Source: a bacterium | Lineage (GTDB): Bacteria; JAMCPX01 | DNA length: 64,000 bases | Direction: 5' to 3' | NCBI GenBank assembly: GCA_021792615.1 | Contig: JAJYUJ010000006.1 | Location: 21,195 to 85,194 of the forward strand | Shown: piece after piece, positions 1-64,000 of the stretch | Position numbering within the stretch: position 1 is the stretch's first letter | Layout: every line of letters starts with the position of its first letter | Translations under genes and position numbers: made by a program | Notes under the pieces: model-generated | Told to the model about the DNA's origin: nothing | The model's input: the letters and a program-made list of their open reading frames with translations, nothing else | Databases searched by the model: none

Positions 1-541
1 ATGCCGGTGTGTTTGCATTTACCAGTGCGGCATCATACCATTGTTTTTTCTGCGGATCGTAAAGAACTTCATACGCCTCCGAAAGCTTCTTAAAAATTGC
101 GTTGAGTTTGACCTTATAATCGCCTATATTTTTTTTGAAATACCTGTCCGGATGGTAAATCTTCGATAGTTCAAAAAATTTTGCCTTCACCTGATCAGGC
201 TTTACCTGAAGAGGTACGGATAGTATCTGATAAAACGTTCCGTTTTTTACGGTATCGGTCATTTTTTCTATGGCGCTCTTTTCATCTTCACTCAGGTCAA
301 CATCGTTATTTTCTTTATTGCCCGCAGGTTCCAACCCGTCGATCAGAAAAACTTTTTTATTCCAGAGACCCTTGATAACTTCAAGCGCCTGGTCATAGGG
401 CAACCCGCTCAGAGAGGCAAGGTCGTCAACGGAACTTACACCATCTACTCTCGACAGCAAATATCCCTCTATCGGCGTCAGCTTCAGAGTGTTGTATGAT
501 AGCGAAGAATTCAGTTTTGGCACCCCTTTTATAAATTCCAT
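1..541 (-). CDS. J-domain (DnaJ-like) protein, C-terminus cut by window edge
   Basis: The minus-strand reading frame is open from an ATG at 541 to the left edge, giving 180 residues without a stop. Residues about 101-172 form a J domain: 'FYQILSV', then the diagnostic HPD tripeptide at residues 130-132 (IYHPDRYFKK), then 'LSEAYEVLYDPQKKQWYD'. J domains stimulate the ATPase of DnaK-type chaperones. Residues 1-70 look like a small winged-helix-like domain (TPIEGYLLSRVDG ... VDDLASLSGLP), an arrangement seen in several predicted deltaproteobacterial J proteins. A charged linker rich in Asp/Glu (about 74-95) joins the two. The true C-terminus lies outside the window, so length and any further domains are unknown. 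The gene lies 50 bp downstream of khpA and runs the same way. The J domain is certain; the client and role are not. Confidence 0.85.
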   Translation of the reverse strand, partial: MEFIKGVPKLNSSLSYNTLKLTPIEGYLLSRVDGVSSVDDLASLSGLPYDQALEVIKGLWNKKVFLIDGLEPAGNKENNDVDLSEDEKSAIEKMTDTVKNGTFYQILSVPLQVKPDQVKAKFFELSKIYHPDRYFKKNIGDYKVKLNAIFKKLSEAYEVLYDPQKKQWYDAALVNANTPA

Positions 542-591
542 ACGATAAGATCTCTACCTCTCTCCATGAATAAACCCAGGATATTCGCAAC

Positions 592-822
592 CTATCCTAT
601 AATCTCAAGGTTATATCTTTTCCCCCTTTTACCGCTTGCGGCGAGAAGGATCGTCCGAATGGCTTTGGCATGATTGCCTTCTTTCCCTACGATTTTCCCG
701 ACATCGTTTTTGGCGACCTTCAGTTCGAGTACAACAGTATGCTCACCCTCAATTTCCGTAACATTAACCTCCTCCGGATTATCCACCATGGCCTTCGCTA
801 TCTTTTCTATGAGCTCCTTCAT
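592..822 (-). CDS. khpA: KH-domain RNA-binding protein KhpA (YlqC family)
   Basis: A 76-residue protein made of one KH domain. The GxxG RNA-binding loop is visible at residues 46-49 (GKEG) within '[19 protein letters not shown]', and the size matches the KhpA/YlqC family. In other bacteria KhpA binds RNA, often as a heterodimer with KhpB, and affects translation, cell division and sRNA stability; that is family knowledge. The start codon is preceded by a strong Shine-Dalgarno (AAGGAGGG). It lies 10 bp after the end of the upstream DUF507 gene, so the DUF507 pair, khpA and probably the J-domain gene form one transcription unit. Confidence 0.93.
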
Positions 823-832
823 CTTACCCTCC

Positions 833-1123
833 TTATTTTTTTATACTCCCTATTTTCTGCCTTTTGAGCATTTCTTCTTTGTACTTTGAATAAAGTATCT
901 TCCATTCCTCGCTTCCCTCCGGAACCCTTTTGGATAATGAGGCTATTTTATCCCTCACTGAGTTATCGATGGATTCATTGAAGTTTTCAAAGTCCGCAAA
1001 TCCGTTTTTAATAAGGGCGAGTATTTCCCCTCTTCTGGTAGGATCGATAAGGTTTTTTTCCATAAGCCGGCTGACGATGTCATGGGAAAGTTTGCTTATT
1101 CTTTCATCACTCAAGCGGCTCAT
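833..1123 (-). CDS. DUF507 family protein, second of a tandem pair
   Basis: A 96-residue, largely helical, charged protein ([20 protein letters not shown]...) of the DUF507 type, a small family found mainly in Deltaproteobacteria and Aquificae with no assigned function. It has no signal peptide or membrane segment. The start overlaps the stop of the preceding DUF507 gene by 4 bp (ATGA), which points to translational coupling, and khpA follows after 10 bp. The two tandem proteins resemble each other: both have an N-terminal region that can be read as 'SEE/DER...LS', an amphipathic middle and a basic tail. They could form a heterodimer. The association with an RNA-binding KH protein is a context clue only. 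Confidence 0.75.
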
Positions 1124-1401
1124 ATGATGAGCTTCCTTTCTTTTATAAGCTGCTGCTTGATCATATTGAAAAGTTTGTTGTAATCCAGCTTTCCCGACTT
1201 GAGTTCCGAATCATACCTTTCCATAATGTCCTTAACTTCTTCATTCAGCCTGTCTTCCAATTTCATATCCTCTGCAATGATGGCATAAATGGCAAGGCTT
1301 ATATCTTCCCTTTTGGCCTGTTTCAGGAGCAGATTCTTGTCCACGATCATCTTGGACAAAAAGTCGCTTAATCCTCTCATCTCTTCACTGTTCAACTTCA
1401 T
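1120..1401 (-). CDS. DUF507 family protein, first of a tandem pair
   Basis: A 93-residue helical protein (MKLNSEEMRGLSDFLSKMIVDKNLLL...) assigned to DUF507 from its opening 'MKLNSEEMRGLSDFL', its length and its all-helical, charged composition. No catalytic motif or membrane segment is visible. Its ATGA overlap with the next DUF507 gene means the two are almost surely co-translated. Upstream, 49 bp separate it from the end of the Fur-family gene, so the five minus-strand genes from the regulator to the J-domain protein may be one operon. The Shine-Dalgarno is weak (AAAAGG about 12 nt before the ATG). Function unknown. Confidence 0.72.
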   Translation of the reverse strand: MKLNSEEMRGLSDFLSKMIVDKNLLLKQAKREDISLAIYAIIAEDMKLEDRLNEEVKDIMERYDSELKSGKLDYNKLFNMIKQQLIKERKLII

Positions 1402-1450
1402 TTTATTTTACAACCTTTTCTATTTCTTTCTTAAGCAAGAATTTAACCGC

Positions 1451-1927
1451 TTACACGTACATTTTCTTCCAACCCGGTTTCACCTTTTTCTTGCCGCACT
1501 GCTTGCAGATACCGAATATCTCCAATCTGTGAAAAATGGGCGCAAAGCCCGTGTTGCTGGATGCCTTATCTTTTAATTTTTCTATTTCTGCATCTTTAAA
1601 TTCTGTGACCGAGCCGCACCGGATACAGATCAGATGGTCGTGCTGAACAGAGGGTTCGTCATTGATTTCATATCTGGTAAAACCGTCCTTAAAATCAACC
1701 TCACGAGCAAAGCCGTACCTGACGAGGAGTTTGAGTGTCCTGTAAACCGTAACGAAACCTATGCCTGCCCGGATTTTTTTTACTATTTCATACAGTTCGT
1801 CTGCATTGAGATGCTTATTGCTTGCAACAAAGGCACGGATAATGGCATTCCTTTTTTCACTGTTTCTGAACCCTTTTTTATCAAGTTCTGAAATGATTTT
1901 ATTCTGAAAAATCAACTTTCTATCCAT
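1451..1927 (-). CDS. Fur-family metal-dependent transcriptional regulator
   Basis: A 158-residue Fur/PerR/Zur-type regulator. The winged-helix recognition region is 'GFVTVYRTLKLLVRYGFA' (about 57-74). The hinge and metal site carry HDH at residues 96-98, and two CxxC pairs (C101/C104 and C141/C144) form the structural zinc site. The start at 1927 was chosen because the family begins near 'MDRKLIFQNKIISELDKKG' and an AAAAGG lies just upstream. An in-frame extension to 2038 gives 37 residues unlike any Fur protein. Which metal or signal it senses (Fe, Zn, Mn or peroxide) cannot be told from the sequence. The lone basic C-terminal tail (CGKKKVKPGWKKMYV) is slightly unusual. It is divergent from the papain-like protease gene and may regulate it. 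Confidence 0.9.
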   Translation of the reverse strand: MDRKLIFQNKIISELDKKGFRNSEKRNAIIRAFVASNKHLNADELYEIVKKIRAGIGFVTVYRTLKLLVRYGFAREVDFKDGFTRYEINDEPSVQHDHLICIRCGSVTEFKDAEIEKLKDKASSNTGFAPIFHRLEIFGICKQCGKKKVKPGWKKMYV

Positions 1928-2053
1928 AGTATGCCTTTTACCAGAAATACGGTGTATGTCAACTCTGCCGGTCCGTATCATGGAGGATTTTAAAACGTTA
2001 CCTGCCCTTTCTGCCGGTAATTGTTCAAAGAAAAACAATCACCGTAAACGATA

Positions 2054-2081
2054 TTGACAATATAGTTATTGTTTGTATTTA
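2054..2081 (+). promoter_or_regulatory. Candidate sigma-70 promoter of the papain-like protease gene
   Basis: A perfect -35 hexamer TTGACA (2054-2059) is followed after 16 nt by TATTTA (2076-2081). The start codon is 30 nt further at 2111. Short inverted repeats overlap it: GTTTGTA (2071-2077) with TACAAAC (2088-2094), and AAACAAT (2033-2039) with ATTGTTT (2068-2074). These could be an operator, possibly for the divergently encoded Fur-family protein, but they do not match the classical Fur box. Confidence 0.45.
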
Positions 2082-2110
2082 AATTGTTACAAACCTTAAA
2101 AGGAGGCTTT

Positions 2111-2851
2111 ATGATAAAAAGACATTACGGGTGGCGGCCGGACGTACCGGATCAAAGGGATTTTTTGTACTCGAGGGTGGTCAGGATACCGAAAAAACTG
2201 CCTGGTATAATCGATCTGAGGGTGCACTGTTCTGCCGTCGAGGATCAGGGTGATCTTGGAAGCTGCACGGCCAATGCACTTGCCGGAAATATCGAATATC
2301 TTGAAAACATCCAGGCCCGGAAATTCGAGGATAAAAGCAGGCTTTTCATCTACTACAACGAACGATCCCTGGAAGGACATGTGGGGGAAGACAGCGGTGC
2401 CATGCTCAGGGACGGGATTAAGGTATGTGCAAAGTACGGAGCATGTGACGAACGTATATGGCCATATACCATAAATAAATTCGCACTTAAACCGGATAAA
2501 AAGGCATACGCGGACGGAAAGAAACATCTGATCGTATCGTATCACAGGATTCTGACCACAGACGAGATGCGTACATGCCTTGCGGAAGGATTTCCTTTTG
2601 TGTTTGGTTTCGCGGTTTATGAGAGCTTCGAGACACAGCGGGTCGCAAGCACCGGTGTCGTCAATATGCCCGGAAAGTCGGAAAGGATGCTCGGCGGGCA
2701 TGCTGTCATGGCCGTTGGCTACGTTGATAAAGTAAAGAGGTTCATTGTGAGGAATTCATGGGGCGAAGACTGGGGTGTGCGCGGATATTTCACGCTGCCG
2801 TATAAATACATGCAGACACTCGCCGATGACTTCTGGACCATACGGAAGTAG
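2111..2851 (+). CDS. Papain-family (C1) cysteine peptidase, cytoplasmic form
   Basis: A 246-residue C1A-type peptidase. The oxyanion Gln and nucleophilic Cys are in 'VEDQGDLGSCTANA' (Q46, C52). The catalytic His is H197 in 'GGHAVMAVGY' and the Asn is N215 in 'RNSWGEDWGVRGYF'. All four active-site elements are present, so it should be active. It lacks both a signal peptide and the usual papain inhibitory propeptide: the mature-like domain starts almost at residue 1. The start at 2111 is fixed by a strong Shine-Dalgarno (AAAGGAGG) 8 nt upstream. It is a single-gene unit between two convergent or divergent neighbours, closed by the hairpin at 2910-2935. Substrates are unknown. Bacterial homologues are sporadic, which suggests horizontal transfer, though base composition does not stand out to the eye. 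Confidence 0.9.
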   Translation: MIKRHYGWRPDVPDQRDFLYSRVVRIPKKLPGIIDLRVHCSAVEDQGDLGSCTANALAGNIEYLENIQARKFEDKSRLFIYYNERSLEGHVGEDSGAMLRDGIKVCAKYGACDERIWPYTINKFALKPDKKAYADGKKHLIVSYHRILTTDEMRTCLAEGFPFVFGFAVYESFETQRVASTGVVNMPGKSERMLGGHAVMAVGYVDKVKRFIVRNSWGEDWGVRGYFTLPYKYMQTLADDFWTIRK

Positions 2852-2909
2852 ATAAACCCGGAAAATGCTTAGGTGACGGGAAAGCTAAAAGAACGGGCGA
2901 TTGAGAAAT

Positions 2910-2935
2910 CAGGGGCTTAAAAATCTAAGCCCCTG
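2910..2935. terminator. Hairpin terminator between convergent protease and ilvC genes
   Basis: A perfect 10-bp stem (CAGGGGCTTA / TAAGCCCCTG) with a 6-nt loop lies between the plus-strand protease stop (2851) and the minus-strand ilvC stop (2958). T-rich sequence follows on the plus strand, so it can end the protease transcript and possibly act in both directions. Confidence 0.75.
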
Positions 2936-2957
2936 TAATTTGATTGTTTGTCGGGAA

Positions 2958-3974
2958 CTAATTCTTGTTCTTGTCTACCAGCTTTTCTTTCTTGAGCCAC
3001 GGCATCATCTCTCTCAACTTCTGTCCGGTTTTCTCCGCAAGGTGCTCTTCGCCCTTCCTGGTCAGTGCGTTGAATACGGGCCTGTTCGCCTTATTCTCGA
3101 GGATCCATTCCTTTGCAAAACTGCCGTCCTGAATTTCCTTCAGAATCGACTTCATCTCGCACTTGACCGCGTCCGATATAACTCTCGGACCACGGGTCAG
3201 ATCTCCAAATTGCGCGGTGTTGCTGACAGAGTATCTCATGTTCGACATGCCTCCTTCGTAGACAAGGTCGACGATGAGTTTCATCTCGTGAATACATTCG
3301 AAATATGCCATCTCGGGTGCATAGCCGGCGTTAACGAGTGTCTCGAAACCGCCGAGCATAAGGGCTGTAACGCCGCCGCACAGAACAGCCTGCTCGCCGA
3401 ACAGGTCGGTTTCCGTTTCTTCTTTAAAAGTCGTTTCAATAATACCTGCCCTGCCCGCACCGATGCCTGCGGCATAAGCAAGTCCTACCTCTTTCGTGTC
3501 TCCCGATGGGTCCTGGTGTATTGCAAGCAGCGATGGCACTCCCCTGCCCTTGGTGTATTCACCTCTGACGAGATGCCCTGGACCTTTGGGAGCAACCATA
3601 AATACGTTGACATCCGGAGAAGGGATAATCTGTCCGTAGTGTATATTAAAACCATGAGCAAACGCGAGATATGCCCCTTTCCTGAGGTTGGGTCCTATCT
3701 CTTTACTATAAATGTCGGCCTGCAGTTCATCCGGAAGCAGGATCATGACGACATCCGCCTGTTTTACGGCATCCGCAATGTTGTACACCTTAAATCCGGC
3801 AGCCTCGGCCTTGGCCCATGATTTACCTTCCTTCCTTCCGCCTATAATAACATTCATCTTGCTTTCCTTCAGGTTGTTGGAATGACCGAATCCCTGACTT
3901 CCGTAACCGATAATGGCTATAGTTTTACCCTTTAGCGGTTTCGTATCGATATCTTTTTCGTAATAAACTTTCAT
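2958..3974 (-). CDS. ilvC: Ketol-acid reductoisomerase, class I
   Basis: A 338-residue short-form (class I) KARI that converts acetolactate or acetohydroxybutyrate to the dihydroxy acid in valine, isoleucine and leucine synthesis. The Rossmann nucleotide motif GYGSQG is at residues 23-28, followed by the cofactor loop '[16 protein letters not shown]'. The knotted C-terminal domain carries the acidic metal ligands in '[12 protein letters not shown]' and '[12 protein letters not shown]'. Length is exactly that of the family. A strong Shine-Dalgarno (AAGGAGG) precedes the ATG. It is the last gene of the DUF465-ilvD-ilvB-ilvN-ilvC operon, separated from ilvN by 163 bp, and is followed by a hairpin terminator. 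Confidence 0.98.
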
Positions 3975-4137
3975 ACTGCCTCCTTTTATATTTTCATTTT
4001 TTTTAATTACTTGTTTTTGTCATTCCGCACTTGATGCGCAATCCGGTTGTTTCTCTTTCTCTGGTTTCCCCTTTTCATGTGAATGACAGGAAAGACCGCT
4101 CTGGAACGGAACAATCATATTTTTATTGTTTTACTCT

Positions 4138-4638
4138 CTATTTGTTGTCTATAGAATTATGCTGGATTGACCGCTGCATTGCAACTTTTCCGGTCCTCAC
4201 GATGTCCTTCACCCCGAGCGGTTTCAAAAGATTGAGAACTGCACCAATCTTCTCTTCATCGCCCGTGAGTTCTATAACAAAAGTATCGGGACTCACGTCG
4301 ACGATCTTGCCCCGGAATATATCAACCAGCCTCAGCACCTCTGTCCTGTTTTCACCGGAAGCCGATACCTTTATCAGCACCATCTCCCTTTCTACATGTC
4401 CGGTAACCGTCAGATCGACGACCTTGATAGTATTGATAAGCTTGTTCAATTGCTTGATAATCTGCTCGATAATTTTATCTTCACCGTTGGTTACTATCGT
4501 CATCTTGGATACGGAAGGATCCAGCGTCTCTGCCACGCTCAAACTTTCTATGTTATAACCTCTGCCGCTGAACAATCCAGCAACCCTTGCAAGTACACCG
4601 AACTTATTCTCGACGGTTAGCGATATCGTATGCCTCAT
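4138..4638 (-). CDS. ilvN: Acetolactate synthase regulatory (small) subunit
   Basis: A 166-residue regulatory subunit of acetohydroxyacid synthase (IlvN/IlvH type). Residues 1-75 are an ACT domain ('[31 protein letters not shown]'), the valine-binding fold that confers feedback inhibition. The remainder is the typical second domain ('[35 protein letters not shown]'). Length matches the long small-subunit class, about 160-170 residues. It starts 9 bp after the ilvB stop, consistent with co-translation of the two subunits. The basic tail '[12 protein letters not shown]' is poorly conserved in the family. Confidence 0.97.
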
Positions 4639-4647
4639 TATTCACCC

Positions 4648-6336
4648 CTATGCTAATAACATCTTTTTCAGAGAAGCCCCGGACGGTACCATCGGGTAGA
4701 CGTCCTCTTCCTCTTCAACGCGAAAATCGATCAGTACCGGAAGTTTACTCTTGAGCGCTTCCTTCAATACCGGAAGAACATCGTTTTTCTTTTCTACTGC
4801 ATATCCTTTGGCACCATACGCATCGGCAAGTTTCACAAAATCGGGTTTATGGGACATATCGGTATGCGAGTATCTCTTGCCGTAAAAAAGGCTCTGCCAC
4901 TGCCTGACCATTCCGAGATAGTTGTTGTTCAGGATTGCCACGACCACATTCACCTTGTACTGCACGGCCGTTGCAAGCTCCTGAATATTCATTTGAATGC
5001 TTCCGTCTCCCGCGATGTCGATAACGGTTGCTTCCGGCATGGCGACCTTTGCGCCGATGGCTGCGGGAAAGCCGTAGCCCATGGTCCCGAGTCCGCCGGA
5101 TGTTACGAAGGTCCTTGGCTTGCCGAACTTATAAAACTGGGCTGTCCACATCTGGTTCTGACCGACCTCCGTTGTGATAATGGCATTGCCTTTCGTCAAT
5201 TCGTAAATCCGTTCTATGACAAACTGCGGCTTGAGCTTGCCGGTCTCCTTGTAGGTCAGCGGATGAGATTCTTTCCACTGGTTTATAAGCGTCTTCCAGT
5301 CCTCACTCTCGCGGACAAAGCCTTTAAGCCTCTTATCCTGTTTTAAAAGCTTGTTCATCTCTGCCAGAATACTTTTTGCATTTCCGACAATCGGTATGTC
5401 CACCTCTACGTTTTTACTGATGGAAGTCGGGTCTATATCGATATGCACAATCTTCGCCTCGGGCGCAAATTCACTGATATCGCCGGTTACCCGGTCATCG
5501 AACCGTGCGCCGATTGCAACAAGCATATCGGTATGCGTAACAGCCATATTTGCCGCATAGGTTCCGTGCATGCCGAGCATGCCCAGAAACAACGGGTGCT
5601 CGCCCGGAAATCCTCCAAGCCCCATGAGCGTATTGGTCACCGGTGCCTTCAACAATTCCGCAAATGCAAACAGCTCTTTTGAAGCACCGGAGCTTATAAT
5701 ACCTCCGCCGGTATAGATAACCGGTTTTTTCGAAGCGAGGATCATGTCTATTGAACGTTTGATCTGGTTTGTATGGCCTTCGTACGTCGGTTTATATCCC
5801 GGCAATTCAATATCATCGGGATAAGAGAACTCGGCTGAATCCATGGTGACATCCTTGGGGATATCCACAACGACAGGCCCCGGCCTGCCGGTCCTTGCTA
5901 TATAGAACGCCTCTTTTATGGTTTTTGCTATGTCCTTGACATTTTTAATGAGAAAATTGTGTTTTGTGCATGACCGTGTGATACCGACAATATCTGCCTC
6001 CTGGAATGCATCGTTGCCGACCAGATTTGTAGGCACCTGTCCCGTAAATACAACGATAGGTATGGAATCCATGTATGCCGTGGCCAACCCCGTCACCGTA
6101 TTTGTAGCACCGGGACCGGATGTTACAAGGGCAACCCCAACCTTTCCTGTTACCCGTGCGTAACCGTCTGCCATGTGAGCTGCGCCCTGCTCATGTCTGA
6201 CGAGAATGTGCTTTATATCGCTGTGATAAAGCTCATCATATATGTATAGTACGACGCCGCCGGGATATCCGAAGATCGTATCCACACCCTCTTTTTTGAG
6301 ACTCTCCACAAATATTTTTGCGCCATTCATCTTCAT
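4648..6336 (-). CDS. ilvB: Acetolactate synthase catalytic (large) subunit
   Basis: A 562-residue ThDP-dependent enzyme that condenses pyruvate with pyruvate or 2-oxobutyrate. The activating Glu is E49 in '[16 protein letters not shown]'. The ThDP/Mg motif runs from GDGS (443-446) to NNN (470-472), and the central FAD-binding domain is intact ('[11 protein letters not shown]'). The order of domains and the length are standard for biosynthetic AHAS. An AAGGA Shine-Dalgarno lies about 11 nt before the ATG. A 131-bp gap separates it from ilvD; nothing in that gap matches a T-box or leader peptide that I can recognise. Confidence 0.98.
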
Positions 6337-6467
6337 GTGTTCTCTATCCTTTCCTTCGATCTATTTTCAGCATCCCTTTAAAATACGAAGGGCTTCGGGC
6401 GTTATGACCTTGCTTTTGCAGCTCCGTCCCTGTTGTGCACGAGGGTTAACGCAGAAGCGCCTGCGAA

Positions 6468-8120
6468 TCACCTCAGTACAGCACCGGTGTTCGCCGATGT
6501 CACCAGCTGAGCGTACCGGGCAAGCCAGCCACTCTTGAATTTAGGTTCGGGAGGCTTGAATTCCATTCGCCTTCTTTTAATTTCATCATCATTGATATCA
6601 ATATCAATAGATTTTTTCTTAAGGTCTATAATAATGGTGTCGCCATCCCTGACCAGAGCGATGGGTCCGCCAGCGGCTGCTTCAGGAGAAACATGTCCTA
6701 TGGCAAGCCCCCGCGTCCCTCCGGAAAACCTCCCATCCGTAATCAGGGCGACTTTGTCTCCCATACCCATACCCGATATCGCCGAAGTCGGCGACAGCAT
6801 CTCACGCATACCGGGACCGCCCCTGGGTCCTTCATACCGCACGAAAATGGCATCTCCGGCTTTTATCTGCTTGCCCATGATAGCCTTCATCGCGAGCTGC
6901 TCCGAGTCAAAGACCTTTGCCGTACCTTTAAAATATTCGAGCCCTGCTTCTATGCCTGCGACCTTGATCACCGCACCGTCCGGTGCGAGACTGCCTTTCA
7001 ACACCGCAATACCGCCGCTTTTACTGTAGGCTTTGTCGAGCGATCTTATAACCTCTTTATCGTAGACCGTGCCTCTCTTTGCAAGCTCCAGTATGGATGG
7101 TCCGGTAACAGTCGGGTTGTCCTTGAGCATGTCTTTTAACCTGTTTAACACCGCCGGAATACCGCCTGCATATTCGATATCCTCCATCATATAATCACCC
7201 GATGGCCGGATGCGGGTAATGTTGGGCGTTTCACTGCTGATCCTATCGAACAAATCCAGGGGGAGTTCTATGCCGGCTTCATGCGCAATCGCAGTGATGT
7301 GCAGTACCGTATTCGTGGAACCGCCGAGAGACATGTCCACGCGTATTGCATTCTCAAATGCATTCTTCGTCATGATCTGCCGTGCCGTAATATTGTTTTT
7401 AACAAGTTCAACGATTCTCTTGCCGGTTTCAAAAGCAAGGTGCCTTTTCTTCGAGGATACTGCAAGTGCTGTTCCGGCACCGTACAATGACATGCCCAGC
7501 ACCTCGGTAAGACACGCCATGGTGTTTGCGGTAAATAATCCCTGGCAGGATCCTTCACCCGGACATGAACCGATCTCCATCGCCACAACATCATCTTCCG
7601 TAAGCTCGCCCCTGTTGTATTTACCGACTGCTTCAAATGCATCATGAACAAGATCGAGCCGTTCGCCCTTATATCTTCCCCCGAGCATGGGTCCTGCCGT
7701 CAAAACGATTGCGGGTATATCGAGCCGTGCAGCAGCCATAAGCATGCCCGGTGTTATCTTGTCGCAGTTCGTCAGCAGTATCATACCGTCAAGCCTGTGC
7801 GCGGAAATCACCGTTTCGACGGAGTCGGCAATAAGCTCCCGTATGGGGAGGGAGTAATGCATACCAACATGTCCCATTGCTATACCGTCACAAATACCGG
7901 GTATACCAAAGAGAAATGGGTGGCCGCCGCCTGCGTAAACTCCGTTCTCGAGAAATCTCTCCAGTGTCCTCATGCCGACATGACCGGGGATCAGATCGGT
8001 AAAACTCGATGCTATTCCGATAAACGGCTTTTCGAATTCAGAACGTGCAACACCGGTCGCATGCATCAGCGCACGGTGCGGTACTCTTTCGATTCCCTTT
8101 TTTATTTCATCACTGCGCAT
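6468..8120 (-). CDS. ilvD: Dihydroxy-acid dehydratase
   Basis: A 550-residue Fe-S dehydratase for the third common step of branched-chain amino-acid synthesis. Cluster and active-site regions are visible: 'GICDGI' (C77), 'NCDKITPGM' (C119) and '[18 protein letters not shown]' (C186, C192). The C-terminal signature '[21 protein letters not shown]' is complete. The ATG at 8120 was preferred over an in-frame TTG at 8129, because the family begins 'MRSDxIKKGxERxPHR' and the Shine-Dalgarno (AAGGAG) sits too close to the TTG. It begins 5 bp after the DUF465 stop. If it carries an oxygen-sensitive cluster, as most of the family do, this fits an anaerobic host. Confidence 0.97.
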
Positions 8121-8125
8121 GAGGG

Positions 8126-8356
8126 TCAATTCTCCTTCACGGTATATTTCTTGAGGAGTTCAAACATCTTATCCTTGCCGGAAAGCTTGAGTTTTTGCAG
8201 TCTTTTCTTTTCCATTTCTTCTTCCGGCGACAAATGAACCTTTTTTTCCAATTCTCTCAGTTTTTGTTCATAATCAAGATGCTCTGTCCACAGCTTTTTT
8301 AACTCGGGATCCCCCTCTGAAAACTTCATAACAAGCAAACGCTCTTTTTCTTCCAC
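8126..8356 (-). CDS. DUF465 (YdcH-like) small coiled-coil protein
   Basis: A 76-residue, highly charged, wholly helical protein ([25 protein letters not shown]...[29 protein letters not shown]). The pattern 'L..EH..Y...L..LE....L+.EE..E...L+K.KL..KD.....L' is that of DUF465/YdcH proteins, whose function is unknown. It starts at a GTG with a strong Shine-Dalgarno (AAAGGAGG) 9 nt upstream. It is the first gene behind the promoter at 8396-8424 and abuts ilvD. Being promoter-proximal in a biosynthetic operon is curious, but DUF465 genes occur in many contexts. Confidence 0.8.
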
Positions 8357-8395
8357 TTTTTTTTGCCTCCTTTCGTACTATTCTTAATCCATTAC

Positions 8396-8424
8396 CATAT
8401 ATGCAATGAATGCCAAACTGTCAA
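8396..8424 (-). promoter_or_regulatory. Sigma-70 promoter of the ilv operon
   Basis: On the minus strand a perfect TTGACA (8419-8424) is separated by exactly 17 nt from TATATG (8396-8401). The predicted transcript starts near 8389, about 33 nt before the DUF465 GTG. There is no gene on either strand between here and the plsC stop at 8497, so this is the obvious promoter for DUF465-ilvD-ilvB-ilvN-ilvC. Confidence 0.7.
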
Positions 8425-8496
8425 ATATAAACGGCGGTATAAAACGTGCGGGCTGTAGAAATAAGAAGATCGGGATAAAGAAGGGCCGCTGCCGAA

Positions 8497-9201
8497 TCAG
8501 AATTGAGAACCAAGCGTTTCTATTGCATTCCTTACTTTCTCTATCAGGGCTTCCTTGATGTCCAAGGTATACCCCGACATACTGATAGGCTCTCCGACAT
8601 TGAGGTGGATCAGTCCTGGTTTTATCTTCAGGCTGTGGGGCGGTAAAAGCTCGAAACTCCCCTGTACCGCCATAGGGACAATGGGTATTCCGGTTTCGAG
8701 GGCAAGCACAAACCCGCCCTTTTTGAATTCACCCATCTTCCCTGTCATACTCCTTGTTCCTTCAGGAAACACCAATACGGACAATTTATACTTTCGTATT
8801 AATTCCTTAGCTTTTTCAATACTTTTCTTGGCACTCTCGATATTTTTTCTGTCAATAACAATGTGCCGCGACATATAAAGCGCCTGTCCGAATATGGGTA
8901 GTTTGATGAGCTCTTTTTTAACAAAAAATCTTATCCTGAAAGGAAGGTTTGGTGCCCATGCAACAGCATCGAGATGGCTCTGATGATTGGACATAAATAT
9001 ATATGATTTGTCTTTATCGAGATGATCCAAACCTTTTATGTCTACCTTTATTCCTGCACAGAATCTGATGGCCAGTGCCCATAACCGTGCACCGACATCA
9101 TAAACCCTGCCTCCCCGGTCAAAGATACCGGCCAGAGCAACAAGGGAACCGATCACTATGGTATTGATGATAATGACAATGACTGTTATAAAGGATCTCA
9201 T
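8497..9201 (-). CDS. 1-acyl-sn-glycerol-3-phosphate acyltransferase (PlsC-like), copy 1
   Basis: A 234-residue lysophosphatidic-acid acyltransferase family protein. The catalytic NHX4D motif is 'NHQSHLD' (H73, D78), and the acceptor-binding motif 'FPEGTRS' is at 145-151. A membrane helix occupies about residues 5-27, as is usual for PlsC. It is the last of the hemB-ahbD-DUF4177-RDD-plsC-plsC string and overlaps the preceding plsC by 4 bp. The two copies are clearly paralogous, sharing long runs such as 'KKSIEKAKELIRKY' versus 'KRSINEAKKRIKKY'. They may differ in acyl chain or lysophospholipid preference; nothing in the sequence decides this. Confidence 0.93.
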   Translation of the reverse strand: MRSFITVIVIIINTIVIGSLVALAGIFDRGGRVYDVGARLWALAIRFCAGIKVDIKGLDHLDKDKSYIFMSNHQSHLDAVAWAPNLPFRIRFFVKKELIKLPIFGQALYMSRHIVIDRKNIESAKKSIEKAKELIRKYKLSVLVFPEGTRSMTGKMGEFKKGGFVLALETGIPIVPMAVQGSFELLPPHSLKIKPGLIHLNVGEPISMSGYTLDIKEALIEKVRNAIETLGSQF

Positions 9202-9920
9202 ACTGCTGGGTGGTCTCCCTTGCCAAGCCCCTCTATCTCCGAGCGTACCTTATCCATGAGTTCCTGTTTTCTTTCGACGGTATAGGTATCAACCGGTATG
9301 GGGTTGCCGACCTTTATGTGTATGGCTCCGGATTTTATCAGCAATGTATGGGTGGGCAGCAGCTTGAAGCTCCCGCTAATCTCGATAGGCGCAATAGGAA
9401 TACCCGTTTCAATGGCAAGTACAAACCCTCCTTTTTTGAAATCCCCCATCTTCCCGGTCTTACTTCTTGTTCCCTCGGGGAATACGAGAACGCTGAATCC
9501 GTATTTTTTTATCCTCTTCTTCGCTTCATTGATACTCCTTTTGGCTTTCTCCGTATTCTTTCTGTCTATGATGATATGCTTACCCATATAAATCGCCTGA
9601 CCAAAGATGGGAATGCTAAGAAGTTCTTTCTTTGTGAAGAATCTTATTTTAAACGGCAATTTTGCCATAAAAGCAGGCGTATCAAGATGGCTCAAGTGGT
9701 TCGACATGAATATGTAAGAAGTATCTTTATCGAGATGTTCGAGTCCTTCAATAGTAACTTTTATCCCTGCCGCAAAGAAGATGATGCTTGACCACGCAAT
9801 AGATATGAGATCATAGATGCCGCCGGTAAAGTCGAAGAATCCGGTCACGATTACGAGGGTCCCGGCAACGATGGTATCAAGAATAACAACAAGAGCGGTA
9901 ATGTACGATCGTATTCGCAT
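9198..9920 (-). CDS. 1-acyl-sn-glycerol-3-phosphate acyltransferase (PlsC-like), copy 2
   Basis: A 240-residue paralogue of the following gene, with 'NHLSHLD' (H75, D80) and 'FPEGTRSKTGKMGDFKKGGF'. It has an N-terminal membrane helix (about 6-30) and then the cytoplasmic acyltransferase fold. It begins 15 bp after the RDD gene and overlaps the second plsC by 4 bp, so the pair is translationally coupled. A tandem duplication followed by divergence is the simplest history. Phospholipid synthesis is the expected role by family; one copy may act on another acceptor such as an ornithine lipid or a glycolipid. Confidence 0.93.
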   Translation of the reverse strand: MRIRSYITALVVILDTIVAGTLVIVTGFFDFTGGIYDLISIAWSSIIFFAAGIKVTIEGLEHLDKDTSYIFMSNHLSHLDTPAFMAKLPFKIRFFTKKELLSIPIFGQAIYMGKHIIIDRKNTEKAKRSINEAKKRIKKYGFSVLVFPEGTRSKTGKMGDFKKGGFVLAIETGIPIAPIEISGSFKLLPTHTLLIKSGAIHIKVGNPIPVDTYTVERKQELMDKVRSEIEGLGKGDHPAV

Positions 9921-9935
9921 CGGTATAGATTTCGT

Positions 9936-10343
9936 TTATCCCTTTTTGACAACAATGGTATCAGCGAGGGTATCGCCGATACGCATACTGCCGAGGTCCG
10001 TGTATAAGAAGTAGGTCTCAACGCAGATAATACTCAAGCCGATAAAAATGAATAAGAAAAAGCCGATGACCGGGACGATGAACATCAAGATGGCAAAGCC
10101 GAACGGAATGTTCCTCAAGATGGATTTATGAATTGAACAGGGTTTGTTCGTCGTGATATCTATAACCTTAATACCGACAAGCCACTTACCAATAGACCTC
10201 CCTTCCATAAGTCCGTCTGCTATCAGGCTGTAAACAAGGCCGACTGCAGGACCTATAGGAGATACTACACTGGCGAGTATCAATGCGAATGCAACATCGA
10301 TAAACTTGGCTGAAGCCCTCTCGAGGAATGTAGCTTTAGTCAT
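9936..10343 (-). CDS. RDD-family small membrane protein
   Basis: A 135-residue protein of the RDD family. It shows the family opening 'ERASAKFIDVAFAL' (Arg and Asp of the RDD name), the central 'GRSIGKWLVGIKVID' with the basic loop, and the late 'RIGDTLADTIVV', separated by hydrophobic stretches at about 17-43 and 82-112. RDD proteins are small inner-membrane proteins; a few act as ion antiporters, but most are uncharacterised. It overlaps the DUF4177 gene by 8 bp. Confidence 0.88.
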   Translation of the reverse strand: MTKATFLERASAKFIDVAFALILASVVSPIGPAVGLVYSLIADGLMEGRSIGKWLVGIKVIDITTNKPCSIHKSILRNIPFGFAILMFIVPVIGFFLFIFIGLSIICVETYFLYTDLGSMRIGDTLADTIVVKKG

Positions 10344-10530
10344 CTTTGCGCTGTCCTTTTTTCGACGTAAATACTACAAAAGCCATCGAAGGCCTTTTCT
10401 GACTTTCCCGCATAGCAAAGGTAATCCTGTCCAATTCCCATCCCTTTATACTCCATTCATTCAGCACAGTCTCTATCTCCGTATCAGTCACTGTGCTTAT
10501 CTCAACGACCTTATACTCTACAGTATCCAT
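10336..10530 (-). CDS. DUF4177-like small protein
   Basis: A 64-residue protein (MDTVEYKVVEI...IETVLNEWSIKGWELDRITFAMRESQKRPSMAFVVFTSKK). The core pattern 'YKVVE...LNE...GWEL..I......AFVVF.+' is that of DUF4177 proteins: a beta strand, a helix ending in G-W-E-L, then a beta strand. No function is known. It begins 4 bp after the stop of the AhbD-like gene and overlaps the RDD gene by 8 bp. It is therefore very likely expressed, although short. Confidence 0.7.
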   Translation of the reverse strand: MDTVEYKVVEISTVTDTEIETVLNEWSIKGWELDRITFAMRESQKRPSMAFVVFTSKKGQRKDD

Positions 10531-10534
10531 AATG

Positions 10535-11653
10535 CTATAAGCTGCTGCCGACGCTTATCTTTATGCTGCTCTTTTTGGACTTTGGATCGTACCCTTCCGG
10601 AACATATATGCAATACGGCTCTTCGTCAAGATAATTACCGGTCTCGTAATAAGCACGAGCCCTGCATCCTGCGCAAACAGCCCTGTATTCGCAGGCACCG
10701 CATTTGTCCTTCAACAGTGCGGGCTCCCGCATTTCCTTAAAGACCGTCGAATGTTCCCATACCTCTTCAAATGTTTGTTTTTTCAGATTACCGGCTGCCA
10801 CAGGCAGGTAACCGCAGGGCTGGACAACCCCGAGTCTTGATATAAACGCAACAGCACTTCCCGCAAGGCACCCTTTTGTCATGGCAGCCATACCGTGGGT
10901 TTCAAAACTCAGCTTTATGCCGTCCTTTTTCGCCCTCTGGCGTATGATCCTGTAATAATGGGGAGCACAGGTCGCTTTCAGCTCGATCTCCTTGTGCGCT
11001 GTGAACTGGTCGTACATCCAGTTCAGAACATCCTCATACTGTTGTGCGGGCAGCATCTCGCTGTCAGCGATCATGACACCGCAGCCAACAGGCACGAGCA
11101 TGAAATAATGCACTGCATTCGCCTTCATGTTCAGCGCAAGATTGAATATATCAGCCACCTGATGGACGTTATGTTTTGCAATCGTACTGTTGATCTGAAT
11201 TTCGACTCCTGCCTTTTGGACAAGCTTAAGACCGTTTATTGCGGCATCGAATGAGCCCGGAAGCGCCCGGAAGCTGTCATGGACATTTGCGTCCCCTCCG
11301 TCGATGCTGATCGCAACCCTGAGGATGCCGGCATCCTTGATCTTTTTTGCGATCGCCTCGGTGATAAGTGTGCCGTTCGTGGCAAGTGCGACCCTCAGAC
11401 CTTTTGAAACCGCATGTGAAGCGATATCAAATATGTCCTCCCTGAATAGCGGCTCTCCGCCGGTCAGAACGAGGATGGGCTTATAAACCTTTGCTATATC
11501 GTCTATGATCTTGAAGATCTCCCCGGTAGCAAGTTCGCCCTTCATCTTTTCCGGCATGGCAACCGCCCTGCAGTGGACGCACTTTAAATTACACTGGGCT
11601 GTCAGTTCCCAGAATATCAGTCTTGGCACGTGTTTCATGTTCATTCTTTCCAT
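10535..11653 (-). CDS. AhbD-like radical SAM protein (putative heme b synthase)
   Basis: A 372-residue radical SAM enzyme. The cluster motif CNLKCVHC is at residues 21-28 (C21, C25, C28) within 'PRLIFWELTAQCNLKCVHCRA'. The SAM-binding GGEP follows ('LTGGEPLFRED'). The C-terminal SPASM/twitch region carries further cysteines ('QPCGYLP', 'KCGACEYRAVCAGCRARA'). The opening 'RLIFWELT..CNL.C.HCRA' and the adjacent hemB gene fit the Ahb branch, in which AhbD decarboxylates iron-coproporphyrin III to heme b in sulfate reducers and archaea. AhbC and PqqE-like maturases look similar, so the exact reaction is not proven. Several ATG codons (11653, 11644, 11638) are possible; only weak Shine-Dalgarno sequences are seen. 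Confidence 0.75.
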   Translation of the reverse strand: MERMNMKHVPRLIFWELTAQCNLKCVHCRAVAMPEKMKGELATGEIFKIIDDIAKVYKPILVLTGGEPLFREDIFDIASHAVSKGLRVALATNGTLITEAIAKKIKDAGILRVAISIDGGDANVHDSFRALPGSFDAAINGLKLVQKAGVEIQINSTIAKHNVHQVADIFNLALNMKANAVHYFMLVPVGCGVMIADSEMLPAQQYEDVLNWMYDQFTAHKEIELKATCAPHYYRIIRQRAKKDGIKLSFETHGMAAMTKGCLAGSAVAFISRLGVVQPCGYLPVAAGNLKKQTFEEVWEHSTVFKEMREPALLKDKCGACEYRAVCAGCRARAYYETGNYLDEEPYCIYVPEGYDPKSKKSSIKISVGSSL

Positions 11654-11736
11654 AGCGTTTTCTTCTTTCTTATTGTTGATGTACTATCATACAACCCTGT
11701 ACCATTGCAAACAGAGTCATTCTTTCTTTAATCTTG

Positions 11737-11799
11737 AATCTTTAATTTTTAATTTTTAATCTTTAATTTCTTATTTTGAATCTTTAATTTCTTATCTTT
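11737..11799. repeat. 21-bp AT-rich tandem repeat reaching into the hemB 3' end
   Basis: Three tandem 21-bp units start at 11737, 11758 and 11779. Each opens with AATCTTTAATTT, and units 2 and 3 share 17 identical bases. A degenerate fourth unit precedes them. The array fills the gap between hemB and the AhbD-like gene, and the third unit encodes the last codons and stop of hemB (which ends at 11784). The period equals two turns of B-DNA, so the A/T tracts are helically phased. Confidence 0.8.
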
Positions 11800-12767
11800 A
11801 ATATGCCCGCCGCCTGCTTTGCGAAGTACGTCAGGATCATATCCGCCCCTGCCCGTTTGATCGAGTACAGTACCTCCATCATCGCGGACTGTTCGTCAAG
11901 CCACCCGAGCCGTGCAGCAGCTTTTATCATGGAATATTCGCCGCTCACATTGTATGCGGCAACAGGCAGGTTCGTTGCCTGCTTGACCCGGTAAATAACG
12001 TCAAGATAGCTCAACGCGGGTTTTACCATGACAATATCAGCGCCTTCCTCGACATCGGTCAGAGCCTCCGCCACTGCCTCACGGGCATTCCGGTAATCCA
12101 TCTGATAGGAACGCCGGTCCCCGAACTGCGGAGTCGATTCTGCCGCATCCCTGAACGGCCCGTAAAAACTGCTCGAGTACTTTGACGAATAACTCATGAT
12201 CGGTATGCCGGTAAAATTATTTTTATCCAGTCCGTTTCTTATTGCCTTGACCATCCCGTCCATCATGCCCGAGGGTGCCACGATGTCAACGCCCGCCTTT
12301 GCCTGAGCAACGGCTATCTGGGAAAGGTATTCCAGGGTTTTGTCGTTATCGACTTCGCCGCCGTCGATGATGCCGCAGTGACCGTGCGACGTGTACTCGC
12401 ACATACAGAGGTCGGCAATAACGAGGATGTCCTTGACCCTCTTCTTTATTTCCCGGATCGCCTCCTGTACAACACCGGTTTCGCAATAGGCATCCGAACC
12501 CGTCGTGTCTTTTGTCTTTGGAATTCCAAAAAGTATTATCGCAGGTATACCAAGTTCTTTTACCTCCTGAGCCTCTGCGACAGCATAATCAATGGATTCC
12601 TGATAACAGCCCGGCATGGACGGGATCTCTTTCTGGATATGCTTCTCATGGGTCACAAATAAAGGATAGATAAAATCGTCCGCACTCAGGTGCGTTTCCG
12701 AAACCAGATTGCGCATCTGCTTTGAGGACCTTATTCTCCTGCCTCTGTGTATAGGGTATACAGACAT
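11784..12767 (-). CDS. hemB: Delta-aminolevulinic acid dehydratase (porphobilinogen synthase)
   Basis: A 327-residue PBGS that condenses two 5-aminolevulinate molecules. The Schiff-base lysines are visible at K196 ('[19 protein letters not shown]') and K249 ('[12 protein letters not shown]'). The catalytic zinc triad C121, C123 and C131 ('[11 protein letters not shown]') is present, so this is a zinc-type enzyme. Length is normal. It feeds the tetrapyrrole pathway, and the next gene downstream is an AhbD-like radical SAM enzyme, suggesting heme made by the siroheme route. A promoter is proposed at 12783-12811, and an AAAGGAG Shine-Dalgarno precedes the ATG. The last codons lie inside a 21-bp tandem repeat. 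Confidence 0.97.
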
Positions 12768-12782
12768 AAACCAAGCTCCTTT

Positions 12783-12811
12783 TTATTATGAAATATAATA
12801 CCATTACTCAA
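12783..12811 (-). promoter_or_regulatory. Candidate sigma-70 promoter of hemB
   Basis: On the minus strand TTGAGT (12806-12811) and TAATAA (12783-12788) are separated by 17 nt, in an AT-rich stretch just before the hemB Shine-Dalgarno. The start point would lie only about 10-15 nt before the ATG, giving a very short leader, so the call is moderate. Confidence 0.4.
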
Positions 12812-12963
12812 TAAAAGGCAATGAATGAGGCACGTCTTTGATAAAATAAACAGGATCAACAACCTATTCACTTCAGTTGCTTTCATCTTTTAGAGAAGGT
12901 AATCATGGGGGCACGTGCACTATAGAAAGTTACAGAGAGAGCAGTTTATTGTCCCTGTCATCC

Positions 12964-14262
12964 TCAGTAATACTTATACACGCCATCGGCAGCGAGATAT
13001 AAGGTATTATAGTTACTGGTGTCTATTGCGAATCCCAACGGATACTGACTGACGAGAATATATTGAGGCAGATTTGTTGGACCAATCGTGGTTGTAGTAT
13101 TACCACCATCTAAACTCATAACTACACCCAGGGCACCAACTGAATAAACTATGTTGGAATCTACTGGATTTACATATATATTACCTGACAGTAATGCAGT
13201 ATTAGTCCATGTAATACCTCCATCCACGCTCTTACCTGCATATAGAGATCCGTTCATAGGAGTACCATATAATGTCTGAGTATTGTTAGGATCTATTGCT
13301 ATATTTAAAAATGATGACACAGGATTGCTTGCGTATAATTGCCATGTACTACCTCCATCTGTGCTTTTATAGATACCTTCGCTGAACACAAGCACGTACA
13401 CTATCTGATAGCTCGGATCGACGACAATACTGAGTATCTGACTGGTTCCTGTCATGGTTGATAAAGCCGTCCACGTTAGTCCGCCATTCGTAGATTGGCT
13501 TAAAGATTGGCTAAAACGACTGCCGATAGCCTGATAAAGGATGGATGAATTCTTCGGGTCTATGGTAAGAATACTCACAGGAATATCCTCTATCACCTGC
13601 CACGATTGGCCTGAGTTTGTGCTTTTATACAATGCACTGTCAGTGCCTACAACACCGGCATAAACCGTGCTTGGATTCTTAGGATCAACCTCCAGTATCG
13701 TTACTATATCGGTAGAGCTTGTAAGATACAGACCTGTACTTGTAGTTACCCATGTACTTCCCCCATCTGTTATTTTGTATATTCCATCGCTGAAGCCAGA
13801 GCCTGCATAAAGAGTGTTTGTATTTACCGGGTCTATTGCAATGCTGTATATCTGGCGGTCAGAGGGTATGCCTGTGAGATGGTGCCATGTAGCGGATGAA
13901 GCTATACCTGTCACGCTTACAGTCGAGGATGCACTCACGCCGCCCTGCGAAGAAACGGTAAGGTTTATGCCATACTTCCCTATCTGGTCTATCAAGAATG
14001 TAGGCTGACTTGGATTCGTGCTCAAAAGAGTGGCGTTGCTTCCAACGGGCTTTTGCTCAATCTTCCACCAGTAGGTAAGTGGATAGCCATTCGGATCGTA
14101 ACTTTTACTTCCATCGAGGGTCACAGAACTCCCAACAGAGATGGTCTGGTTCTGTCCCGCATTCGCAATAGGTAGATTACTATTCCCGCCCCCGCTGCTG
14201 CCTTTGCAACCGGACATTAATAAAATAACAATCAAAATGAGAATTTTCTTTATACAATCCAT
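12964..14262 (-). CDS. Lipoprotein with PKD domain and BNR/Asp-box beta-propeller
   Basis: A 432-residue secreted lipoprotein. Signal peptide and lipobox are LLMSGC with C19 as the lipidated residue, followed by a Gly/Ser-rich spacer. Residues about 30-118 are a PKD-like domain ('PIANAGQNQTISVGSSVTLDGSKSYDPNG...YWWKI'). The rest is a propeller with at least five Asp-box repeats of the form S/T-x-D/N-x-G-x-T/S-W ('KITDGGSTW', 'KSTNSGQSW', 'QSTNGGLTW', 'KSTDGGSTW', 'KSVDGGITW'), each preceded by 'IAIDP.N..TLYAG'. Such proteins resemble sortilin/sialidase-type propellers and the YCF48 fold. No catalytic sialidase residues are evident. It is the third gene of a three-gene unit and has a GGAGG Shine-Dalgarno. 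Probable role: surface binding or adhesion; unproven. Confidence 0.85.
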   Translation of the reverse strand: MDCIKKILILIVILLMSGCKGSSGGGNSNLPIANAGQNQTISVGSSVTLDGSKSYDPNGYPLTYWWKIEQKPVGSNATLLSTNPSQPTFLIDQIGKYGINLTVSSQGGVSASSTVSVTGIASSATWHHLTGIPSDRQIYSIAIDPVNTNTLYAGSGFSDGIYKITDGGSTWVTTSTGLYLTSSTDIVTILEVDPKNPSTVYAGVVGTDSALYKSTNSGQSWQVIEDIPVSILTIDPKNSSILYQAIGSRFSQSLSQSTNGGLTWTALSTMTGTSQILSIVVDPSYQIVYVLVFSEGIYKSTDGGSTWQLYASNPVSSFLNIAIDPNNTQTLYGTPMNGSLYAGKSVDGGITWTNTALLSGNIYVNPVDSNIVYSVGALGVVMSLDGGNTTTTIGPTNLPQYILVSQYPLGFAIDTSNYNTLYLAADGVYKYY

Positions 14263-14298
14263 GTTCCCTCCTTATTTGCTAAAAGTGTTACAGGATAA

Positions 14299-14326
14299 GA
14301 GATCAAAAACATATGTTTTTGATCTC
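14299..14326. repeat. 28-bp perfect palindrome over the stop codon of the YVTN gene
   Basis: The 28 bases are an exact palindrome: arms GAGATCAAAAACAT and ATGTTTTTGATCTC. It includes the last eight sense codons and the TGA of the YVTN-propeller gene, so its hairpin would form in the mRNA right at the end of translation, 37 bp before the next start codon. It may be a terminator or processing stop, or an operator for a dimeric protein. Confidence 0.85.
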
Positions 14327-15361
14327 AGTGATTAAGGGATACACAAGAATCACTACATTATTTTCGCTTTTTAAAGTAACGGCTACTTCTGAAGGCCACA
14401 CGTTTTCATATGTTGGACCTAGAACACCTATATCATAAGGTAGTTTCCCTATAGAAACATCTTCTATAACAGCCGGGCCTGAACCAGTTATCAATGCATC
14501 TTGCGAGATTAAAGAAACATTGCCAGAATTATACTCGCTTACAAGTCCATAGGCGCACTTATAAGTTAACGCTATTCTTTGTGGATTGTTAAAGCTTGTA
14601 TCAGTTACTGTTCTTGCTACTATCAATGAATTGGTATTTATAACCGATATACTGTTGGAGCCGCTGTTAACTACGAACAACCAGTTACCGTCTGTAGTCT
14701 CAGTCATGCCGTTCGGTGAGATACCTACTCCTATTGTCTTTACAACGGTGTTGGTTGTCATGGAAATAACCGATACTGCATTTCCCCTCGACTCGCTCAC
14801 AAAAACATATCTATTAAATGCATCGGCAACGAGATGCGCAGGATAATTGAAGCTCGGGTCTGTGAATGTTGTAATAACTTTGTCCGTGGTAGTAGAGATA
14901 ACAGAGACCGCATTTGTATCTGTTGCTACATAGAGATACCGGCCGTCTGCTGTAACAATTGCATCACCCATGTTATGAAAAGAAGTATTTGTAATTGAAT
15001 CAACTACGTTGTCGTTTGATAAGTTATCTGAAACCGCTATAACTGATATGCTCAATCCTCCATTGTTGATAGCATAAACCCTATTGCCGTTTTGCCATAC
15101 GGCAATGCCTACTGGCTGATTGCCAACTTTTATTAATTGAGTAGATTGTCCACTGCCAAGTGTCATAACCGCGTTATCGGTAGTTAAAGTTGTATATCCA
15201 AACCAAATTTTACTTCCGCTCCACGTCACTACTTCACTTTGATTATATCCTACAGGTACTTTTGAGATAAAACCAACGCGTGGGTTTCGATCTGGGCAGC
15301 CCATTAACAGTAACAGTATCAAAAATAACGTTAACCCTATCTCTAACTTCATTACTCGCAT
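14303..15361 (-). CDS. YVTN beta-propeller lipoprotein
   Basis: A 352-residue protein with a lipoprotein signal (MKLEIGLTLFLILLLLMGC; C22 if the ATG at 15361 is used, the ATG at 15352 being equally possible). The body is a seven-bladed YVTN-type propeller, with repeats such as 'RYLYVATDTNAVSVISTTTDKVITTF', 'RYVFVSESRGNAVSVISMTTNTVVKTI' and 'NWLFVVNSGSNSISVINTNSLIVARTV'. In-frame sequence further upstream (to 15457) lies inside the previous gene and gives a basic stretch that is not a signal peptide, so it was not used. The start is 7 nt after the previous stop. Together with the PKD/BNR lipoprotein downstream, it looks like a set of exposed envelope propellers of unknown ligand. Confidence 0.83.
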   Translation of the reverse strand: MRVMKLEIGLTLFLILLLLMGCPDRNPRVGFISKVPVGYNQSEVVTWSGSKIWFGYTTLTTDNAVMTLGSGQSTQLIKVGNQPVGIAVWQNGNRVYAINNGGLSISVIAVSDNLSNDNVVDSITNTSFHNMGDAIVTADGRYLYVATDTNAVSVISTTTDKVITTFTDPSFNYPAHLVADAFNRYVFVSESRGNAVSVISMTTNTVVKTIGVGISPNGMTETTDGNWLFVVNSGSNSISVINTNSLIVARTVTDTSFNNPQRIALTYKCAYGLVSEYNSGNVSLISQDALITGSGPAVIEDVSIGKLPYDIGVLGPTYENVWPSEVAVTLKSENNVVILVYPLITEIKNICF

Positions 15362-15368
15362 CTTAGTT

Positions 15369-15806
15369 TTAGTAGGTACAATCATACGCTTCACTATATG
15401 TCTCACCCGGAGGCGGTGGATATTTTTGCTCTTCTGCTTTATACGCCTGTGCTTCAAAGAATATATGACAGTATGCAGCAGGAGTTCCCCAATTTTTGTT
15501 GTTGATAGCTCCTATTACATAGTCCGAAACGTAAATGGGTATGAACGACGGATCCCATATTCTGTATTGTTTTAAATATTGTACTTGGGGAATATCCTTT
15601 TCTTGTTTTGCTTCTTTTAAAATAGGGACTTGTTGTTGTAATAAAATGTTCTGGTAGGTTAGATTATTATTTTTTGCGAGCAGATTTATTATATAAGAAA
15701 CCGAAGCTATAGAGGAGAGAACACATAGAGATATAAAGATGATGGATAGAAACCTCCATCTCCTATCCTCATGATGAAGCACAACTTTCTCTTCGTTCTG
15801 TGCCAT
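15369..15806 (-). CDS. Hypothetical single-pass membrane protein
   Basis: A 145-residue protein I do not recognise. A basic N-terminus (HHEDRRWR) is followed by one hydrophobic helix at about residues 19-43, then a coiled-coil-like stretch ('NNNLTYQNILLQQQVPILKEAKQEK') and a soluble tail with Tyr/Pro-rich end ('KYPPPPGETYSEAYDCTY'). The topology suggests a bitopic inner-membrane protein with a periplasmic tail containing two Cys that could pair. An ATG at 15806 with GGAGG 8 nt upstream is chosen over an in-frame TTG just before it. It is the first gene of the three-gene propeller unit behind the promoter at 15831-15858. Confidence 0.75.
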   Translation of the reverse strand: MAQNEEKVVLHHEDRRWRFLSIIFISLCVLSSIASVSYIINLLAKNNNLTYQNILLQQQVPILKEAKQEKDIPQVQYLKQYRIWDPSFIPIYVSDYVIGAINNKNWGTPAAYCHIFFEAQAYKAEEQKYPPPPGETYSEAYDCTY

Positions 15807-15830
15807 CAATTTTCCCTCCGGATGAGAAGT

Positions 15831-15858
15831 ATATTACCAGATACAAAACAGATGTCAA
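15831..15858 (-). promoter_or_regulatory. Sigma-70 promoter of the propeller-lipoprotein unit
   Basis: On the minus strand TTGACA (15853-15858) and TAATAT (15831-15836) are spaced by 16 nt. The expected start point is about 20 nt upstream of the GTG/ATG region of the 145-residue membrane protein and its GGAGG. No other good promoter is visible before the two lipoprotein genes. Confidence 0.6.
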
Positions 15859-16201
15859 TAGTATTATAATTTTTATTTGCTTTTGAGCATGCGATCGTGT
15901 CTCTTGCATTCGTAGGCTTGCCGGCAGCAGCTCCCCGTTCAATAAACGTCCGTTATTTCATCATCTCCCTCAGGCCCTCACCAGAAGCGGATCAGCTGGC
16001 GGCTGTCTTTTCAGAGGTACATGATAGACTATAGACAGCTTTGAGATCGCCCCGCAGGATCGATTTAAGGAAGCCGTTTTGTCCGGATAGACCTTCTTTC
16101 ACATCCGCAGGCCTGCCGGCGGACGTCCTTACCCTGCAGTGACACGTTGCAGCACATTGTGCGTATTCCCAACTTGAGATTTTAAATTGAATAGACTATA
16201 A
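15859..16201. other. Gene-free stretch upstream of the HEPN remnant
   Basis: No convincing reading frame, tRNA or repeat is seen on either strand. Its composition, moderately GC-rich with scattered stop codons in all frames, looks like decayed coding sequence rather than a promoter region. It may contain the lost N-terminal part of the HEPN gene that starts to be recognisable at 16202. Confidence 0.5.
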
Positions 16202-16318
16202 AGGTACCCCGACGACAAAGGGGAATTTTATAAGAAGTGTACGGAAGACTTTACGCAAAAGAAATTTAAAGAATTAGAGGAAATTTATATATGGTTGACA
16301 AAGAAATTACAGAAATAA
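16202..16318 (+). pseudogene. C-terminal remnant of a HEPN-domain toxin gene
   Basis: A 38-codon frame directly after an in-frame stop (TAA at 16199-16201) has no start codon, but reads 'RYPDDKGEFYKKCTEDF...' and ends 'ELEEIYIWLTKKLQK'. Bacterial HEPN proteins of the MNT/HEPN toxin-antitoxin type typically end with 'ARYPD......DAEEALELAEEILEWVKKxL', so motif, spacing and amphipathic helix agree. It overlaps the start of the MNT nucleotidyltransferase gene by 28 nt in another frame, the usual HEPN-then-MNT order. The upstream part is not recognisable, so the toxin appears truncated. The identification rests on a short segment and is tentative. Confidence 0.5.
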
Positions 16319-16614
16319 TTAAAAGATTTGCAGATGTCTTAATAAGAAACGGTATCCGCGTGGAAAAAGTCGTGCTTTATGGATCATACGCAACCGGCAG
16401 CGCACATCCGGACAGTGATATAGATCTTGCCATAGTTTCACCGGACTTTGGCAAGGATAGATATGAAGAAGGCACGATGCTGCTACAGGCGGCATGGCGG
16501 GTTGACCCGAGAATTGAGCCTGTGCCCATTTCGTCTGAATCCTATAAGAATGATACGTGGCTACCGCTTATCTATGAAATAAGACAAAAGGGCGTCGAGC
16601 TGAAAGTAGCATAA
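16291..16614 (+). CDS. MNT-type minimal nucleotidyltransferase (MntA-like antitoxin)
   Basis: A 107-residue nucleotidyltransferase of the minimal (MNT/MJ0435-like) group. The signature GS-x10-DxD is intact: G31-S32 in 'VVLYGSYATGS' and D43/D45 in 'HPDSDIDLAIVS', so it should bind NTP and metal. Family members paired with HEPN RNases are antitoxins that AMPylate the toxin. Here the upstream HEPN gene seems to be only a C-terminal remnant, so the antitoxin may be orphaned. A GAGG about 10 nt before the ATG serves as Shine-Dalgarno. The gene is a plus-strand island between two minus-strand operons, typical of a mobile TA module. Confidence 0.88.
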   Translation: MVDKEITEIIKRFADVLIRNGIRVEKVVLYGSYATGSAHPDSDIDLAIVSPDFGKDRYEEGTMLLQAAWRVDPRIEPVPISSESYKNDTWLPLIYEIRQKGVELKVA

Positions 16615-16647
16615 GGGGCGGGGAACTCGCGCTAAATTAGAGTCTTG

Positions 16648-17367
16648 TTACAGCGATTTGTAAATCTTCCTGAATTTTATCAGGCTTTTGAAATAATAGA
16701 TTGAATCTTGTATCAGTTTTACCGTCGATTTTTTATGTCTGTTCCTCGCGTAAATACACGGTATTTCTTTTATCGTATACCCTGCTTTGTACATCCTGGC
16801 ACATATCTCCGTATCCCAGAACCAGTGAGGGTCCTGGACGCTGTCAACGATAGACACCAGCTTTTGCCTGTCGAAAAACTTGATGCCGGATTCCGTATCG
16901 TGCAGCGGGAGGTCTATAAATACCCTCATGAGCATGTTGTAGCTTCTGCCCGTGAAAATCCTCGCGATGGAATGCAGACCGAGGCGCGACACCCTTTCGC
17001 CGATTGCTGCATCGTACCCTTCATGGATTGCATGATAAAAGGCATACAGGTAAACCGCATCTATTTCGAGGTCCACATCTATATAACCGGCGATATCCGC
17101 CTGGGCAGCCTTAAACCCGTCGGTCACTGCCCTGCCCCGGCCTGTATTGCGGTCGTGCGTGATTAGCTTTATCTGCATATCCGGATGCTGTTTGATGATG
17201 TCCTGCAGTATCTCCGGCGTACTATCCGTGCTTTTATCGTCTACCATGATGATTTCGTACGTGAAATTCGCATGAGACAGCATGTCTTTTAATGCCTGAA
17301 AACTCTTTTGCAGGTGCGAAGATTCGTTATAACAGGCAAGTATTATACTGAGCTTCGGTTTATCCAT
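16648..17367 (-). CDS. Family 2 glycosyltransferase, DPM1/polyprenyl-phosphate type
   Basis: A 239-residue GT2 protein with an A-fold: 'LSIILACYNESSHLQKSF', 'IIMVDDKSTDSTPEIL' and the metal-binding 'GYIDVDLEID'. Overall it resembles dolichyl/undecaprenyl-phosphate mannose or glucose synthases (about 240 residues, 'NTGRGRAVTDGFKAA'), which load a sugar on a lipid carrier for use by GT-C enzymes on the other face of the membrane. No C-terminal membrane helices are present. It overlaps the DegT gene by 8 bp and may supply the lipid-linked sugar donor for the TPR membrane protein encoded two genes upstream. Confidence 0.9.
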   Translation of the reverse strand: MDKPKLSIILACYNESSHLQKSFQALKDMLSHANFTYEIIMVDDKSTDSTPEILQDIIKQHPDMQIKLITHDRNTGRGRAVTDGFKAAQADIAGYIDVDLEIDAVYLYAFYHAIHEGYDAAIGERVSRLGLHSIARIFTGRSYNMLMRVFIDLPLHDTESGIKFFDRQKLVSIVDSVQDPHWFWDTEICARMYKAGYTIKEIPCIYARNRHKKSTVKLIQDSIYYFKSLIKFRKIYKSL

Positions 17368-18505
17368 TGAAGATCCGCTTTACCGATTGTATCACCCTGA
17401 TTACCTCGTGCTCTGTCATTCCCGACGCGAGCGGGAGCGAAAGTGTCTGACGTGAAATCCTCAGGGCGTTCGGGAAATCACCGGGCTTCAGATGATAGGT
17501 ATCCCTGAAATAGGAATGGAGATGCAATGATACGAAATGAATCCCTGTGCCGATACCCGCGGCATTCAGCCGTTCCCTGGCCGTTTCCCTGTCCATGCCG
17601 GCCTTTTCCCGGTCCACGGCTATTGCGTACAGGTGCATCCCGTGGTTACCCTCGTTATACAGCGGCGGTAGTCCGATCGGGAGCTGCTGAAAATGTCTGT
17701 TGTACCGGTCCCATATCCATTCTCTTCGCGCACGCTTCCGCGAATATTCTTTCATTTGTGAGAGCGCGATAGCCGAAAGCAGGTCCGGGATTTCAAAATT
17801 ATAACCAGGTACCAGCGTATCGTACGGCATTGAATGGCCCTTTTTCCCGAACCTCGACCATGCCGTCTTTGTTATACCGTATGACCTCAAAAGCCTGATC
17901 CTATCGGCAATCTTTTTATTGTTCGTCGTCACAACCCCACCTTCTGCAGCAGTAATATTTTTTGTGGCATACAAGCTGAAAACGGTCGTGTCACCGATAT
18001 TCCCGATGCTTTTGCCCCGGTAGGTTGCTCCAAACGCGTGGGCTGCATCCTCAATGACCATCAAGCCATGCTTGCGTGCCAGGCCAATGATAGCGCTCAT
18101 GTCGCACGGCCTTCCATGCAAATGGATGGGTAGTATGGCTTTTGTCTTTCGCGTTACAGCCCTTTCTATTTTTGCAGCATCCATATTGCCGGTACTGTCG
18201 ACATCCACAAACCTCACCCGAGCACCTGTATGGATAACCTCGCTCGCCGTGGCGGGGAACGTCATCGGAGATGTGATGACTTCATCGCCCTTCCCGATGC
18301 CGGATGCAAGCATGGATAAGAACAGACCGCCGGATCCGCTTGATACTGCTACCGCATACCGTGCTCCGGTAAACTTTATAAAGGCGCGCTCCAGCGCTTC
18401 CGTCACCGCCCCCATGCCTATCCATCCGCTCCTGAGTACATCGACCGCGGATTGTATGTCCTCTTTCTTTATGTCAGGCTTTCCAAAAATAACCTTATTC
18501 CCCAT
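17360..18505 (-). CDS. DegT/DnrJ/EryC1/StrS aminotransferase
   Basis: A 381-residue PLP-dependent sugar aminotransferase. The internal aldimine lysine is K182 in 'SLYATKNITAAEGG', preceded by the cofactor motif 'EDAAHAFGATYRGKSIG'. Length and the 'PFxPTGMTEHEVIRVI'-like end are typical of UDP/dTDP-ketosugar aminotransferases such as ArnB, PseC or PglE. It adds an amino group to a 4-keto-6-deoxy or 3-keto nucleotide sugar for glycan synthesis. It overlaps the genes on both sides (11 bp and 8 bp), so all three are co-translated. The exact sugar cannot be decided from the sequence. Confidence 0.94.
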   Translation of the reverse strand: MGNKVIFGKPDIKKEDIQSAVDVLRSGWIGMGAVTEALERAFIKFTGARYAVAVSSGSGGLFLSMLASGIGKGDEVITSPMTFPATASEVIHTGARVRFVDVDSTGNMDAAKIERAVTRKTKAILPIHLHGRPCDMSAIIGLARKHGLMVIEDAAHAFGATYRGKSIGNIGDTTVFSLYATKNITAAEGGVVTTNNKKIADRIRLLRSYGITKTAWSRFGKKGHSMPYDTLVPGYNFEIPDLLSAIALSQMKEYSRKRARREWIWDRYNRHFQQLPIGLPPLYNEGNHGMHLYAIAVDREKAGMDRETARERLNAAGIGTGIHFVSLHLHSYFRDTYHLKPGDFPNALRISRQTLSLPLASGMTEHEVIRVIQSVKRIFNG

Positions 18506-20180
18506 GTATTTTCCCCGTCAGTTCCTGTATTTTAAAATTCAATCCCCTGTCATTATACGAAGGGTGCGGCTCTTTCAGCGCCATGGCATAAGCCTCCGCT
18601 GCATGCCGGTAATCATGCATCTTTTCGTACAATCCGGCAATAATGATGTAATCCGACGACCTGAAAGAGTTCAGATCAACTTTCACAGCCTTTTGATAAA
18701 GCGCTATGGCCTTTTCATATTCACCCTCATTGGCGTACACATTGCCGAGTTCCTTGAGTGCAGGCGTATAATCCGGCGCTCTCTCCAGCACGAACGTGGT
18801 GTACTCCTTGTCCTTTGCATAATTCCCCTCTTCACCGTATGCATTGCCCAGCATGGCATACCCCCACAATGATTTATCGACACCCGGCATGTAAGGCCTT
18901 GTCTGGATCTGCCGCGTCCACAGGGTAACACCGTTCTGCCAGGTCAGATCCAGCATAAAGCTGATGGTTCCGTATGACAGTATAACAAGGAACGCGACCG
19001 GCATAAAGAATTTTTTGAACGCGGCTGTATCCCGTGTTGCCGTGATGATTATCCGCGCAAACATCAATCCGAACCCTGCAAGTGATAGGTAGGCAAAGCG
19101 GTCGGCGATCTTGATCTGCAAGCCTACGACATTGGATGCAGGCACCATATTCAACAGGATCCATGCAAATCCGAAAAACAATGCCTTGTCTTTCCGAATG
19201 AATTTTATGCATGCGTACAGCAGCAGGATAACAAACGGAACGGAAAGGACAAACAAGGGTTCGAGCATACTCCGGTTTGCGGGCTCTATGTACAGTGCCG
19301 CATTGTTGAACGGAAATAAAAAGTGGACCGTATATATGACGAACAGCTCCGGCATAAACATCAGCAGCCAATCCCTGCTATAGACAGTTTGGAGCGTACT
19401 GGTACCGAAGTAACTCGTCGAATAGCTGTAGAGGTTAATGGTATACAGGGCCATAATGACAACGGGAACGATAAGATATGCCGCGTATTTCTTAAAACTC
19501 CTCTCGTCCTCGATGATAAACATGTATGCCGCAAGTACACCCGGAAAAGGAAGGGCTGACGCCTTTGAAAGCAGCGCTGCAAGAAACAGAACGGATGACA
19601 GAACGAGATATTTCCCCGGAGACGGCCCCCGCTGCCCCGTACCCGCGGACTGCATGCCCCGTGTCCTGCCCGTACTATGCCTGTAAAAATCCACAAAAAA
19701 GATAAAAGCAAGCAGGTAAAAGGTCATTGCCATAAGGTCTTTCCTGCTCGACACCCACGACACAACACCTGCGGTTAACGGATGGAGTGCAAAGATCAGC
19801 GCAGACAAGAAGGCAAGAGGGGTATCATCAAAAAGTTTCAGGAAGAGCACGAAGACGAGGATGGCATTCGCTGACTCGTATAAGAGATTGCTCAGATGAT
19901 AGACGAACGGATGTAAACCTCCGATGGCGTAATCGATCATGTAACTCAGATCGCGCACCGGATAATACTCGGTAAACTTATCGGTATAAACACTATGCGG
20001 ATCGAATATATGCATAATGCTTCTGATAGAAAGATGCATGATCCTCGGGTTGTTGGCGATCATCATTTCATCGTCCCAGTTGACAAAACCGTCACGCAGG
20101 GAAATACCGTGTACCGCAACAACGGTCAGAACAAGCAGGACAATAAACCATATCTGTTTTTTGTCAGCGTTATTGTTCAT
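18495..20180 (-). CDS. Multipass membrane protein with C-terminal TPRs (TMTC-like GT-C)
   Basis: A 561-residue protein. The first helix is followed by 'GFVNWDDEMMIANNP', an acidic loop like that of TMTC/GT-C O-mannosyltransferase-type proteins. Then come about eleven hydrophobic segments to residue about 410, including 'ALHPLTAGVVSWVSSRKDL'. The C-terminus (about 430-560) has TPR repeats ('PALKELGNVYANEGEYEKAIALYQKAVKV'). Proteins with this plan are predicted to transfer a sugar from a polyprenyl-phosphate donor to protein or glycan in the periplasm. The start at 20180 is preferred, with an AGGGA about 7 nt upstream; the longer frame adds 14 unlikely residues. It fits with the DPM1-like GT2 in the same operon. 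Confidence 0.8.
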   Translation of the reverse strand: MNNNADKKQIWFIVLLVLTVVAVHGISLRDGFVNWDDEMMIANNPRIMHLSIRSIMHIFDPHSVYTDKFTEYYPVRDLSYMIDYAIGGLHPFVYHLSNLLYESANAILVFVLFLKLFDDTPLAFLSALIFALHPLTAGVVSWVSSRKDLMAMTFYLLAFIFFVDFYRHSTGRTRGMQSAGTGQRGPSPGKYLVLSSVLFLAALLSKASALPFPGVLAAYMFIIEDERSFKKYAAYLIVPVVIMALYTINLYSYSTSYFGTSTLQTVYSRDWLLMFMPELFVIYTVHFLFPFNNAALYIEPANRSMLEPLFVLSVPFVILLLYACIKFIRKDKALFFGFAWILLNMVPASNVVGLQIKIADRFAYLSLAGFGLMFARIIITATRDTAAFKKFFMPVAFLVILSYGTISFMLDLTWQNGVTLWTRQIQTRPYMPGVDKSLWGYAMLGNAYGEEGNYAKDKEYTTFVLERAPDYTPALKELGNVYANEGEYEKAIALYQKAVKVDLNSFRSSDYIIIAGLYEKMHDYRHAAEAYAMALKEPHPSYNDRGLNFKIQELTGKIHGE

Positions 20181-20279
20181 AAGATGTTCCCTACTATATC
20201 CTGCCTGACCCGGAAAATGCAATAAGGAAGTCTGTTCATTCCTCAGGACAAAGAGTTTGAAACGATGCGAAGGAAAATA

Positions 20280-20295
20280 CCGGGAAAATTCCCGG
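20280..20295. terminator. Palindrome downstream of the hexapeptide acyltransferase gene
   Basis: The arms CCGGGAA and TTCCCGG are separated by AA and lie 7 bp after the minus-strand stop at 20302. TATTTTCC follows on the minus strand, so it could act as a terminator. A second perfect palindrome (CCTGGATATCCAGG, 20307-20320) lies in the last codons of the gene. Confidence 0.5.
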
Positions 20296-20301
20296 ATAGC
20301 A

Positions 20302-20883
20302 TTATTCCTGGATATCCAGGGTATAAATGATTTTCGCCTGACTGCCCGCCAGCACGGATTTATCCGGTACGTCTTTCACAACAACCGTCCCGCTGTGCAC
20401 CACGGCATACCTGCCGATCTTTACCCCGGGAATTACCATGCAGCCGCTTAAAACAAAGCTGTAGTCGCCTACGATCATCGGCATATGACGGTCGGGTAAG
20501 AATTTTTTGAGCGGGTGATCGACATGGCTGCCTTTGAAATGCGTGAACAGCATAGTTCTGAAGCCGATGGTCACATACTTTCCGATGGTCATGGTGTCGT
20601 ACAGATCGATCAGGGCATCATCGTTGATATACGTACAATCCCCTATGGTCAGGCCCGGAAAGGACGCTTTGTGATAATTTTTGAACTGCACCTTCCCGAT
20701 AAATACGTTTTTCCCGATTTTTGCTCCCAGCATTCTGAGATAATAGACCCGCAATTGCGGCAGGGGTATCCAGTTAAAAAAGAATACGGCAACAGAATAA
20801 AAGGCATATTTGAACAGGCCTTTAAACCCAACCTGTTTGATTGCAGCCACCAACAAAGAGCTATTTTCAGAATCCTGCGTCAT
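20302..20883 (-). CDS. Left-handed beta-helix (hexapeptide) acyltransferase
   Basis: A 193-residue protein with hexapeptide repeats ('IGKNVFIGKVQF', 'LTIGDCTYINDDALIDLYDTMTIGKYVTIGFRTML', 'IVGDYSFVLSGCMVIPGVKIGRYAVVHSGTVVVKDVPDKSVLAGSQAKII'). The closing segment is typical of WbbJ/CysE-like sugar O- or N-acetyltransferases. A short hydrophobic N-terminal stretch precedes the helix ('YAFYSVAVFFFNWIPLP'). Located at the head of the polysaccharide-type operon, it probably acetylates a sugar made there, perhaps the amino sugar from the DegT enzyme. A TTGACA at 20913-20918 (minus) may belong to its promoter. Confidence 0.88.
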   Translation of the reverse strand: MTQDSENSSLLVAAIKQVGFKGLFKYAFYSVAVFFFNWIPLPQLRVYYLRMLGAKIGKNVFIGKVQFKNYHKASFPGLTIGDCTYINDDALIDLYDTMTIGKYVTIGFRTMLFTHFKGSHVDHPLKKFLPDRHMPMIVGDYSFVLSGCMVIPGVKIGRYAVVHSGTVVVKDVPDKSVLAGSQAKIIYTLDIQE

Positions 20884-20917
20884 GGATGTTTATTGCATGG
20901 ATGTGCCGGAATTGTCA

Positions 20918-20937
20918 ACCCAGGCATTTATCATTGT
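20918..20937. repeat. 20-bp direct repeat, left copy
   Basis: ACCCAGGCATTTATCATTGT occurs here and again, identical and in the same orientation, at 21345-21364. The copies bracket about 407 bp of non-coding sequence that holds two palindromic elements. Confidence 0.9.
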
Positions 20938-21030
20938 CATTTAAAGTTGAAAAGTGGACTTATATAAATTATACAAATTTGTTTAGCGGAAGAAATTGAT
21001 TGCTAGAAACATATCAAACTCAACGAGTTT

Positions 21031-21081
21031 GTCATTCCTGCCCGTGGGCTTCTCCGCAGATATGCTTGAGCAGGAATCCAG
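21031..21081. repeat. Degenerate 'ATTCCTGC' palindromic repeat with long loop
   Basis: Arms ATTCCTGC (21034-21041) and GCAGGAAT (21070-21077) with the flanking GTC...CCAG of the family, but with a 28-nt loop instead of 4. It is a member of the intergenic palindrome family also at 21161, 24977 and 48975. Confidence 0.65.
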
Positions 21082-21160
21082 TTCTTCAAAATAGTTCCCC
21101 GATTTCGCAGGGACAATGTCCATATTCTTAATGACCCGGTAATGACGGAGGTGTGAGAAA

Positions 21161-21188
21161 CTGGATTCCCACTTTCGTGGGAATGACA
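21161..21188. repeat. 'GGATTCCCAC-TTTC-GTGGGAATGAC' palindromic repeat
   Basis: Perfect 8-bp arms ATTCCCAC (21165-21172) and GTGGGAAT (21177-21184) around a TTTC loop, with the family flanks CTGG and GAC. Same family as the repeats at 24977 and 48975, in inverse orientation. Confidence 0.8.
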
Positions 21189-21344
21189 CAAAACCAGTGT
21201 AGATAGATGTACATAATCTCTGTCACAGACGGTGATTTCCTCTCTTATTCTCAATGGAGCAGAGATAAGATTGAGAAACGGCATTATTTAGTAAACGAAG
21301 GATTATTCGATCAAAAGTCAATCCACTTTAGAATTTTAAGCAAC

Positions 21345-21364
21345 ACCCAGGCATTTATCATTGT
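21345..21364. repeat. 20-bp direct repeat, right copy
   Basis: Identical to the sequence at 20918-20937. The next ten or so bases of the two copies are also loosely alike (CATTTAAAG against TTCCTCAAAG), so the ancestral repeat may have been longer. Confidence 0.9.
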
Positions 21365-21436
21365 TTCCTCAAAGGCGGAAGCGTGCTTCATCAAAAATAA
21401 ATACATCGATAATTGCATTAAAGAGTTACTTATACT

Positions 21437-22141
21437 ATGCATGATCCCAATATGGAAAACATCATAACCAGGATCAAAAGTTTACGGGAGGATATATCCG
21501 GCACATGCCTCAAATCAGGCAGGGACATAAAAGACGTCAGGCTTATCGCTGTTTCAAAGACCGTTGGGATAGATAGGATAAAAGAGGCCGTTGATGCAGG
21601 ACTCGATACATTCGGGGAGAACTATGTCCAGGAAGCGCTTGAAAAGATCACCACGCTTCCTCCCTCTGTCCACTGGCACTTCATCGGCAATATTCAGAAA
21701 AACAAGGTACGGCATATCGTTCAATCGTTCGAGCTTATCCATTCCGTAGGCAGCAGCGACATTGCCGTGGAAATAGACAAACGTGCAGAGCAAAAAGGAC
21801 ATGTCCAGCCCGTGCTGTTCGAAATCAATGTCGCGGGTGAAGCAACAAAATCCGGCTTCCGCCCGGAGCAGTTTTTCAATGCACTGCAGCTCCTGAAAAC
21901 ACTGAAGCACCTGCGGCCGTCCGGACTCATGACCATGCCCCCGCCTGGCAACAGCGAAGCACAGCTGTCAAACTATTTTACCACACTGCGGGAACTCAGG
22001 GACAAGCTCCTGAAACAAGGGGTGTTCGGACAATCGTTCAAAGAACTGTCCATGGGTATGTCGTCCGATTTTAAAATTGCTATAAAAGAAGGGGCGACTA
22101 TGATAAGAATCGGGACAGCACTATTCGGTCCAAGGGGGTAA
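21437..22141 (+). CDS. YggS/PLPBP-family pyridoxal-phosphate homeostasis protein
   Basis: A 234-residue single-domain TIM-barrel PLP protein. The cofactor lysine is K41 in 'VRLIAVSKTVG'. Other family blocks are 'FGENYVQEALEKI', 'WHFIGNIQKNKVRHIV', 'INVAGEATKSGF' and the end 'LSMGMSSDFKIAIKEGATMIRIGTALFG'. The family controls vitamin B6 pools and has no known catalytic reaction. The ATG at 21437 has only a weak Shine-Dalgarno; an internal ATG at 21452 is possible. The gene sits 2 bp before proC, an association conserved across many bacteria (yggS-proC). Confidence 0.95.
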   Translation: MHDPNMENIITRIKSLREDISGTCLKSGRDIKDVRLIAVSKTVGIDRIKEAVDAGLDTFGENYVQEALEKITTLPPSVHWHFIGNIQKNKVRHIVQSFELIHSVGSSDIAVEIDKRAEQKGHVQPVLFEINVAGEATKSGFRPEQFFNALQLLKTLKHLRPSGLMTMPPPGNSEAQLSNYFTTLRELRDKLLKQGVFGQSFKELSMGMSSDFKIAIKEGATMIRIGTALFGPRG

Positions 22142-22143
22142 TT

Positions 22144-22956
22144 ATGGATAAAACAATAAGCTTTATCGGTGCGGGAAAAATGGCTGAAGCCATCATAGCA
22201 GGCCTGCTCTCCTCTAAAAAGGTCACCGGCAAACAGATCATCATCAGCGATAAATTCGATAAGAGGCGCATAGAGATAGAGGAGACCTACAATGTCAGAA
22301 CGGTCACAGCCAATACCGTGTGCGTGACCGAAGGAGATATATCTTTTCTGGCAGTGAAACCGCAGGACATGGCCGATGTCCTCGAGCAATGCAAAGAAAC
22401 ACTGGCGCAAAAACTGGTCGTGTCGATTGCAGCAGGAATAGAGATCTCCTTTTTGGAAGGATATATCGGCCAGCAAACACGCATCATACGGGTGATGCCC
22501 AATATAGCGGCAACCGTGGGTGAGGGCATGAGCGTTATTATGAAAAATAACGCGGCTGATGCAACGGATATCAATCTTGTAAAAGAGCTGCTTGCGGGCG
22601 CCGGCGATGTGATTGAGATAAAGAACGAAGGCCTCTTTCATGCGGTAACGGCATTGAGCGGGTCCGGCCCTGCATACGTATTTGCATTCCTCGAAGCGCT
22701 TTCCGATGCGGGTGTAAGAATGGGGCTGTCGAGGGACGTGTCCAACAAGCTGGCAGTGCAAACGGTCATCGGCGCAGGGAAGATGGCAAAAGAATCCGAG
22801 CTTTCATTCGCGACATTGCGGGAGGCCGTTACCTCACCTGCAGGGACAACTGCAGAGGCGTTGGCAATACTCGAAGCAAAAGGCGTGAGATCCGCAGTCA
22901 TCGAAGCCGTCAAAGCGGCGGCCCTGAGATCGAAAGAGATCAGCACCAAATCGTAA
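22144..22956 (+). CDS. proC: Pyrroline-5-carboxylate reductase
   Basis: A 270-residue P5C reductase, the last step of proline synthesis. The N-terminal Rossmann motif is 'ISFIGAGKMAEAIIAGLL', followed by 'FLAVKPQDMADVLEQ' and 'RVMPNIAATVGEGMSVI'. The C-terminal helical dimerisation and active-site block is 'ALSGSGPAYVFAFLEALSDAGVRMGL...LREAVTSPAGTTAEAL'. Length and motifs are standard. It begins 2 bp after the yggS stop with a GGGG-rich Shine-Dalgarno (AAGGGGG), so the two are one operon. Confidence 0.97.
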   Translation: MDKTISFIGAGKMAEAIIAGLLSSKKVTGKQIIISDKFDKRRIEIEETYNVRTVTANTVCVTEGDISFLAVKPQDMADVLEQCKETLAQKLVVSIAAGIEISFLEGYIGQQTRIIRVMPNIAATVGEGMSVIMKNNAADATDINLVKELLAGAGDVIEIKNEGLFHAVTALSGSGPAYVFAFLEALSDAGVRMGLSRDVSNKLAVQTVIGAGKMAKESELSFATLREAVTSPAGTTAEALAILEAKGVRSAVIEAVKAAALRSKEISTKS

Positions 22957-22984
22957 ATTTACGGAACTGATAACGAACCGTGCG

Positions 22985-23509
22985 ATGGAAAGTGATTTCA
23001 GAATGAACGAACGGAAAGATAAAAAGGCCTTTGAAAGACCGCCATGGGACGATTATTTTATAGAGATTGCGAAGGCCGTCTCCTCGCGTTCGACGTGCCT
23101 GAGGAGAAAATATGGCGCCGTGATCGTCAAGGACAACGTGATCATAAGCACGGGCTATAACGGCTCGCCCAGGGGCATGCCGAACTGTTCCGACATCAAT
23201 ACCTGTAAACGCAAGGAACTCAATATCCCTTCCGGAGAACGCTATGAACTGTGCGAGGCTGTACACGCCGAGCAAAATGCGATCATAAACGGCACACCCG
23301 AGAGGATGAAGGACGCAACGATCTATATTGCCGGGATCGAGGTCGAACAGCCCGGGTTTGCCGATGGAAGGCCGTGCCTTCTGTGCAGACGCATGATCCG
23401 GAACGCGCAGATTAAAACGGTCATCTACCTGTCAAAGGACGGCAGGATCGTACAAACAAGCAATATGAACACGCTGGAAGACCCTGTTCCCCTTCGTGGA
23501 CTTAAATAA
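22985..23509 (+). CDS. Deoxycytidylate (dCMP) deaminase-family protein
   Basis: A 174-residue zinc-dependent cytidine/deoxycytidylate deaminase. The zinc and proton-shuttle motif HAE is at residues 94-96 ('EAVHAEQNAIING') and PCxxC gives C131 and C134 ('GRPCLLCRRMIRNA'). The N-terminal part 'RPPWDDYFIEIAKAVSSRSTCLRRKYGAVIVKDNVIISTGYNGSPRG' is that of ComEB/dCMP deaminases, which make dUMP for thymidylate synthesis. It lies 28 bp after proC. An ATG at 23003, with GGAAAG upstream, is an alternative start. Whether it acts on dCMP, as I favour, or on another cytidine compound is not proven. Confidence 0.88.
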   Translation: MESDFRMNERKDKKAFERPPWDDYFIEIAKAVSSRSTCLRRKYGAVIVKDNVIISTGYNGSPRGMPNCSDINTCKRKELNIPSGERYELCEAVHAEQNAIINGTPERMKDATIYIAGIEVEQPGFADGRPCLLCRRMIRNAQIKTVIYLSKDGRIVQTSNMNTLEDPVPLRGLK

Positions 23510-23682
23510 GCTCTATTCTGCAATCTCCACGCATTCCCCTCCCGTCAAGTTCCAGACAGAGCGGAACATGGTTTGCCTTTGAACCGAAGAGTTTTCCATG
23601 GGAATGAAGAGCGCTCCCACCCTTCCAGTCTTTCCCCCTCGTTCAGGAAAGGATTTCTTACCTGCGATCAGCCCGTGCACGA

Positions 23683-25041
23683 TCAGAACACATAGCTTGC
23701 CTTCAGAAATACCTCGGAGTTGCCGATGATATTGCCGAAGACCGTTCCGCTGTCGCCTGCAAAAATGTATCCTCCGACGGCCATGGTTATGTTGTCATAC
23801 GGCATCCAGTCAAGCTCCGGATAAAACATATAGCTGGTAAGATTATGCTGGGCCAATTCCGTGATAATCGCTATCTGTGCCTTCAGCTTATCGTACAAGA
23901 AGCTGCGGTTCGCCATGAGACTCAGGTAATTCTGGAGCTGATTGCCTATTTCATAAAACTCTCCATGGAGGAACTGGAGGTTTGCATAGGTACCGTCGTT
24001 GAATGTATAATCGGTACCCAACACATATTTGACGAACGGTGAGGTTGCTATATCGTACGATGCTGCGGGATACGGCATATTCAGGACATAACTGTTGAAC
24101 CTCACCGGCTGCTGCGGTATGTTCAAAGCTATCTCGCCCCATACTCCGTGGTCCCCGATCGAACCTGCGAAATCCGCACCTATGATAGAAAGTCTCGGAA
24201 AATCGAGATTCGCATTTGCTATGATACTGTTTCCCGATGTCGTAATATTTGCAGAGGCGAGCTCGGGCAGTGTGTAGAAACCGTTATAATAGCTCAATGA
24301 AATGTCATAGCCATACAAAGCCTTCTTCGCCACCCTGAAGCCGTAACTCAAATCGCCGGGCATTGACTGCGCCGGCTCGGTCAGTCCTATGTTGATCTGA
24401 TTGAGGTGCAACCATGGAGGTATCGGTTCGGAAGGTATAAATGCCGTTACCCATTTGTCTGAAGGAAGGACCGATGGAACAAACAGGGGTTCTATGACAC
24501 CGGTCAACGAGATCTCGTGCGGGAAATAATATTCTGCAACAAGCAGAGGTACCGGCAGTTTATTGTTGAAGGCAAAAGGGTCTTCAAGGTCATAAGGGTT
24601 CACGTTGTTCGTAACATTCAACTCATCCGCTGTGCCCCAGTTGAGGATCTGTTTGCCGATTTTGACATCGAGGTTCTCCAGTAAAAAGCTGTAAAACTCG
24701 ACATACACCTGTCTGACGTCGAGATAGGTCGGCGGTTCTGAACTATACTGCTGCAATTGCGGCAGGTAGGTGGTCGGCTGTGTTATGCCGAAGCCCCGGA
24801 ACCAAACCTCGCCGTAAGCGTACAGTTCGTGTATCCTTTTTGCGGCAGTCAGGGTTACTCTGTATTCCTCCCTGCTGATATTTCCGTTCCCGGTCTCTGC
24901 CCGTGTATCCACGAGCAGGCTCCCGGAAACAGGGTTGTCCGCAAACACGGCATGAGATATCGACAGTAAGAGTATCGTCATTCCTGCGAAAGCAGGAATC
25001 CAGCGTTTTAGTATAGTCATCATAACTGTTTTGTTCTTCAT
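23683..25041 (-). CDS. Outer-membrane beta-barrel protein with repeat-encoded signal peptide
   Basis: A 452-residue protein with a signal peptide (cleavage likely after 'SISHAVFA', residue 34) and long alternating strands ending in 'NSEVFLKASYVF', a C-terminal Phe typical of BamA-inserted barrels. The 'VKIGKQILNWGTADELNVTNNVNPYDLEDPFA' block resembles DUF1302-type porin-like proteins, often associated with uptake of hydrophobic substrates. The signal peptide contains 'RWIPAFAGMT' (residues 13-22), which is the translation of a palindromic genomic repeat (24977-25005). An in-frame repeat therefore forms part of the signal. The gene precedes nothing obvious downstream; the CoA-transferase gene lies 100 bp upstream on the same strand. 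Confidence 0.82.
   Translation of the reverse strand: MKNKTVMMTILKRWIPAFAGMTILLLSISHAVFADNPVSGSLLVDTRAETGNGNISREEYRVTLTAAKRIHELYAYGEVWFRGFGITQPTTYLPQLQQYSSEPPTYLDVRQVYVEFYSFLLENLDVKIGKQILNWGTADELNVTNNVNPYDLEDPFAFNNKLPVPLLVAEYYFPHEISLTGVIEPLFVPSVLPSDKWVTAFIPSEPIPPWLHLNQINIGLTEPAQSMPGDLSYGFRVAKKALYGYDISLSYYNGFYTLPELASANITTSGNSIIANANLDFPRLSIIGADFAGSIGDHGVWGEIALNIPQQPVRFNSYVLNMPYPAASYDIATSPFVKYVLGTDYTFNDGTYANLQFLHGEFYEIGNQLQNYLSLMANRSFLYDKLKAQIAIITELAQHNLTSYMFYPELDWMPYDNITMAVGGYIFAGDSGTVFGNIIGNSEVFLKASYVF
24977..25005. repeat. 'GTCATTCCTGC-GAAA-GCAGGAATCC' palindromic repeat inside a CDS
   Basis: Perfect 8-bp arms ATTCCTGC (24980-24987) and GCAGGAAT (24992-24999) with a GAAA loop and the family flanks GTC and CCAGCG. 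On the minus strand it is read in frame as 'RWIPAFAGMT' in the signal peptide of the outer-membrane protein. Confidence 0.9.
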
Positions 25042-25141
25042 ATATTTTTGGTTAAAAAGAGCGGCGATGGATCACATTGTCCATCACCCCGGATTGTTTT
25101 TTCATAGCATCTCCCGGTTTTGTTTGCAATCATCTTTCCGT

Positions 25142-26911
25142 TCATAGAAACGCCTTTTTAGGGTCGAACAGCCGCATGGTAACGAGCGTCTCCTGCGATG
25201 GATACGCTACGGGTTTCAGATTGCTCGCTATGCCCACATTCCATCCGGTCTTTTCCTTAACAGCCCTCACGTGTGCATCGATGTCCATACCGGGCTTTTG
25301 CGGATACCGGGTAAAAACAAATTCGTTCTTTTCGTCTTTTTCGAATACCCCCATATCCGTTACCAGCGTACTCACCTTTTTGCCGGGTCCCGTTATATAA
25401 GACACCCTGTCGACAAAACGCATCTGGTTCAACGGACACACAACGATGGTTTCCTGCGCCCCCGCAGTAACATCGTTCCCGCCGCCGGACCCGACCAGGA
25501 ATATGCCGTCACCGACCCTCGTCGAATTGATATTGCCGAACCTGTCGACCTGGCCTGCCCCGATGATACCGATTGTTTTGTTTGAATAACCCCCGACCAT
25601 CAAGCCGAGTGCATCGAATGCGCTCGTCAGCATTTTACACGTCGGTATGTTCGCAAAATTAAAAATAAAAGGATTCCCTGGCCGCGGGTAATACCCGTAG
25701 AAACCTACCTCTGCTATGAGCTCCACATCGACCTTCTCCTGTTTCAACTTCACGGCGGACAGCCATGCCGCGATGTTCGAGTTCCCGATTCCCGCGAGCA
25801 CGGCCCTGTATGATTTGTCGCGTATTTTCTCTTCAAGGACAACCGATGCCATTGCGGTCATGAGCTCATTTTTCGACGGCTGGTCCGATGGAGATATGGT
25901 GTCCTGAACATCCTTGATCTCATCGGCCCATGAAAGGGGTTTTGCCTTTCCTTTCAGATACAGCTGCTTTTGACTGCCGAGCTTATGAAGATACCCGTCA
26001 TGGTCCTGTACTCCCGTTATCCAGTCGTGGATCCACGTATCGAGGGTGTCCAGGGATTTTGCCGCTTCCCTGAACCCGAGTATAAAATCATAATCTTCGC
26101 TGTACCCGTCAAACTCGGAAAACCCGCTTTCTGCCATACCGCTGGGATGTGAGCCGAACTCCATAGGTACAACCGCCTTTACGAGGTACGACGGCAGCTT
26201 TGAAAGGTGGGAATATTTGCGTATAACGTCCTCATCGACGATATGCTCTGCCGAAAGAATCACGCCGTTGCGGCTTGCATAGGCGCCATAGAACTCCTCT
26301 GCATAGGGCGGTGTGAATATCGCATGACCCGATTTGTCCGCAACAAAGGCATGATACAGGGAAATATCCGGGTTCACGGCTTTCAGCGCACCTATCTCTT
26401 TCGACGGCTCGAACGGCATCGGTATTCTTTTGAAACTGCCGGCGTTTTCTGTCTCCATGGTGCTGTCCATAATGGAGTTTACCGGTAAAAAGCCGACCCC
26501 CAGTGCACCTGCCATAAGCCTGAGCGTAAATGCAAGAATACTCCAATTCTCGATGTCCACCTGCTTGTTCAGATAGAGGTTTTGAACGACGATGTTCGGG
26601 GTCGGAGACGGATAGGGATCCCCGGCGTACGTTGTTATGACCTTTTTTACCATGCCGAGATGCATCATAACGATAATGTGGTTGATGGCACCAAGGGTTA
26701 TTATGTCAAACCCAGGTTTTGTCTTATAAAACTGCCGGATCAGTTCATAGGAAAGTCCGTACGGAATGCTGTTCGTTATACCGATATGGATTGCCATACC
26801 GGGTTTGATGAAATTTCTTATCGCTGCATCCGCACTCATTATCTTGTCCGTGCCGTCTTCCTTCGGAAGACTCGTGAAAGATTCAAGTACATTTTTAACG
26901 AATTTGTCCAT
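25142..26911 (-). CDS. Fused family I CoA-transferase (glutaconate CoA-transferase-like)
   Basis: A 589-residue protein in which an alpha-type half (about 20-310; 'IRNFIKPGMAIHIGITNSIPYG...IITLGAINHI') is joined to a beta-type half (about 345-589). The likely catalytic Glu is E401 in 'LIAEVGFYGYYPRPGNPF', and the glycine loop 'FLVGSGGGNDVTAGA' follows. GctA and GctB are usually separate genes; here they are fused. The reaction should be transfer of CoA between an acyl-CoA and a carboxylic acid, as in acid fermentation or aromatic-acid degradation, but the substrate is not identifiable. It lies 72 bp after coaE on the same strand. 'Acetyl-CoA hydrolase/transferase' is an alternative label. Confidence 0.82.
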   Translation of the reverse strand: MDKFVKNVLESFTSLPKEDGTDKIMSADAAIRNFIKPGMAIHIGITNSIPYGLSYELIRQFYKTKPGFDIITLGAINHIIVMMHLGMVKKVITTYAGDPYPSPTPNIVVQNLYLNKQVDIENWSILAFTLRLMAGALGVGFLPVNSIMDSTMETENAGSFKRIPMPFEPSKEIGALKAVNPDISLYHAFVADKSGHAIFTPPYAEEFYGAYASRNGVILSAEHIVDEDVIRKYSHLSKLPSYLVKAVVPMEFGSHPSGMAESGFSEFDGYSEDYDFILGFREAAKSLDTLDTWIHDWITGVQDHDGYLHKLGSQKQLYLKGKAKPLSWADEIKDVQDTISPSDQPSKNELMTAMASVVLEEKIRDKSYRAVLAGIGNSNIAAWLSAVKLKQEKVDVELIAEVGFYGYYPRPGNPFIFNFANIPTCKMLTSAFDALGLMVGGYSNKTIGIIGAGQVDRFGNINSTRVGDGIFLVGSGGGNDVTAGAQETIVVCPLNQMRFVDRVSYITGPGKKVSTLVTDMGVFEKDEKNEFVFTRYPQKPGMDIDAHVRAVKEKTGWNVGIASNLKPVAYPSQETLVTMRLFDPKKAFL

Positions 26912-26983
26912 GATACTTCTCTCCTTGACTATTGTATGTATCTGATCAGACTTGTTCCCGTAGAAGCAGTTTCCCGGCAGCCC

Positions 26984-27586
26984 CTAACCTTTTTGACGCG
27001 TGATCGTGTTCCAGATATCTTCTGCCTGCTTTTTTGTTTGTTCCGTACCGGAGGAATTGTCTATGATAAAGTCTGCTTTTTTTTGTTTTTCCTCGATAGG
27101 CATTTGGGCACGGATCCTTTCGAGTATGTGTTCATACGGCATCTCCGGTGTCCTGCTCTGTATACGCTTTATCTGGGCATCCCGGCTGCAAACGACAACA
27201 ATGACGGGACGTAACCAGCTGTCCGCACCCGATTCAAACAGCAGCGGCACATCAAGGATAATGATGCCTTCCTTATCTTTCCTGAGATTGATTTCATCCC
27301 GGATTTTCTCAAACACGTAGGGATGAATAAGCTGCTCAAGCCATCTTCTCTCTGTTGAGTCGCTAAATATGATCTCTGCTATCTTTTGCCGGTCGGCTTC
27401 AAGATCGTTGTTCAGTATTTTTTTCCCATACCTGTTTACGACCTGATCATACCCCGGCATACCTTTTGATAAGTATGTCCTGGCGATCTCGTCAGAATCG
27501 ATGACAACAGCCCCGAGCGATTCGAATATACGGGCAACCGTGGATTTGCCTGTACCTATTCCGCCTGTCAATCCGACAATTTTCAT
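26984..27586 (-). CDS. coaE: Dephospho-CoA kinase
   Basis: A 200-residue P-loop kinase for the last step of coenzyme A synthesis. The Walker A is 'GLTGGIGTGKST' (GGIGTGKST at 8-16). 'VIDSDEIAR' follows with the conserved Asp, then 'HPYVFEKI', 'PLLFESGAD' (the substrate-lid region) and 'R.Q..ee+...ADFIIDNSG' near the end. The length is typical. It is directly upstream of a CoA-transferase gene on the same strand, although CoaE is a housekeeping enzyme and the link may be coincidental. Confidence 0.96.
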   Translation of the reverse strand: MKIVGLTGGIGTGKSTVARIFESLGAVVIDSDEIARTYLSKGMPGYDQVVNRYGKKILNNDLEADRQKIAEIIFSDSTERRWLEQLIHPYVFEKIRDEINLRKDKEGIIILDVPLLFESGADSWLRPVIVVVCSRDAQIKRIQSRTPEMPYEHILERIRAQMPIEEKQKKADFIIDNSSGTEQTKKQAEDIWNTITRQKG

Positions 27587-27718
27587 GGCACGAACTTATG
27601 TTAAATTGACATATATGTCAAGAATATGAAGAGGATGGAAACAGAGGGTACCGTTAGCAAGGGGTAAAGAAATAAGAGTGAGGAGCGGACAATGATGGTC
27701 CGAGGGGACAAGAAAAAG

Positions 27719-27763
27719 AGTCCAGAGTCAGGATTTTTTACCCGGCATTCCTGACTCCGGACT
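27719..27763 (-). terminator. Intrinsic terminator downstream of amt
   Basis: Arms AGTCCAGAGTCAGGA (27719-27733) and TCCTGACTCCGGACT (27749-27763) pair over 15 bp with one G-T type mismatch and a 15-nt loop. On the minus strand the stem is followed by CTTTTTCTTG. It lies 12 bp after the amt stop. Confidence 0.8.
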
Positions 27764-27774
27764 GCGAAACCATC

Positions 27775-29091
27775 TTACATATTGTATCCTTCTTCGCCAT
27801 GCTGGGTGATATCAAGTCCCATGACCTCTTCTTCCTGGGTAACCCTCAATCCCATGGTCCAATCCAGCACCTTCAGAATGATAAATGTTACTACAAAGCC
27901 GTACACAATGGTAGCTGCGACAGCGATAAACTGTACCAGTAATTGTTTCGGATTGCCGTAAAACAGTCCGTTTGCACCGCCGGCATTAATGGCAACGCTT
28001 GCAAAAAGTCCTGTCGCAAGCGCCCCAAACGTACCGCCGACACCATGCACACCGACAACGTCCAGCGCATCATCGTAGCCTAACTTCGGCTTCAAGCTTA
28101 CGGCATAGTAGCACAGCATACCGGCAATAAAGCCTATAATGATGGCCGGTATGGGCCCTACATACCCGGATGCAGGTGTAATTGCGACGAGCCCTGCCAC
28201 AGCACCACTCGCTGCGCCAAGCATGGTCGGTTTTCCGCTCTTTTTCCATTCTGCAGCAAGCCATCCGAGTGTTGCTGCTGCTGCAGCTATGTTCGTTACG
28301 ACAAATGCGGACCCCGCAAGTGCACCGGCAGAAAGGGCACTGCCTGCATTGAACCCGAACCATCCGAACCACAGCAGCGATGCACCGATAACCGTCATGG
28401 TAAGATTGTGGGGCGGGTTGTGTTCTTTACCATAGTTGTGCCGTTTACCGATGATAAGAACAGCGGCAAGCGCGGATATTGCAGAGCTTATGTGGACGAC
28501 GGTACCGCCTGCGAAATCAAGCGCTCCAAGGTTGTGTATCCATCCTCCGGTGCCCCATACCCAGTGGGCAATGGGATCATAAACCAGGGTGGCCCATAAA
28601 ATGATAAATACCAGAAAGGTCTTAAATTTCATTCGTTCGGCAAAGGCACCCGTGATCAGCCCGGGCGTTATTACGGCAAACATCATCTGGAACATCATAA
28701 ATACCTCATGAGGTATTGTAGGAGCGTAATTGGGGTTTGGTGCAAACCCGACATGGTTAAGCCCGAACCATTTCAGGCTTCCTATAATCCCATGGATGTC
28801 CGGACCGAAGGAAAGGCTGTAACCCCATAAAACCCATTGGATACTAATAACCGCAAGGAGAATAAAGCTCTGCATGATTGTTGCAAGCACATTCTTTTTT
28901 CTGACCATACCACCGTAAAACAATGCAAGCCCCGGTGTCATCAGCATGACCAGTGCCGTTGCAATAAGCACGAACGCGGTATCCCCTGCACTAACCCTGT
29001 TCACTGCAGTTCCGGTTGCGTCAGCGTTCGCTATTGCAGGCGTGAGCAGAGTCATAAGGAATAAAGGTGTTTTTGCCATATATTTTTTCAT
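27775..29091 (-). CDS. amt: Ammonium transporter Amt, copy 1
   Basis: A 438-residue AmtB-type channel. A signal-like first segment (KTPLFLMTLLTPAIANA) is followed by eleven membrane helices. Key elements are 'ALFYGGMVRKKNVLATIMQSF', 'YDPIAHWVWGTGGW' (the conserved Asp and first pore His) and 'DVVGVHGVGGTFGALATGLFA' (the second pore His). The C-terminus ends with 'GLDITQHGEEGYNM', the usual cytoplasmic tail that contacts PII. A sigma-54 type promoter is at 29133-29148, and an AGAGGAG Shine-Dalgarno precedes the ATG. No glnK/glnB follows. A second Amt, about 75% alike by eye, lies two genes upstream. Confidence 0.97.
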   Translation of the reverse strand: MKKYMAKTPLFLMTLLTPAIANADATGTAVNRVSAGDTAFVLIATALVMLMTPGLALFYGGMVRKKNVLATIMQSFILLAVISIQWVLWGYSLSFGPDIHGIIGSLKWFGLNHVGFAPNPNYAPTIPHEVFMMFQMMFAVITPGLITGAFAERMKFKTFLVFIILWATLVYDPIAHWVWGTGGWIHNLGALDFAGGTVVHISSAISALAAVLIIGKRHNYGKEHNPPHNLTMTVIGASLLWFGWFGFNAGSALSAGALAGSAFVVTNIAAAAATLGWLAAEWKKSGKPTMLGAASGAVAGLVAITPASGYVGPIPAIIIGFIAGMLCYYAVSLKPKLGYDDALDVVGVHGVGGTFGALATGLFASVAINAGGANGLFYGNPKQLLVQFIAVAATIVYGFVVTFIILKVLDWTMGLRVTQEEEVMGLDITQHGEEGYNM

Positions 29092-29132
29092 TTTTTCTCC
29101 TCTAACGATCTTAAGAGTACAAAATTGTAATG

Positions 29133-29148
29133 AGCAGTTTATATGCCA
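29133..29148 (-). promoter_or_regulatory. Sigma-54 (-24/-12) promoter of amt copy 1
   Basis: The minus strand reads TGGCATATAAACTGCT: GG and GC are separated by exactly 10 nt, as required for RpoN promoters. The -12 element is about 42 nt upstream of the amt ATG. A palindromic ACAATTTTGT lies 22 bp upstream (29171-29180) and another at 29119-29128. The same 10-mer is found before glnA. Read with the NifA-like activator gene nearby, this is strong context. Confidence 0.75.
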
Positions 29149-29238
29149 GCGCCCGTACGGTCATTCTATGACAATTTTGTTGCACTTAATCTACAAGTTT
29201 GTATGGCGGTAACATAAAAGGCCGGGAGAAAAAGGGGG

Positions 29239-29964
29239 TCAAAGGATTAAGCCGGAAAATGCGGTAAACACCTGCTTACTCGTTTTGTTCAACAGACCGC
29301 TATATTTTTTTGTATCTCCGAGTATCATGGAAACATCGATGCTCGTTTTCAAGGTATCCAACTCTGCTTTGTATTCATGAATCCATGCCTTTATATCCGC
29401 TTCTCTGGTCTCAATATGAAACTGCAGGCCATAGATAGTGTCTATTCTGAACGCCTGATTCGCATAGAGCTGCGAACCCGCAAGCACAACGGCGTCGCCG
29501 GGAAGATCAAAGGTGTCCCCATGCCATTGAAACACCTTCATGGTTGCAGGATTGCCTTTGGCAGCTTCAACTGAAGCAAAAAGACTGTCGTTTGGCGCCT
29601 GCGCTGTAAAATGTATATCATACCACCCGATCTCTTTTGTTCCGCCTTTGTATACCCTTCCGCCCAGTGCCTGGGCTACCATCTGGGAACCAAGGCATAT
29701 CCCGATAACCGGCAGTTTTGCGTCCCGCGCCTTCCTGATAAGCGAGAGTTCTTTTTCGATAAACGGATATTTATCTTGTTCATAAACACCCATGGGACCT
29801 CCGAGGATGATAAGAGCGCGGTAATCCGCTGCATCGTGCGGAATCCTGTCCTTCCACGTATCTATATAAATGTAGGGAATACCTCTGTCTGCCAGGACAT
29901 TTTGTATCGTGCCGAGTCCCTCAACGCTTATATGCCGTATGACTGCTACCGGTTTATTCATCAT
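29239..29964 (-). CDS. Class I glutamine amidotransferase-like protein
   Basis: A 241-residue GATase1 domain protein like the GMP-synthase amidotransferase subunit or YfeJ-type proteins. The triad is intact: nucleophile C90 in 'VIGICLGSQMVAQALGG', H183 and E185 in 'YGLQFHIET'. There is no second catalytic domain, so either it works with an unknown partner or it hydrolyses glutamine or gamma-glutamyl compounds by itself. It starts 2 bp after the amt copy 2 stop and precedes amt copy 1. It occupies the place usually taken by PII (glnK), which suggests a part in nitrogen assimilation; that is inference. Confidence 0.9.
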   Translation of the reverse strand: MMNKPVAVIRHISVEGLGTIQNVLADRGIPYIYIDTWKDRIPHDAADYRALIILGGPMGVYEQDKYPFIEKELSLIRKARDAKLPVIGICLGSQMVAQALGGRVYKGGTKEIGWYDIHFTAQAPNDSLFASVEAAKGNPATMKVFQWHGDTFDLPGDAVVLAGSQLYANQAFRIDTIYGLQFHIETREADIKAWIHEYKAELDTLKTSIDVSMILGDTKKYSGLLNKTSKQVFTAFSGLIL

Positions 29965-29966
29965 GG

Positions 29967-31286
29967 CTACATATTATATCCTTCTTCACCGTGCTGTGTT
30001 ACATCAAGTCCGGATATTTCATCTTCACGCGATACCCTGATGCCCATCGTTTTATCAAGCACCTTAAGGATTATTATGGTCAGGACAAAGCAGTATACTG
30101 CTATCACCAAAACAGCCATTACCTGTGTAAAGAACAGCTTATCGCCTCCGTAAAACAACCCGTTTGCACCTGCAGCGTTGACTGCTAAACTTGCAAAAAG
30201 TCCCGTTGCCAATACGCCCAATACACCGCCGACGCCATGAACACCGACAACATCAAGGGCATCATCATAACCAAATTTGAATTTTAAATTCACCGCATGG
30301 TAACATAAAGCTCCTGCTGCAAATCCGATAATGATAGCTGCAACCGGAGAAACGAACCCGGATGCAGGAGTAATCGTTGCAAGACCAGCAACAGCACCAC
30401 TTGCCGCACCCAGCATAGTAGGCTTTCCATTTTTGAGCCATTCAAAAACAACCCAGCCCAGTGTGCCTGCAGCCCCTGCAATATTGGTAACGACGAATGT
30501 TGATGTTGCCAGCGCACCTGCCGATAGGGCACTGCCTGCATTAAACCCGAACCATCCGAACCACAGCAATGCGGTACCGAGCATGGTCATGGTAAGGTTA
30601 TGCGGCATATACCGTGCTTTCCCATAATTATGCCTCTTGCCAATGACAAGGACAGCGGCAAGCGCGGATATACCGGAACTCAGATGAACGACCAGTCCCC
30701 CGGCAAAATCAAGGACGCCGAATGATTTTAACCAGCCGCCATTCCCCCAGACCCAGTGCGTTACCGGATCATAGACGATTGTCGACCATACGATGGTAAA
30801 TACCAAAAAGGTGCTGAACTTCATCCGCTCTGCAAATGCACCGGTTATCAGTCCGGGCGTTATAATTGCAAACATCATCTGGAATACCATAAATGCCTGA
30901 TGGGGAATGGTCGGTGCATAAACAGGATCAGGGGTAAGTCCTACATGGTTAAGGCCAAACCAGCTTAAACTGCCGATAATACCATGGATGTCGGGACCGA
31001 AAGAAAGGCTGTACCCCCAGAGGACCCATTGAATGCTGATCACCGCAAGGAGTATAAAACTGTGCATAATGGTAGCAAGGACGTTTTTTTTACGTACCAT
31101 ACCGCCGTAAAACAGAGCGAGCCCGGGTGTCATGAGCATGACGAGTGCTGCGGCTGCAAGTACAAACGCAGTATCTCCGGAATTTATTGTATGCGCGGTA
31201 TCGATGGTCCCCGATACATTTGCGAATGCAATTGACGGTATGGATACAACGATAAAACTCATGATCCCTGATAAAATTTTTTTCAT
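29967..31286 (-). CDS. amt: Ammonium transporter Amt, copy 2
   Basis: A 439-residue AmtB-type ammonium channel, paralogous to copy 1. The signal-like first helix is 'MKKILSGIMSFIVVSIPSIAFA', followed by 'ALFYGGMVRKKNVLATIMHSF', 'YDPVTHWVWGNGGW' and 'DVVGVHGVGGVLGVLATGLFA', ending 'GLDVTQHGEEGYNM'. The start at 31286 was chosen because a strong GGGGGAG lies just upstream; the longer frame to 31334 adds a charged peptide. It is the first gene after the terminator that follows glnA, and it is translationally coupled to the amidotransferase gene (2 bp gap). Two differing Amt proteins may serve different affinities or one may be a sensor. Confidence 0.97.
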   Translation of the reverse strand: MKKILSGIMSFIVVSIPSIAFANVSGTIDTAHTINSGDTAFVLAAAALVMLMTPGLALFYGGMVRKKNVLATIMHSFILLAVISIQWVLWGYSLSFGPDIHGIIGSLSWFGLNHVGLTPDPVYAPTIPHQAFMVFQMMFAIITPGLITGAFAERMKFSTFLVFTIVWSTIVYDPVTHWVWGNGGWLKSFGVLDFAGGLVVHLSSGISALAAVLVIGKRHNYGKARYMPHNLTMTMLGTALLWFGWFGFNAGSALSAGALATSTFVVTNIAGAAGTLGWVVFEWLKNGKPTMLGAASGAVAGLATITPASGFVSPVAAIIIGFAAGALCYHAVNLKFKFGYDDALDVVGVHGVGGVLGVLATGLFASLAVNAAGANGLFYGGDKLFFTQVMAVLVIAVYCFVLTIIILKVLDKTMGIRVSREDEISGLDVTQHGEEGYNM

Positions 31287-31399
31287 CTCTCTCCCCCTTG
31301 TGCATTCACGGTCATCATCTCTTGATCTATTCATAGGGTGAAAAAGGCATAGATAGAGACTGACACGGTTTACAAATACTGTTCTTTTCTTATGGTAGA

Positions 31400-31421
31400 G
31401 GGGCGGTTCAGGAACCGCCCC
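31400..31421. terminator. Perfect hairpin between glnA and amt copy 2
   Basis: Ten-base-pair arms GGGGCGGTTC and GAACCGCCCC with a 2-nt loop (AG), flanked by a further A-T pair, lie 18 bp after the glnA stop. The U-tract is poor (CTACCATAAG) on the minus strand, so it may attenuate or terminate glnA transcription or act as a processing site between glnA and amt. Confidence 0.7.
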
Positions 31422-31439
31422 TTTCTTACAAACGCTAAT

Positions 31440-32852
31440 TTATGCGTCGAAATATAAACTAAACTCCAGCGGAACCGGTCTCAGTTTAACCGGGTTAACC
31501 TCTGCTTTGGTTTTATATTCGATCCATGTTTCAATAACATCAGACGTGAACACATCGCCTTTCAGCAGGAATTCGTGGTCCTTCTTCAATGCATTGAGTG
31601 CTTCTTCGAGGCTGCCGGGTGTGCTCGGTACATTCTTCAATTCCTCGGGTGAAAGCCCGTAGATATCCTTATCGAGCGGCTCACCGGGCTTGATCTTGTT
31701 CTGGATACCGTCAAGACCCGCCATGAGCATGGCTGAAAATGCAAGGTAACTGTTGGATGCCGGGTCCGGGAACCGTACCTCTATTCTCTTTGATTTCGGA
31801 CTCGGTGAGTACATCGGTATTCTGATGGAGGCCGACCTGTTCCTGCTCGAGTAAGCGAGGTTTACCGGTGCCTCAAACCCCGGGACAAGTCTCCGGTAAG
31901 AATTCGTGGTCGGGTTGGTAAATGCACAGATTGCCGCCGCATGTTTGAGTATGCCGCCGATATAATGCATCGCAAGCTCACTCATGCCGCCGTATCCGTT
32001 TCCTGCAAACAAGGGCTTGCCGCCTTTCCAGATGCTCTGGTGCGTGTGCATACCCGATCCGTTGTCTCCGAAGAGGGGCTTGGGCATAAATGTTGCCGTT
32101 TTACCATTTTTGTGTGCGATGTTCTTGACGACATGCTTATACCACATGACACTGTCACCCATGCGCAACAAGGAATCGAATACCATGTCTATTTCCGCCT
32201 GTCCGCCTGTTGCAACCTCATGGTGATGCTTTTCTATCTTCAGTCCTACATTCTCCATTGCTGTTACAATCTCGCTCCTGATGTCCGTCTGTGAGTCGGT
32301 CGGGGATACGGGGAAATAACCTTCCTTATACCGCGGCTTGTAACCGAGGTTCGGGTTCTCTATCCTGCCGGTGTTCCACTGTCCTTCCACCGAGTCTATA
32401 GAGTAATATCCCTCGTTAACGCTCTGGCTGTATCGTATGTCATCGAATATAAAAAACTCCAGCTCCGGACCAAAATAAGCTATGTCACCAATGCCTGTTG
32501 ATTTTAAATAATTCTCTGCCTTTCTGGCTATATTTCTCGGATCCCTTGTATAATATTCCTTTGTTATCGGGTCCTGTATGTTGCAGATGATGCTGATCGT
32601 CGGTTCCTGCATAAAAGGGTCGACCATAGCGGTTGATGCGTCCGGTATAACGAGCATATCACTTGCGTGAATCGGCTGCCATCCCCTGATACTGCTGCCG
32701 TCGAAACCCAGACCTTCTTCAAAAATATCCTCATTTAATTCGTGTACCGGTGCCGTAAAATGCTGCCATGTCCCGATGAAGTCCAGGAACTTCATGTCTA
32801 CATAACGTATCTTCTTCTCCTCGATAAGCTTTAAAACATCTTTTGGTGTCAT
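31440..32852 (-). CDS. glnA: Glutamine synthetase type I
   Basis: A 470-residue GSI. The beta-grasp N-terminus has '[16 protein letters not shown]' and the Asp-loop region '[10 protein letters not shown]'. Metal and ATP sites are seen in '[13 protein letters not shown]', '[18 protein letters not shown]' and '[19 protein letters not shown]'. The adenylylation Tyr is Y398 in '[11 protein letters not shown]', so it belongs to the GSI-beta class regulated by GlnE. The start is at 32852, with GAGGAGG immediately upstream; the longer frame was rejected. A sigma-54 promoter (32884-32899) and a NifA-like activator gene lie directly upstream. The enzyme makes glutamine from glutamate and ammonia supplied by the Amt channels. 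Confidence 0.98.
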
Positions 32853-32883
32853 AGTACCTCCTCTTTTTTTATACAAATTTTAA

Positions 32884-32899
32884 TGCACATAACATGCCA
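32884..32899 (-). promoter_or_regulatory. Sigma-54 (-24/-12) promoter of glnA
   Basis: The minus strand reads TGGCATGTTATGTGCA with GG and GC exactly 10 nt apart. The -12 element is about 32 nt upstream of the glnA ATG. It shares TGGCAT and the TGC element with the amt copy 1 promoter. The gene immediately upstream codes for a sigma-54 activator. Confidence 0.8.
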
Positions 32900-32947
32900 T
32901 TTCCCGGTGTCAACAATAATATCCGGCTAACGCGATAAAATACATTT

Positions 32948-32994
32948 TTGTTACAATATAACAACAATTTTGTACATATACAACATTATTGTTG
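32948..32994. promoter_or_regulatory. Inverted repeats between glnA and the activator gene (possible enhancer)
   Basis: Three overlapping dyads fall in 47 bp: TTGTTA/TAACAA (32948-32953 with 32959-32964), TTGTA/TACAA (32970-32974 with 32979-32983) and CAACAAT/ATTGTTG (32962-32968 with 32988-32994). The palindromic ACAATTTTGT at 32964-32973 also occurs upstream of amt copy 1. They lie about 50-110 bp upstream of the -24 box, where an enhancer-binding protein would sit. They do not match the strict NifA site TGT-N10-ACA. Confidence 0.5.
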
Positions 32995-33004
32995 CTTTAC
33001 TGTA

Positions 33005-34606
33005 TTATTCCCGGTCAATGGTGTGGACAGCTGCATCTACCGCAATCTCGATACTGTATTTCTGTATCTTGTACCCGAGTTGTCTCTGGGTAATACCGAG
33101 CAGCCGGGCAGCCTTTGCCTTGATGCCGCCGGTCTTTTTCAGCGCATCTATAATCCTGCTTTTTTCCATGTCCTCTACCATACTGTCGAGTTTGTAATGT
33201 TCCGGTATTGTCCGCTGGGCATGTGCCGTGGAGGTTTTTTCAATCTCGCTGCTTATCACCGGCAGCGGGATATCGGTTACGTTGATCACACTGCCCTTTG
33301 TCATGATCACGGTCCGTTCTATCATGTTCTCAAGCTCTCTTACATTGCCGGGCCAGTTGTAGTTTATCATAAATTCCATCGCCTGCCCGGACAGTTTTAA
33401 CGATTTACCATGTTCCTTGTTGAACCGTGTCAAAAAATGCTCGACCAATAAAGGAATATCCTCTTTACGCTCGCGCAAAGCCGGCATAAATATCGGTACG
33501 ACATTCAGCCTGTAATAAAGATCTTCCCTGAATACCCTGTTTTTTATCCCTTTCTCGAGATCGCTGTTCGTGGCTGCTATAATCCGGACATCCGCTTCGA
33601 TGGTCTTATTTCCGCCTAACCGTTCAAAACGTTTTTCCTGGATTACCCGTAAAAGCTTTGCCTGTGTCGAAAGGCTTATCTCGCCTATTTCATCCAGGAA
33701 AATCGTCCCTTCATTGGCAAGCTCGAACCTGCCCTTCTTGGTTTCAAAAGCACCGGTGAATGACCCTTTCTCATGTCCAAACAATTCACTTTCAAGCAGG
33801 GTATCCGGCAAGGCTGCGCAGTTCATTTTAACAAACGGTTTTCCTGCTCTGGGGCTGTGAAAATGGATCGCCCTCGCCACGAGCTCCTTGCCCGTTCCGC
33901 TCTCACCCCTGAGTAGTACCGTTGCCTTAGTCGGGCTCACCCGGTCTATGATCTCGAACACCTCTTCGATGCCCGGGCTGATACCTATGATGTTCTCCGG
34001 CCGGTATTTGGATTTCAATTCTTTGATCAGGACGGACTTTTCTTGCTCCATATCCTGACGCTGCTTTTCTATTCTCTGGTTCAGGCTCATAGCCTGGCCT
34101 ATCAGTGCTGCTATCATGGACAGCAGGTTAACGTCTTCCTCAAAAGAGCTCTCATCGGTAAGCAGCTTTTGAACGCTTAAAACCGCTACAACCTTTTTAT
34201 CTGTTTTGACCGGTACTGCGATATACGATAGATTATCTTTGACGAGCTCTTTGCCTGTTTTATTCATAAACATCGGCTCATCTTTCACATCGGGCAGAAC
34301 AATCGGCACACCGCTTTTCCCGACCTTGCCGGTTATGCCTTCGCCCATCTTATATCTGCCCTTCTGCCGTTCTTCGTGGGTAAATCCGTACGCATAATGA
34401 ATGACAAACTCTTTTGTCTCAGGCTCGAAAACAAACAATGCAATCCTCTGGATATCAAGATATGTCGCAAGTAATTTCAGGCTCGAATGAATAGATGTCC
34501 CGAAGTCCATGGCAGATGCGAGCTGCTTGCTTATCTCGTACAGCACGGTCAACTGTTTTTTCCTATTGTTCAGTTGTTTTATATAACCATTCGGCGTTTT
34601 AGGCAT
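33005..34606 (-). CDS. NifA-like sigma-54-dependent activator (GAF-AAA+-Fis)
   Basis: A 533-residue enhancer-binding protein. It has a GAF domain at about 20-175, then the AAA+ module with Walker A GESGTGKE (234-241), the sigma-54-contact loop GSFTGA (281-286, Ser in place of the usual Ala) and Walker B 'TIFLDEIGEI' (301-310). A Fis-type HTH follows at about 490-520 ('KAKAARLLGITQRQLGYKIQKYSI'). The 'ITQRQLGYKIQKY' recognition helix is the one typical of NifA. No nif genes are in the window, so the target is more likely the adjacent glnA and amt promoters. It overlaps miaA by 8 bp, so it is transcribed from upstream, at least in part. The GAF domain may sense 2-oxoglutarate, as in NifA; not shown. 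Confidence 0.9.
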   Translation of the reverse strand: MPKTPNGYIKQLNNRKKQLTVLYEISKQLASAMDFGTSIHSSLKLLATYLDIQRIALFVFEPETKEFVIHYAYGFTHEERQKGRYKMGEGITGKVGKSGVPIVLPDVKDEPMFMNKTGKELVKDNLSYIAVPVKTDKKVVAVLSVQKLLTDESSFEEDVNLLSMIAALIGQAMSLNQRIEKQRQDMEQEKSVLIKELKSKYRPENIIGISPGIEEVFEIIDRVSPTKATVLLRGESGTGKELVARAIHFHSPRAGKPFVKMNCAALPDTLLESELFGHEKGSFTGAFETKKGRFELANEGTIFLDEIGEISLSTQAKLLRVIQEKRFERLGGNKTIEADVRIIAATNSDLEKGIKNRVFREDLYYRLNVVPIFMPALRERKEDIPLLVEHFLTRFNKEHGKSLKLSGQAMEFMINYNWPGNVRELENMIERTVIMTKGSVINVTDIPLPVISSEIEKTSTAHAQRTIPEHYKLDSMVEDMEKSRIIDALKKTGGIKAKAARLLGITQRQLGYKIQKYSIEIAVDAAVHTIDRE

Positions 34607-35549
34607 AAAAGGCCTTTTCTATAATCTCGCTTAATCTTTTATTCCTGTCATTCATATCAATCCATAATGCATCTTTTATGCCTTTAAACCAGGTAATCTG
34701 CCTTTTGGCATAAGCCTTCGTATGTCTTTTTATGAGCTCCACAGCTTCGGAAAGGTCGGTTTTCTTATTCAGGTAATCGATTATTTCACTGTATCCGACG
34801 GTCTTCATTGCGGGGAGATCACTACTATAACCTTTATGGATCAACGACTTAACTTCATCTATCAACCCATCTGAAAGCATTTTATCGACACGTTTGTCTA
34901 TAATTTCATGATACTGCTGTTTGTCCGGATTATAAAGAACGATGTACACGTATTCATATTTTGTACGGGAAAAGCCGTGCCGCTCCGTATATTCATACAG
35001 CGGCTTGTTTGTTGCAGTGAAAACCTCCAGTGCGCGTATCAACCGGTAACTATCGCTTTTTTTTATATGTGCGGCATCTACGGGATCCAATTGTTTGAGA
35101 CGTTCATAGAGGGCGTCGTTGCCATAAAGCTTTTGCTGCTGTCTGATGGAATCCCTTATCGCCGCATCAAGCGGGGGTAGCGGAGCAAGGCCGTGCAGCA
35201 GCGCTTTAATATAAAATCCCGTTCCCCCTGTGACGAAGGGAACGCGGCCCTTGCGGATAATTCCATGAATGCATGTATCAGCCATGGTAACGTACTGTGC
35301 AGAACTGAAACGCACCGAAGGTTCAACCACGTCTATCATGTGGTGCGGAACAGCATGTAACTGTGTTTTGCCGGGCTTTGCAGTTCCTATATCCATATAC
35401 TTGTATACCTGCCTTGAATCGCAGTTCACTATCTCCGCGCCGAATGATGCGGCAAGATCAAGTGCACATCCGGTTTTTCCGGCAGCCGTCGGACCTGCTA
35501 TGATAATAATTTTTTGTTTGGCAGGCGGTATATCGGGATTATGCGCCAT
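34599..35549 (-). CDS. miaA: tRNA dimethylallyltransferase
   Basis: A 316-residue P-loop enzyme that adds dimethylallyl to A37 of tRNAs reading UNN codons. The P-loop is GPTAAGKT (19-26). Family blocks follow: 'EIVNCDSRQVYKYMDIGTAKP' (with the catalytic Asp), 'VPHHMIDVVEP', 'VTGGTGFYIKALLHG', 'SYRLIRALEVFTATNKPLYEY' and 'HTKAYAKRQITWFKGIKD'. Length is standard. It overlaps the YkgJ-type gene by 11 bp upstream and the NifA-like gene by 8 bp downstream, so it is embedded in a tightly packed operon. Confidence 0.97.
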   Translation of the reverse strand: MAHNPDIPPAKQKIIIIAGPTAAGKTGCALDLAASFGAEIVNCDSRQVYKYMDIGTAKPGKTQLHAVPHHMIDVVEPSVRFSSAQYVTMADTCIHGIIRKGRVPFVTGGTGFYIKALLHGLAPLPPLDAAIRDSIRQQQKLYGNDALYERLKQLDPVDAAHIKKSDSYRLIRALEVFTATNKPLYEYTERHGFSRTKYEYVYIVLYNPDKQQYHEIIDKRVDKMLSDGLIDEVKSLIHKGYSSDLPAMKTVGYSEIIDYLNKKTDLSEAVELIKRHTKAYAKRQITWFKGIKDALWIDMNDRNKRLSEIIEKAFYA

Positions 35550-35928
35550 CGCTGCTTTTGAATCTATAGGAGCATTTATATTCTATATCATCCATATCAT
35601 GTTCATACAATGGGAACGCCCTGCACTGGAGGGGCCTGAATTTATAAATACGGCACGATGTATGACCGTCTTTCCCGGACAGAAAAGGACAATGGACAAC
35701 AATCTTACAGCACTGGCCGCATTGATCACACGTCCCTTCCCTTAAGTTTATACTTTCCCTGACATACCGCCTCCTGAAGTGTACTAAAACAAACCGTTTT
35801 ATCTTGTGGTAGAACAGAATCATGGTATTGTTGAGTATGTCCCGTTTCTGGATAACGACATCTACGAATGCAGATTTTGACGATGAGTTTTTTATTTTAA
35901 TCCCCCTTGAGTCATAAAATCTATCCAA
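35539..35928 (-). CDS. YkgJ-family CxxCxxCC zinc/iron-cluster protein
   Basis: A 129-residue protein with the UPF0153/YkgJ signature 'GTCDQCGQCCKIVVHCPFL' (C67, C70, C73, C74) and further family cysteines C80, C92 and C102 ('SCRIYKFRPLQCRAFPLY'). The family is thought to bind zinc or an Fe-S cluster; no reaction is established. The start is uncertain: a TTG at 35928 gives the full frame, and an ATG at 35823 would leave an 94-residue protein that still contains the whole motif. It overlaps the RND gene upstream by 8 bp and miaA downstream by 11 bp. Confidence 0.82.
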   Translation of the reverse strand: MDRFYDSRGIKIKNSSSKSAFVDVVIQKRDILNNTMILFYHKIKRFVLVHFRRRYVRESINLREGTCDQCGQCCKIVVHCPFLSGKDGHTSCRIYKFRPLQCRAFPLYEHDMDDIEYKCSYRFKSSDGA

Positions 35929-38900
35929 CCTTTTGCCGATTGGTCTGTCCCCGGCTTAAGTATTTATCAATTAGCACATATATGCCCGGTAAGGCAATAA
36001 GGGTAAAAATCGTTGATGTTATCAGCCCGCCGATAAGAACGATTGCCATGGGCTTGTCTATCTCGGCACCAGTGCCTATACCGAGTGCCAGCGGTAAAAC
36101 AGCCACGGATGCACTCATGGCTGTCATTAAAACAGGCCGCATCCTCGTTACACCGGCGTGCCGTGCGGATTCTATATCGTCCATACCCGCGGCCTTATTA
36201 TAAATAATATATTCCACGAGCAGTATCGCTTTCTGAACCGACAACCCGAAGTGGGCAAGAAAGCCTATGATAGAGGAAATATTCAGGCTCGTATGTGTTA
36301 TGATCAGTGCGAGCACCCCGCCGATAAGAGAGAAGGGTATGAACAAAAGTACGAGCCCTGCTATGGCAAACGAATCGAAGGCAACATACAGGATAATAAA
36401 TATCAGGGCAGCGATAATACCCATGATAAGTAAAATCCTTTTTACCATATCACTCTGTGTTCTGTATTCACCACCGAGTGCGACGGAATAGCCCGCCGGG
36501 AGATTGAGCCTTTTTATCGTTCTCTTTATATCGTTTATCACGGTACCGGTTGATCTTCCCGCAATGTTGCACGAAAGCTGAAGCACCCTTTCCATGTTCT
36601 CCCTTCTTACGATAAACGGCGCAGCCTGATAGCGCACATTTGCAACATACGACAGCGGTATCTTCTTGCCGCTACCTGCGTCGATAAGAAGGTTCGAGAT
36701 GCTTTTCAGGCTGTCCCTGAATTGCGGCATGGCACGGACATATACCTCATACTGCCGGATCCCCTGCCGGTATATTGTCGCAACCCTGCCAGCAAGTGCG
36801 GTTTGAATATCGCCTCCGACTTGCTGCGGCGTAACACCGTATATTCCGAGCTTTGCCCTGTTGATATCTATTGCTATGCCCGGCGCACTCTTTGTCTGTT
36901 CTATGTAGAGATCTTGAATGCCACGAATCTTTGAAAGCATCGCGTACAACCGCGCTCCGTTTTCATCCAGGACATGCTGATTATTGCCGAATATTTTTAT
37001 GGCAAGGGAGCCTCCGACAGCTATGCCTGATAATGCTTCCTGGAGCCGCTCTGTCAGAGGTGTCGTAATGATAATGGCTACGTCTTTCGTAGAAGGTACA
37101 TGGATGCGGATCCAGTCATCAATCTGTGCAATGGTATATTTTCTTTTTGACCACGGCACAAGCTTTAAAAATATCCCTGATTTTCTGATACCCTCGTCCT
37201 TGGGGGCATTCTCCGGTCTGCCCATATGGGCAATAACATCTTCAACATCCGGCGCATGCCTGAGAATACCGGAGATTGCCATTGCTCTTTTTGTTGTCTC
37301 TGCCAATGCCGTGCCAGGCGGCATGTGTATCTTTACGAGGATTGCGCCCTCATCTATGGATGGAAGAAAGCCTGTCGTTATGAACCTCGATAATCCGATA
37401 ACAAGGACCAGGGACACGAGCATAAAGCCGATAATATAAAAGGGATGCTTTAATGAGAATGTCAATGCCGGCTTGTAGATGCGTTTCAGATTTCTGTCGA
37501 CAAGACCTTCTTTTTCCTGCAAATTCGCAGGGGCGGGTTTTAAACCGGCCCCTGCCTTTGGTTTGAGCAACATATAGGCAAGCACCGGTGTCAGGGTAAG
37601 CGAGAGAACAAATCCTATAATGATAGATGCTACAACCGTAAAACTGAAGTCTTTAAAAATAGCTCCGGTGAAACCCGGCAGCGTATAGAGCGGCAGGAAC
37701 ACCACAATGATAATGACGGTCGAATAGATAACAGGCCTTCTCACCTCGAGGGAGCCTTCCAGAGTCGCCATGAGCGGGTCATCAGGCTTCATCTTCAGAT
37801 GTCTGAAGATGTTTTCCGTATCTATGATAGCCGCGTCTATCATGATGCCGAGTCCGACAACCAGACCCCCGAGGCTCATGACGTTAAGGCTCTCGTTGAA
37901 AAGCTTCATGAAGATGAATGTTATGATAATGGCTGTGGGAATAATGATCGCAATGACCAGTGTCGTAGAGATGTCCGCCATGATCAGAAATATGATGATG
38001 ATAACGGCAATCGTACCTATGATAATGGCATCCCTGAGGTTCGTTATTGCGGCATCGATAAGCGTTGATTGATCGTTATACGTATGCAGGGTTACACCCC
38101 CGGGCAAGGATTTCCGGATGATTTCGAGCTTGTCACTGACAGCTTTCATAATGGGCATTGCATTCAATCCGTACTGCTTGACCACGGTGCCGAGTACGGC
38201 AGGCCTGCCGTCAACCATAGCATTGCCCTGTCTGATATGATGACCTATGCGAATATCTGCAATCGTATCGAGATAAACGGGAACGTTGGCACGTGTTGCG
38301 ACAACAATATGCGAGATATTGCGGAAGTTTTTTATCAATCCGTTCCCCCGTATGGAGTAGGCAACAGGCCCCTTGATCAGGTACCCTCCTGTAAAGATAA
38401 CATTGTTATCCCTCACCGCCCTCACCACCTTGTCGATGGGAATGCCATAAGATTTCAGGCGATCCATATTGACGAGGATTTGATACTGCGCAACCTCGCC
38501 TCCGATATTTGTGATATCATAGATGCCGGGGATCATTTCGAGCTGATATTTGATATCGTACTCGGCAATGGCCCTTAATGCCTTGGGATTTTCATCGCCG
38601 GTCAGATAATACTGGATAATCTCGGACATCCTGTCTGCAGCATTCGATATAATGGGCGGCCTTATCTCTGGCGGGAGAAAGGGTGCGAGAGCGGATATGC
38701 GCTGGGACAGCAGTTCAAGCGCCTGAAAATAATTTGTCCCCCAAACGAATTTTACGATAACGACGGACAATCCTATCTTTGATTTCGACCATACCTTTTC
38801 AACCCCGAGTAGGCCGCGTGTCGACTGCTCCACGGGAAAAGTAATCTCTCTCTCAACATACTCTGATGGCAGTCCGGGATCCGTAATGAATATCTTAAAA

Positions 38901-39037
38901 ATGGGTGAATTCAGGTCAGGCAGCAATGTCCTGTCAAGCCTGTTGTAGGTGAGTACGCCGCCGATGGTCAGCAGTGTAACCACCAGCAGGATCAAAAGCC
39001 TGTGTGTCAATGAAAAATGTATGATCTTCTTAAACAT
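35921..39037 (-). CDS. RND transporter, heavy-metal-efflux (CusA/CzcA)-like
   Basis: A 1038-residue RND pump with twelve membrane helices in two halves and two large periplasmic loops. The N-terminus is 'RLLILLVVTLLTIGGVLTYNRLDRTLLPDLNSPIF'. 'GGLVVGLGIMIDAAIIDTENIFRHL' in TM4 carries the proton-relay acidic residues, and 'FGLSVQKAILLVEYI' is near TM10. 'VWSKSKIGLSVVIVKFVWGTNYFQALELLSQRI' resembles the HME class (CusA/CzcA). The CusA methionine relay is not obvious, so the substrate could be something other than a metal. It follows a second, different RND gene (101 bp gap filled by a palindromic repeat) in the tolC-MFP-RND-RND operon. Confidence 0.88.
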   Translation of the reverse strand: MFKKIIHFSLTHRLLILLVVTLLTIGGVLTYNRLDRTLLPDLNSPIFKIFITDPGLPSEYVEREITFPVEQSTRGLLGVEKVWSKSKIGLSVVIVKFVWGTNYFQALELLSQRISALAPFLPPEIRPPIISNAADRMSEIIQYYLTGDENPKALRAIAEYDIKYQLEMIPGIYDITNIGGEVAQYQILVNMDRLKSYGIPIDKVVRAVRDNNVIFTGGYLIKGPVAYSIRGNGLIKNFRNISHIVVATRANVPVYLDTIADIRIGHHIRQGNAMVDGRPAVLGTVVKQYGLNAMPIMKAVSDKLEIIRKSLPGGVTLHTYNDQSTLIDAAITNLRDAIIIGTIAVIIIIFLIMADISTTLVIAIIIPTAIIITFIFMKLFNESLNVMSLGGLVVGLGIMIDAAIIDTENIFRHLKMKPDDPLMATLEGSLEVRRPVIYSTVIIIVVFLPLYTLPGFTGAIFKDFSFTVVASIIIGFVLSLTLTPVLAYMLLKPKAGAGLKPAPANLQEKEGLVDRNLKRIYKPALTFSLKHPFYIIGFMLVSLVLVIGLSRFITTGFLPSIDEGAILVKIHMPPGTALAETTKRAMAISGILRHAPDVEDVIAHMGRPENAPKDEGIRKSGIFLKLVPWSKRKYTIAQIDDWIRIHVPSTKDVAIIITTPLTERLQEALSGIAVGGSLAIKIFGNNQHVLDENGARLYAMLSKIRGIQDLYIEQTKSAPGIAIDINRAKLGIYGVTPQQVGGDIQTALAGRVATIYRQGIRQYEVYVRAMPQFRDSLKSISNLLIDAGSGKKIPLSYVANVRYQAAPFIVRRENMERVLQLSCNIAGRSTGTVINDIKRTIKRLNLPAGYSVALGGEYRTQSDMVKRILLIMGIIAALIFIILYVAFDSFAIAGLVLLFIPFSLIGGVLALIITHTSLNISSIIGFLAHFGLSVQKAILLVEYIIYNKAAGMDDIESARHAGVTRMRPVLMTAMSASVAVLPLALGIGTGAEIDKPMAIVLIGGLITSTIFTLIALPGIYVLIDKYLSRGQTNRQKVG

Positions 39038-39060
39038 AGTATCTCACATTTCTCGTGGTT

Positions 39061-39134
39061 GTCATTGTGAGCGAAGCGAAGCAATCTTCCTCTCTACGAG
39101 TAGATTGCTTCGTCATTTTATTCCTCGCAATGAC
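39061..39134. repeat. 'GTCATTGCGAG...GAAGCAATCT' palindromic repeat between two RND genes
   Basis: Outer arms GTCATTGTGAG (39061-39071) and CTCGCAATGAC (39124-39134) match in 10 of 11 positions. Inner arms CGAAGCAATCT (39077-39087) and AGATTGCTTCG (39102-39112) are perfect over 11 bp. This is a second palindrome family, partly present again at 48929-48963. It fills the gap between the two RND genes. Confidence 0.88.
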
Positions 39135-39138
39135 CCTT

Positions 39139-42100
39139 TCATTTTGTTGTCCTTTTCTGATTACGCATAAACAAATAATACATCACCGGCAGAACGATAA
39201 GAAGCAGGAATATCGACAGCGAAAATCCGCCGATAATCGCTATGGCGAGGGGCTTGTGCATCTGTGCTCCTGCCCCAAGGCCCAGTGCAAGCGGCATTAA
39301 GGCGAGTATTGCCGCAAGTGCCGTCATCATTATAGGACGTATCCTCAGGCTGCCGGCCTTGATGACAGCCTCTTTTAAAGGAAGACCGCTCTGTAAAGCA
39401 TCCTGAATGTAATGTACAACGAATATGCCGTTTTCAGCCACAATGCCGACGATCATAATCATGCCCATAAGGGATGAGATATTGAGAGGGGTCTTCGTCA
39501 AATATAAGAGACCGAGCACACCGAAAAATGACGGCAGGATAACACTGTAGATGATAATCGGCACAGCGAGCGATTCGAACTCAAGGATCATAATGGTAAA
39601 TACCAGAGCAACGGCCATAAGCAAAACCATGAGCAGGCCCTTGAATGATTCCTGCTGGTTCCGGTAAACACCGCCATAGCTGATGCTCGTACCCGGCGGC
39701 AAGGTAAGTTTCTTCACCAATTCAGCCTTGACATCACGCATGACGCTTCCCAGGTCCCTTCCGCTTATCCTGCCGGTAACCGCCAGCATCCGCCGCAGAT
39801 TTTCCCGGTCGATCTCCGCCTCGCCTCCGATCACCTGAATAGTGGCAATAGACTTCAGAGGGACGACGAGCCCGCTGGGCGTAACGATCTGCATGGATGC
39901 AAGCTTCTTTATGGTATTCGTTTCGGATGCAGGCATCAGCACCCTTATATTGATGACCTTTTCCCCCTCCCGCACGCTGGTTGCTACCGAACCCCACAAT
40001 GCGGTGGTAACATAATCCGATACATACTGCGGCGTAACACCGACAAGCCCCGCCTTCAGATAATCGACATTGACGTTTATTGCAGGACCACTGATCGTAA
40101 TGCCGTTGAACACATCGACAACGCCCTTTATCTTCGTGATAATAGCCGCTATTTTATTTGCTATGGTATCGAGAACACCGGTATTGTCGGAAAATATTTT
40201 TATATCGATGGGCATAGGAGAGCCGGTCATGTCCCCGATCAAGTCCTGCATGATCTGTCCAAAATCTACATACACCTTGCCGGGTTCTGCCTGGTAGACC
40301 TTCTGCCTCAGTTCATTGATTACCTGCTCGATGGATTTATTCCTGTGATTTCTCAGACGTATCAGGAAGTCGCCCGTGTTCGGCTCGGTTATGAAAAACC
40401 CGAGCTGGGTGCCTGTCCTGCGTGAAAACGACTTGACCTCTCTGATGCTGAGGATGATCTTTTCTATCTTTTTTAGAATCCGGTTCGTTTCCTCAAGCGT
40501 TGTCCCGGGCGGCGTAAAATAATCCATGACAAATGCTCCCTCATCCATTGCCGGCATGAACCCTGTCCCTATATGCCGCTCCAGCATCCACGCTCCCGCA
40601 ACCAGCACGATAATGGCCAGCACAACATACAAAGGTTTGCGAATAATCTTATGCATTGCAGTCTCATAACTGCCGGTCAATGCTTTCATGACCTTCCCTT
40701 CTTTTGCCTCTTTTTCCGTATCCTTGAGAAATATCGTAGCAAGTACGGGAGTCAGGGTAATCGAGACAATCATGGAGACGGTCAGCGCAGATGCCATGGT
40801 CAGGGCAAGAGCCTTAAAAAATGCACCTGTTACACCGCCGAGAAATGCGAGCGGGAAGAAAACGACGATCGTACTCAGGCTTGAACCGACGATAGCAGGC
40901 AGTATCTCTTTCACACCGGTTTCGACCGCACGTTTCTTCGACCCATGCGCATGAAAATGCCTGATAATATTTTCCAGCACAACGATAGAATCGTCGATGA
41001 TAAGCCCGATGGATGCAGCCATGCCTCCCAGGGTCATAAGGTTCAGGGTCTGGCCAAAGAGCTTCATCAAAACGACCGTTATAATGAGCGTAATAGGCAG
41101 CGTGATGGCGGTAATAAACATGATCCGCACATTTCTCAGGAACAGAAACATGATGATAATGGCGATAAGCACACCAAACAGTATCGCGTCACGGACACTC
41201 CCGTAGGACTGCTCGATCAGGCTGGACTGATTATACCACGTCGATATATGCAGCGACGGGGGCAATTGAGACTTGAGCTCTTTAAGCTTGTTCTTGAGCT
41301 CTTTTGCTATTGCTATGGTATTCGCACCCGGCTGGCGCAGGACGTTCATTAAAACGGCATTATGGCCATTACTGGTTATGCGGATGTATTGCTTTTTCAC
41401 CGATGTTTCTACCTTTGCCACATCCCGCACGTAGATAGGCACGCCCTTTTTATTCGCTATCAGGGTATCTTTCATTGCCGTCGTCGACGTGAAAAGTCCT
41501 GTCGGCTGAACCATGTAGAGCTCATAATCCTTGCCGATGTAACCCGAGGATGAAATGATATTCGTTTCCTTCAACCCGCGGATCACATCATCGAGCGTAA
41601 GGTGGTATGCAACAAGCCTCTGCGGATTTACGACGACGTGGTATTCCTTGATCTTCCCTCCCTGCACCACGACCTGAGAAACACCCTTTAACCTGCCGAG
41701 TATGGGTCTGAGTGTATAATAACCGATATCCCGTAACTGGACCATGTTGAGTGTATCCGAGGTCAGGCTGAGCCCTATAATAGGGAACTGACTCGGCCGC
41801 ATCCAGTTTACTGTGACCGATGCGGTTTGCGGTAATTTGGATCGGATCTGGTTTATGGCGTTCTGGGTCAACTGAAGAGACTTGAACATATCCGTACCCC
41901 AGACGAAGTTTACGAAGATCTGCATGGAACCGCGGCTTGTTGCAGACCGCACGTCCGTTACGCCCGGGACAGAGTAAACCGCCTCTTCGATCGGCTTTGT
42001 CACCTCTATCATCATCTTTTCGATGGGCATGTCCCCGTTGTCCGCAAGAATGACAAGTCTTGGAAAGGTGATCTCCGGAAAGATCGCGACCGGCATGGTA

Positions 42101-42189
42101 TTGAGCAAAATAATACCGATTGCCGCCAATACGACGGAGAGGAAGATTATTCCCTTTCTATGCGTCTCAAAGAATTTAGAAATGTCCAT
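39139..42189 (-). CDS. RND transporter, AcrB/HAE-like
   Basis: A 1016-residue RND pump (ATG at 42189; the frame extends 6 codons further). It shows the opening helix 'GIIFLSVVLAAIGIILLNTMPVAIFPEITFP' and the porter-loop start 'VTKPIEEAVYSVPGVTDVRSATSRGS'. TM4 'GGMAASIGLIIDDSIVVLENIIRHFHAHG' contains the acidic proton-relay pair, and the repeat of the RND fold follows in the second half. 'FVWGTDMFKSLQLTQNAINQIRSKLP' and the rest differ clearly from the neighbouring pump. The two RND genes share one adaptor and one TolC gene. They may form alternative or mixed trimers in the manner of MdtBC. Confidence 0.9.
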   Translation of the reverse strand: MDISKFFETHRKGIIFLSVVLAAIGIILLNTMPVAIFPEITFPRLVILADNGDMPIEKMMIEVTKPIEEAVYSVPGVTDVRSATSRGSMQIFVNFVWGTDMFKSLQLTQNAINQIRSKLPQTASVTVNWMRPSQFPIIGLSLTSDTLNMVQLRDIGYYTLRPILGRLKGVSQVVVQGGKIKEYHVVVNPQRLVAYHLTLDDVIRGLKETNIISSSGYIGKDYELYMVQPTGLFTSTTAMKDTLIANKKGVPIYVRDVAKVETSVKKQYIRITSNGHNAVLMNVLRQPGANTIAIAKELKNKLKELKSQLPPSLHISTWYNQSSLIEQSYGSVRDAILFGVLIAIIIMFLFLRNVRIMFITAITLPITLIITVVLMKLFGQTLNLMTLGGMAASIGLIIDDSIVVLENIIRHFHAHGSKKRAVETGVKEILPAIVGSSLSTIVVFFPLAFLGGVTGAFFKALALTMASALTVSMIVSITLTPVLATIFLKDTEKEAKEGKVMKALTGSYETAMHKIIRKPLYVVLAIIVLVAGAWMLERHIGTGFMPAMDEGAFVMDYFTPPGTTLEETNRILKKIEKIILSIREVKSFSRRTGTQLGFFITEPNTGDFLIRLRNHRNKSIEQVINELRQKVYQAEPGKVYVDFGQIMQDLIGDMTGSPMPIDIKIFSDNTGVLDTIANKIAAIITKIKGVVDVFNGITISGPAINVNVDYLKAGLVGVTPQYVSDYVTTALWGSVATSVREGEKVINIRVLMPASETNTIKKLASMQIVTPSGLVVPLKSIATIQVIGGEAEIDRENLRRMLAVTGRISGRDLGSVMRDVKAELVKKLTLPPGTSISYGGVYRNQQESFKGLLMVLLMAVALVFTIMILEFESLAVPIIIYSVILPSFFGVLGLLYLTKTPLNISSLMGMIMIVGIVAENGIFVVHYIQDALQSGLPLKEAVIKAGSLRIRPIMMTALAAILALMPLALGLGAGAQMHKPLAIAIIGGFSLSIFLLLIVLPVMYYLFMRNQKRTTK

Positions 42190-42386
42190 CGCTCTTGACG
42201 CTCTCATTCCCGAACTTCGGCGTTATCCCCCTTACATTAGTGGGAGTAAGGGAGTTACTTTTTGCAGCTGTTATCAACCTACTCCGGGAATTCATAACGC
42301 CCCCTGCCCCTCTTTTCTTAAGTGGGGTGACGCTGAAGAATCCACCGTATATATCAATCCGTGTCCTCTCCATAGGGCGCTGCCCG

Positions 42387-43445
42387 TTATTTCGGCTTGT
42401 TCATGATGGTATCCGTTACCACCTTTACTGCTGTTCCGCCTGCCAATGCGTAATTTCCCTGGGTGATGACAAGCTGTCCCTGACTCAGTCCGCTGAGGAC
42501 TTCGACCTTGCCGTCTTCTTCATAACCAGTCGTAACGCTAACTTCCCGTGCGATAAGATCCTGTCCGACGACCATAACGTATTCCTTCCCTGTGTCCGGA
42601 TCAAAGAGGATAGCGTCTTTCGGTACAATAAGCGTGTTTTTATGGGTATTGCTGATAATATCTACAACAGCGAACATGCCGTCCTTTATCTCCTGGTCTT
42701 TGTTGGGAAAACTTACATTGAGCGCTACAGTCTGGGTTTCCTGGGACACGGTGGGGTTGATCGTTACAATCCTGCCGGTGAACACGTCATTCGGAAAAGA
42801 TAAAAAATGGATAAGCACGGTATCGCCGATCTTGACCTGCTCAAGATACAGGGAAGGCAGGTCCACATGCAGATAGGTGCTCGATAGATCTTCCACCGCT
42901 ACAATGGGTGCATTTGCCTGAACGAGGGCATTGCTGCTGACATACCGCCTGCTCACATACCCGTTAAATGGTGAAGAGAGCGATAGTATGCCGAGTCTTA
43001 AAAAATACTGTTTTTTTGCATTGGGTACAGCCGCACTGCCCCGGATAGCCGCTTCAGCTTCAATAGGCCTCAACCGTGCAACCACACTGCCCCTCCTGAC
43101 AAAATCTCCTTCTTTGACCAGCAGCTCCGTAACGACGCCCTCTACAGGGGAGTTGATCTCCACCTTCTTTAAAACATCCACCCTTCCCGTTGCCTGAATA
43201 AGGTGATTGACGTTCCCGCGTACTACCCGGGCAGCCTTGACCTCGACCTGCGGGGCCTGCTCCGCGACCTGCGGTTTTGAAGAACAGGAAGCAAGGAGGA
43301 GTGAGGCAAGCAGGAATATAAACGCTGAAGAACATTGCCGGACAGGTCTGACAAGCCGGACACGTCCGACCTGTCCAATTGAGCCTGACAATGTTCTTTC
43401 TTCCGACTTCAGTCCTCCAACTCTCTGTATATTTTTATCTCCCAT
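42387..43445 (-). CDS. RND periplasmic adaptor (MFP/HlyD family) lipoprotein
   Basis: A 352-residue membrane-fusion protein. A lipobox (FLLASLLLASC) is followed by the biotinyl-lipoyl and beta-barrel domains: 'QATGRVDVLKKVEINSPVEGVVTELLVKEGDFVRRGSVVARL', 'FNGYVSRRYVSSNALVQANAPIVAVED' and 'IPKDAILFDPDTGKEYV'. The coiled-coil hairpin is very short, replaced by 'RPIEAEAAIRGSAAVPNAKKQYFL'. About 40 residues precede the lipobox; their coding sequence contains a 69-bp palindromic element (43329-43397) read in frame. The start at 43445 has AGAGGTGA upstream and overlaps tolC by 11 bp. It should link the RND pumps to TolC. Confidence 0.9.
   Translation of the reverse strand: MGDKNIQRVGGLKSEERTLSGSIGQVGRVRLVRPVRQCSSAFIFLLASLLLASCSSKPQVAEQAPQVEVKAARVVRGNVNHLIQATGRVDVLKKVEINSPVEGVVTELLVKEGDFVRRGSVVARLRPIEAEAAIRGSAAVPNAKKQYFLRLGILSLSSPFNGYVSRRYVSSNALVQANAPIVAVEDLSSTYLHVDLPSLYLEQVKIGDTVLIHFLSFPNDVFTGRIVTINPTVSQETQTVALNVSFPNKDQEIKDGMFAVVDIISNTHKNTLIVPKDAILFDPDTGKEYVMVVGQDLIAREVSVTTGYEEDGKVEVLSGLSQGQLVITQGNYALAGGTAVKVVTDTIMNKPK
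43329..43397. repeat. 69-bp nested palindromic element inside the MFP adaptor gene
   Basis: Exact outer arms AGAACATTG (43329-43337) and CAATGTTCT (43389-43397), and exact inner arms GGACAGGTC (43340-43348) and GACCTGTCC (43368-43376), with short 'CCGGACACGTCCGAC'-like direct repeats in the middle. Its length is 23 codons and it contains no stop on the coding strand, so the adaptor gene reads straight through it. Confidence 0.85.
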
Positions 43446-44730
43446 ATATTTCACCTCTCAAAAACTGTAGTTCGTAAAATGCCTTGTAAAAATCAGCCTG
43501 GGCAGTTGCCATATCCATCTGGGTAGTCGTCATGAGCTGCCTGTCCAGCAGGACCTCGTAACTGCTTATCCGGCCTCCGCCGGTGTACCGTGCCTCGGAA
43601 TACTCGAAATTTTGTTTGGACAGCTTTATGTCCTTCTGATAAAGGTTTATGCGTTCAACAGCGCTTGCCAGATTTTTTAAGGCATTGCGATAGGAAAGCT
43701 CCAGCTGGTTGACAAGCAATTGTTCGTTAAACTGCACCTTTTCGAGCCGCATTCTGGCTGCTTCCACCCCGTAGGAAACAGCGCCCCACTCGAAAACCGG
43801 CAGGTTAAGCATGGCAAGATAAGAATAGCCGCGGTATTGGCCATAGGCCATGGGCTGCGGCTCAGCCAGCCATCCGGCGTCAGCCTCGATACTCAAGGTG
43901 GGCAGGTGCTTCGCCCTCTGTGCGCTGACATTATATTTCTGAGACCGTTCTTCATACCGTACGGCTTGTAACGCGGGATTCTTGCTGAATATCTGTTCGT
44001 TAATTTCAGAAGAAGCAGATACGGTGAACGGTACCGGTTCGAGCGCCAATACGGTTTGAGGTGTAATGGGAATACCGGTCAAGGACGACAGGGTGTTGAG
44101 CTGTGAAAGCAGTTTTATATCGAATGATTTGAGCCTTGCCCTTGTATTGTCAAGCTCTATCTGCGTCCTGAGCACATCATTCTCCGTCACCAGCCCCGTG
44201 GAAAGAAGCCGCTTTGTCAACGACAGATAATCCCCGAGACTGTTGATATTCTCCTGAAGGATCTTGATCTCTTCTCCATAGGTTACGGCATCTACAAATA
44301 TATTCTTGACCGTATAGGCAAGACCGCTCTCCATGGCCTTTTGTTCGTATCGCGCAGATTCAAACGACATCTTCAGTTGTTTTGCCGAAAGCCAGCGTGA
44401 AGGGCTGAACAGGTCTACCTGAGCTACTGCCTGAAGTGAGGCAATGCCTCCGTTCGTTACGGCGGGGTCATATCCATAGGCCCTGCCATAACTTGAGGAC
44501 AGGCTTACCGACGGCAGCAGTAACGCACGGGATTGTTTGTATTCGCTGCTCAACAAACCGGTATTGGCACGCGCATAGCCGGACACGGGATAATTGCGGA
44601 TCGCCTTCTCGATGCACACCTTCAAGGTAACCGGCGAATCAGCATAACCCGGGCCGGGCGCGGTAACAAAGAGTATTATATTCGTTACCATGAATATCAG
44701 GACCAACAGCCCCTGCCTTCTTATTTTCAT
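43435..44730 (-). CDS. TolC-family outer-membrane efflux protein
   Basis: A 431-residue OMF protein with a signal peptide (about residues 1-31, 'LLVLIFMVTNIILFVTAPGPGYA') and two copies of the TolC helical and strand repeat ('LKVCIEKAIRNYPVSGYARANTGLLSSEYKQSRALLLPSVSLSSSYG' and the related 'LLVNQLELSYRNALKNLASAVERINLYQKDIKLSKQNFEYSEARYTGGGRISSYEVL'). The start at 44730 was chosen over 44763, because the promoter at 44776-44802 would leave the latter almost leaderless and the signal peptide begins 'MKIRRQG'. It is the first gene of the efflux operon and overlaps the MFP gene by 11 bp. Confidence 0.93.
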   Translation of the reverse strand: MKIRRQGLLVLIFMVTNIILFVTAPGPGYADSPVTLKVCIEKAIRNYPVSGYARANTGLLSSEYKQSRALLLPSVSLSSSYGRAYGYDPAVTNGGIASLQAVAQVDLFSPSRWLSAKQLKMSFESARYEQKAMESGLAYTVKNIFVDAVTYGEEIKILQENINSLGDYLSLTKRLLSTGLVTENDVLRTQIELDNTRARLKSFDIKLLSQLNTLSSLTGIPITPQTVLALEPVPFTVSASSEINEQIFSKNPALQAVRYEERSQKYNVSAQRAKHLPTLSIEADAGWLAEPQPMAYGQYRGYSYLAMLNLPVFEWGAVSYGVEAARMRLEKVQFNEQLLVNQLELSYRNALKNLASAVERINLYQKDIKLSKQNFEYSEARYTGGGRISSYEVLLDRQLMTTTQMDMATAQADFYKAFYELQFLRGEIYGR

Positions 44731-44775
44731 ATCCTCTCGTAAATATTTTATTCTTGTATGCATATATTTAGTAAA

Positions 44776-44802
44776 ATTATACCGTAATCATTAAATTTTC
44801 AA
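44776..44802 (-). promoter_or_regulatory. Candidate sigma-70 promoter of the efflux operon
   Basis: A perfect TATAAT (44776-44781 on the minus strand) is preceded by TTGAAA (44797-44802) at a short 15-nt spacing, within a very AT-rich stretch. The start point would be about 39 nt before the preferred tolC ATG. Confidence 0.5.
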
Positions 44803-44960
44803 TAAAATAAGATTAATTTTTTTTAATTTTCCCCTTTTCCCGCTCTGATCCTTTATCCATTTCCCATCACTACTTCCCCCTGCTCTCCTTGTTCCTTGAT
44901 TATATCTGGAATTGTGCTATTGAAGGAAAGCTATATCAGTGCATGAAGGAGGCACAATAC

Positions 44961-47591
44961 GTGAGATGTTTTAAATGTCTTACAGAAGTACCGACAGGAA
45001 CAGAAGTCTGTCCGAATTGCGGTCAAGTTCTTATACCAAAGGCAGCAAAGAAGAACAAAGAGACAAAAGACCCTGCCGGTACCCAGATTAAACAAAAAGA
45101 GTATCAGATAGGCGACACGATAAAGGACCGCTATGAGGTCAGGGGGGAACTGGGCAAAAAAGGTACGGGATTCACGTATAAGGTTCGGGATAAAGAAAAG
45201 AAAAAGACCTTCGTGCTCAAACAGATACATTCTTCACTGATAACTTCGGATGAATCAAAGGCGCGTTTTTTTGATATTATAAAAGAAGTAATCAAGATGA
45301 ACCTGCATGAGGTCGTCTCAATCCATGATTACGGGGAAGACAATGGAGCAATCTATTTTGTTTCCGAATACATAGAAGGACTCACGCTGAGAAAGCTGCT
45401 GGACGTCAGAAAAGAGATGAAACAGTTTTTCAAAGGCGAAGAACTCGAATCCATACTCACGCAGATATGCAAGGCACTTATTACAGCCCATAATCACGGG
45501 GTTATACACGGAGATCTGAAACCCGAGAATATATTCATATTGCCCAGCGGTCTTAAGATTACGGAATTCGGTATAACCGGCTCTTTCTCACCGCTCGATT
45601 TTACATCGATCCAGCAGGACATGGGTGACGCTTACAAGTATATAGCACCCGAAATCGTTATCGGCGGTAACCTGTCAAAATCAAGCGATATCTATTCACT
45701 CGGCGCTATAGTTTATGAGATGCTTACCGGTGTAATACCCGGAAGTGTCGTAAATCCGCTGAACACTTACAACAGTGAACTTCCTCCGGCTGCTAACGAT
45801 ATCGTCCTCAAAGCACTACGTCAGGATCCTGAACAGAGAACTCAATACGTATTTGAATTTTACAAAAATTTACTCGAAAGTCTCGATCAAAAAGCAGGTA
45901 TTTTCGAAGAAAAGCCGTGGATAACGAAACAAACGGCAGAAACAGAACAGACCGGAAAACTACAAACTGAGGTAGACGAAGAACTACTCATGTACGTGGA
46001 GACCGGCAGGACAGCCCCGGCACCTGCATCTGACAAACAAGGACCTGTTTCAAAAGAAGAGAAACCTGCACCACCGGCACCGGAAAAAAATGAAGTACCG
46101 CAACCTGAACCGCCAAAACCGTCAACCTCCGCACAACCGGAGCAGGAACAACAACCGGAAAAAGAAAAATCAGCGGAAGAAATCAAAGAATCAACCCGGG
46201 AACCGGGTCCGCAGGCCGCAGAAGCAACAAAACAGATTCCTCCTGCTGAACATCAACACGGTAATGAGGAACGTGTCATCGCAAAACCCGCAGAGCAACC
46301 CGTAAAAGAAGAAATTTCGGGAGAAAAGATAGAAGCAGAAAAAATACAACCCGCGCCTGAACCTGCTGTCACAGAGCAGCCAAAACAAGAAATGTCAAAA
46401 CAACAGGAAGAAATCTCCAGGACAATTCCGGAGGTAATTCCGGAAAAGATTGAACAAACAAAGCCTGAACCGGAACAAACCGGGATAGATGATATTGCCA
46501 AACATCTGGGGATAATCACCGAAGAGCTCCAGGGCACAAAACCAATTAAACCAAAACCAGCGGGACCTGTTCAGGAAAAGCCTCCTGTTTCTCAAAGTCA
46601 GGTTGACAAGTCTGCTCCTCAGAGGGTCGAACCTGCTCCGGCCAGGCAGATACCGCCAAAATCAGCACCGGTGGCAGCTACCTTGGAGACGAAGAAAAAA
46701 CCGGCAGTACTGTTGATTGCAGGTACCATCGTACTCGCTGCCGCGGCATTAATAGTTACCGGATGGTTTTTGTTAAAATCTCCTTCAAAAGAGGTTTCCG
46801 GTGTTACACCTCCAAAAACGAATAAAGCAATCGAGACGAATACGAAACCAGTCACGGCTGCAGAACATGCGGTTACCGGAACTGTGGTACAAGCCAAACC
46901 TCCTGTCGAAAGGCAGGAAGTGAAAAAACAGGAGATAAAAAAACCGGTTGAACGGCCGCGCCGGGAAAAAAAGATTGCAGCGGCACCAAAACCATTACCC
47001 CCGAAATGTCCTGCCGATATGGCATATATACCCTCGGGCAGCTTCATCATGGGTAGCAGCCCTTCGGACCCGCTGAGGGACTTTTCCGAAAAACCTGACG
47101 TACGGACATACGTCCGGTCATTCTGCATCGATAAATACGAGTATCCTGACCAGGAAGGCGTTATTCCGCAAACGAATGTAAGCTTCTATAAGGCAGAAAG
47201 GTTGTGCAGGGCTGAAGGCAAACAATTGTGTTCAGAGGATGAGTGGGAAAAGGCATGCAAAGGTCCCTCTTCATTAAAGTATCCTTACGGTAATGTATGG
47301 AATTCCGCGAAATGTGACACGCAGAACAAGGATGGAACAAACAGATCCATAGTGCCGTCAGGCACCTACAGAGCATGCGTAAGCGGCTATGGAGTATATG
47401 ATATGAGCGGAAATGTGATGGAATGGACCGACAACATTTTTTCGCCACAGGATACAACTGATAAGGTCGTCAAAGGCGGATCTTTCACGAAACCCGATTG
47501 GGCAACACGATGCGCATACCGGTACAATATGCTTCCGACCTCAACGAGCAATGAGGTTGGCTTCAGATGCTGCAAACCGCCGGAAAGATAA
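44961..47591 (+). CDS. Membrane-anchored Ser/Thr kinase with C-terminal FGE/SUMF domain
   Basis: An 876-residue multidomain protein. Residues 1-24 form a zinc ribbon (C3, C6, C17, C20). A Hanks-type kinase domain (about 58-310) has K87, 'VIHGDLKPEN' (183-190 region; catalytic D185 and N190 kept, HRD changed to HGD), 'TEFG' in place of DFG (202-204) and 'APE' (229-231). A long Pro/Glu/Lys-rich linker (about 340-590) follows, then one membrane helix ('VLLIAGTIVLAAAALIVTGWFLL') and a formylglycine-enzyme-like sulfatase-modifying domain ('MAYIPSGSFIMGS...YDMSGNVMEWTDN...KGGSF...GFRCCKP'). The GTG at 44961 is used, with GAAGGAGG 8 nt upstream and the zinc ribbon directly after it; longer ATG starts lack a ribosome site. 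FGE-like domains at such positions usually bind ligands rather than modify sulfatases. Confidence 0.88.
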   Translation: MRCFKCLTEVPTGTEVCPNCGQVLIPKAAKKNKETKDPAGTQIKQKEYQIGDTIKDRYEVRGELGKKGTGFTYKVRDKEKKKTFVLKQIHSSLITSDESKARFFDIIKEVIKMNLHEVVSIHDYGEDNGAIYFVSEYIEGLTLRKLLDVRKEMKQFFKGEELESILTQICKALITAHNHGVIHGDLKPENIFILPSGLKITEFGITGSFSPLDFTSIQQDMGDAYKYIAPEIVIGGNLSKSSDIYSLGAIVYEMLTGVIPGSVVNPLNTYNSELPPAANDIVLKALRQDPEQRTQYVFEFYKNLLESLDQKAGIFEEKPWITKQTAETEQTGKLQTEVDEELLMYVETGRTAPAPASDKQGPVSKEEKPAPPAPEKNEVPQPEPPKPSTSAQPEQEQQPEKEKSAEEIKESTREPGPQAAEATKQIPPAEHQHGNEERVIAKPAEQPVKEEISGEKIEAEKIQPAPEPAVTEQPKQEMSKQQEEISRTIPEVIPEKIEQTKPEPEQTGIDDIAKHLGIITEELQGTKPIKPKPAGPVQEKPPVSQSQVDKSAPQRVEPAPARQIPPKSAPVAATLETKKKPAVLLIAGTIVLAAAALIVTGWFLLKSPSKEVSGVTPPKTNKAIETNTKPVTAAEHAVTGTVVQAKPPVERQEVKKQEIKKPVERPRREKKIAAAPKPLPPKCPADMAYIPSGSFIMGSSPSDPLRDFSEKPDVRTYVRSFCIDKYEYPDQEGVIPQTNVSFYKAERLCRAEGKQLCSEDEWEKACKGPSSLKYPYGNVWNSAKCDTQNKDGTNRSIVPSGTYRACVSGYGVYDMSGNVMEWTDNIFSPQDTTDKVVKGGSFTKPDWATRCAYRYNMLPTSTSNEVGFRCCKPPER

Positions 47592-47603
47592 GAACGTTAT
47601 TGT

Positions 47604-48857
47604 ATGAACACCTCTGCCTCGTATATTTTGATCGCGTATGTGTTTGTAGCGATATGCGGCTATTGGCTTGAACACCTGAAACTTTCATACCTGAAAAGAT
47701 ACGGTACTGTTGTTCCGCCTGAATTTGCAGGCAGTATCGATCAAAAGCTGCTGGACAGCTCAAGCAGGTATACCATCGAATCGACAAAGTTCGGCATCGC
47801 TTCATCCCTGTTCAGCAATGTTCTGCTTATAGCGTTTTTCTTTACAGGCATTCTCGGCACCTTTACTGCATGGATCGCTTCCCTCCATCTGAACTTTATC
47901 GTGGCTGGTATTGTCTTTTTTTTACTGCTTGTTTACGCAGATACCTTCCTGACAATCCCTTTCAGCGTGTATCAGACATTTAAGATAGAAAAAAAATTCG
48001 GCTTCAATACGATGACGGCAAAATTATGGCTCACGGATTTCGTAAAATCCCTTCTCGTATCGACGGTGCTTCTCTCTTTAATCACAGCAGCCGGTCTCTG
48101 GCTTATTGAAAAAAGCCCCTTGCATTGGTGGCTGTGGGTATGGCTTTTCTTTCTCATATTCAGTATCTTCATGATGTATATCTCTCCCTATGTGATAGAG
48201 CCGTTGTTTAACAAGTTTCGTCCTGTTGAAGATGAAAACCTCAAAGCGGGCATTCAGGAACTGACGGAAAAGGTCGGCGTTAAGATCAGCAAGATCCTCA
48301 AAATGGACGCATCGAAAAGGACAAAGCATACCAACGCCTATTTCACCGGCATCGGAAGGGTCAAAAGGGTCGTCCTCTTTGATACACTCCTGAACTCGAT
48401 GAGCACGGAGGAGATCATCGTGGTCCTGGGACACGAGCTCGGACATTGGAAAAAGAAGCATGTCTTAAAGCAATTGGTCCTTATGGAGGCGATTTCTCTG
48501 GCAGTGCTCTACCTGTCCTTTCGGTTGATGCAGGGCAGCCTTTTGCTCAATTGGTTCGGTATCTCCACAAACAGCCAGTTTGCAAAGATAGCGATCCTTA
48601 TGTTTCTTGGTACGATTGCGGCATTCCCGTTTACGCCGGCGTTTAACCTCTTCTCCAGAAGGCATGAAAGGGAAGCAGACACCTTCGCCTGTGAACTCAC
48701 CGACAATCCGGACGCCATGATCAGCGCACTGGTAAAGCTTTCAAAGGACAACCTCTCAAACCTCCACCCCCACCCGGTATACAGCGCCTTCTACTATTCC
48801 CACCCGCCGGTAACCGAGAGAATACAACACATCAAGGAGTGGAAAAAATCCCGGTAG
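47604..48857 (+). CDS. M48-family (Ste24-like CAAX) integral-membrane metalloprotease
   Basis: A 417-residue Ste24-type endopeptidase. The zinc motif HEXXH is 'LGHELGHWKKKH' (H277, E278, H281), and the third ligand is in 'RRHEREADTFACELT'. At least six membrane helices are present. The N-terminal 'YWLEHLKLSYLKRYG' and the 'PYVIEPLFNKFRPVEDENLKAGIQELTEKVGVKISKILKMDASKRTKHTNAYFTGIG' block are characteristic of Ste24/M48A. In bacteria the targets are mostly unknown; envelope protein turnover is the usual proposal. It lies 12 bp after the kinase/FGE gene, so the two are probably co-transcribed. Confidence 0.95.
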   Translation: MNTSASYILIAYVFVAICGYWLEHLKLSYLKRYGTVVPPEFAGSIDQKLLDSSSRYTIESTKFGIASSLFSNVLLIAFFFTGILGTFTAWIASLHLNFIVAGIVFFLLLVYADTFLTIPFSVYQTFKIEKKFGFNTMTAKLWLTDFVKSLLVSTVLLSLITAAGLWLIEKSPLHWWLWVWLFFLIFSIFMMYISPYVIEPLFNKFRPVEDENLKAGIQELTEKVGVKISKILKMDASKRTKHTNAYFTGIGRVKRVVLFDTLLNSMSTEEIIVVLGHELGHWKKKHVLKQLVLMEAISLAVLYLSFRLMQGSLLLNWFGISTNSQFAKIAILMFLGTIAAFPFTPAFNLFSRRHEREADTFACELTDNPDAMISALVKLSKDNLSNLHPHPVYSAFYYSHPPVTERIQHIKEWKKSR

Positions 48858-48928
48858 CTCCCCGTTCCTGCTTCCCCCAATAAGATTCTTCAATTCCCCT
48901 TTACCTAGAGTGGCGAGAATTGTATTCC

Positions 48929-49002
48929 GTCATTGCGATGCGTCATCGGTGCAGAAGCAATCTCTCCCTTCCCTGTCATTCCCGTAAAAACGGGAATCCA
49001 GT
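48929..49002. repeat. Compound palindromic repeats downstream of the M48 gene
   Basis: Two repeat families touch here. Bases 48929-48963 match half of the 'GTCATTGCGA...GAAGCAATCT' element seen at 39061. Bases 48975-49002 are a complete 'GTCATTCCCGT-AAAA-ACGGGAATCC' palindrome with perfect 8-bp arms (48978-48985 and 48990-48997), of the family at 21161 and 24977. Confidence 0.8.
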
Positions 49003-49138
49003 TCCAACCCAGTTCTTTCTTATTCTCTATGCTCAATCTTTGAAAGCCTTGTTTCGTGATCATCAAGCTTAGCGGAGGGTTTTTTATCCCCGATTCATTC
49101 TCTTGCCTTTTCCGCATGCATCATGCTATCTGCAAATC

Positions 49139-50464
49139 ATGCGTTCCAATGCCCTTGTATACGTAATCTCCATCTTAATGGCTCTCTTCATCGGCTGGTC
49201 AATGTTCAACCCCCATTTCAGCGGTTCGATGGAATACCTGCTCATGGTTGTATTCTTCGTCATGCTCGCATGGATTATCCTTGTAATCTTCGTCCCTGAC
49301 CGCAGGGAAAGAAACTATATTTTCTCCATATTCCTATTGGCTCTTTTTCTAAGAATACTCGTCTCTTTTCTTATTCATACCTTACTTCCGCTTGGCTATT
49401 TTGCACCGGATGAGCCGGGTACGATCTTGAACGGAAGAATAACTGCAGAATATTGGAGAGGATCTACCACAATACAGGGCGTAAAAGGGAGTGTATTTGA
49501 TATTGCCGGAATCGTTTTTTATATCTTCGGTTACAACCCAAATATCTTATTTTTACTTGCGAACTTCCTCGGTGCAATGACAGTTCTGAATGCCTATTTT
49601 ATAACAAAGCGCCTGTTCAATGAGCAGTCAGCACGTTATAGTGCATTGGCAGTAACCATTTTGCCATCACTTATACTCTGGTCTTCCATGCCTTTAAAGG
49701 ATGTATACTCACAGTTCTTAATTACATCCATCATGCACATGACTTTAAGAGTCAAAGAACGCTTCAGACTCAATAATGTTGCAATTATTATAGCCTTGAT
49801 AGCATTGATTGGGTTTGTACGGGCATATCTTATGTTCATCGTCTTAGTTGCTATTGCAGGGACATTTATCCCTGTACGCAAAGAAACCTTTTTAAGGAAT
49901 ACAATTATTATTACTATTTTTGCTATGGCATTTGTTGTGTTTTTTTCATCATACTCGTCAAAACAAGCCTCTCTCTTTGGGAATACCCCGGAAACCACAT
50001 TCCAAACACTGCAACAAACCAGACAAGGCTTTTATTCGGGTGGATCTAAAATGCTCGGACATATCAATGTTGCAAGCCCTGTCAATGCTTTATTGTATTT
50101 ACCTCTCCTTTTAGCTGCTTTTTTTCTTGCTCCCTTCCCATGGGACGTAACCGGAAGTATATTGCATAACCTTGCAACTGCAGAAAGCATCGTATGGTAT
50201 TATCTTTTCTATTACGCAATAAAGGCCATTATTCGATCATTTAAAGAAGGCAATTTCGATACATTGCCTGTGCTCGTCATGGTTGGCGTTTTATCTATTG
50301 CTTATGCGCTTGCAATCAGTAATATGGGCGCGGCGTATCGTTTCCGTGGACAGGTTTCTGTCCTGCTGCTGGTCTTCACAGGCTATGGACTTTATTTAAG
50401 GAAGCAGAAACACCTAATAAAACATGCCCTGCCTGATGAACCAAACTCCCCTTCTTCCCCCTGA
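49139..50464 (+). CDS. GT-C-like multipass membrane protein, tandem copy 1
   Basis: A 441-residue protein with about ten membrane helices and no charged soluble domain. After the third helix comes 'LLPLGYFAPDEPGTILNGR', whose acidic 'APDEPG' in the first long loop is like the catalytic loop of GT-C/PMT-type glycosyltransferases that use lipid-linked sugars. 'NAYFITKRLFNEQSARYSALAVTILPSLILWSSMPLKD' is also typical of GT39-like proteins. The ATG at 49139 is preferred: it and its upstream bases (ATGCTATCTG, then ATGCGTTC) are conserved in copy 2. No Shine-Dalgarno is seen. Copy 1 and 2 are alike along their whole length, with the GT-C loop kept in both. Substrate unknown. Confidence 0.82.
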   Translation: MRSNALVYVISILMALFIGWSMFNPHFSGSMEYLLMVVFFVMLAWIILVIFVPDRRERNYIFSIFLLALFLRILVSFLIHTLLPLGYFAPDEPGTILNGRITAEYWRGSTTIQGVKGSVFDIAGIVFYIFGYNPNILFLLANFLGAMTVLNAYFITKRLFNEQSARYSALAVTILPSLILWSSMPLKDVYSQFLITSIMHMTLRVKERFRLNNVAIIIALIALIGFVRAYLMFIVLVAIAGTFIPVRKETFLRNTIIITIFAMAFVVFFSSYSSKQASLFGNTPETTFQTLQQTRQGFYSGGSKMLGHINVASPVNALLYLPLLLAAFFLAPFPWDVTGSILHNLATAESIVWYYLFYYAIKAIIRSFKEGNFDTLPVLVMVGVLSIAYALAISNMGAAYRFRGQVSVLLLVFTGYGLYLRKQKHLIKHALPDEPNSPSSP

Positions 50465-50640
50465 TATGGGGGATTTAAGGGGGTTGAGAGCCCGGACTGA
50501 AGAGTCACCACTGTTCTGTCATTATGATGCTCAGTCAAAGAATCTGCCTTTTCTCTCCGGAATTATAATCTCCGGCGACATTCCTCGCTCCTCCATTCCT
50601 TCTTCTTGCCTTTTCTGCAAGCAACATGCTATCTGAAAAC

Positions 50641-51987
50641 ATGCGTTCGAACCTCGTTATAAACATAATCTTTATTACAAGTGCCATGGTACTTGGATGG
50701 TTTCTGTTCAATCCGAGTTACAGCGATCCTATAGAATACCTTCTTATGCTTGTATTTTTTGTATTGATTGCATGGATTATATTGGTAACTTTTGTCCCTG
50801 ATCAAAAAGAACGGGGCTACCTTATATCTATTTTCTTAATTGCGCTGGCATTAAGGATGCTTGTATCCCTGCTTGTCCATGCACTGCTTCCCCCGGGCTA
50901 TTTTGCACCGGATGAACCCGGCACACTCATGAATGGAAGGATGATTGCTGAATCATGGTCAGGCAATGCCATGCCGTATAACTTTCATGGAGGTATATAT
51001 GCTATTGCCGGGGCTGTGTTTTATATCTTCGGCTATAAACCAAATATCTTATTTTTACTTGCGAACTTCCTCGGTGCATTGACTGTCTTAAATGCCTATT
51101 TTATAACAAAGCGCCTGTTCAATGCGCAGTCGGCACGCTACACCGCTATGGTTGTAACCATATTACCGTCGCTTATTTTATGGTCGTCCATGCCATTAAA
51201 AGACATTTATTCGCAGTTTGCTATTACATCCATCATACACCTGACTCTGAGGATTAAGGAGCACTTCAGAATAAGCAATCTTATGCTTATTTTATTCTTG
51301 ATTGCATTTGTTGGATTCATTAGAGAATATCTTGTGATTATCGTTTTAATGGCTATTGCAGCTACCTTTATTCCTGTACGCAAAGAAACCTTTATCCGGA
51401 ATGCAATTGTTATAGCGGTTTTTGCCTTGTCATTTGCATTGTTCTTTTCATCGTATGAGGCGAAACAGGTGCCCAATCATGGAGAAAAATCAGGAGGTAC
51501 ATTTCAGACACTGCAACAAACCAGACAGGGGTTTTATCAGGGGGGCTCAAAGATACTTGGACACATAAATATATCCAATCCAATCAATGCACTTCTGTAT
51601 TCGCCTTTGCTCTTAGCAGTTTTTTTTCTTGCGCCCTTCCCGTGGCAGATCTCGGGCAGTATATTGCATAACCTCGCAACAGCAGAAAGTCTCGTATGGT
51701 ATTATTTTTTTTATTACGCAATAAAAGCTATTATACGATCATTTAAAGAAGGAAAATTTGACGTGATGCCTGTGCTGGTTATGATCGGAGTATTATCAGT
51801 TGCTTACGCACTTGCAATATCGAATATCGGTGCGGCATACCGTTTCAGGGCACAGGTTTCAGTGCTTTTTTTGGTCTTTACAGGCTATGGACTTTATTTA
51901 AGGAAGCAGGAACATCTAATAAAATATGCCCTGCCTGATGGACCAAAAGTTTCTTCCGCTTATCCGACAACCCCAAATAAGATGTAA
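50641..51987 (+). CDS. GT-C-like multipass membrane protein, tandem copy 2
   Basis: A 448-residue paralogue of copy 1 with the same helix pattern, the same 'LLPPGYFAPDEPGTLMNGR' loop and the same C-terminal 'GAAYRFRAQVSVLFLVFTGYGLYLRKQ'. The ATG at 50641 is used to match copy 1; an ATG 15 bp earlier is in frame. The regions most different between copies are the segment after 'NGR' and the loop before 'TFQTLQQTRQGFY'. The conserved 'TFQTLQQTRQGFYxGGSKxLGHIN' block is a candidate functional loop. The duplication includes about 50 bp upstream of the start codon. Confidence 0.82.
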   Translation: MRSNLVINIIFITSAMVLGWFLFNPSYSDPIEYLLMLVFFVLIAWIILVTFVPDQKERGYLISIFLIALALRMLVSLLVHALLPPGYFAPDEPGTLMNGRMIAESWSGNAMPYNFHGGIYAIAGAVFYIFGYKPNILFLLANFLGALTVLNAYFITKRLFNAQSARYTAMVVTILPSLILWSSMPLKDIYSQFAITSIIHLTLRIKEHFRISNLMLILFLIAFVGFIREYLVIIVLMAIAATFIPVRKETFIRNAIVIAVFALSFALFFSSYEAKQVPNHGEKSGGTFQTLQQTRQGFYQGGSKILGHINISNPINALLYSPLLLAVFFLAPFPWQISGSILHNLATAESLVWYYFFYYAIKAIIRSFKEGKFDVMPVLVMIGVLSVAYALAISNIGAAYRFRAQVSVLFLVFTGYGLYLRKQEHLIKYALPDGPKVSSAYPTTPNKM

Positions 51988-52236
51988 TACCCCAAGTGAA
52001 TATCCAAAATCTACTGAACCATCATCCAATGGTATGTGATCAACACTTGCCCGATGGAATACACAATTATTAACCCGAAAAATGCGTCTGAAAAATAAGG
52101 AAGTTTATGCAATGAGCGATAAGCCCGCGTCAAACAAAGGTATGCTTCGAAAATCCGATAAGGAAACCATACCGGGTAATAGCATATAAACCCCGTTAGA
52201 AATGTTAGAATAATACAGATATTTTAATGAACGGGT

Positions 52237-52279
52237 GTTCGCCGCAATCCACGCTATTTATAGCGTGGTAAAGGCGAAC
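52237..52279. repeat. Two-tier hairpin within the 203-bp sub-element
   Basis: Outer stem GTTCGCC (52237-52243) / GGCGAAC (52273-52279). Inner stem CCACGCTA (52249-52256) / TAGCGTGG (52261-52268) with a TTTA loop. Both stems are perfect. Confidence 0.85.
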
Positions 52280-52306
52280 TATTCGATTGATATATTCCAT
52301 ACCGAC

Positions 52307-52339
52307 GAAGAATTCATGCCGTTTACGGCGTGGTTCTTC
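52307..52339. repeat. Second hairpin within the 203-bp sub-element
   Basis: Outer stem GAAGAA (52307-52312) / TTCTTC (52334-52339). Inner stem CATGCCG (52315-52321) / CGGCGTG (52326-52332) with a TTTA loop and one G-T pair. It has the same TTTA loop as the hairpin at 52237. Confidence 0.8.
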
Positions 52340-52420
52340 AATTTTAAATCTATTGTTGTACAAATTATCGTCTGCTGAGTTTCTAACGGGGTAAACATAC
52401 AGAGGACTAAAAGCTCGTTC

Positions 52421-52634
52421 CTATAAGGAAACTTATAGATATCAGGTGGATCGCGGGATTGAGCGAATAAGGAAACTTCCTTATTGCATTTTTCAGGTTA
52501 AACAATTTTAGATTTCCCCGCGCTACATTTAATGCTTCTTCACTGGGATCTATACAGTACAAAGTTCCAATGCGGGGAGCTACAAACTTTGCCTACCTAA
52601 CCGTTTGAAAATAATGGTGTTTTTGAAATCACCA
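52421..52634. other. Run of stems including a GAAA-tetraloop hairpin (candidate structured RNA)
   Basis: Four exact stems lie in order: CTATAAG-GAAA-CTTATAG (52421-52438, GNRA tetraloop); AATAAGGAA/TTCCTTATT (52466-52485); CCCCGC (52516-52521) / GCGGGG (52572-52577); ATGGTG (52614-52619) / CACCAT (52629-52634). This density in non-coding sequence suggests RNA or single-stranded DNA structure. I cannot match it to a known RNA family. Confidence 0.45.
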
Positions 52635-52695
52635 TCATCGCAAGTCTTTATAGTACTTTGTTCTCTAACGGGGTTTACAGAATACCGCCTCTCTA

Positions 52696-54204
52696 TTACT
52701 TAAAAGAAACCTGATAAGCTAAGCCTATTTTTCGAATATCAAAAGTTTTCTGCAGATCAGGAATAAAATAGTATTGAGCATTATTATCGGCAAGAAACAC
52801 TGTCCTTTTGTCCTTCAACTCTGCTGAAATATAACGAGTTAGAGCACTACCGCCATCCTTGCCCATAAAAACATATTGATCCTCATCCACGATAGTTACA
52901 TCTTTTCTTAAGCCGTAAGCATTCTGATAATACCGTAAAACCTCTTCCGGGGTAAAATCCGAGATTAAAATCGCATTTTCTGGCAATGCTGCAAATATTT
53001 CGTTTGAATATTTCATAGGACCATAATTTCTATTTTTGTTTGGAACAAGGAAATATTCAACATTATTCCTAAAAGGCAGTGTCCGTGCATGAACAACCAT
53101 CATCTTAGGATGACTCAATAAATATGCTGAAACGGTATTATAAAAAGCTATTGGAGTAACAAATAATAGGACCAACAATAAAACAGAGACAGTATTAGTT
53201 TTGGTAAATGAAAAATGTTTATTTAACCATTTTATCCCGTATCCAATAATAATAGAAAAAATCATAAAACTTGGAACCAAAAGGTTAAAAGCACGCTGTA
53301 GCATATAAACGGATGCGAAGAAAACATCTAAAATAAATACTATAGCTAATGAGTAAAAGAATATTTTTTCTGTTTTAAGACTTTCGTATATTCCCATAAC
53401 ACCTATTATGAGACCCCATACAGGGAATTGATAGAACAGGTAAGCCGGATATAAGATTAGTTGTTTAACAAAATGCTGAAATGACATAAAATAGGCTTTT
53501 ATGCCCAAATTTATTTCCAAAATTATACTTTCAAATGGATGAGTATTGAATACATGTGATGCTGCATATATTTTTAACAACGAAAGAGGCAAAACAAAAC
53601 CAAAAAGAATTCCAATAAATATTGCAGCTATTTTTCTATTGTTCAATATGATCTTTTTATCTATTGATAAAAAGAAATATAAATATGCCGGTAAAAATAC
53701 CACTAATAACATGTTTGCAAAAACACTGAGAGCGTACGACAGCGTAAATAAAAACAGATATAGCGGTTTATGATTCTCCTTATATTTGATCATGATGAAA
53801 AGTAATATTGCAAAAAAGAAATAGGTTAAAGAATAACTTTCATTTACGACAGACATAAACCAAAACATTTGTGATACAGCAAGTGAAATTACAGCCGCTA
53901 ATGCGGCAATCTTAGAACCTAATATCTTCTCGCTATCAAGGTAGAATATACCAAGAGTTAAAGACCCCCAAAATGCTGACATGAGATTTTGCTTATAAGC
54001 AATATCCCTAATCGGCAATAGATTAAAAAGTAATCCAAGCAGTGTATGAAGGTTGTGTCCACCAACAAAATCGAAAGTGAATTTTTTATTTATAACATAA
54101 TTTACAAGCTTAGCACTATCTCCCCATGTTATGCCCGGAGATAATGTGTATAAATAAAGGCCAAAGCTGAAAATTGTTACCAATATCCAGAAATATTTAC
54201 GCAT
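52696..54204 (-). CDS. DUF2723-like multipass membrane protein
   Basis: A 502-residue protein. The first helix is followed by 'LYTLSPGITWGDSAKLVNYV', the hallmark of DUF2723/TMEM260-type proteins, whose eukaryotic member is an O-mannosyltransferase. About ten further hydrophobic helices run to residue about 370. A soluble C-terminal domain then follows ('LPENAILISDFTPEEVLRYYQNAYGLRKDVTIVDEDQYVFMGKDGG...RTVFLADNN'). The start at 54204 overlaps the previous stop as TAATG, so the two genes are coupled; the 20-codon extension was not used. It probably glycosylates a protein or glycan outside the membrane; the sugar is unknown. Confidence 0.8.
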   Translation of the reverse strand: MRKYFWILVTIFSFGLYLYTLSPGITWGDSAKLVNYVINKKFTFDFVGGHNLHTLLGLLFNLLPIRDIAYKQNLMSAFWGSLTLGIFYLDSEKILGSKIAALAAVISLAVSQMFWFMSVVNESYSLTYFFFAILLFIMIKYKENHKPLYLFLFTLSYALSVFANMLLVVFLPAYLYFFLSIDKKIILNNRKIAAIFIGILFGFVLPLSLLKIYAASHVFNTHPFESIILEINLGIKAYFMSFQHFVKQLILYPAYLFYQFPVWGLIIGVMGIYESLKTEKIFFYSLAIVFILDVFFASVYMLQRAFNLLVPSFMIFSIIIGYGIKWLNKHFSFTKTNTVSVLLLVLLFVTPIAFYNTVSAYLLSHPKMMVVHARTLPFRNNVEYFLVPNKNRNYGPMKYSNEIFAALPENAILISDFTPEEVLRYYQNAYGLRKDVTIVDEDQYVFMGKDGGSALTRYISAELKDKRTVFLADNNAQYYFIPDLQKTFDIRKIGLAYQVSFK

Positions 54205-55298
54205 TACAATGATCCGTCTTCTCCACCGACTTTCCTTAAAACCTCCACATATTTGGGTGCCCATACTTTGACAGAATATCGTTCTTCTACTGTTTTCCGC
54301 CCAGCCTTTCCAAGACTCTGTCTTAACTCAGGATTTTCTATCAGTAACGTTAATTTCTTAATCCATTCTTCTTCATCTTTAGCCAGAAATCCATTTACCC
54401 CATCCTGTATGATCTCTGTATTTACACCAACCGGAGACGCCACGCATGGTATCTCCATAGCCATATACTGCAATGCCTTCAATCCGCACTTGCCCTTTGC
54501 CCACTCGTCATCAGGTAATGGCATAATGCCTATATCAAATTCAGCCATCTCTGCCAATTCCGTATTCAATGACCACTTAATGCAATTTGTTTGAATACCA
54601 GAAGCATTGTATGTTCCACCTATAACATTCAGTCTGTAATGTTGAGGCAGGTGCTTCCAAATATTATCAAGCAATTTAAGATACATAGCTGTAGATCCGC
54701 TGCCTATCCACCCAATCACAAGATTTTGTTGCTGTTTTTGTACCTGTGCAACAGGTTTGTAATAATCCGTATCAACCACAGTGGGTATAACGGAAACATT
54801 ATTATTGAATAACCTTGAATGCCGGGCAAGATATTCATTGCCGGCAATTATATGCGTGAAAAGCTTCATGATCTTGTCAAACTTCTTCTCGGATTTTACA
54901 ATTTTTTTAATAAAAGGGCTTATACCTGTCTGGCTTTTAACCGGTATCCATATTGCATCGTCAAAATCAAATATGGTTGGTATACCTTTTCTTGAGATGT
55001 ATCTTTCTATCCATGGTCTACCGAACAGCATCGCTTCTCTATAAACCACTACAACATCATAAGATTGGATATTGGATAAACTCCGCATCTGCCGTATTAT
55101 ACCATTTATGAGGATGCTGATCTTTGTAAACAGTGAAGAGGTTGATTCATTATATATCCGCATATATTCCCCACCATTAAGAAAAGTACTTATTGTATAT
55201 TCGATGCCTGCCTTCTTAAAATATGGCAGATATTGATATATACGGAACCTTGGACCGGGAGATTCAATTGGATGCGGTAAAAGTATTAAGATCTTCAT
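54204..55298 (-). CDS. Family 4 (GT-B) glycosyltransferase
   Basis: A 364-residue GT4-type enzyme. The N-terminal domain begins 'MKILILLPHPIESPGPRFRIYQYLPYFKKAGIEYTISTFLNG'. The donor-binding C-terminal domain contains 'LVIGWIGSGSTAMYLKLLDNIWKHLPQHYRLNVIGG', 'FDIGIMPLPDDEWAKGKCGLKALQYMAMEIPCVASPVGVNTEII' (with the E-x7-E-like region as 'GKCGLKALQYMA') and 'NGFLAKDEEEWIKKLTLLIENPELRQSLGKAGRKTVEERYS'. It is an unsaturated set of GT-B features without an obvious sugar preference. It lies 18 bp after the FkbM-type gene. Confidence 0.92.
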   Translation of the reverse strand: MKILILLPHPIESPGPRFRIYQYLPYFKKAGIEYTISTFLNGGEYMRIYNESTSSLFTKISILINGIIRQMRSLSNIQSYDVVVVYREAMLFGRPWIERYISRKGIPTIFDFDDAIWIPVKSQTGISPFIKKIVKSEKKFDKIMKLFTHIIAGNEYLARHSRLFNNNVSVIPTVVDTDYYKPVAQVQKQQQNLVIGWIGSGSTAMYLKLLDNIWKHLPQHYRLNVIGGTYNASGIQTNCIKWSLNTELAEMAEFDIGIMPLPDDEWAKGKCGLKALQYMAMEIPCVASPVGVNTEIIQDGVNGFLAKDEEEWIKKLTLLIENPELRQSLGKAGRKTVEERYSVKVWAPKYVEVLRKVGGEDGSL

Positions 55299-55316
55299 TG
55301 CTTTTCTTTATTCGTT

Positions 55317-56186
55317 TTAGACCTCTACTTTGAATTTCGTCCTTTTTATAAAAGCAGCTACATCTTTCACTGCTATCAGATTCTCTAAATGAGAAGATAC
55401 ATAATGAGATGTGTCCTTAATTTCACAAATGTGTTCTTTCCCCACTATTCTAAATATCTTATAGCCTTTTGTGGTAAGAAAGGATAACACATCCTGAGTC
55501 CCATAAGCAAATCTGTTGTACTGCCCTTCATATGATTCATAATAAATACAATCCGTTTTATCCAATACATCTCCCGCACCTTTTAAAACAAATAATTCGT
55601 ACCCCTCTGTATCTATTTTAAGAAGATTAATCCTCTGAATCGTAGAAGGTATCAAATCCTCTAATTTTGAAAGTTTTGTTTTAACAGTTTTGATGTTATT
55701 TGATTTGCCTGCCACAATATAGTTACAACCGTCAGACCTCAAATCTGCCAATTCAGCAACTGAATTTTGATCCCCAAGAGCCATACAGAAGGGTTCTATA
55801 TTGCGGAACTCGTTTAATTTTATATTCTTTAATAGATATTTATTGTATGTTTTGGGATTAGCTTCAAAAGCATACACTTTACCATTCTCTTTTGCCAATG
55901 AAGCACTCAATAAGGTTAATTCCCCAATATTGGCCCCAATGTCTACAATTATATCTCCACTTTTGAGATAACTTATAAAAAAGTTTTCGTCGTATTGTCT
56001 ATCGCTTGGGATTGTATACAGTCCTCTTGAATATGTAGTTGAATAAAACTTTATCTTATATCTTCCACGATCTATCAAAAACGGCATGGAAATCCCTATT
56101 TTTCTGAGCAATTCAGCTATAATTAGCTTACATGAATGTTCATGACTTAATAATCTTTGAACTTTCTTTAAAAGTATATTCCCCAT
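55317..56186 (-). CDS. FkbM-family SAM-dependent methyltransferase
   Basis: A 289-residue FkbM-type O-methyltransferase. SAM motif I is 'DIVDIGANIGELTLLSASLA', the acidic ribose contact is in 'VYAFEANPKTYNKYLLKNIKLNEF', and the family motif 'INLLKIDTEGYELFVLKGA' is present. Such enzymes methylate sugar hydroxyls in many polysaccharide loci. The N-terminal 50 residues (VQRLLSHEHSCKLIIAELLRKIGIS) are not part of the fold and may form a helix. A 49-bp gap separates it from the upstream GT25 gene. Confidence 0.9.
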   Translation of the reverse strand: MGNILLKKVQRLLSHEHSCKLIIAELLRKIGISMPFLIDRGRYKIKFYSTTYSRGLYTIPSDRQYDENFFISYLKSGDIIVDIGANIGELTLLSASLAKENGKVYAFEANPKTYNKYLLKNIKLNEFRNIEPFCMALGDQNSVAELADLRSDGCNYIVAGKSNNIKTVKTKLSKLEDLIPSTIQRINLLKIDTEGYELFVLKGAGDVLDKTDCIYYESYEGQYNRFAYGTQDVLSFLTTKGYKIFRIVGKEHICEIKDTSHYVSSHLENLIAVKDVAAFIKRTKFKVEV

Positions 56187-56234
56187 ATCCTCTATCCTCT
56201 TTTAATTTTCTTATTGTATTTTATATAATGCAAG

Positions 56235-57065
56235 TTACTCTATATTTCTCATATCTTCGCGAGAAATCAACCTCTCATATATCGGTGAGGCTTCATTGAC
56301 AAGTTCAAATTTGCTAAGACCTTTGATGAACTGTTTCCTTTTAAAAGTCAACATTTGATACAAAGCTGGTATCTTATATTTATCAATGACAGCGGTAATT
56401 TTTCCTATCATACTTCCAGAGGCAACATAATCTATCGAAGATTTAAAATATTCAAGTTTGACAGGGGGCGGGTATAGACAACGAAATGAGGCAATACCAC
56501 CATAGTTATAGAATTTATGCCATGCATCAGAAGTTGTTATAAGTGGGGTGTTAACTTTAATCATACCTTTTGCTGCTTCCTTATGGACTACGTACGCTGT
56601 TGCTGCTGCTACATCCTGAATATTAATGGGATATAATAATTTCCCTGATTTTAACGTCTCTGCCCCTTTTAAGGATAATTTTATAATCTGATGAGAGGTA
56701 TAAAAAAGGGATATAACTTCATTTTTCCCGATCACATGGCTAAGTTCGGTTAATATATCGTTTATGTTTTTGGGCAATAAAGCATCGTCCTCTATAATAA
56801 AGGCATATTCTAAATTTTGTTCCACCATTTTATTTAATACAAGATAGTGAGATATTGAACAACCAAGCATTCCGTTTGATGCATAATATCCACTGTGATT
56901 CCTTACAGCGTTAATATCACAATAATGAGATATTTCACCTTCGGTTAGTAACTGTCCGTCTACAGCATCAAAAAGCTCATAATCTACATGCAATCTATTG
57001 CATTGATCAACCATAAATTCTCTTCTTCGCTTAGACCTTTCTAAACTAATTATGAATGTTTTCAT
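56235..57065 (-). CDS. Family 25 glycosyltransferase (LOS/LPS type)
   Basis: A 276-residue GT25 protein. Hallmarks are 'FIISLERSKRRREFMVDQCNRLHVDYELFDAVDG' at the N-terminus, 'NGMLGCSISHYLVLNKMVEQNLEYAFIIEDDALLP' (IIEDDA with the conserved acidic pair) and 'AAATAYVVHKEAAKGMI' later. The family includes galactosyltransferases LgtB and LgtE of lipooligosaccharide synthesis. This suggests that the region makes an oligosaccharide on a lipid or surface protein; the acceptor is unknown. It lies 32 bp after the GT2-GT4 fusion gene. Confidence 0.9.
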   Translation of the reverse strand: MKTFIISLERSKRRREFMVDQCNRLHVDYELFDAVDGQLLTEGEISHYCDINAVRNHSGYYASNGMLGCSISHYLVLNKMVEQNLEYAFIIEDDALLPKNINDILTELSHVIGKNEVISLFYTSHQIIKLSLKGAETLKSGKLLYPINIQDVAAATAYVVHKEAAKGMIKVNTPLITTSDAWHKFYNYGGIASFRCLYPPPVKLEYFKSSIDYVASGSMIGKITAVIDKYKIPALYQMLTFKRKQFIKGLSKFELVNEASPIYERLISREDMRNIE

Positions 57066-57097
57066 GTATAACTCTTTGAGACTATTTTAATTGGAAT

Positions 57098-59215
57098 TTA
57101 TAAGTTTTCATATATCCCCTTATACCTCTCAACACCAACTTCCACAGACATCTGTTTGATTACAAATTCTCGTGCACGGTTTTGAAAGTCATGCTCTCTT
57201 GTATATGACAGTGCTATTTCAAACGCCCGTTTAAACTCCTCATCGTTAAACCTATAAACAATAGATCCAAGATTATTTCCAAGAATTATTTCTTCCGTAT
57301 CTCCTACTCCTGAGTTCCCAATCACCGGCAATCCACATGCAAGATATTCCGCAAGCTTGGTTGGAGATGATGACTGTTTTGCAAAACTGGGTTTAATAAA
57401 GAATATACCTATATCAGTTGCCCATAGATATTTGTAGACAACATCAGGACTTACAACTTTAATCAGATAATCTGACACTTCCACTCCACTGCTTTCGAGA
57501 AACTGTTTCGCATATTTATGTTCACTCTTATTAAGTATAAGAAAGAACGCCTTAGGGTATGCATTTTTTACTGCATTAAAGTACTCTACCATTTTATCAA
57601 ACATATACCATGTTCCGAGAGACCCGGAGTAAACGACCACAAGTCTATCTGATACATCAAGTTCTTTCCGAATTCTCTCCCTTTCTGGCAGATCTCTTGC
57701 AGGAAAACGTTTACTGTCAACGCAGGTTGGGATAACAGTAATTGGAGCATTAATATAAGCAAATGGTTTTAGATATGTACTTATATTATTTGTAAGCACC
57801 ACTATCGCATCTGCATTTTTAAGCATCTTCTTTTCAGCCAATTTTGTAATTTTGTAGCTTATACTTTTTCTTGTCCATTGCCCTGCATCCACCTTCTCAT
57901 CAGCCATCATACCACGCATATCAAATATGATTTTTGTACTTATGAGCTTTTTTAAAAGCAATGCCATCATTCCTGGCACATAACTCCGTGCATGAATAAT
58001 GTAATATGGCTCCTGAGTATAAAAGAGGATTGCTTTTACGATGCCATGCGAGATGTCATACACAGAGGAGAAAAAATGAGGATATTTATGGTATTTCAGG
58101 GCAATCCATCCAATACCGGCTTCATCAAGCTGTATTTTAACCTTTTGATATTCCTTTTCAAAATCCTTTTCATAATGGTGCTCAAAAGATAATATTGTAA
58201 ACTTATAGCCCTGTTTAGAAAGCCCGATTATATACGGTATCACCTGTGATTGTCCCAGCGGCTGACACAGACCATTATAGGTGAAATAAAGTACTCTATT
58301 AAAACGCCGGTTGAAATTAACAAAAGGGAATAAAAAGATTCTGACCGCCCATTCCAAAAATCGCGATGTAAATAATATGTTGGGATCAGAGAGTAATGCC
58401 TTTTTTACGAAAGGCTTGGCATTGTCCAGATCATTTTTAGAAAAATAAGCTATTGCTATATATAAATAACCGTATGCATAAGCTTTATGTTTGTATTTTT
58501 TTATACTTATATTTCTATCACCATCACTAAAGACTTTATTTAAAACAGATAGTTTTGATCTTTTAGCCACCTCCGGAGAATCCATACTACGCCCTGCATG
58601 CTGTCTCATAAGAACAGTAGGATAAGGTTGATAGAAAACAGGTGCTTTAAAAGATGCCCGTATGGCAAACTCCCAATCTTCAGAACCGGCAAGCTCCCTG
58701 TCTTCATCAAATAATAATGTTTTAAAGAAATCCGCTTTTATAAACAGCGTGCAGATCCATATATCATTACCCTTGATGAGCCTTTTTGTAGCCCATCCTG
58801 ATAATGGCTTTTTATGTAACGAGACTATATTACCTTTATAATAGATATTATACGCTCCGTGAAGCCACATAACATTATCATCACCATGTTGCATGATGAA
58901 TTCGTGTGCCTTTTCAAGATGCTCGGGTAATGCAATATCATCGGAATCAAAAAATAATAGATACGTGCCTTTTGCCTCTTCTGCTCCTCTATTCCTTGCT
59001 GCACCACGTTCTTTGTTTTCTTGATAGATATAACTTATCCTTGGGTCTTTAAGATACTGCTGCATGAGTTCTTTCGTATTATCTGAAGAGCCGTCATCAA
59101 TGATGATCAATTCAAAGTCTTTGAACGTTTGCTTGAGAAAGCTTTTGATGGTCTCTCCAATGAGGCGGCCTCTGTTGTAGGATGGTATAATAACTGAAAA
59201 AAAAGGATTAGACAT
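57098..59215 (-). CDS. Two-domain glycosyltransferase: N-terminal GT2, C-terminal GT4
   Basis: A 705-residue fusion. Residues 1-300 are a GT2 domain ('FFSVIIPSYNRGRLIGETIKSFLKQTFKDFELIIIDDGSSDNTKE', then 'LLFFDSDDIALPEH' with the DxD-like acids). Residues about 305-705 are a GT-B/GT4 domain ('VLYFTYNGLCQPLGQSQVIPYIIGLSKQGYKFTILSFE', 'RLVVVYSGSLGTWYMFDKMVEYFNAVKN', 'SSSPTKLAEYLACGLPVIGNSGVGDTEEII'). One chain could therefore add two sugars in succession. The GT2 half is alike to the separate GT2 gene at 60283. It is the first gene of the minus-strand unit that ends with the DUF2723-like gene. Confidence 0.93.
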   Translation of the reverse strand: MSNPFFSVIIPSYNRGRLIGETIKSFLKQTFKDFELIIIDDGSSDNTKELMQQYLKDPRISYIYQENKERGAARNRGAEEAKGTYLLFFDSDDIALPEHLEKAHEFIMQHGDDNVMWLHGAYNIYYKGNIVSLHKKPLSGWATKRLIKGNDIWICTLFIKADFFKTLLFDEDRELAGSEDWEFAIRASFKAPVFYQPYPTVLMRQHAGRSMDSPEVAKRSKLSVLNKVFSDGDRNISIKKYKHKAYAYGYLYIAIAYFSKNDLDNAKPFVKKALLSDPNILFTSRFLEWAVRIFLFPFVNFNRRFNRVLYFTYNGLCQPLGQSQVIPYIIGLSKQGYKFTILSFEHHYEKDFEKEYQKVKIQLDEAGIGWIALKYHKYPHFFSSVYDISHGIVKAILFYTQEPYYIIHARSYVPGMMALLLKKLISTKIIFDMRGMMADEKVDAGQWTRKSISYKITKLAEKKMLKNADAIVVLTNNISTYLKPFAYINAPITVIPTCVDSKRFPARDLPERERIRKELDVSDRLVVVYSGSLGTWYMFDKMVEYFNAVKNAYPKAFFLILNKSEHKYAKQFLESSGVEVSDYLIKVVSPDVVYKYLWATDIGIFFIKPSFAKQSSSPTKLAEYLACGLPVIGNSGVGDTEEIILGNNLGSIVYRFNDEEFKRAFEIALSYTREHDFQNRAREFVIKQMSVEVGVERYKGIYENL

Positions 59216-59398
59216 ATATGTTTTTTATAAAAGAGTGACTGTGTTCGTCAAGCATTATCTCTTATTTTTTCAGCGCCGCGAGCATATCTTTCGGGTTTCA
59301 TAGAACAATCAATTGTCCAACTTAAACGCGCTTTATGTGTTTCCGAACATGGCAGATGAGATTGACATAATCGGAGATCTTTGGTTAATCTGACTTTT

Positions 59399-60283
59399 AT
59401 GAGAGTACTTATAACAGGCGGCAAGGGATTATTAGGCAACAGTTTATTAAAAACATCCCCCTCGAACAGAGATATTGTCTGGACATACTTTAAAAATCCA
59501 CCCCAAACAAATGTTCCAAATGCAGTATACATGGACCTCAGTAATGAGCATACTATTGAGAATGTTTTCAGTAATTTTATACCGGATTGGGTTATCCACA
59601 CTGCCGGGAATGGAAATGTTGATTGGTGCGAAAAGAACAAGGAAGAGGCATACAGAATCAATGTTGAAGGTACCGAGAATATAGTTTTTGCCTGTAAACA
59701 ATACAAAGCGAAGATAATGTATATATCTTCGAATGCTGTTTTTGACGGTAACAATCCACCCTATAAAGAAACGGATCTCGCAACACCGGTCAACTTCTAC
59801 GGACATACAAAGATTATCTGCGAGCATATCGTAAAGGCTTTTATAGAGGATTCCGTCATAGTGAGACCAATCCTTATGTACGGCTGGGATAGTGAAGGAG
59901 AAAGAAGCAATCCGGTAACCTGGCTGATTAAAGCATTAAGGGAGCATAAAACAGTAAAGATGGTTGAGGATATCTACGTAAACCCCTTGTATGTTGATGA
60001 TTGTGCACATGGTATATGGAAGATTGTAGAAAGTGGAAAAAATGGTATCTATAATTTTGCAGGTAATGAATGCATGAGCAGGTATGAGATGGCACTTCAA
60101 ACCGCGGAAGTATGGGGATTGGATAAATTTTTAATAGAACCTGTCAAAAATGCATATTTTAAAGACATTGCTCCAAGACCGTTCAATACATGCTATGACA
60201 CGACAAAAATGGAAAAAAACTTGGGCATAAAACCCCGATCGTTTAAGGAGGGGTTATTGCTTATGAAAAAAGAGATGGAATAA
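59399..60283 (+). CDS. RmlD-like SDR (dTDP-4-dehydrorhamnose reductase family)
   Basis: A 294-residue short-chain dehydrogenase. The nucleotide motif is 'MRVLITGGKGLLGNSLL' (GGxGxxG). The family pattern 'VIHTAGNGNVDWCEKNKEEAYRINVEGTENI' resembles RmlD 'A.T.VD.CE...E.A..IN'. The active-site YxxxK is 'FYGHTKIICEHIV', preceded by 'YISSNAVFDGNNPPYKETD'. The ATG at 59399 was chosen because the family starts directly before the glycine motif; a TTG at 59381 has the better ribosome site (GGAG) and is possible. It is followed by a GT2 gene with TAATG overlap. It may reduce a nucleotide-keto sugar for this locus; the true substrate may differ from rhamnose. Confidence 0.85.
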   Translation: MRVLITGGKGLLGNSLLKTSPSNRDIVWTYFKNPPQTNVPNAVYMDLSNEHTIENVFSNFIPDWVIHTAGNGNVDWCEKNKEEAYRINVEGTENIVFACKQYKAKIMYISSNAVFDGNNPPYKETDLATPVNFYGHTKIICEHIVKAFIEDSVIVRPILMYGWDSEGERSNPVTWLIKALREHKTVKMVEDIYVNPLYVDDCAHGIWKIVESGKNGIYNFAGNECMSRYEMALQTAEVWGLDKFLIEPVKNAYFKDIAPRPFNTCYDTTKMEKNLGIKPRSFKEGLLLMKKEME

Positions 60284-61269
60284 TGCCTTTCTTTTCTATC
60301 GTAACGCCGACATACAACCGTGCCAATTTATTAGTAGAAACAATCAAAAGTGTACTTGATCAAACCTACAAAGATTTCGAACTCATTATCGTTGATGACG
60401 GTTCTCCTGATCATACAAAACAGGCTGTCGAGCCATTTCTATCTGATAGAATAAAATACTTTTATCAGCCAAACAAACGCCAGGGGGCAGCCAGGAATCT
60501 CGGGATCATAAATGCAAGCGGAGAATTTATAACCTTTCTCGATCATGACGACCTCTGGTCACCTCTGTTCCTTGAAACCTATTACAAGTTTATTCAGGGA
60601 AAGCCCGATACGCAATGGGTGCATGGTCCATTCTTCTGGTTTAATGAAAACTATTACTGGAAAGGCAATGCTTATCCTGTTGAAGGTTGGATTTGGAAAT
60701 TGTTGCTGAAAGGTAATCTTATAAATACGCTGACAATCGCCGTAAGAAGAAAGCTATTGGAAAATATCAAATTTGATGAGAGCCCTCTCATATGGCCAAG
60801 CGAAGATTGGGAATTCAATTTTAGACTCTCAATAGCTTCACCCTGTTATTTTCAGCCATTACCATTACTCTACATGAGAAACCATATAACAAGGACGTCC
60901 TCTACAACACAGCTCGTACAAATGGAAAAAGCGTACTTCTTTGCACTTGATAAAATGATACAAAATCCGTTTATGCATGATAAGCCTGCTCACCTAAAAA
61001 GCGCGGCATTGTCGCATGGTCACCTTTTTATTGCAGAAAATGCCTATGGGAGAAACCTTCAGGGACAACTGATAAAACATACGATAAATGCTGTTACAAA
61101 TTATCCGTTTATTCTATTCACTTCAAGATGGTTATCGTTGTTTATCAAAATATTTATTCCGGCATTTTTAAGAAATAAATTGAGAAACCTGAAACAACAA
61201 CACCTTGCTAAAGAAAATAGAGACTCTCTGACCAATAGCCGGTTGCCAAGTGCGTTAGAGCATTTATAA
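60283..61269 (+). CDS. Family 2 glycosyltransferase
   Basis: A 328-residue GT2. It has 'FFSIVTPTYNRANLLVETIKSVLDQTYKDFELIIVDDGSPDHTKQ', then 'ITFLDHDDLWSPLFLE' (acidic metal motif) and 'WPSEDWEFNFRLSIASPCYFQPLPLLYMRNHITRTSS', a catalytic-base and acceptor region. It closely parallels the GT2 half of the fusion protein encoded at 57098-59215 on the other strand, both in length and in these blocks. It starts in a TAATG overlap with the SDR gene. It ends 4 bp from the stop of the convergent GT4 gene, with no terminator between them. Confidence 0.92.
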   Translation: MPFFSIVTPTYNRANLLVETIKSVLDQTYKDFELIIVDDGSPDHTKQAVEPFLSDRIKYFYQPNKRQGAARNLGIINASGEFITFLDHDDLWSPLFLETYYKFIQGKPDTQWVHGPFFWFNENYYWKGNAYPVEGWIWKLLLKGNLINTLTIAVRRKLLENIKFDESPLIWPSEDWEFNFRLSIASPCYFQPLPLLYMRNHITRTSSTTQLVQMEKAYFFALDKMIQNPFMHDKPAHLKSAALSHGHLFIAENAYGRNLQGQLIKHTINAVTNYPFILFTSRWLSLFIKIFIPAFLRNKLRNLKQQHLAKENRDSLTNSRLPSALEHL

Positions 61270-61273
61270 GAGA

Positions 61274-62482
61274 TTACTCCCCAAGCACTGTCTTGTATAT
61301 CTTCAGCTTGTCTGCAACCTCTCGATCAAGTGTATTGTTCTGCAATACCCACTGCCGTGCCTCTTTCATCATGGGTTTGTATTTGTCAGGATGCAAGAGA
61401 ACGTCCTTTGCCGCGTTTGCCATTGCCTTTGCATCCCTATAAGGAACAAGCACGCCATACTTGCCGTCCGCTACACCCTCTTTGTGCCATTCAAAGTCGT
61501 ACACAACTAGAGGAGTTTCAGCAAGCTGGCATTCTGGAATAACCCAGCCCGCATGCGGTGCTATCACAACATCCGCTGTAGAGAGAAAATCGGCAACCAT
61601 TGCCGTCGGCTGACTTTCTATAAATAAAACCTTATCGGATAACGCGTGTTTTCTTATTTCTTCTTTAAGGTATTGCTTCAATGGACCGTCTCCCACAATC
61701 CACATTACTGTATCTGGAAGATCGTTATTTGAGAATAGCTCTTCTGCTATTAATGATAAATCCTCAGATCGCTTTTCTTGAATCAGCCTTCCTATATAGA
61801 GAACAACCTTTTTGTTTATTGAGCTATAGTTCGGTTTTAGATTTACTCTGTTTCCGGGTGGCGAGTAATGAGCCTCTTCCATTGAAAAATGATAACGGAA
61901 ATATCGATCCCCGAGTTCATGAGGTATTATCCCATCATTCCAATAATTATCCCTGTCTGCCATAACGCCATTTGCATGGAGCAGGGTAAAACGCAAAAGC
62001 CTTTTTTCGCGGTCGACGGTCTTCAGTATAGGGAGTTCCAAACGCCCTTCTTCCCAATGTTTATTTTTAAAGTTCGAGCATACCTCTACGACATACGGCT
62101 TACCCGTAATCTTTGAAATGGCATAAGCAAGGCTTCCCCGGATAAAAGGCTCTTGTGCAAAAAGTACGCTGATGCTGTTTTTAGCGGTATAACGCCGTAG
62201 ATATAAGAGATTATACACCAAGGAAAGCGCGGTATTCAGATGTCTTAATTTACCTCTTTGCAGCCATGCAAATCGTTTGTTGCTGAGATATAAGATAGTG
62301 TAGGTATCATCGATCTTTTCTGTGCATGGTTTAAAGGGCTTCTCCACCAGAAACACATAATGAACCTTTTTAAAATATCCATTCAGATCCTGACTGAGAA
62401 GATCCTTTCTCTTATATTTCTTTACAAAATCAGCATTGGCAATACTTAAAATTAAAAGATGTCTATACTTATTATTTTTCAT
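61274..62482 (-). CDS. Family 4 (GT-B) glycosyltransferase
   Basis: A 402-residue GT4-type enzyme. The N-domain is 'HLLILSIANADFVKKYKRKDLLSQDLNGYFKKVHYVFLVEKP'. The C-domain has 'KKVVLYIGRLIQEKRSEDLSLIAEEL', 'VMWIVGDGPLKQYLKEEI' and 'TADVVIAPHAGWVIPECQLAETPLVVYDFEWHKEGVADGKYGVLVPY' (the donor site with the E-x-L-A-E-T-type pattern). The phrase 'HAGWVIPECQLAETPLV' replaces the usual 'EGFGLxxLEAMA', pointing to a divergent subfamily. Its first 47 codons are duplicated, in damaged form, at 63557-63715. Confidence 0.9.
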   Translation of the reverse strand: MKNNKYRHLLILSIANADFVKKYKRKDLLSQDLNGYFKKVHYVFLVEKPFKPCTEKIDDTYTILYLSNKRFAWLQRGKLRHLNTALSLVYNLLYLRRYTAKNSISVLFAQEPFIRGSLAYAISKITGKPYVVEVCSNFKNKHWEEGRLELPILKTVDREKRLLRFTLLHANGVMADRDNYWNDGIIPHELGDRYFRYHFSMEEAHYSPPGNRVNLKPNYSSINKKVVLYIGRLIQEKRSEDLSLIAEELFSNNDLPDTVMWIVGDGPLKQYLKEEIRKHALSDKVLFIESQPTAMVADFLSTADVVIAPHAGWVIPECQLAETPLVVYDFEWHKEGVADGKYGVLVPYRDAKAMANAAKDVLLHPDKYKPMMKEARQWVLQNNTLDREVADKLKIYKTVLGE

Positions 62483-62567
62483 AATATATTTTACCTATAT
62501 TTTCTTATTCTACCTTTAAATCGAGAATATTACTTATCTTACATTTCTAAGTAAATGAATATTATGC

Positions 62568-63485
62568 TCATTTTTTGGGAACGCATATAAAATATATCAT
62601 GTTTGCAAATAAAGCCTGTAAAATAGCAATCGGTGGGCATAATCCAATATTTTCTTTTATTATTATGCCTTTGATAAACAACTTGAGAGTATCACTATTA
62701 TTTTTACTTTCCTTCTTCATTATCAATCCATTGCTTTTTGAATATCCAACTACTTTATTGGATGTGTTAGAACTTTCAAATCGTTTCAAAAAGCTATCGA
62801 TTGTATTTAATTCTCTTAATCCCCATAGAAAACCAATCTTTTTAGAAAAGAGCACTCTAAATCCTGCTTGTTCAAGAATGCTTCTAAATTCATGTTTTTT
62901 ATATGCATATTGAAAAAATATATATTCATCATATTTTACTTTTGATGCTGGTTTATCTAACCAAACATATCTCTTGCTTTTTTCTATCTTTCCAAGAAAA
63001 TGATTATTCACATATCTTACAAGATTATAAAATGGAACGCTGATGATTAAATAGCCACGAGGTTTTAAAACTCTATGAGCTTCTCTTAAAGCTACGTAAG
63101 GCCCATCTTCAAAATGTTCTACGACACCACCTGAATAATATGCATCAAACATATTATCAGGAAAAGGAAGTTTTGATACATCTCCATTAACAACATAGTT
63201 GGAATATTCTGGATAAGATTGTTTAAAGTTTTTTAAAGGATTTATTGTAAAGTCTAAACCAACAACCTTTCTCTTATCATTAGTCCATACAGGTATATAT
63301 TGTCCCAGTCCACATCCACCTTCAAGAATCATTCCACCCTGTGGAAGAAATCGATCGAAAATCACTTTATCAGGGTTAATATCATAAAAGGATATAGCTT
63401 CGTTTATAGAACCAAGAGACCAGTTATCCTCCCAGAATTCCGGGGTATTACCAGAATATTTTACCTGTTGGAACATTTTTAACAT
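62568..63485 (-). CDS. Class I SAM-dependent methyltransferase
   Basis: A 305-residue methyltransferase. SAM motif I is 'GMILEGGCGLGQYIPVWTN', the acid loop 'VVGLDFTINPLKNFKQSYPEYSNYVVNGDVSKLPFPDNMFDAYYSGGVVEHFED' carries motifs II and III, and 'AHRVLKPRGYLIISVPF' closes the Rossmann core. The C-terminal third (about 200-305) is helical and hydrophobic in its last 30 residues ('ENIGLCPPIAILQALFANMIYFICVPKK'), which could anchor it to the membrane. It is probably a sugar or lipid-linked-glycan methyltransferase of this glycan locus. Confidence 0.88.
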   Translation of the reverse strand: MLKMFQQVKYSGNTPEFWEDNWSLGSINEAISFYDINPDKVIFDRFLPQGGMILEGGCGLGQYIPVWTNDKRKVVGLDFTINPLKNFKQSYPEYSNYVVNGDVSKLPFPDNMFDAYYSGGVVEHFEDGPYVALREAHRVLKPRGYLIISVPFYNLVRYVNNHFLGKIEKSKRYVWLDKPASKVKYDEYIFFQYAYKKHEFRSILEQAGFRVLFSKKIGFLWGLRELNTIDSFLKRFESSNTSNKVVGYSKSNGLIMKKESKNNSDTLKLFIKGIIIKENIGLCPPIAILQALFANMIYFICVPKK

Positions 63486-63556
63486 TGTTTATTTAATTAT
63501 ATTTTCCACATATAGTTTTATAATAAAAAGACTAAATCAGTAACCTTGTCAAGTTT

Positions 63557-63715
63557 TTAATAGTTTGAAAGATTATCCACGAACAACACATAATGAACCT
63601 TTTTAAGGTATCCATTCAGATCCTGACTGAGGAGATCCTTTCTTTTGAATTTTGTTACAAAATCAGGGTTTGCAATGCTGAAGATCAGAAGATTTCTATC
63701 TTTATTTTCTTGCAT
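63557..63715 (-). pseudogene. Truncated duplicate of the 5' end of the GT4 gene at 61274-62482
   Basis: A 52-codon frame begins 'MQENKDRNLLIFSIANPDFV' and continues 'KRKDLLSQDLNGYLKKVHYV', matching residues 1-43 or so of the 402-residue GT4 (MKNNKYRHLLILSIANADFV...). It then diverges ('LFVDNLSNY') and stops. Nothing resembling the rest of a GT-B enzyme follows. It is therefore a 5' fragment left by duplication or by a rearrangement of the locus, probably non-functional. Confidence 0.85.
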
Positions 63716-63759
63716 AATTATTTCTTCATATATACATTTTATACAATAATGTGTCTCGA

Positions 63760-64000
63760 TTATCTCTTTCTTATAACTTTAGCTGGAACCCCTGCTGCAA
63801 CTACATGGTCTAATATATTTGAAGTTACTACAGCATTTGCTCCGATTACAGCTCCATCTCCTATTATTGTTCCTGCTTTAACAATAACATGAGTTCCTAA
63901 CCATACGTCATCACCAATTATTATTGGTTCAGACCTCTGTTTTTGCATTACCATGGGTATTGAAGTATCCATACCATGATTCATATCCCGTATTGAACAA
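63760..64000 (-). CDS. Hexapeptide sugar O-acetyltransferase, N-terminus outside window
   Basis: The frame is open to the right edge; 80 codons are in the window. It shows the C-terminal end of a left-handed beta-helix acetyltransferase: 'IRDMNHGMDTSIPMVMQKQ' (the catalytic-type 'NHG' His), 'PIIIGDDVWLGTHVIVKAGTIIGDGAVIGANAVVTSNILDHVVAAGVPAKVIRKR'. The closing 'AGVPAKVI' is the family trademark (WbbJ/Maa-like). An ATG at 63984 is internal, not the true start, as the motif continues upstream of it. It belongs to the glycan locus and probably acetylates a sugar. Confidence 0.88.
   Translation of the reverse strand, partial: CSIRDMNHGMDTSIPMVMQKQRSEPIIIGDDVWLGTHVIVKAGTIIGDGAVIGANAVVTSNILDHVVAAGVPAKVIRKR

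Follow-up and report, generated by a model that had tools for sequence, protein, structure and literature searches.

Positions 52074–52497 of the window, the whole 64,000-nucleotide stretch of bacterial DNA that was analyzed, very probably consist of three miniature non-autonomous transposons set one inside another: element A carries element B, which carries element C, and all of them lie inside a dead methyltransferase gene. Insertion, target duplication, and empty sites were observed for the nest, and none of the three elements encodes its own enzyme. A, B, and C are new families of already known kinds of element, and the nest is ordinary but unusually clean. A preliminary description of this DNA had stated that no named family fits, which holds for the individual repeats but not for their kinds. 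The features are as follows.

51981–52073, minus strand: 3′ piece of a SAM-dependent methyltransferase-like remnant, including the left TTAA; 91% identical to L237 of genome G007
52070–52073: left target-site duplication of A, TTAA; single TTAA in the G007 empty site
52074–52497, plus strand: element A, an IS1380-type MITE, 219 bp excluding the insert; terminal inverted repeat CCCGAAAAATGC
52187–52190: left target-site duplication of B, TAAA; single in A copies without B
52191–52391, plus strand: element B, a MITE, 91 bp without its insert (201 bp with C); terminal inverted repeat CCCCGTTAGAAA
52228–52231: target tetranucleotide TGAA, 5′ of C; YGAA precedes nearly every C copy
52232–52341, plus strand: element C, 110 bp, two hairpins; lacks a terminal inverted repeat and shows no target duplication beyond an ambiguous AA; boundaries uncertain by up to 2 bp
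52237–52279, plus strand: left hairpin of C, with GTTCGCC/GGCGAAC as outer stem and a TTTA loop on the inner stem (DNA fold)
52307–52339, plus strand: right hairpin of C, GAAGAA...TTCTTC, TTTA loop (DNA fold)
52392–52395: right target-site duplication of B, TAAA, repeating the left one
52498–52501: right target-site duplication of A, the second TTAA of the pair
52498–52593, minus strand: 5′ piece of the methyltransferase-like remnant; 86% identical to G007 L237
52662–52673, minus strand: lone B-type terminus TCTCTAACGGGG with TTTA as its flank and without a partner

Architecture of the nest

A search of the host assembly (2.54 Mb, 77 contigs) with 52070–52700 gave 75 matches, which resolved into three nested families. 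Query positions 1–432 correspond to A. Because positions 323–432 abut 1–122 in many copies, the middle must be an insert (B), and because 160–272 were also found without the remainder, there is an insert inside the insert (C). The lengths agree exactly (424 = 219 + 201 + 4; 201 = 91 + 110). The DNA around the copies was read, and copy counts are lower bounds, for A also because several contigs end within A copies. The A terminus occurs 185 times in the genome versus 19 for the reversed control, and the B terminus 97 times versus 3; the repeats of this stretch are far above chance.

All the inverted repeats reported in the preliminary description are present in the sequence, but the element boundaries differ from those drawn there. 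The motif TAAACCCCGTTAGA at 52187–52200 has an exact inverted match at 52664–52677 and a 13-bp inverted match (ACCCCGTTAGAAA) at 52380–52392. The 490-bp unit that had been proposed between exact repeats does not exist as such: sequence in its distal part is single copy, and its right arm is the solitary downstream B-type end. A pair at 52070 and 52501, regarded as older and imperfect (52070–52085 and 52486–52501 are 94% complementary), is really the outer boundary of the whole nest. Two hairpins with a TTTA loop had been assigned to a 203-bp sub-unit; the hairpins exist, but they belong to the separate third element C. The copy search that had been recommended for the host and its relatives revealed many sharp-ended copies, with ends at the boundaries of A, B, and C. 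Thus the suggestion of nested non-autonomous mobile elements is borne out by copies, sharp ends, duplications, and empty sites, but there are three levels instead of two.

The disrupted gene and its surroundings

At the orthologous site, the related genome G007 (L237) has an intact ORF of 289 aa on the minus strand, which is methyltransferase-like as judged by reading of its motifs. Since this ORF is intact there, 51981–52073 and 52498–52593 are the remnants of a gene. The G007 stretch reads ACAATTATTAAACAATTT, with one TTAA, and is the exact pre-insertion site of A. Element A inserted into the methyltransferase gene and duplicated a 4-bp TTAA-like target. The stretch had been called gene-free, and there is indeed no intact ORF of at least 60 aa within 51988–52695; the two flanking pieces are nevertheless coding remnants.

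Downstream of the nest, only about 15 bp of 52502–52720 (52664–52678) are repeated elsewhere, the rest being single copy, and the distal repeat is therefore a solitary B-type end. A run of stems with a GAAA tetraloop had been pointed out in this part, and it found no support as a repeat family or as an RNA (single copy; no Rfam match). Positions 49103–51987 of the window hold two tandem genes for membrane proteins of 453 aa, which go back to an old duplication and share about 75% DNA identity.

Element A and its link to IS1380

The terminal inverted repeats of element A are 12 bp long, and its target duplication is 4 bp. The element was present at no fewer than 39 loci in its own genome (rows of the genome search), 19 with B and 20 without. 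Among the complete copies, most of those lacking B measure 218–219 bp and most of those with B 314–317 bp; the copy described here, with B and C, measures 424 bp. Identical 4-bp flanks were found on both sides in 23 of the 30 complete copies, and seven had no matching flanks. TTAA was the commonest flank, and TTTA, TCAA, TGAA, TTCA, ATAA, and TAAC also occurred. The same tetranucleotide other than TTAA stood on both sides of seven copies, where 0.5 were expected, and none of 10,000 shuffles reached seven. Element A is thus a MITE: short and multicopy, with terminal inverted repeats, a target duplication, and an empty site, and with no transposase gene. All nine genomes sampled from the host's family (the host's and those of eight relatives) contain it, and a search of 108 other genomes found no copy. 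A solitary right-end fragment of A (38 bp, 84% identical) lies at 20209–20245 of the window. Another element of 488 bp with A-type ends and TTAA flanks has a long unrelated interior (L144 412–899; G000:C41:32311–32798), and part of this interior is found again at C12, where it contains an inserted C element.

The relative G006 contains a 1,620-bp element (L217) with the identical 12-bp terminal inverted repeats and TTAA flanks. Its ORF of 388 aa matches IS1380 (NF033539, 167.5 bits, E = 3.7e-49), just below the curated cut-off of 180 bits, and matches PF13701 at 81 bits, above the cut-off of 34.7. From reading of the sequence, the ORF appears to be frameshifted near its start. A second, partial homologue in G007 is 79% identical to this ORF over residues 228–388, and the right end beside it is exactly GCATTTTTCGGG-TTAA. 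Element A therefore shares its termini with an IS1380-family element, and an insertion sequence of the L217 type is the likely source of its transposase. Most likely, as the shared ends suggest, A would have been moved in trans by an IS1380-family DDE transposase.

No intact IS1380 transposase was found in the host's own genome, which has just a PF13701 fragment of 60 residues containing a stop and no match to PF01609. For this reason, the A family may no longer be mobile in this host, and the enzyme used in its last transposition in the host lineage may have been lost or may lie in an assembly gap. A plasmid collection queried with the insertion sequence and a phage collection queried with the nest gave no match. 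In the open-access literature, we found neither nested IS1380 MITEs nor a published IS1380-derived MITE.

The IS1380 family (e.g., IS1247, ISPme1, ISEcp1) is the transposase family of the L217 element and has a short terminal inverted repeat and a short target duplication, as in A. IS1247 is 1,672 bp long, compared with 1,620 bp for the L217 element (PMC3281130). Element A differs from the family in being only 219 bp long and lacking a transposase gene, and its 4-bp duplication differs from the 5 bp reported for IS1247. The piggyBac transposons of eukaryotes duplicate a TTAA target, as does A, and their ends begin with CCC, a likeness to the ends found here. In A, however, TTAA is preferred and not required, and its candidate transposase belongs to IS1380, which is a distant relative only, its transposases having been described as prokaryotic enzymes distantly related to those of piggyBac (PMC10140906).

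Element B and the spread of the composite

Element B sits at one fixed site inside A in 19 of the 39 copies. Copies without it read GCATATAAACATAC (GCATA-TAAA-CATAC, with one TAAA), whereas those with B read GCATA-TAAA-[CCCC...GGGG]-TAAA or TGAA-CATAC. B-type elements with other interiors also occur on their own, bordered by 4-bp duplications (TAAA, TTTA, TCAA, and CAAA, for example), and some have unmatched flanks. With its terminal inverted repeats, 4-bp duplication, empty site, and many copies, B is also a MITE, which inserted at an internal TAAA site of A. It was probably moved by an enzyme similar to that of A, as end style and duplication are alike. No autonomous partner with B ends was found among the 19 PF01609 matches in nine genomes (ends at up to two mismatches), an absence that is weak evidence. 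One pair of B ends about 2.9 kb apart (C23) was considered as such a partner and rejected, having no transposase in between.

The complete nest is present at two genomic sites, here and at C74:4775–5210 (95% identical, flanked by TGAA at one end and by TTAA at the opposite end); it has therefore either moved whole or been duplicated through conversion. The composite of A and B also occurs in G003, and in G008 and G004 this site of A is occupied by a B that is partial or diverged. In the host genome, the composite has spread by transposing whole, to which sequence exchange between copies has probably contributed. On the tree of A, the presence of B requires at least eight changes, and a single clade of B-containing copies was rejected (p-AU 0.0006). 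The divergence of B (0.064) is lower than that of A (about 0.097) and is not tied to it (correlation −0.29 with the left part of A and 0.20 with the right part); the left and right parts of A themselves show a correlation of only 0.34 over all copies. These three observations suggest sequence exchange between A copies. The main rival explanation is that B has been lost repeatedly by precise, piggyBac-like excision. The many changes on the tree and the rejected single clade would fit this as well, the sites without B are perfect with one TAAA, and IS1380 transposases are the described distant relatives of piggyBac (PMC10140906). Against it, the divergence of B is lower than that of A and does not track it, the poor correlation between the two parts of A suggests mosaic exchange, and the TGAA variant that stands beside many B copies occurs in none of the aligned copies without B. 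We therefore consider excision unlikely and retain exchange between copies.

Some A copies (L097, L113, L116, and L179) have a 23-bp replacement (GGGGTACCCACCCG...GGGAAGGGTCGC), which is found in copies both with and without B and is a further sign of module exchange. At L179 1747–2054 (WY2.bin9), the middle of an A copy is replaced by another palindromic repeat (TCATTGCGAG...GAAGCAATCC...CTCGCAATGAC). A pair of A-type ends 1,151 bp apart with TTAA on both sides (L152 485–1635; G000:C76:12484–13634) was considered as an autonomous insertion sequence and rejected, because it encloses a 334-aa NAD-dependent epimerase-like ORF and no transposase; it is possibly a gene capture between MITE ends or a chance meeting of two A ends. 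More speculatively, the A family might be an exchanging population in which modules (B, B with C, the 23-bp variant, the epimerase gene) are swapped while the termini are kept. We regard this broader reading as rather improbable; under it, the family would be comparable to the gene-capturing MULEs of plants.

Element C

Element B is 91 bp long without C (L003) and 201 bp with it, and C is therefore 110 bp. About 25 copies with 70–98% identity and sharp ends were found in the genome. The ends are of the form TGAA-CGGGTGTTCGCCGC ... TTCTTCAA, and nearly all copies are preceded by YGAA and end in TTCTTCAA. Two empty sites are available: B without C reads AATGAATTTT, and the L144 element is the empty version of the C12 site. 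Neither has a duplication beyond an ambiguous AA.

As single-stranded DNA, the two hairpins fold at −24.2 kcal/mol (z = −4.2). In the alignment of copies, the outer stem of the left hairpin is paired in 95.5% of cells, the right hairpin has five pairs changed on both sides, and the stems are 92.8% paired on 16 copies versus 31–50% when slid, the relatedness of the copies limiting the weight of the shuffle control. Folding and covariation had been proposed as a check in the preliminary description, and the hairpins of C fold well as DNA and covary. A large structured non-coding RNA with the inverted repeats as its stems, which had been put forward as the other possible reading, would profit from these stable and covarying hairpins. 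However, no Rfam match was obtained at E values up to 1, and each of the three elements can be found by itself at numerous unrelated loci, bordered by target duplications or by a conserved insertion target. The whole unit is also absent from the site in G007, and covariation in C would be expected equally of a hairpin read as DNA by a transposase. We consider an RNA extremely improbable.

C has subterminal hairpins at both ends and no terminal inverted repeat, as in ends-only elements of IS200/IS605. It would probably be moved in single-stranded form by a tyrosine (Y1/HUH) transposase, either of IS200/IS605 or of REP type, which would read the two hairpins and insert the element 3′ of YGAA. 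A hairpin-recognizing transposase, as had been suggested for the entire stretch, would fit only this innermost 110-bp element; A and B end in terminal inverted repeats of the ordinary kind and have 4-bp duplications. The mechanism is one that we infer because no transposase with C-type ends was found: the Y1 genes in the nine genomes have other end hairpins, and C is for this reason only likened to the IS200/IS605 ends-only elements. These elements (PATEs) share with C the two subterminal hairpins and the lack of terminal inverted repeats; they have a conserved short 5′ target and no clear target duplication, which C may share, as its two empty sites show nothing beyond the ambiguous AA and YGAA precedes nearly all copies. 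A difference is that no autonomous copy with the ends of C was found. REPINs and REP-associated tyrosine transposases offer a second comparison, C being a dispersed pair of hairpins of about 110 bp in a host genome that has a REP-associated transposase-like gene (L143). The two hairpins of C do not, however, represent a single REP repeated in inverted orientation, and C-type repeats do not flank L143. This gene (L143 888–1931; G000:C22) encodes a Y1 transposase of REP-associated type with a DnaA-like domain fused to it at the C terminus, and it is bounded by a perfect 20-bp inverted repeat GGGGTCAGCCCTTGACATTG. Both L143 and an IS200-like gene of the same genome (L142) were considered as parents of C and rejected, as their ends differ, and no C-type repeats lie near L143.

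The absence of a Y1 transposase with matching ends in nine genomes would also fit a different route, neither IS200/IS605 nor REP type, for example a DDE enzyme with a 2-bp AA duplication, since both empty sites are ambiguous by AA. We hold this to be a real possibility, if the less probable one. It would leave the typical pattern of IS200/IS605 ends to be explained (two subterminal hairpins and a tetranucleotide conserved upstream, with TTGAA/TTCAA as the only terminal inverted repeat), and the host genome does have Y1 transposases of the IS200 and REP-associated types.

Significance

What might have been taken for a new RNA is replaced by a series of ordered insertions, A in a gene, B in A, and C in B. 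Outside mobile-element biology, this nest is ordinary. For the MITE family A, it provides a plausible transposase, IS1380, with a TTAA-like target. The family-wide set of A copies would allow the exchange of internal segments between MITEs to be measured, and if the A family is an exchanging population, its terminal inverted repeats would be a chassis for cargo capture in bacteria.
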